Below are positions 1 to 13,128 of a stretch of DNA of 13,128 nucleotides, in pieces. Numbering within the stretch: position 1 is the first letter of the stretch; the number at the start of each line of letters is the position of its first letter. Both the position numbers and the translations under genes were made by a program. Location: contig JABIQT010000394.1 of assembly GCA_018667995.1 (NCBI GenBank), positions 1 to 13,128 on the forward strand, in the 5' to 3' direction. Below the pieces are notes generated by a model. The model worked only from the letters and a program-made list of their open reading frames with translations, was not told the DNA's origin and made no database searches. Source of the DNA: Candidatus Latescibacterota bacterium. GTDB lineage: Bacteria > JAAXHH01 > JABIQT01.

Positions 1-2
1 TG

Positions 3-53
3 CCGTCTACACTTTTGGCAGCCTCTTCCTGGCAGGAAGCAGATTTGTCGTGA
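3..53 (+). CDS. Possible 3' end of an upstream gene (fragment)
   Basis: Only the last 16 codons and a TGA stop would lie in the window; the visible residues end in AASSWQEADLS. The stop shares a GTGA overlap with the GTG start of the next gene, a spacing used again further along this window (10746), which is the main reason to believe it. The fragment is too short to assign a function. All three plus frames are open across these 50 bases, so the frame choice is not secure. Confidence 0.35.
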   Translation, partial: PSTLLAASSWQEADLS

Positions 54-1075
54 CTCCGCCGAAGACATCCCTCCCTCTTGGGATCGTCGGAATCATGGGG
101 TTGTCCGTATTGCTAGGTTGTGGTGATCTGCTCCTGCTTCGAAGAGACATGGGACGGGCAACATCGCTCTACGAGACAGGGCAGGCAGTCGAAAGCGCGC
201 GTCTGCTGCGCAGCCTGGAAGATCGAAACTGGCCAAACTTTACACTCGTGTCTCAGGACGTGTATCGTGGAATACTCGACCTGCTGACATTGGAAATGGC
301 AGACCCGGATCTCGCCACGTTCTCAATACGCCAGATAGAGAGAGATATACCTTCATCTGGCACCGACAGTGAGCGTCTGTTCCTCGCCGACCAGTATTTC
401 CGTATTGGCGAGGCCTATTCGCGTTCCGGCAGAAGCAGGTTGGCGCAGGAAGCTTTTGACCAGGCGGGAAGCTGGGGTGATCCATTGCGACTACTTGTCA
501 GACTTGACTCCGCATACTCGCGCACTGGAGTGGAAGGGATCTGGGACGGCCCTGCCCATGTAAATCTTCAGGATTTCGAGAGTGTAGATGAAATGGCCCT
601 GCGGCCATGGGATCTGCAGAGGAAGGATCGTCTGATCGCGCAACATCGCCGTATGACTGATGGACATTCGGGCGGGGCGTACGAATATTTGCGACTACAG
701 TATGATGACGCATCGCCACGTTCGTACGACTACTTCCTCTTTGACGAGCCAGGCTTCGACTTGCGGACGAATCCACCGGTCGGCGTAGAGTTCCTCGCCA
801 GAAGCAACACGCCCGGAGTGCAAGTCTCCCTGTTTCTTGAGATTACCTATCGGACTTCCACTGGGACATACAGTTCAACTCTACCCGTGTCAGGCTCGGT
901 GACGTTGACACAAGAGTGGGTGAGTGTGACGTATGACAGTCTCCACACAATCCTGGATGGGACCACGATTCCAGGCGGAGATGTTGTGGCGGCAAAAGTG
1001 ACAAACCTGGGCTTGCTTACCCTCAGTCAGTCCGGTGACGTCTGCGTCGATGACCTCCGCTTGTTCCTTTACTAG
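50..1075 (+). CDS. Putative lipoprotein with TPR-like helices and a C-terminal jelly-roll, carbohydrate-binding-like domain
   Basis: A 341-residue protein of no named family. Residues 5-24 form a hydrophobic signal ending in the lipobox VLLGC (Cys24), which suggests export and lipid anchoring; Gly at +2 does not suggest inner-membrane retention. Two helical stretches (about 36-65 and 108-145, e.g. YFRIGEAYSRSGRSRLAQEAF) look like TPR units. From about residue 173 the pattern changes to beta-rich: it opens with FESVDEMA, has a central FLFDEPGFDL, a conserved-looking EWVSV, and closes with CVDDLRLFLY. This start-to-end pattern, closing on a VDDxxL strand, is typical of CBM4/9-type or galactose-binding-like jelly rolls. 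The GTG start is chosen for the AGGAAG at 34-39 and the GTGA overlap with an upstream stop, but the frame stays open to the window edge, so an earlier start is possible. It is probably co-transcribed with the polymerase 13 bp downstream. A role in binding or handling the exported glycan is inference. Confidence 0.72.
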   Translation: MTPPKTSLPLGIVGIMGLSVLLGCGDLLLLRRDMGRATSLYETGQAVESARLLRSLEDRNWPNFTLVSQDVYRGILDLLTLEMADPDLATFSIRQIERDIPSSGTDSERLFLADQYFRIGEAYSRSGRSRLAQEAFDQAGSWGDPLRLLVRLDSAYSRTGVEGIWDGPAHVNLQDFESVDEMALRPWDLQRKDRLIAQHRRMTDGHSGGAYEYLRLQYDDASPRSYDYFLFDEPGFDLRTNPPVGVEFLARSNTPGVQVSLFLEITYRTSTGTYSSTLPVSGSVTLTQEWVSVTYDSLHTILDGTTIPGGDVVAAKVTNLGLLTLSQSGDVCVDDLRLFLY

Positions 1076-1088
1076 AATGCTCTAACGC

Positions 1089-2339
1089 TTGCCACCTGAA
1101 ATCATCCTCTTCGGACTGTGTTTGGTTGCGGTCCTGGCTATCGCCCGACTTGCAACATGGAACCCCCTGGTCGGACTGCTGGTATGGGTGTCCTTCCTGC
1201 CGCTGCAATTGGATACGGTAGGTGCCCTTGGCATCCGCCTCGCTCCGTCAGACCTCATCCTTGCAGGACTGACAACTGCGGCGGCTTTCAGGTTGCTGAA
1301 ACAGAGGCCTTTGGTTCCGCAGATGGATGACATCCTGCGCGCAACTCTGATTCTCCTGGGTTGGCTCTGCGTTGCCAGCATAAGCACGATGCTCTCCGTC
1401 GGTCACATGGCAACCTATGTAGTCATCAACAAGCTCTTAGGATTTGCCTCCCTGGTGCTGACCTACGTGATCGTACGGACAACCTTGGGCCCCATCGACA
1501 TGATTCGGCAAGCACTTCACTGGTACTGTATCGTCGGCTCAGTCTGGAATCTGCTCGGCCTGGGAGGCTACGCTCTGTGGAAGTGGGGCGGTATCCTGAG
1601 TCCGATGATATACCACCCACATGGTGAAGACCGTCTGCAGGGCTTCCTCCTCGACCCGAATGCCTATGCGGGCTTTGTGGTATCAGTCGCCCTTGTGCAG
1701 CTGGCCATAGGTGCCCGTCCCCTCCCTGGCTACAGCACAAGGGTCGCCGTATTGAATTCGGCGCTGTTGCTTCTCGGTATTTTCTTGGCTGATTCTCGGA
1801 GCGCTTGGTTGGCGATGACCTGCGGCGTCGTGGTCATGGCGCTTCATGTGGCACTTAGGGAACACCGACGCATTCTGATCCCATGCCTCCTCCTTGGGAC
1901 CATTTCGGTTGGGTTCCTTTGGCTCTCGCTCCAGTCTGATCTGCGCGACAACTCGCTGGTGGAGCGGATGGATCTCGTCCATCTTGCGTTGGCCTCAGTC
2001 GCATCTTCGCCGCTGTGGGGCTCGGGCCTCGGATGGCACGACAGTCTAATCCATTCCACTTACCTGTGGCTTCTGGCTGAGACGGGCCTGATAGGTTTCA
2101 TGTTATTGGGGACTTTCCTGATCGGTCTCTATATCAGAATCCGAATCGCGTGGAATTCCGCCGATTCGCAGACCTTGCAGGTCGGCCTTGCCGGAGTAGC
2201 CGTCCTGGGAGGTTGGATGGGGTTGATGATCGGACTTGAGTCGCTCTATCAACGGCATTACTGGTATCTTATGGCTGTTGTCTGTTCGGCATCTTGGGCC
2301 GACCGGTCGGGAACTTCCTCATCTCGTAAAGGTCGTTAG
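1089..2339 (+). CDS. O-antigen ligase / Wzy-type polysaccharide polymerase family membrane protein
   Basis: A 416-residue integral membrane protein with roughly ten to twelve hydrophobic helices. Members join undecaprenyl-linked repeat units into a polymer (Wzy) or attach the polymer to lipid A core (WaaL) or protein, at the periplasmic face. Family signs (O-antigen ligase, PF04932-like) are RLQGFLLDPNAYAGF at about 182-196, DSRSAWLA at 235-242, and the late loop and helix PLWGSGLGWHDS then HSTYLWLLAETGLIGF at 308-337, with basic and His residues in the large periplasmic loop. Length is normal for the family. The start is TTG at 1089: an in-frame TAA at 1083-1085 rules out anything earlier, and no clear Shine-Dalgarno precedes it, so translation may depend on the upstream gene. 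Sequence alone cannot separate ligase from polymerase. It is followed 32 bp later by a convergent gene. Confidence 0.88.
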   Translation: MPPEIILFGLCLVAVLAIARLATWNPLVGLLVWVSFLPLQLDTVGALGIRLAPSDLILAGLTTAAAFRLLKQRPLVPQMDDILRATLILLGWLCVASISTMLSVGHMATYVVINKLLGFASLVLTYVIVRTTLGPIDMIRQALHWYCIVGSVWNLLGLGGYALWKWGGILSPMIYHPHGEDRLQGFLLDPNAYAGFVVSVALVQLAIGARPLPGYSTRVAVLNSALLLLGIFLADSRSAWLAMTCGVVVMALHVALREHRRILIPCLLLGTISVGFLWLSLQSDLRDNSLVERMDLVHLALASVASSPLWGSGLGWHDSLIHSTYLWLLAETGLIGFMLLGTFLIGLYIRIRIAWNSADSQTLQVGLAGVAVLGGWMGLMIGLESLYQRHYWYLMAVVCSASWADRSGTSSSRKGR

Positions 2340-2346
2340 CTACCTT

Positions 2347-2365
2347 GCGGCATCGCAGAGGCCGC
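2347..2365. terminator. Possible weak hairpin between convergent genes
   Basis: GCGGC at 2347-2351 pairs with GCCGC at 2361-2365 around a 9-nt loop, inside the 32-bp gap between two convergent stop codons. There is no T-run on either side, so this is at best a weak candidate bidirectional terminator. Confidence 0.2.
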
Positions 2366-2371
2366 CGGGAG

Positions 2372-4060
2372 CTATTCCCATTCACAGGCCTCCCCGCGTC
2401 TTAGCACGTAGACTTCTTGTCGGCCGTAGTGCGGCATATCTACAGGCGGCGCGACTTCATCGAGACAATGTGGTGTCCTCACCCTTGCCTCTTGCACGGC
2501 ATCCCAGATCTCTCGACCGAAGGGCACCTTCTCCAGGTGCGGATATTCCTGTACGATGAGCAAGTTGATCCCGGGCCGTAAGACCGCCCGCATTCTCGCC
2601 TGCCACTCCGATGTGTAGCCGATCTCGCCGCCGGTGATCTGCAGATCAGTACTGCGCGTGTGTTCGTAGATCAGATTCCTATAGGCGTCGATGGCGTGCA
2701 ACATACGTCCTTGGTGCACGACGAAGTTCCCCAGGATGAAGACATCTTCGCGCTTCTGGCTTGGTCGCTCGTCCACGAACTCGGCAATCTTGTGTGCGTG
2801 CTCGAAGATCAATCCCTTGGCTACCGCCTCGTCACCCTGCAGTGGAGGTGGAGATGCTGGCGTGAGTGCCAGCACGGCGATGGACAGACCCGCAGCCAAA
2901 TAGCGGGATACCCAAATTCCTGCGTGATCGTTCACCAAACGCGTTAAATAGAGGGCTGCCAGAACTGAAAAAGGCAGGAAGTAGACGATGAGAACTCGAG
3001 AGTGCAGTGGATGGGAGGCCATCAGCAGATATGTGAACACACCGCAGGCTAGCGTGTAAATGCCAAGCCGGGATGCTCCTGCCCCGTCGTCAGCAATTCG
3101 TTTTCGTTCGTAGAACACGGCAACCGGGACGGCCAGGGTGAGCCAGAAGTTCGTGTGCTGCAGCAGAACCCACGGGTAATACATCAGACCCCAAAGGAGC
3201 GAAGTGGGCAACTCCGAAACCAGATTCCCTACGCGTTCGCCAGCACTGTCGCCTCCGGTCGCCATGAGATAGTAGAACAACGTGACCTCCAGGTATTCCC
3301 AGAAGAAGACGAAGAGTAGACCGACGGTAGCCACCAACAGGGCCCACTGCCCGCGTGTCGCAGGGATTAGAACCGCAAACGATGGACGGTAGACTATGAG
3401 TCCAATGACCAGTAGAGGAACGAGGAGAAAAAGCACCGAACTCTTGAGGAACATCGCTATCGTCGCGACTGCCAAGGCACCGCGGTAGCGGCCACCAACG
3501 ACGAAGACGACGGCGATGGACGCCGCGGTCAGAGCCAGCAGATCAAGTCGAGTGTCGCGTGCTCCGCCGTGCTCGGCCGGGAACACCCCGATTGCCAGCA
3601 TGATCGATCCGGCTAACAGGAGTTCCCAGAAGCGGTTCTTCCGACTGACTGTGGTAAAGAGCACGCTCAGTAAAGCCAGCAGGCACAGTACCCAACCGAG
3701 GCCGAAGGCGGTCCTGCCGAAACCCACCAGAAGGGTCGGCAATGACATCACGAAATAGGGAATCATCACGTCCCCGACGAATTCGTGAGACAGGAGATCG
3801 CCCAACCCGTTCGTCCTGAGGAATGAGGCGAGGTTACACACTCCCGAGACGTGCCGGCATCCGTCGAACAGGGGGACTAGCGCGGACTGGGAATTGTTGT
3901 GCCACTGAACGATCAGTGCTCCGAATGCGCCAAAGGTAGCCACGCATGCGGCGGCGCCCACAACATCCTGCCGGCTCTCCACCCACTGCTGCAAACCAGC
4001 CCTCACTTGCTGGCCCAGCAGCTTCATCTTGGCATACAGACCCCGAGAATTGTCGTTCAT
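2372..4060 (-). CDS. Large multi-pass membrane protein with soluble C-terminal domain; possible GT-C-type glycosyltransferase
   Basis: A 562-residue protein if started at ATG 4058-4060. The N-terminal 30 residues are basic and amphipathic. About 10-12 hydrophobic helices then run from residue 32 to about 410, followed by a soluble domain of about 145 residues beginning near GDEAVAKGLIFEHAHKI. The first extracytoplasmic loop (about 51-95) carries NNSQSALVPLFDGCRH and two Cys residues; a middle loop reads GGARDTRLDLLA. A large membrane domain followed by a soluble tail, in a polysaccharide locus, fits the GT-C fold (lipid-linked sugar donors, periplasmic transfer), but I see no clean catalytic DD or DxD in the first loop. 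The frame stays open upstream to 4240, but that extension is Arg/Pro/Ser-rich and unlike a membrane protein, so the internal ATG is preferred; a weak AAGG lies 13 nt upstream. An alternative ATG is at 4025-4027. It could instead be a transporter-like or flippase protein. Confidence 0.65.
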   Translation of the reverse strand: MNDNSRGLYAKMKLLGQQVRAGLQQWVESRQDVVGAAACVATFGAFGALIVQWHNNSQSALVPLFDGCRHVSGVCNLASFLRTNGLGDLLSHEFVGDVMIPYFVMSLPTLLVGFGRTAFGLGWVLCLLALLSVLFTTVSRKNRFWELLLAGSIMLAIGVFPAEHGGARDTRLDLLALTAASIAVVFVVGGRYRGALAVATIAMFLKSSVLFLLVPLLVIGLIVYRPSFAVLIPATRGQWALLVATVGLLFVFFWEYLEVTLFYYLMATGGDSAGERVGNLVSELPTSLLWGLMYYPWVLLQHTNFWLTLAVPVAVFYERKRIADDGAGASRLGIYTLACGVFTYLLMASHPLHSRVLIVYFLPFSVLAALYLTRLVNDHAGIWVSRYLAAGLSIAVLALTPASPPPLQGDEAVAKGLIFEHAHKIAEFVDERPSQKREDVFILGNFVVHQGRMLHAIDAYRNLIYEHTRSTDLQITGGEIGYTSEWQARMRAVLRPGINLLIVQEYPHLEKVPFGREIWDAVQEARVRTPHCLDEVAPPVDMPHYGRQEVYVLRRGEACEWE

Positions 4061-4225
4061 TCGTAACCGTTCGCCTTCGAGAGGACGTTGGCTCCGACGA
4101 GTGAGAGACGGCTCACGCTCTTCCCTTTGGGCCGCAGTGCCTGGATATGAGTCTGCCCAAGATTTGCCGTGGACAAGCCGCCTGCTTGACAGGGATTTGG
4201 GAGTCGGCCGAGCTCGGTGCAGGGA

Positions 4226-4252
4226 GCCCGTGTGGCCCACAGGGCCACGGGC
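4226..4252. other. GC-rich imperfect hairpin upstream of the minus-strand membrane protein gene
   Basis: GCCCG (4226-4230) and TGGCCC (4233-4238) pair with GGGCCA (4242-4247) and CGGGC (4248-4252). This makes an 11-bp GC-rich stem with a 2-nt bulge (TG) and a 3-nt loop (ACA). It lies about 165 bp upstream of the ATG at 4060, so it could be in that gene's leader. There is no T-tract, so it is not an ordinary intrinsic terminator. Function unknown. Confidence 0.4.
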
Positions 4253-4387
4253 CTGCCGTCCGACGGTGTACCAGACGACCTCTTGCGGTCAGTGCGTTCA
4301 AGCCGTGAGTGCCAATCACCATCCGTGGGAGCGGGGGCATCAGGTGCCGCAAGCCGTTTGGTCCTTCGAAGCACGTCTGCGGCTCGC

Positions 4388-4432
4388 GACTGTCGTACGT
4401 CTGACTGTCGTACGTCTGACTGTCGTACGTCT
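4388..4432. repeat. Three perfect tandem copies of a 15-bp unit
   Basis: The unit GACTGTCGTACGTCT occurs at 4388-4402, 4403-4417 and 4418-4432 with no mismatch and no spacer. Each copy contains the self-complementary core CGTACG. The array sits in the divergent intergenic region, about 330 bp from the minus-strand start and about 250 bp from the plus-strand start. Possible roles are an array of protein-binding sites or a simple slippage-prone minisatellite; sequence alone does not decide. Confidence 0.9.
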
Positions 4433-4500
4433 GTCAGCTCAGTAAACGCAATGTCGCGGCCCTGCTGTCGGAGGCCTTGCGTAAATGGTAGCAGTCGACT

Positions 4501-4522
4501 CCACGTCTCGACGAGACCGTGG
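4501..4522. other. Imperfect inverted repeat upstream of the epimerase gene
   Basis: CCACGTCT (4501-4508) pairs with AGA (4514-4516) and CGTGG (4518-4522) with a single bulged C, giving an 8-bp stem around a short CGACG loop. It lies about 160 bp upstream of the epimerase start and could be an operator or RNA hairpin. No T-run follows. Confidence 0.35.
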
Positions 4523-4678
4523 TCCGGAAGCTAGATCTGCCTCAAGAGATTGTCAACGCGGCGCGGCAGGGCACGAACTGAGGCAATATGTATCTTTGCG
4601 GCCAAAGGGACCTCAGACTGGCTACGGATGTGCCGGATATCAGAGATCCCAGGCAGCGACATATGCGAGGATAGCCGA

Positions 4679-5647
4679 ATGCAGCTTGCGGGAAAGCGTT
4701 TCTTGGTAATAGGTGGTGCAGGGCTCATCGGGTCTCACGTCGTAGAGCGGGCCCTGAGTGAGGACGTCGCAGAGGTCATCATATTCGACAACTTCGCTCG
4801 TGGTACATCCGAGAATCTTGCGACGGCGCTCAAGGATTCTCGTTGTAGCGTGTACGACGTGGGCGGTGACATCTTACACACCGACGTTCTTCAGAACGCA
4901 GTCAGAGGCGTCGATGGAGTGTTTCATCTTGCGGCGCTCTGGCTTCTGCAGTGTCAGGAGTTTCCGAGGGCAGCCTTCGACGTGAACATCAGGGGTACGT
5001 TCAACGTAGTTGAGGCTTGCATTCAGGCTGGAGTCAACCGCCTCGTCTATTCGTCCTCGTCCTCTGTCTATGGCGACGCACTCTCTGAACCGATGACGGA
5101 GGATCATCCTTACAACAACACCACCTTCTACGGGGCCACAAAGATCGCCGGCGAGCATATGTGTAGAGCCTTCGCGAATCATCAAGGTCTCGCTTACGTC
5201 GCCCTGAGATACATGAATGTCTATGGCCCCCGGCAGGACTACCGCGGCGCGTACACCGGAGTCATAATGAATATGCTCGACCGACTTCATCAAGGATTGC
5301 CGCCTGTTGTTCATGGAGACGGGTCCCAGTCCTATGATTTTGTCCACGTGACGGACTGTGCTGCGTCCAATCTCGCGGCCATGCAGGCCGACACGACGGA
5401 TGAGTTCTACAACGTCGGGACCGGCATCTGCACATCAATCCTTGAAATCGCCGAGATGCTGATCGAAATAACCGGGGCTTCAGTCGACGTGGAATTTGCG
5501 CCTGAGACACAGAGCTTCGTTCAACGCCGTGTGGGCAGTCCGACCAAAGCGTGTCACGATCTTCGATTCTCTGCAAAGGTAGAACTTCGCGAAGGACTGA
5601 CGGAACTGGTGGCCTGGCACCGAGAAGATGTCAGACGAGAGCAGTGA
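4679..5647 (+). CDS. NAD-dependent sugar epimerase/dehydratase (extended SDR, UDP-glucose 4-epimerase-like)
   Basis: A 322-residue cytoplasmic enzyme expected to modify a nucleotide-activated sugar (4-epimerisation or a related oxidation-reduction at C4) for the glycan made here. The N-terminal Rossmann motif GGAGLIGS (12-19) is the GxxGxxG NAD site; FDNF with Asp37 ends the second strand. VYSSSSSVYG (123-132) supplies the catalytic Ser/Thr region and FYGATK (150-155) the YxxxK pair (Tyr151, Lys155). RYMNVYGPRQ (177-186) and HGDGSQSYDFVHVTD (212-226) are typical of nucleotide-sugar epimerases and dehydratases. Length is normal for a short epimerase. ATG 4679 is chosen because GAGGA at 4667-4671 sits 7 nt upstream and the Rossmann strand follows at once; the open frame back to 4550 is discarded as non-protein-like. 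The exact substrate cannot be read from sequence. It converges on the flippase gene. Confidence 0.9.
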   Translation: MQLAGKRFLVIGGAGLIGSHVVERALSEDVAEVIIFDNFARGTSENLATALKDSRCSVYDVGGDILHTDVLQNAVRGVDGVFHLAALWLLQCQEFPRAAFDVNIRGTFNVVEACIQAGVNRLVYSSSSSVYGDALSEPMTEDHPYNNTTFYGATKIAGEHMCRAFANHQGLAYVALRYMNVYGPRQDYRGAYTGVIMNMLDRLHQGLPPVVHGDGSQSYDFVHVTDCAASNLAAMQADTTDEFYNVGTGICTSILEIAEMLIEITGASVDVEFAPETQSFVQRRVGSPTKACHDLRFSAKVELREGLTELVAWHREDVRREQ

Positions 5648-5670
5648 CTCACTGCGTTTGGGCTGGCGGT

Positions 5671-5690
5671 TCTGAGCGTCGTCGCTCAAC
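5671..5690. terminator. Possible bidirectional hairpin terminator between convergent genes
   Basis: TGAGCG (5673-5678) and CGCTCA (5683-5688) form a perfect 6-bp stem around TCGT in the 44-bp gap between the convergent epimerase and flippase genes. A flanking GGT/ACC pair can extend it past a 2-nt bulge. There is no clear T-run on either strand, so termination strength is uncertain. Confidence 0.4.
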
Positions 5691-5691
5691 C

Positions 5692-6747
5692 TCATTCAGC
5701 CATCTCTCCCGTGGTGGATTGTCGACTTGCCTCAGACTGAGTAGACCGCCACCAGAGATCGCGAAAGGGACTGCCTTCAAGAATGACCATCAGCAGGCCT
5801 GCTCCGAACACCAGCAGTGTGTTCAACGCCCATACGAGAACACCAAAGCCGGCTGCAGCAACGACCCCTTCTCCCATCACGTCCCGCAGTGCGACGATCG
5901 CACCTGCACTGAAGGATCCGAGGAAGGCTGGCGTGGGCAGCACGGTGATGAAAACACTGATCATCACGCGCACGACTATCAGGGACACGAGGGTCTTCTC
6001 CTGTAGATCAAAGGCCCAATAGAGCGGTGCGAAAGACACGATGGTGATGCCCCACAGCAGCAGCGAATCCATCACGATGAGGAGGACGTCACGAGGTTTC
6101 GCAAACGCGCCAAAACCCTCGGCAACATGGCCAACGGCATCATTCGTGATGTCGACCCAGCGTGTTGGCAAGAACCGCCCTAGGCTGTTGACGATTCTTA
6201 GTGACGCAGCCCGCTGTGTCGTGGATAGAACGACCAGGAGAACGAGGATGACCGCCGCTGCAAGTCCGAACTCGCTGAATCTCAGCAGGACGTCGCGTAG
6301 AGGCAGTTCGGGATAGACATCCGAAACCAGATCTGCCGGTAGCGCAAATCGAAAAACCCAGAAACACAGAAGAAGTATTACGGTCAGGTCGCACAAGCGC
6401 TCTGCCACCACTGTCGCCATGCCCCCGGTGAAGGGCACATTGTGCTTTCGACTGAGAAGGAATCCTTTGAGAAGCTCACCCGTGCGTCCGGGGAGGATAT
6501 TACCCATCAGCCCAATCGCAAGGGGTGAGATCAGACCTGACAACGGCACCTGCTTCATCGGATACAGGAGGATCTTCCAGCGATGCAACCGGAAGTAGTA
6601 TGCTGAACACATCACGAGGAAAGTACCGGCAATGTGCAGCAGGCTGACCTCACTCAGACTGTCAGTAACATCACCGACAGATACGCTTCGCAGCGTGTAG
6701 TACCCCGCCCCAATACCGACAAGGACACCAAGGATCCAGCGGCCCAT
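5692..6747 (-). CDS. Flippase-like integral membrane protein (lysylphosphatidylglycerol synthase TM region family, UPF0104/YbhN-like)
   Basis: A 351-residue membrane protein with about eight hydrophobic helices, matching the stand-alone membrane-domain family PF03706 related to the MprF flippase domain. Diagnostic stretches are YYFRLHRWKILLYP (50-63), NILPGRTGELLKGFLLSRK (83-101) and VVAERLCDL (113-121), all near where this family has its conserved Arg and Glu residues. No cytoplasmic aminoacyl-transferase domain is attached. Such proteins are often found in glycan clusters and are thought to move lipid-linked substrates across the membrane; that role here is inference. ATG 6745-6747 is preferred over the GTG at 6784-6786 because a strong Shine-Dalgarno (AAGGGAGGG on the minus strand, ending 6 nt upstream) precedes it. 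It is divergent from the deacetylase operon and shares its 127-bp promoter region. Confidence 0.85.
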   Translation of the reverse strand: MGRWILGVLVGIGAGYYTLRSVSVGDVTDSLSEVSLLHIAGTFLVMCSAYYFRLHRWKILLYPMKQVPLSGLISPLAIGLMGNILPGRTGELLKGFLLSRKHNVPFTGGMATVVAERLCDLTVILLLCFWVFRFALPADLVSDVYPELPLRDVLLRFSEFGLAAAVILVLLVVLSTTQRAASLRIVNSLGRFLPTRWVDITNDAVGHVAEGFGAFAKPRDVLLIVMDSLLLWGITIVSFAPLYWAFDLQEKTLVSLIVVRVMISVFITVLPTPAFLGSFSAGAIVALRDVMGEGVVAAAGFGVLVWALNTLLVFGAGLLMVILEGSPFRDLWWRSTQSEASRQSTTGEMAE

Positions 6748-6791
6748 TGGCAGCCCTCCCTTTGCACCACGGACGATGGGGTTCACGTTGC

Positions 6792-6820
6792 TTTACACCC
6801 CTGTCGGGAGGCGGTATTCT
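6792..6820 (+). promoter_or_regulatory. Sigma-70-like promoter for the deacetylase operon
   Basis: TTTACA at 6792-6797 (5 of 6 to TTGACA) and TATTCT at 6815-6820 (4 of 6 to TATAAT) are separated by exactly 17 bp. It sits 54 bp upstream of the deacetylase start, in the short region between divergent genes where a promoter must exist. No TG extension of the -10 is present. No equally good promoter was seen for the opposite flippase gene. Confidence 0.5.
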
Positions 6821-6874
6821 CTTCAGTAGCACCAAACAAATGCATGCACGTTGCCCTTAGAGAGACATAGGTTG

Positions 6875-7774
6875 ATGAAAGCAAACATCTCCATTGACTT
6901 CGAAGGAGAAGAGCAATACTTCCGCACACTCGGCGTATCACCCGAGGGCAGGCTGAGTGACAACTTCTACAGCAGATGCGCGGAACGTTTCTTGGAGATT
7001 TTTGAGCGCGTGGGCGTCAAGGCAACGTTCTTCATTGTCGGCCAGGACGTGGACGAAAACTTGGATACCCTCCGACAGATCGTCAAGGCGGGGCATCAGA
7101 TTGGCAATCACAGCCATGACCATCAGTTCGCCATGTCTCGTTATGACGTGGAAGAACAGAACGACGATATCCAGCGGGCCCACGAAAAAATCAAGAGTGC
7201 CCTGGACGTGGAGGCGCGGTGTTATCGAGCGCCCTGCTACGATGTCTCGTATCCCAACATCGAGTTTCTTCACTCTCTGGGATATCAATGCGATTCGTCC
7301 TTCTATCCAAGCAACCTGGCTTATTTTCAGCGGCTGTTCCTCAAGGCATATACGAACCGACCCGTATCGATGGGACCAACCGACGTACACCGATACCCGG
7401 GGCGCCCCTTCCTTCTGGATGTCTCAGCGTCCCCTCCTGTTGTCAGCGATCGAGCCAACGGGACGACACTGCTGGAGGTTCCGATCCCGTACTTTTCGCC
7501 CCTGCAACTGCCCCTGTATTCGACACCGCAGTTCGCCTTAGGGAAAGGCTTCGTCGTTAGGGGCGTACGGTCGCTGCTTCGGCGTCAGATTCCATTCACA
7601 TACGAGCTCCACTCCCTTGATGTGGCCTGTGAGACTACAGATGGGATCGATCCGGCACTCCGCCGAATCCCGCAAATGAGGGTTGGATTACAGAAAAAGA
7701 CGTCTGATTTCGAGGAGATCTTCACGATCATGAAGAACGAGGCCGACATCGTGCCGATTACTGACCTGGCATGA
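6875..7774 (+). CDS. NodB-type polysaccharide deacetylase family protein (CE4; ArnD/XrtA-associated-like)
   Basis: A 299-residue metal-dependent deacylase of the NodB-homology family, which removes acetyl or formyl groups from sugar amines. Motif 1 is SIDFEGE (6-12) with Asp8 as likely catalytic base; this D-x-E form differs from the usual TFDDG and resembles the ArnD and XrtA-associated branches. ATFFIVGQDV (50-59) follows. Motif 2 is NHSHDH (78-83), giving the His79-x3-His83 metal pair. Motif 3 is RAPCY (118-122). The C-terminal ELHSLDV (244-250) supplies the late His246. There is no signal peptide, so it is probably cytoplasmic or membrane-peripheral, acting on a lipid-linked or nucleotide sugar rather than an exported polymer. 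ATG 6875 is chosen over the in-frame TTG at 6851 since homology begins immediately and AGAGAGA (6859-6865) lies 9 nt upstream. It is the first gene of the rightward operon and overlaps the formyltransferase by 4 bp. Confidence 0.88.
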   Translation: MKANISIDFEGEEQYFRTLGVSPEGRLSDNFYSRCAERFLEIFERVGVKATFFIVGQDVDENLDTLRQIVKAGHQIGNHSHDHQFAMSRYDVEEQNDDIQRAHEKIKSALDVEARCYRAPCYDVSYPNIEFLHSLGYQCDSSFYPSNLAYFQRLFLKAYTNRPVSMGPTDVHRYPGRPFLLDVSASPPVVSDRANGTTLLEVPIPYFSPLQLPLYSTPQFALGKGFVVRGVRSLLRRQIPFTYELHSLDVACETTDGIDPALRRIPQMRVGLQKKTSDFEEIFTIMKNEADIVPITDLA

Positions 7775-8559
7775 ACGTCGTCTTGTTCACAGTCGATGAG
7801 CCGCTGTTAAACAATCCCTGTGTCTTCCGCCTCTGTGAGGAACTTCAGGGAACAATTCGCGGCATCGTCGATTGCAAGGGCTTCCATAGCCGTCGACGAT
7901 CCATAGCAACTGCGCTCATTCTCGGTCCCTCGGGACTTGCCAGGCTTGCCTGGAGACGCGTCTTCAGACCTCAACAGTCGCTGAGCGATCACTGTAGACA
8001 AAACGACCTACCCTATCTCCAGACCGATGACATTAACAGTCAAGCTGTCCTCGACTTTTGCGACACCCTGGAAGCCGATGCCATCGTCAGCCTGGTCCTG
8101 GCACAGAAAATCAAGAAAGAGCTCCTTGCACGCTTCCCGGCGATCAACGTCCATTTCGCCGATCTGCCAAACTATCGCGGCATCTTCCCTGTGTTCTGGG
8201 CTTTGCATGAAGGTGAGAAACGGGTAGGGATCAGCGCCCACGAGATCATCCAGCAGTTCGACAAGGGTAAGGTGATCGCCCGCGACTACGTGGAAGTAAA
8301 GCGCGGGACAGGCAGCTTCCTACCCACCATGGATTCCTGCTTCGAGAGAACGCCGGCGTTGATTGCCAAGGCTCTCGGCTTCCTCGATCCTGCCACGCGA
8401 GACGACTACGCCCTGCCCGAGGGCCGTGAGGAAGATGGCAGTTACCACTCCATCCCGGGGCTCGGTGATATCCTCCGCTACCACCTCAACTCAGATTCAG
8501 AGATCGACTGCGCGGGATCTGCGGCGGAACTCGGCGGCGACTCGGGGTCAGGCAACTGA
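7771..8559 (+). CDS. Formyltransferase family protein (likely sugar-amine N-formyltransferase)
   Basis: A 262-residue protein of the formyl_transf_N family (PF00551), which moves a formyl group from 10-formyl-tetrahydrofolate to an amine. The core is INVHFADLPNYRGIFPVFWA (125-144), the N-x-H...LPxYRG signature, then the GISAHEI stretch (153-159) and FDKGKVIA (163-170). The catalytic triad would be Asn126, His128 and Asp164, all present. It lacks the C-terminal domain of methionyl-tRNA formyltransferase (normally about 310 residues), and purine formyltransferase would not belong here, so an amino-sugar substrate like that of the ArnA N-domain, WbtJ or VioF is most likely. The residues after about 210 are acidic and poorly conserved-looking. 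ATGA overlap (7771-7774) with the deacetylase suggests coupled translation; the next gene starts 19 bp after the stop. Substrate identity is inference. Confidence 0.87.
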   Translation: MNVVLFTVDEPLLNNPCVFRLCEELQGTIRGIVDCKGFHSRRRSIATALILGPSGLARLAWRRVFRPQQSLSDHCRQNDLPYLQTDDINSQAVLDFCDTLEADAIVSLVLAQKIKKELLARFPAINVHFADLPNYRGIFPVFWALHEGEKRVGISAHEIIQQFDKGKVIARDYVEVKRGTGSFLPTMDSCFERTPALIAKALGFLDPATRDDYALPEGREEDGSYHSIPGLGDILRYHLNSDSEIDCAGSAAELGGDSGSGN

Positions 8560-8578
8560 TCCTGCGGCTGGAGATCCG

Positions 8579-9709
8579 ATGATGGTGTCAGACGCAGAAG
8601 TCGTTGTGGTGGGCGGAGGTTTTTTCGGGATGTACCTCGCTGCCCACTTTGGAGGGCAGGGACGCGATGTATTGCTGATCGAGCGCGAACGCGACTTCAT
8701 GCAGCGAGCCTCCTATGTAAATCAGGCACGAGTGCACAACGGCTATCACTATCCACGCAGTATTCTGACTGCGTTGCGATCGCGGATTTCATTTCCCCGC
8801 TTCTGCGCCGAATTCGCAGATTGTATCGACGGGTCCTTTGATAAGTACTACATGATTGGTAAGCTCCTCGGCAACGTAACGGCGAAACAGTTTACCGAGT
8901 TCTGCCAGCGGATTGGAGCTCCCTGCGAACCAGCCCCGAAAGAGGTGTTGGACTGGGTCAACCCGCGCCTGATTGAGGCAGCCTGGCGTGTCGAGGAAGT
9001 AGCATTCGATGCGATCAAACTGAAGCAGACCATGTGTGGGATGTTGGACGACAACTCCGTATCATGCCTACTTGGGACGACAGCTGAGAGCATTCGTCGC
9101 GATGGCAATCAGATTGAGATCCTGTGCTCTGCTACGGAAGATTCCTGCCGACAGCAGCGGATCCGTACTCGCCAGGTATTCAATTGTACCTATGCAATGA
9201 CCAATTCCCTCTTGACCAACAGTGGCTTGGAACTGATTCCGTTGGTACATGAGCATACGGAACTGTGTCTCGTTGAGGTCCCCGAACAGTTCAGGAATTG
9301 CGGCATCACGGTGATGTGTGGTCCCTTCTTTTCCTGCATGCCCTTTCCGCCGAAATCAATGCACTCTTTCAGTCACGTGCGCTATACTCCACACTACCAA
9401 TGGGAGGATGACGGGATACGGGGCTACGCAGATGTCGATCGGCACGGGCTTTCGGCTCGCAACTCGGCATGGCGTCATATGCAACTCGACGCTCAGCGAT
9501 ATATCCCGATGCTGGCAGACTGCCACTACAAGGAATCACTCTTTGAGATAAAGACGACTCTGCCAAGCAGTGCGGTGGATGACTCCCGACCGTTCCTTTG
9601 GAAACCAAACCATGGACTACCCGGATTTCATTGCCTGCTTGGGGGCAAGATTGACAACATCTACGATGCCGTGGATGTGATCAAGCAATACGGATTGGAC
9701 ACAGGATGA
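8579..9709 (+). CDS. FAD-dependent oxidoreductase (DAO-like fold)
   Basis: A 376-residue flavoenzyme of the DAO / NAD(P)-binding Rossmann type. EVVVVGGGFFGMYLAAHF at 7-24 is the FAD-binding GxGxxG region, and Glu35 in LLIERE closes the second strand to hold the ribose. A striking conserved-looking stretch follows, YVNQARVHNGYHYPRS (46-61), where the isoalloxazine or substrate would sit. The C-terminus has the late FAD motif region LLGGKIDNIYDA (356-367). The middle (about 90-330) is not recognisable beyond a mixed substrate domain. It likely oxidises an amine or hydroxyl on a sugar or lipid-linked sugar; the substrate is unknown. ATG 8579 (or 8582) follows GGAG at 8570-8573; the open frame reaching back to 8363 overlaps the formyltransferase and is rejected. 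It overlaps the next gene by ATGA. Confidence 0.82.
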   Translation: MMVSDAEVVVVGGGFFGMYLAAHFGGQGRDVLLIERERDFMQRASYVNQARVHNGYHYPRSILTALRSRISFPRFCAEFADCIDGSFDKYYMIGKLLGNVTAKQFTEFCQRIGAPCEPAPKEVLDWVNPRLIEAAWRVEEVAFDAIKLKQTMCGMLDDNSVSCLLGTTAESIRRDGNQIEILCSATEDSCRQQRIRTRQVFNCTYAMTNSLLTNSGLELIPLVHEHTELCLVEVPEQFRNCGITVMCGPFFSCMPFPPKSMHSFSHVRYTPHYQWEDDGIRGYADVDRHGLSARNSAWRHMQLDAQRYIPMLADCHYKESLFEIKTTLPSSAVDDSRPFLWKPNHGLPGFHCLLGGKIDNIYDAVDVIKQYGLDTG

Positions 9710-10749
9710 ATGCAGCTAGTCAGTTTGGTGCGCCGGAAGAGAGGCTGGAGTGCTTTGTTTCTGTCGCCTGCACGTTGAGAGATGGAACCCTTGATCTCGA
9801 CCAGTACGTCGAGGAGTTGAGTAGGCATCTCGAAGAGCGCTTTGCAGACCATGAGATCCTCCTCGTACACCTGGGAGCCGACGCGCATCTCATACTGAGT
9901 GTAACGGAACTGCTCAGCTGTGTACCAAATGTGCGTTTCATTGAGTTGGCACCCGGGATCGAAGACGACATCGTCCACAGCGTCTGTGTCGACAATGCCA
10001 TAGGTGATTTCGTCGTTGTCCTCGACCCCCGCCGTGACCCAGCCGGTATCGTTTCGGATCTGGTCGACAAGTGTCGAAGCGGTTCGGATGTTGTGGTCGG
10101 CGTGGCCAGGCATCCGGCAACGATCGGCTACCGCATGATGGCCCCCCTCATGCGCCGCGTGCTGAGAAGGACCGGATACAATCTCCCGAGAGATATCACC
10201 GGTCTCTGCTGCCTGAGTCGTCAGGCGGTGTCTTCAGTATTGCGCATCGGGCGATCCCATCATGAGTTCATGAACCGTATCGCTCGTTCTGGATACCCGG
10301 TCTTTGCCTTGGAGTACGAGCCGAAAGTCAGGTTGCGGAAGACTCTGATAGCCGGCTTGCACAGCGCGCTCCGGGCGCTGGTTTTCAACTCCAGAAGTCC
10401 CCTCCGCTGGATCGTCGCTGTCGGCCTGTTTGGGAGCTGCCTGTCCGCGGCTGCGTCCGGCTATAGCATTCTAGTGCATTTCGTGCGAGACCACGTCCAG
10501 GAGGGTTGGACGACGACCATGGTACTGATTTCTGGTCTGTTCATGCTGCAGTTTGCGATCCTTGCCCTGCTGGGCGAGTACGTGGGTCATCTCTTGGAGG
10601 AGTTGAGTTGTCGGGACGCCTACTCGGTTGTCTTCGAGAAGCACAGTTCTGTCATGGTCGACGAATTGCGTCGAAACGTGAAGACGGAAGCACGGTCTGC
10701 AGCTTCGCAGGAGACCACTCGCCCTGACTCTGAGTCTCCAACGTCGTGA
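9706..10749 (+). CDS. GtrB/ArnC-like membrane GT2 homologue with degenerate catalytic motifs
   Basis: A 347-residue protein built like polyprenyl-phosphate glycosyltransferases (GtrB, ArnC, DPM1 type): an N-terminal GT2-like domain of about 220 residues, then two membrane helices (about 235-260 and 270-293). The family ending SPLRW...LQFAILALLGEYVGHLLEE (231-299) is well kept. The catalytic part is not: where the family has [IV]DDGSxD it reads VHLGADA (54-60), and where it has LDADLQDP it reads LDPRRDP (106-112), so the second Asp of DxD and the nucleotide-binding Asp pair are gone. The N-terminal VxPxYNE is also replaced (VSVACTLRDG, 18-27). The frame is intact and overlaps both neighbours by 4 bp, so it is not a decaying gene. 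It may be an inactive membrane scaffold or an enzyme with altered chemistry. The C-terminal 40 residues are polar and probably disordered. Confidence 0.8.
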   Translation: MNAASQFGAPEERLECFVSVACTLRDGTLDLDQYVEELSRHLEERFADHEILLVHLGADAHLILSVTELLSCVPNVRFIELAPGIEDDIVHSVCVDNAIGDFVVVLDPRRDPAGIVSDLVDKCRSGSDVVVGVARHPATIGYRMMAPLMRRVLRRTGYNLPRDITGLCCLSRQAVSSVLRIGRSHHEFMNRIARSGYPVFALEYEPKVRLRKTLIAGLHSALRALVFNSRSPLRWIVAVGLFGSCLSAAASGYSILVHFVRDHVQEGWTTTMVLISGLFMLQFAILALLGEYVGHLLEELSCRDAYSVVFEKHSSVMVDELRRNVKTEARSAASQETTRPDSESPTS

Positions 10750-11579
10750 GCCAGGCAGATCCTGACCTCTCTCGGGTGGTGCCGTCCTACAATGCGACGG
10801 TCCTGCGAGCGCGTCGTTCCAGGTATTGCGTGTGTGTTTACGTGATCAACGAAGGGGATCGTCTTCGTCGGCAGCTGGCACGAATGCGCTCATTCAGCGC
10901 CGAAATAGATATCGTCATCGCTGATGGTGGCAGCACGGATGGCTCAACGGATCTTAGTTTTCTCAAGGAGCAGGGCGTCGCGGCCTTGCTCACGAAGACC
11001 AGCGCGGGGAAGCTCAGTTCGCAGATGAGAATGGCCTTTGCCTGGGCCCTGTCGCAAGGGTACGATGGCGTCGTCTGCGTTGATGGCAATGACAAGGATG
11101 GCATCGAGGAAACACCGACCTTCATTCGATGCCTGGAGGAGGGCTACGATCACGTACAGGGTTCGCGATTCATGATTGGCGGCGAACATCGCAATACGCC
11201 CACGTTGCGTCTCTTGGCGGTTCGTGCGTTGCACGTACCCCTCATCAGTTTGGCCGCAGGGATACGCTACACTGACACAACCAATGGCTACAGGGCATAC
11301 AGTGCCAAGCTGCTCACTGATTCTCGCATGGCTCTCTTCCGTGATATCTTCTCAGACTACGAATTGCACTACTACCTCGCCGTGCGGGCGCCTCGATTGG
11401 GCCTGCAGTGCAAAGAGATACCCGTGAGCCGCTGTTATCCTCCCACGGGGAAGACGCCAACAAAGATTCGCTCCTTCGCAGCCCATCTGAGAGTCCTCGC
11501 TCAGCTCGTTGGCGTGTGCATCGGCGCCTATAACCCTGATTCAAGGTTTCTGAGCTATCTGCTGAGAAGAAGCGGTTGA
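10746..11579 (+). CDS. Family 2 glycosyltransferase, soluble
   Basis: A 277-residue GT-A fold enzyme with the family 2 motifs that the preceding protein lacks: VINEGD (33-38), IADGGSTDGST (58-68) for the nucleotide sugar, VDGNDKDG (112-119) as the DxD-type metal site, QGSRF (138-142), and the acceptor-side TDTTNGYRAYS (176-186). These resemble dolichol-/polyprenyl-phosphate sugar transferases. No C-terminal membrane helices are present; only a mildly hydrophobic stretch occurs around 249-262, so membrane attachment would need a partner. The late RCYPPTGKTPTKI (229-241) is basic and could meet lipid phosphate. The GTG start at 10746 overlaps the previous stop as GTGA, implying translational coupling. 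It is followed by an 81-bp gap before the GT-C-like gene. The sugar donor is unknown. Confidence 0.88.
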   Translation: MSQADPDLSRVVPSYNATVLRARRSRYCVCVYVINEGDRLRRQLARMRSFSAEIDIVIADGGSTDGSTDLSFLKEQGVAALLTKTSAGKLSSQMRMAFAWALSQGYDGVVCVDGNDKDGIEETPTFIRCLEEGYDHVQGSRFMIGGEHRNTPTLRLLAVRALHVPLISLAAGIRYTDTTNGYRAYSAKLLTDSRMALFRDIFSDYELHYYLAVRAPRLGLQCKEIPVSRCYPPTGKTPTKIRSFAAHLRVLAQLVGVCIGAYNPDSRFLSYLLRRSG

Positions 11580-11660
11580 GGATTTTGGCGGAGCGAGGAG
11601 ACGGGCAAGACACCAGGCCTTCAACACTCAGCAACTTCGACACGACGGAGTGAACCCCTC

Positions 11661-13128
11661 GTGAGCAACCTGTCGCAACCTTTGTCGTATGCCCTGTCCT
11701 TCGTCTGGGGCTTGTCTGTTCTTGCCGCTTTCATCGGCTGGGGGAAGACGTTCGAGACCATCCTGCGATCCAGTGCTCCGATCAATTGGGGGAGAGCCGG
11801 CGCCTACGGCATCGGGGTTGCTGTCCTGTACGGCGGGTTACTGAATCTGACACACCTTATCTCGCAGAAGTCCGTCTTCATCTTTGTCGCCGCTGGTTGC
11901 CTGCTGTGCATTCGCGCTTGGATCCTGCAAGTGCAGGCACGCTCAGCTCCCGGGTATCCTTCAGGGCAAGTCGATCGACGCGTGAGTATTTCGCATTTCC
12001 TTCTGCTACTTACCACGATCCTGGCGCTCTTCTACTACGGTGGCAACGTCTGGGGATACGCAACGGGATTCAACGCGGACGATGACTACCAGGGGTATTT
12101 TGTCTTCGCAGAGAGGATGTTACAGGAGGGCCATCTTCCACACGATCCATTCAACCTTCGCAGACTGCGATCGAGCCTGGGCGGCCATGATTTCCTGAGT
12201 GTCATCGGTACGGCGGTTGGGTCCGAATCGAACATGAATCTGGTAGAGCCTGGTTTGGCCTCTCTCGTGGCCATAGGCACGCTGCTTGGGATTGGCAGGG
12301 GTAACCTTGCAGCATCACCCCTCCGGTTTGTACCTGCTCTGTTGCTCCTCGTGATTCCCCTTCCCGCAAGAAATGTCACCAGTCTGATGAGTGGGATCGC
12401 GCTTCTACTTGCCCTGTTTGGGATCCTGCGGAACTCGACACCTGAGGGCAGGTTAGAAATTGGGCAGAGAGCGGCTGCCGGGTTGATCGTCGCCACGCTA
12501 TGTGCGTTCAGAAACACCTATCTCGCCCAGGTTTCAGTTATTGTTCTCGTGTGCTATCTGCCAGTGATGGCATCGGCTGAACGCAGACGGAAGGTCGTGG
12601 AGGAGATCCTCTCGATCGCGGGTTTCTCGCTGTTGTTCCTCTCGCCCTGGCTCCTGGCATCGGCCATCGAGAATCACACCCTCATGTATCCCTATACTGG
12701 AACTGGTTCTGTGGCTGTGTTGCCTGATCTGTCCATTGCTTACTTGATGGGCGAGATTGACGGTGCCATGGTGAAAAGTGCCTTCTTCACCACTGTCACG
12801 GATCCTCTTCTCATCTGCACTCTGGTACTTCAACTCTTCTTCCTGGTGTTGCGCACGAACCAAGGTGCAGAGTTCAAAGAGATCGTCCCATATTCCATCG
12901 GCCTGATCCTCGCCGCATTGGCCACAGAGATCTTCACAATCCGATACGATCCCAACGGTAGGTATTCCTTCCCTCTGTTCTGCACGGCTTTCCTTGTCGG
13001 TGTCCAGGGACTTATGGGAGCAAGTACAGCTTTGCTCGGCACGACATGGAGGAGGAAGTGGCTGTGCGTAGGATGCGTCCTGCTCATATCAGCAGGATAT
13101 TTGTGGGGCAAGGAGGGCGAGGTGAGAA
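11661..13128 (+). CDS. Large GT-C-like multi-pass membrane protein (3' end outside window)
   Basis: An open frame of 489 codons running off the right edge. It has a hydrophobic start (about 8-27), then about ten or more membrane helices. The first big loop after the YYGGN helix contains the acidic cluster FNADDDYQGYFVFAERMLQ (137-155) with Asp140-142, followed by HDPFNLRRLRSSLGGHDF (161-178). An acidic pair in the first extracytoplasmic loop is the hallmark of GT-C glycosyltransferases that use polyprenyl-linked donors (ArnT, PMT, STT3 types). A later loop has RYDPNGRYSFPLF (about 430-442). GTG 11661 is used because GGAG (11647-11650) lies 10 nt upstream and no other start codon occurs in frame after the preceding stop. 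It is probably the last-step transferase of this operon; full length and C-terminal domain are not visible. Confidence 0.75.
   Translation, partial: MSNLSQPLSYALSFVWGLSVLAAFIGWGKTFETILRSSAPINWGRAGAYGIGVAVLYGGLLNLTHLISQKSVFIFVAAGCLLCIRAWILQVQARSAPGYPSGQVDRRVSISHFLLLLTTILALFYYGGNVWGYATGFNADDDYQGYFVFAERMLQEGHLPHDPFNLRRLRSSLGGHDFLSVIGTAVGSESNMNLVEPGLASLVAIGTLLGIGRGNLAASPLRFVPALLLLVIPLPARNVTSLMSGIALLLALFGILRNSTPEGRLEIGQRAAAGLIVATLCAFRNTYLAQVSVIVLVCYLPVMASAERRRKVVEEILSIAGFSLLFLSPWLLASAIENHTLMYPYTGTGSVAVLPDLSIAYLMGEIDGAMVKSAFFTTVTDPLLICTLVLQLFFLVLRTNQGAEFKEIVPYSIGLILAALATEIFTIRYDPNGRYSFPLFCTAFLVGVQGLMGASTALLGTTWRRKWLCVGCVLLISAGYLWGKEGEVR

Follow-up and report, generated by a model that had tools for sequence, protein, structure and literature searches.

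A deacylase–formyltransferase pair adjoins an FAD–GT2–GT2 cassette in a Candidatus Latescibacterota contig: a candidate lipid-carrier glycosylation locus

The Arn pathway (ArnA, B, C, D, T, E, and F), which attaches L-Ara4N to lipid A, is one of the closest described counterparts of the locus considered here; in this pathway, formylation is followed by deformylation (PMC12650200). Another point of comparison is provided by the GtrA-GtrB-GtrC serotype-conversion cassettes. In the Francisella NaxD/FlmK galactosamine route and in the mycobacterial PpgS route, a deacylase acts on polyprenyl-phosphate N-acetylhexosamine before transfer; we know of no formyltransferase in either route, and NaxD belongs to another deacetylase family than NodB. 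N-formyl sugars are normally explained by the joint work of an aminotransferase and a formyltransferase.

The window analyzed here is an entire contig of 13,128 bases from an assembly of a Candidatus Latescibacterota bacterium (6.06 Mb, 1165 contigs, 85% complete), and its end falls within the gene of the last membrane protein (Table 1). An earlier note had listed in this DNA a NodB-type deacylase, a formyltransferase, an FAD oxidoreductase, a two-TM GtrB/ArnC-type protein, and a second GT2, all of which are indeed present according to Pfam and the sequence of the GtrB structure. The three 4-bp overlaps also lie precisely where it had placed them (7771, 9706, and 10746) and read ATGA, ATGA, and GTGA, respectively, while the remaining two junctions of the block are gaps of 19 and 81 bases. 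The SDR and the flippase-like protein that it had noticed upstream are both there, but the latter is encoded on the minus strand and hence outside the operon. As had been remarked, no aminotransferase (ArnB-type) is found among the window genes by the gene list and Pfam, and the contig stops at 13128. Pfam gave no match for 9706–10749 or for 11661->13128, and in the window as a whole Rfam gave zero matches and no meaningful repeats were found.

Table 1. Genes of the block and its upstream neighbors in the window
Feature	Coordinates	Strand	Basis
SDR, NAD-dependent nucleotide-sugar epimerase/dehydratase (GalE/LegB-like)	4679..5647	+	PF01370 E 1e-53
LPG_synthase_TM flippase-like membrane protein	5692..6786	-	PF03706 E 1e-28
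NodB-type (CE4) deacylase, module B	6875..7774	+	PF01522 (Polysacc_deac_1) E 5e-22
N-formyltransferase (10-formyl-THF type), module B	7771..8559	+	PF00551 (Formyl_trans_N) E 3e-14
FAD-dependent oxidoreductase, DAO superfamily, module A	8579..9709	+	PF01266 (DAO) E 3e-16
GT2a, GtrB/ArnC-type two-TM protein, module A	9706..10749	+	GtrB sll0501 E 1.5e-13
GT2b, soluble dolichyl/polyprenyl-phosphate-sugar-synthase-like GT2, module A	10746..11579	+	PF00535 (Glycos_transf_2)
Membrane protein, ~11 TM segments, GT-C-like topology, cut by contig end	11661->13128	+	hydropathy, NADDDY loop motif

When the conservation of gene order was checked, two sub-blocks proved to be conserved, whereas the six-gene order was found in no other genome. 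The block is two separately conserved modules that adjoin each other, not a conserved six-gene Arn-like unit. The core of module A is represented in the window by adjacent genes for the FAD oxidoreductase, the degenerate GtrB-fold protein GT2a, and the DGNxKD-type GT2b; module B is a coupled pair of NodB and a formyltransferase distinct from ArnA and Fmt. The modules were seen together in one genome only, that of the window. In the open-access literature, no description was found of the NodB–formyltransferase pair or of the FAD-GtrA-TIM cassette.

The NodB of module B retains the motifs D8/E10, H79-S-x-x-H83, RAP, DSSFYP, and LH246 and bears neither a signal peptide nor a TM segment. Its NCBIfam scores are 20 bits against the ArnD model (cut-off 382) and 63 bits against the model of the XrtA/PEP-CTERM polysaccharide deacetylase (TIGR03006, cut-off 276), and it possesses an R-x-P motif, in place of which ArnD has AAGW. 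The XrtA model is its second-best match, both proteins are cytosolic NodB enzymes without a signal peptide, and the SFDVEEWF/HPWE motifs of the XrtA deacetylase are seen in the NodB part of the fusion proteins described below; however, the window protein falls far under the curated cut-off, and no exosortase genes are in view. A NodB tree gave no resolved position for the window protein, either within or outside the exported-polysaccharide clade that the earlier note had named as a check, and was left out of its placement. The formyltransferase keeps the triad Asn126/His128/Asp164, which is invariant across its family, and groups, on a long branch, with NodB-coupled formyltransferases (support 91/90). 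ArnA lies outside this clade, as do Fmt and PurN, the tRNA and purine enzymes against which a check had been advised.

Coupling of the two genes recurs well beyond the window. NodB and formyltransferase genes that overlap by 4 bp, with an LPG_synthase_TM gene directly behind them, are found on a plasmid of the archaeon Haloarcula (L042) and in G044, a bacterium of another lineage (L049); no aminotransferase was seen within 8 kb of the Haloarcula pair, and a DegT-like aminotransferase gene is located about 8 kb from the pair in G044. When 384 genomes were searched with a three-sequence profile and full-length relatives were split off from the Fmt/ArnA background, several of these relatives had NodB adjacent or fused. 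In the small phylum of G118, the formyltransferase is present in 26 of 42 genomes, and 19 of its 28 loci encode a single GT4–formyltransferase–NodB chain, while NodB occupies a neighboring reading frame in seven and two are cut by contig ends, one of the latter still being a formyltransferase–NodB fusion; NodB is thus fused or adjacent in 27 of the 28, the exception being cut at a contig end. Because overlapping pairs and natural fusions arise repeatedly, the two proteins appear to belong together functionally, and most likely one and the same amino sugar is handled by each in turn. The LPG_synthase_TM protein of the window is a possible carrier-lipid flippase tied to module B.

The fusion protein itself is about 940 aa long (L086–L112, L118–L121) and occurs in most genomes of part of the G118 phylum, where its gene is apparently near-core. 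In the loci that were opened further, it sits amid mnmE/mnmG/rsmG/parA/parB-like housekeeping genes, recognized by eye from their translations, with no aminotransferase visible beside it.

The FAD enzyme of module A is rare. Of the 384 genomes sampled, only that of the window has it, and the 15 from the same order in this sample yielded none; it was also found in 5 of 398 Pseudomonadota genomes, including Salinivibrio, the center of that search, these scans of genome contigs being based on near-exact peptide patterns that underestimate the spread; in addition, it was met in 12 plasmid records and three named genome loci. Such a patchy spread suggests horizontal transfer. The enzyme is 50–55% identical to the Salinivibrio and RUG065 proteins; its AlphaFold model is of low quality (pLDDT 45). 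All 12 uncut proteobacterial loci (Salinivibrio, Psychrobacter plasmid pA22P4, Sulfurospirillum, RUG065, Azospirillum, Sagittula, Cereibacter, Ruegeria, Sphingomonas, G780, G800, and G583) combine the FAD enzyme, GT2a, and GT2b with a divergent SDR and a PF01261 TIM barrel, and in most of them an SMR protein or GtrA and a large membrane protein are encoded close by; NodB and the formyltransferase are in none of the 12. In Sulfurospirillum, the FAD gene (L034:3454-4598) is split across two reading frames and its GT2 partners are intact.

The SDR located upstream in the window is unrelated to the divergent SDR of module A loci, and its tie to the cassette is putative. No relative of the module A SDR was found in the source's assembled genome (85% complete), where the TIM barrel gave weak generic matches only; both genes may sit downstream of 13128 or in the portion of the genome that the assembly lacks. 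Contig C122 ends in a TIM-barrel fragment, which was considered as the missing gene and rejected, as it adjoins an FtsX-like permease. The idea that the NodB–formyltransferase pair replaces the SDR–TIM pair was also dropped: in Sulfurospirillum, the SDR and the TIM barrel lie downstream of the GT-C genes, which is where the window contig is cut.

Like the GtrA-GtrB-GtrC cassettes, alphaproteobacterial module A loci possess GtrA, a GtrB-fold protein, and a large membrane protein, but their GtrB-fold protein is degenerate and is paired with a soluble GT2, the FAD enzyme, the SDR, and the TIM barrel. By analogy with the Arn and Gtr systems, the kinds of flippase present, together with the GtrB-fold protein, point to a lipid-carrier glycosylation cassette. 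As to the FAD enzyme, a distant homologue (34%) is encoded on a phage contig, flanked by a DegT-like aminotransferase and a Gfo/Idh-like dehydrogenase, and these neighbors suggest a role in sugar oxidation. The region concerned (L047:7803-15634), on a contig with capsid-type genes, is a virus-borne amino-sugar locus with two DegT-like aminotransferases, the FAD-enzyme relative, the Gfo/Idh-like dehydrogenase, several GT2s, and GNAT acetyltransferases.

The last membrane protein carries the NADDDY motif at residues 138–143, within a long loop predicted from hydropathy. Pfam and NCBIfam yielded no match for it, and neither tblastn nor a pattern scan that included plasmids and viral contigs revealed relatives. 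Its alignment with the GT-C-like proteins of relatives, at 15–18%, is not meaningful. The protein is GT-C-like by topology only; of the earlier assignment, the many-TM topology is confirmed and the GT-C family is not.

The alignment of GT2a with the solved GtrB sll0501 (profile E 3e-28) and with ArnC (E 2e-15) spans the entire protein; its AlphaFold model is of low quality (pLDDT 55.5). The motifs NEG, DGG-x-x-DG (DGGSTDGS), DGNxKD, and G-x-R-x-Y/F (GxRAY) of GT2b are kept in 13 of 13 homologues, and its profile matches the DPM synthase 5mlz. In GT2a, by contrast, the DXD (the DAD metal site) and NE motifs are unconserved in all 13 homologues, and little is left of the second Asp motif. As the catalytic motifs are lost in GT2a and retained in GT2b, GT2b is likely the catalytic enzyme that loads the carrier and GT2a a probable membrane pseudo-glycosyltransferase serving as its anchor or partner. 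Alternatively, GT2a might be active with unusual catalytic residues and GT2b might be a second transferase that adds another sugar, both of them loading or extending the carrier. The full-length alignment with GtrB and ArnC, the preservation of both TM helices, and the part of the second motif that Azospirillum and G780 retain speak for an active GT2a, but the loss of DXD and NE throughout is what would be expected of a pseudo-enzyme, and we consider this alternative, which concerns the GT2 roles alone and is compatible with either order of the formyl steps, to be quite unlikely.

Tentatively, and with slightly less than an even chance of being right, the whole locus may be read as a lipid-carrier glycosylation cassette built of two joined modules, with an N-acetyl to N-formyl exchange, GT2b as the loader, and GT2a as a pseudo-enzyme. 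NodB would remove acetyl from an N-acetylamino sugar in the cytosol, and the formyltransferase would put formyl on the freed amine, so that the delivered residue would be N-formyl. GT2b would load the sugar onto polyprenyl phosphate, anchored or activated by the two-TM pseudo-glycosyltransferase GT2a, much as the soluble eukaryotic DPM1 is anchored by small membrane subunits. The FAD enzyme would oxidize the sugar or the lipid-linked sugar, the LPG_synthase_TM flippase-like protein would perhaps be part of module B, and the GT-C-like transferase would pass the polyprenyl-phosphate-linked sugar to a surface glycan outside the membrane. In this scheme, we infer the substrates, the order of deacetylation and then formylation, what the FAD enzyme does, the GT-C step, and the use of one sugar by both modules, the latter having its sole basis in the close packing of the genes in one operon of one genome. 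Speaking against the scheme are this single occurrence of the two modules together and the failure to find, in the assembled genome, the SDR and a convincing TIM barrel that accompany module A elsewhere.

The order of the formyl steps is where this exchange has to be weighed against an Arn-like order of protection, transfer, and deprotection, the kind of module seen here by the earlier note. In this rival, the formyltransferase would formylate an amino-sugar nucleotide, a GT2 would load it onto polyprenyl phosphate, NodB would deformylate it, and the GT-C protein would transfer the free amino sugar, with the aminotransferase encoded outside the contig. The protein families do fit the published Arn steps (PMC12650200): like Arn, the locus combines a formyltransferase with a NodB-fold deacylase and a two-TM protein of the GtrB/ArnC type, probably also with a GT-C protein, and module A relatives carry SMR (ArnE/F-type) flippases. 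The GT4–formyltransferase–NodB fusion would then accomplish formylation, transfer, and deformylation in one chain, NodB could equally remove a formyl group, and the DegT-like gene some 8 kb from the pair in G044 keeps the Arn order in play. However, the window lacks ArnB and a UDP-GlcA dehydrogenase and has an extra FAD enzyme and a soluble GT2. A one-to-one match with ArnA(N), ArnD, ArnC, and ArnT is not supported: the formyltransferase lies apart from ArnA, NodB is not ArnD-like, being far from the ArnD model and having the RxP motif canonical for deacetylases and absent from ArnD, the ArnC-like protein is without DXD and other catalytic motifs, and the GT-C-like protein, cut by the contig end, matches no family. 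Neither the window pair nor the Haloarcula pair (within 8 kb) nor the opened fusion genes have an aminotransferase in view, which is why the exchange is favored; with NodB alone in sight as a supplier of the free amine at these sites, deacetylation first is the simpler reading. We regard the Arn order as unlikely. In its logic, the locus is similar to the aminoarabinose pathway of lipid A, of which it is not a member; the formyl-sugar and lipid-carrier part of the earlier reading survives in the NodB–formyltransferase coupling and the carrier-type cassette, while the equivalence with Arn finds no support. It is improbable that there is no common intermediate at all, with NodB deacetylating one residue, the formyltransferase formylating another, and the FAD-GT2-GT2 cassette decorating a surface polysaccharide: modules A and B are indeed apart in all other genomes seen, but the repeated fusion and overlap of NodB and the formyltransferase make the independence of these two unlikely; module A may still act independently of B.

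In the acetyl-to-formyl reading, the pair could, more broadly, represent a widespread and undescribed swap on lipid-linked amino sugars, often fused with a glycosyltransferase and here feeding a loading complex of a dead GtrB-fold protein and a soluble GT2, a generalization that we find rather doubtful. If the pair works as supposed, it would be a second route to N-formyl groups, from ordinary N-acetyl sugars, or else a second independent use of transient formylation, and the trifunctional GT4–formyltransferase–NodB protein, with all activities in a single chain, lends itself to a test of their order. An obligate pairing of a pseudo-glycosyltransferase with a soluble lipid-carrier glycosyltransferase would, if true, be a bacterial parallel to DPM1/DPM2/DPM3.

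Two features of the upstream part of the window deserve mention. A 622-aa many-TM protein without a family match is encoded at 2372–4240 on the minus strand, beside an O-antigen-ligase gene (1089–2339), and is possibly a second GT-C-like transferase. Before the SDR gene, the intergenic stretch 4388–4433 bears a perfect 15-bp tandem repeat, GACTGTCGTACGTCT, in 3.1 copies.
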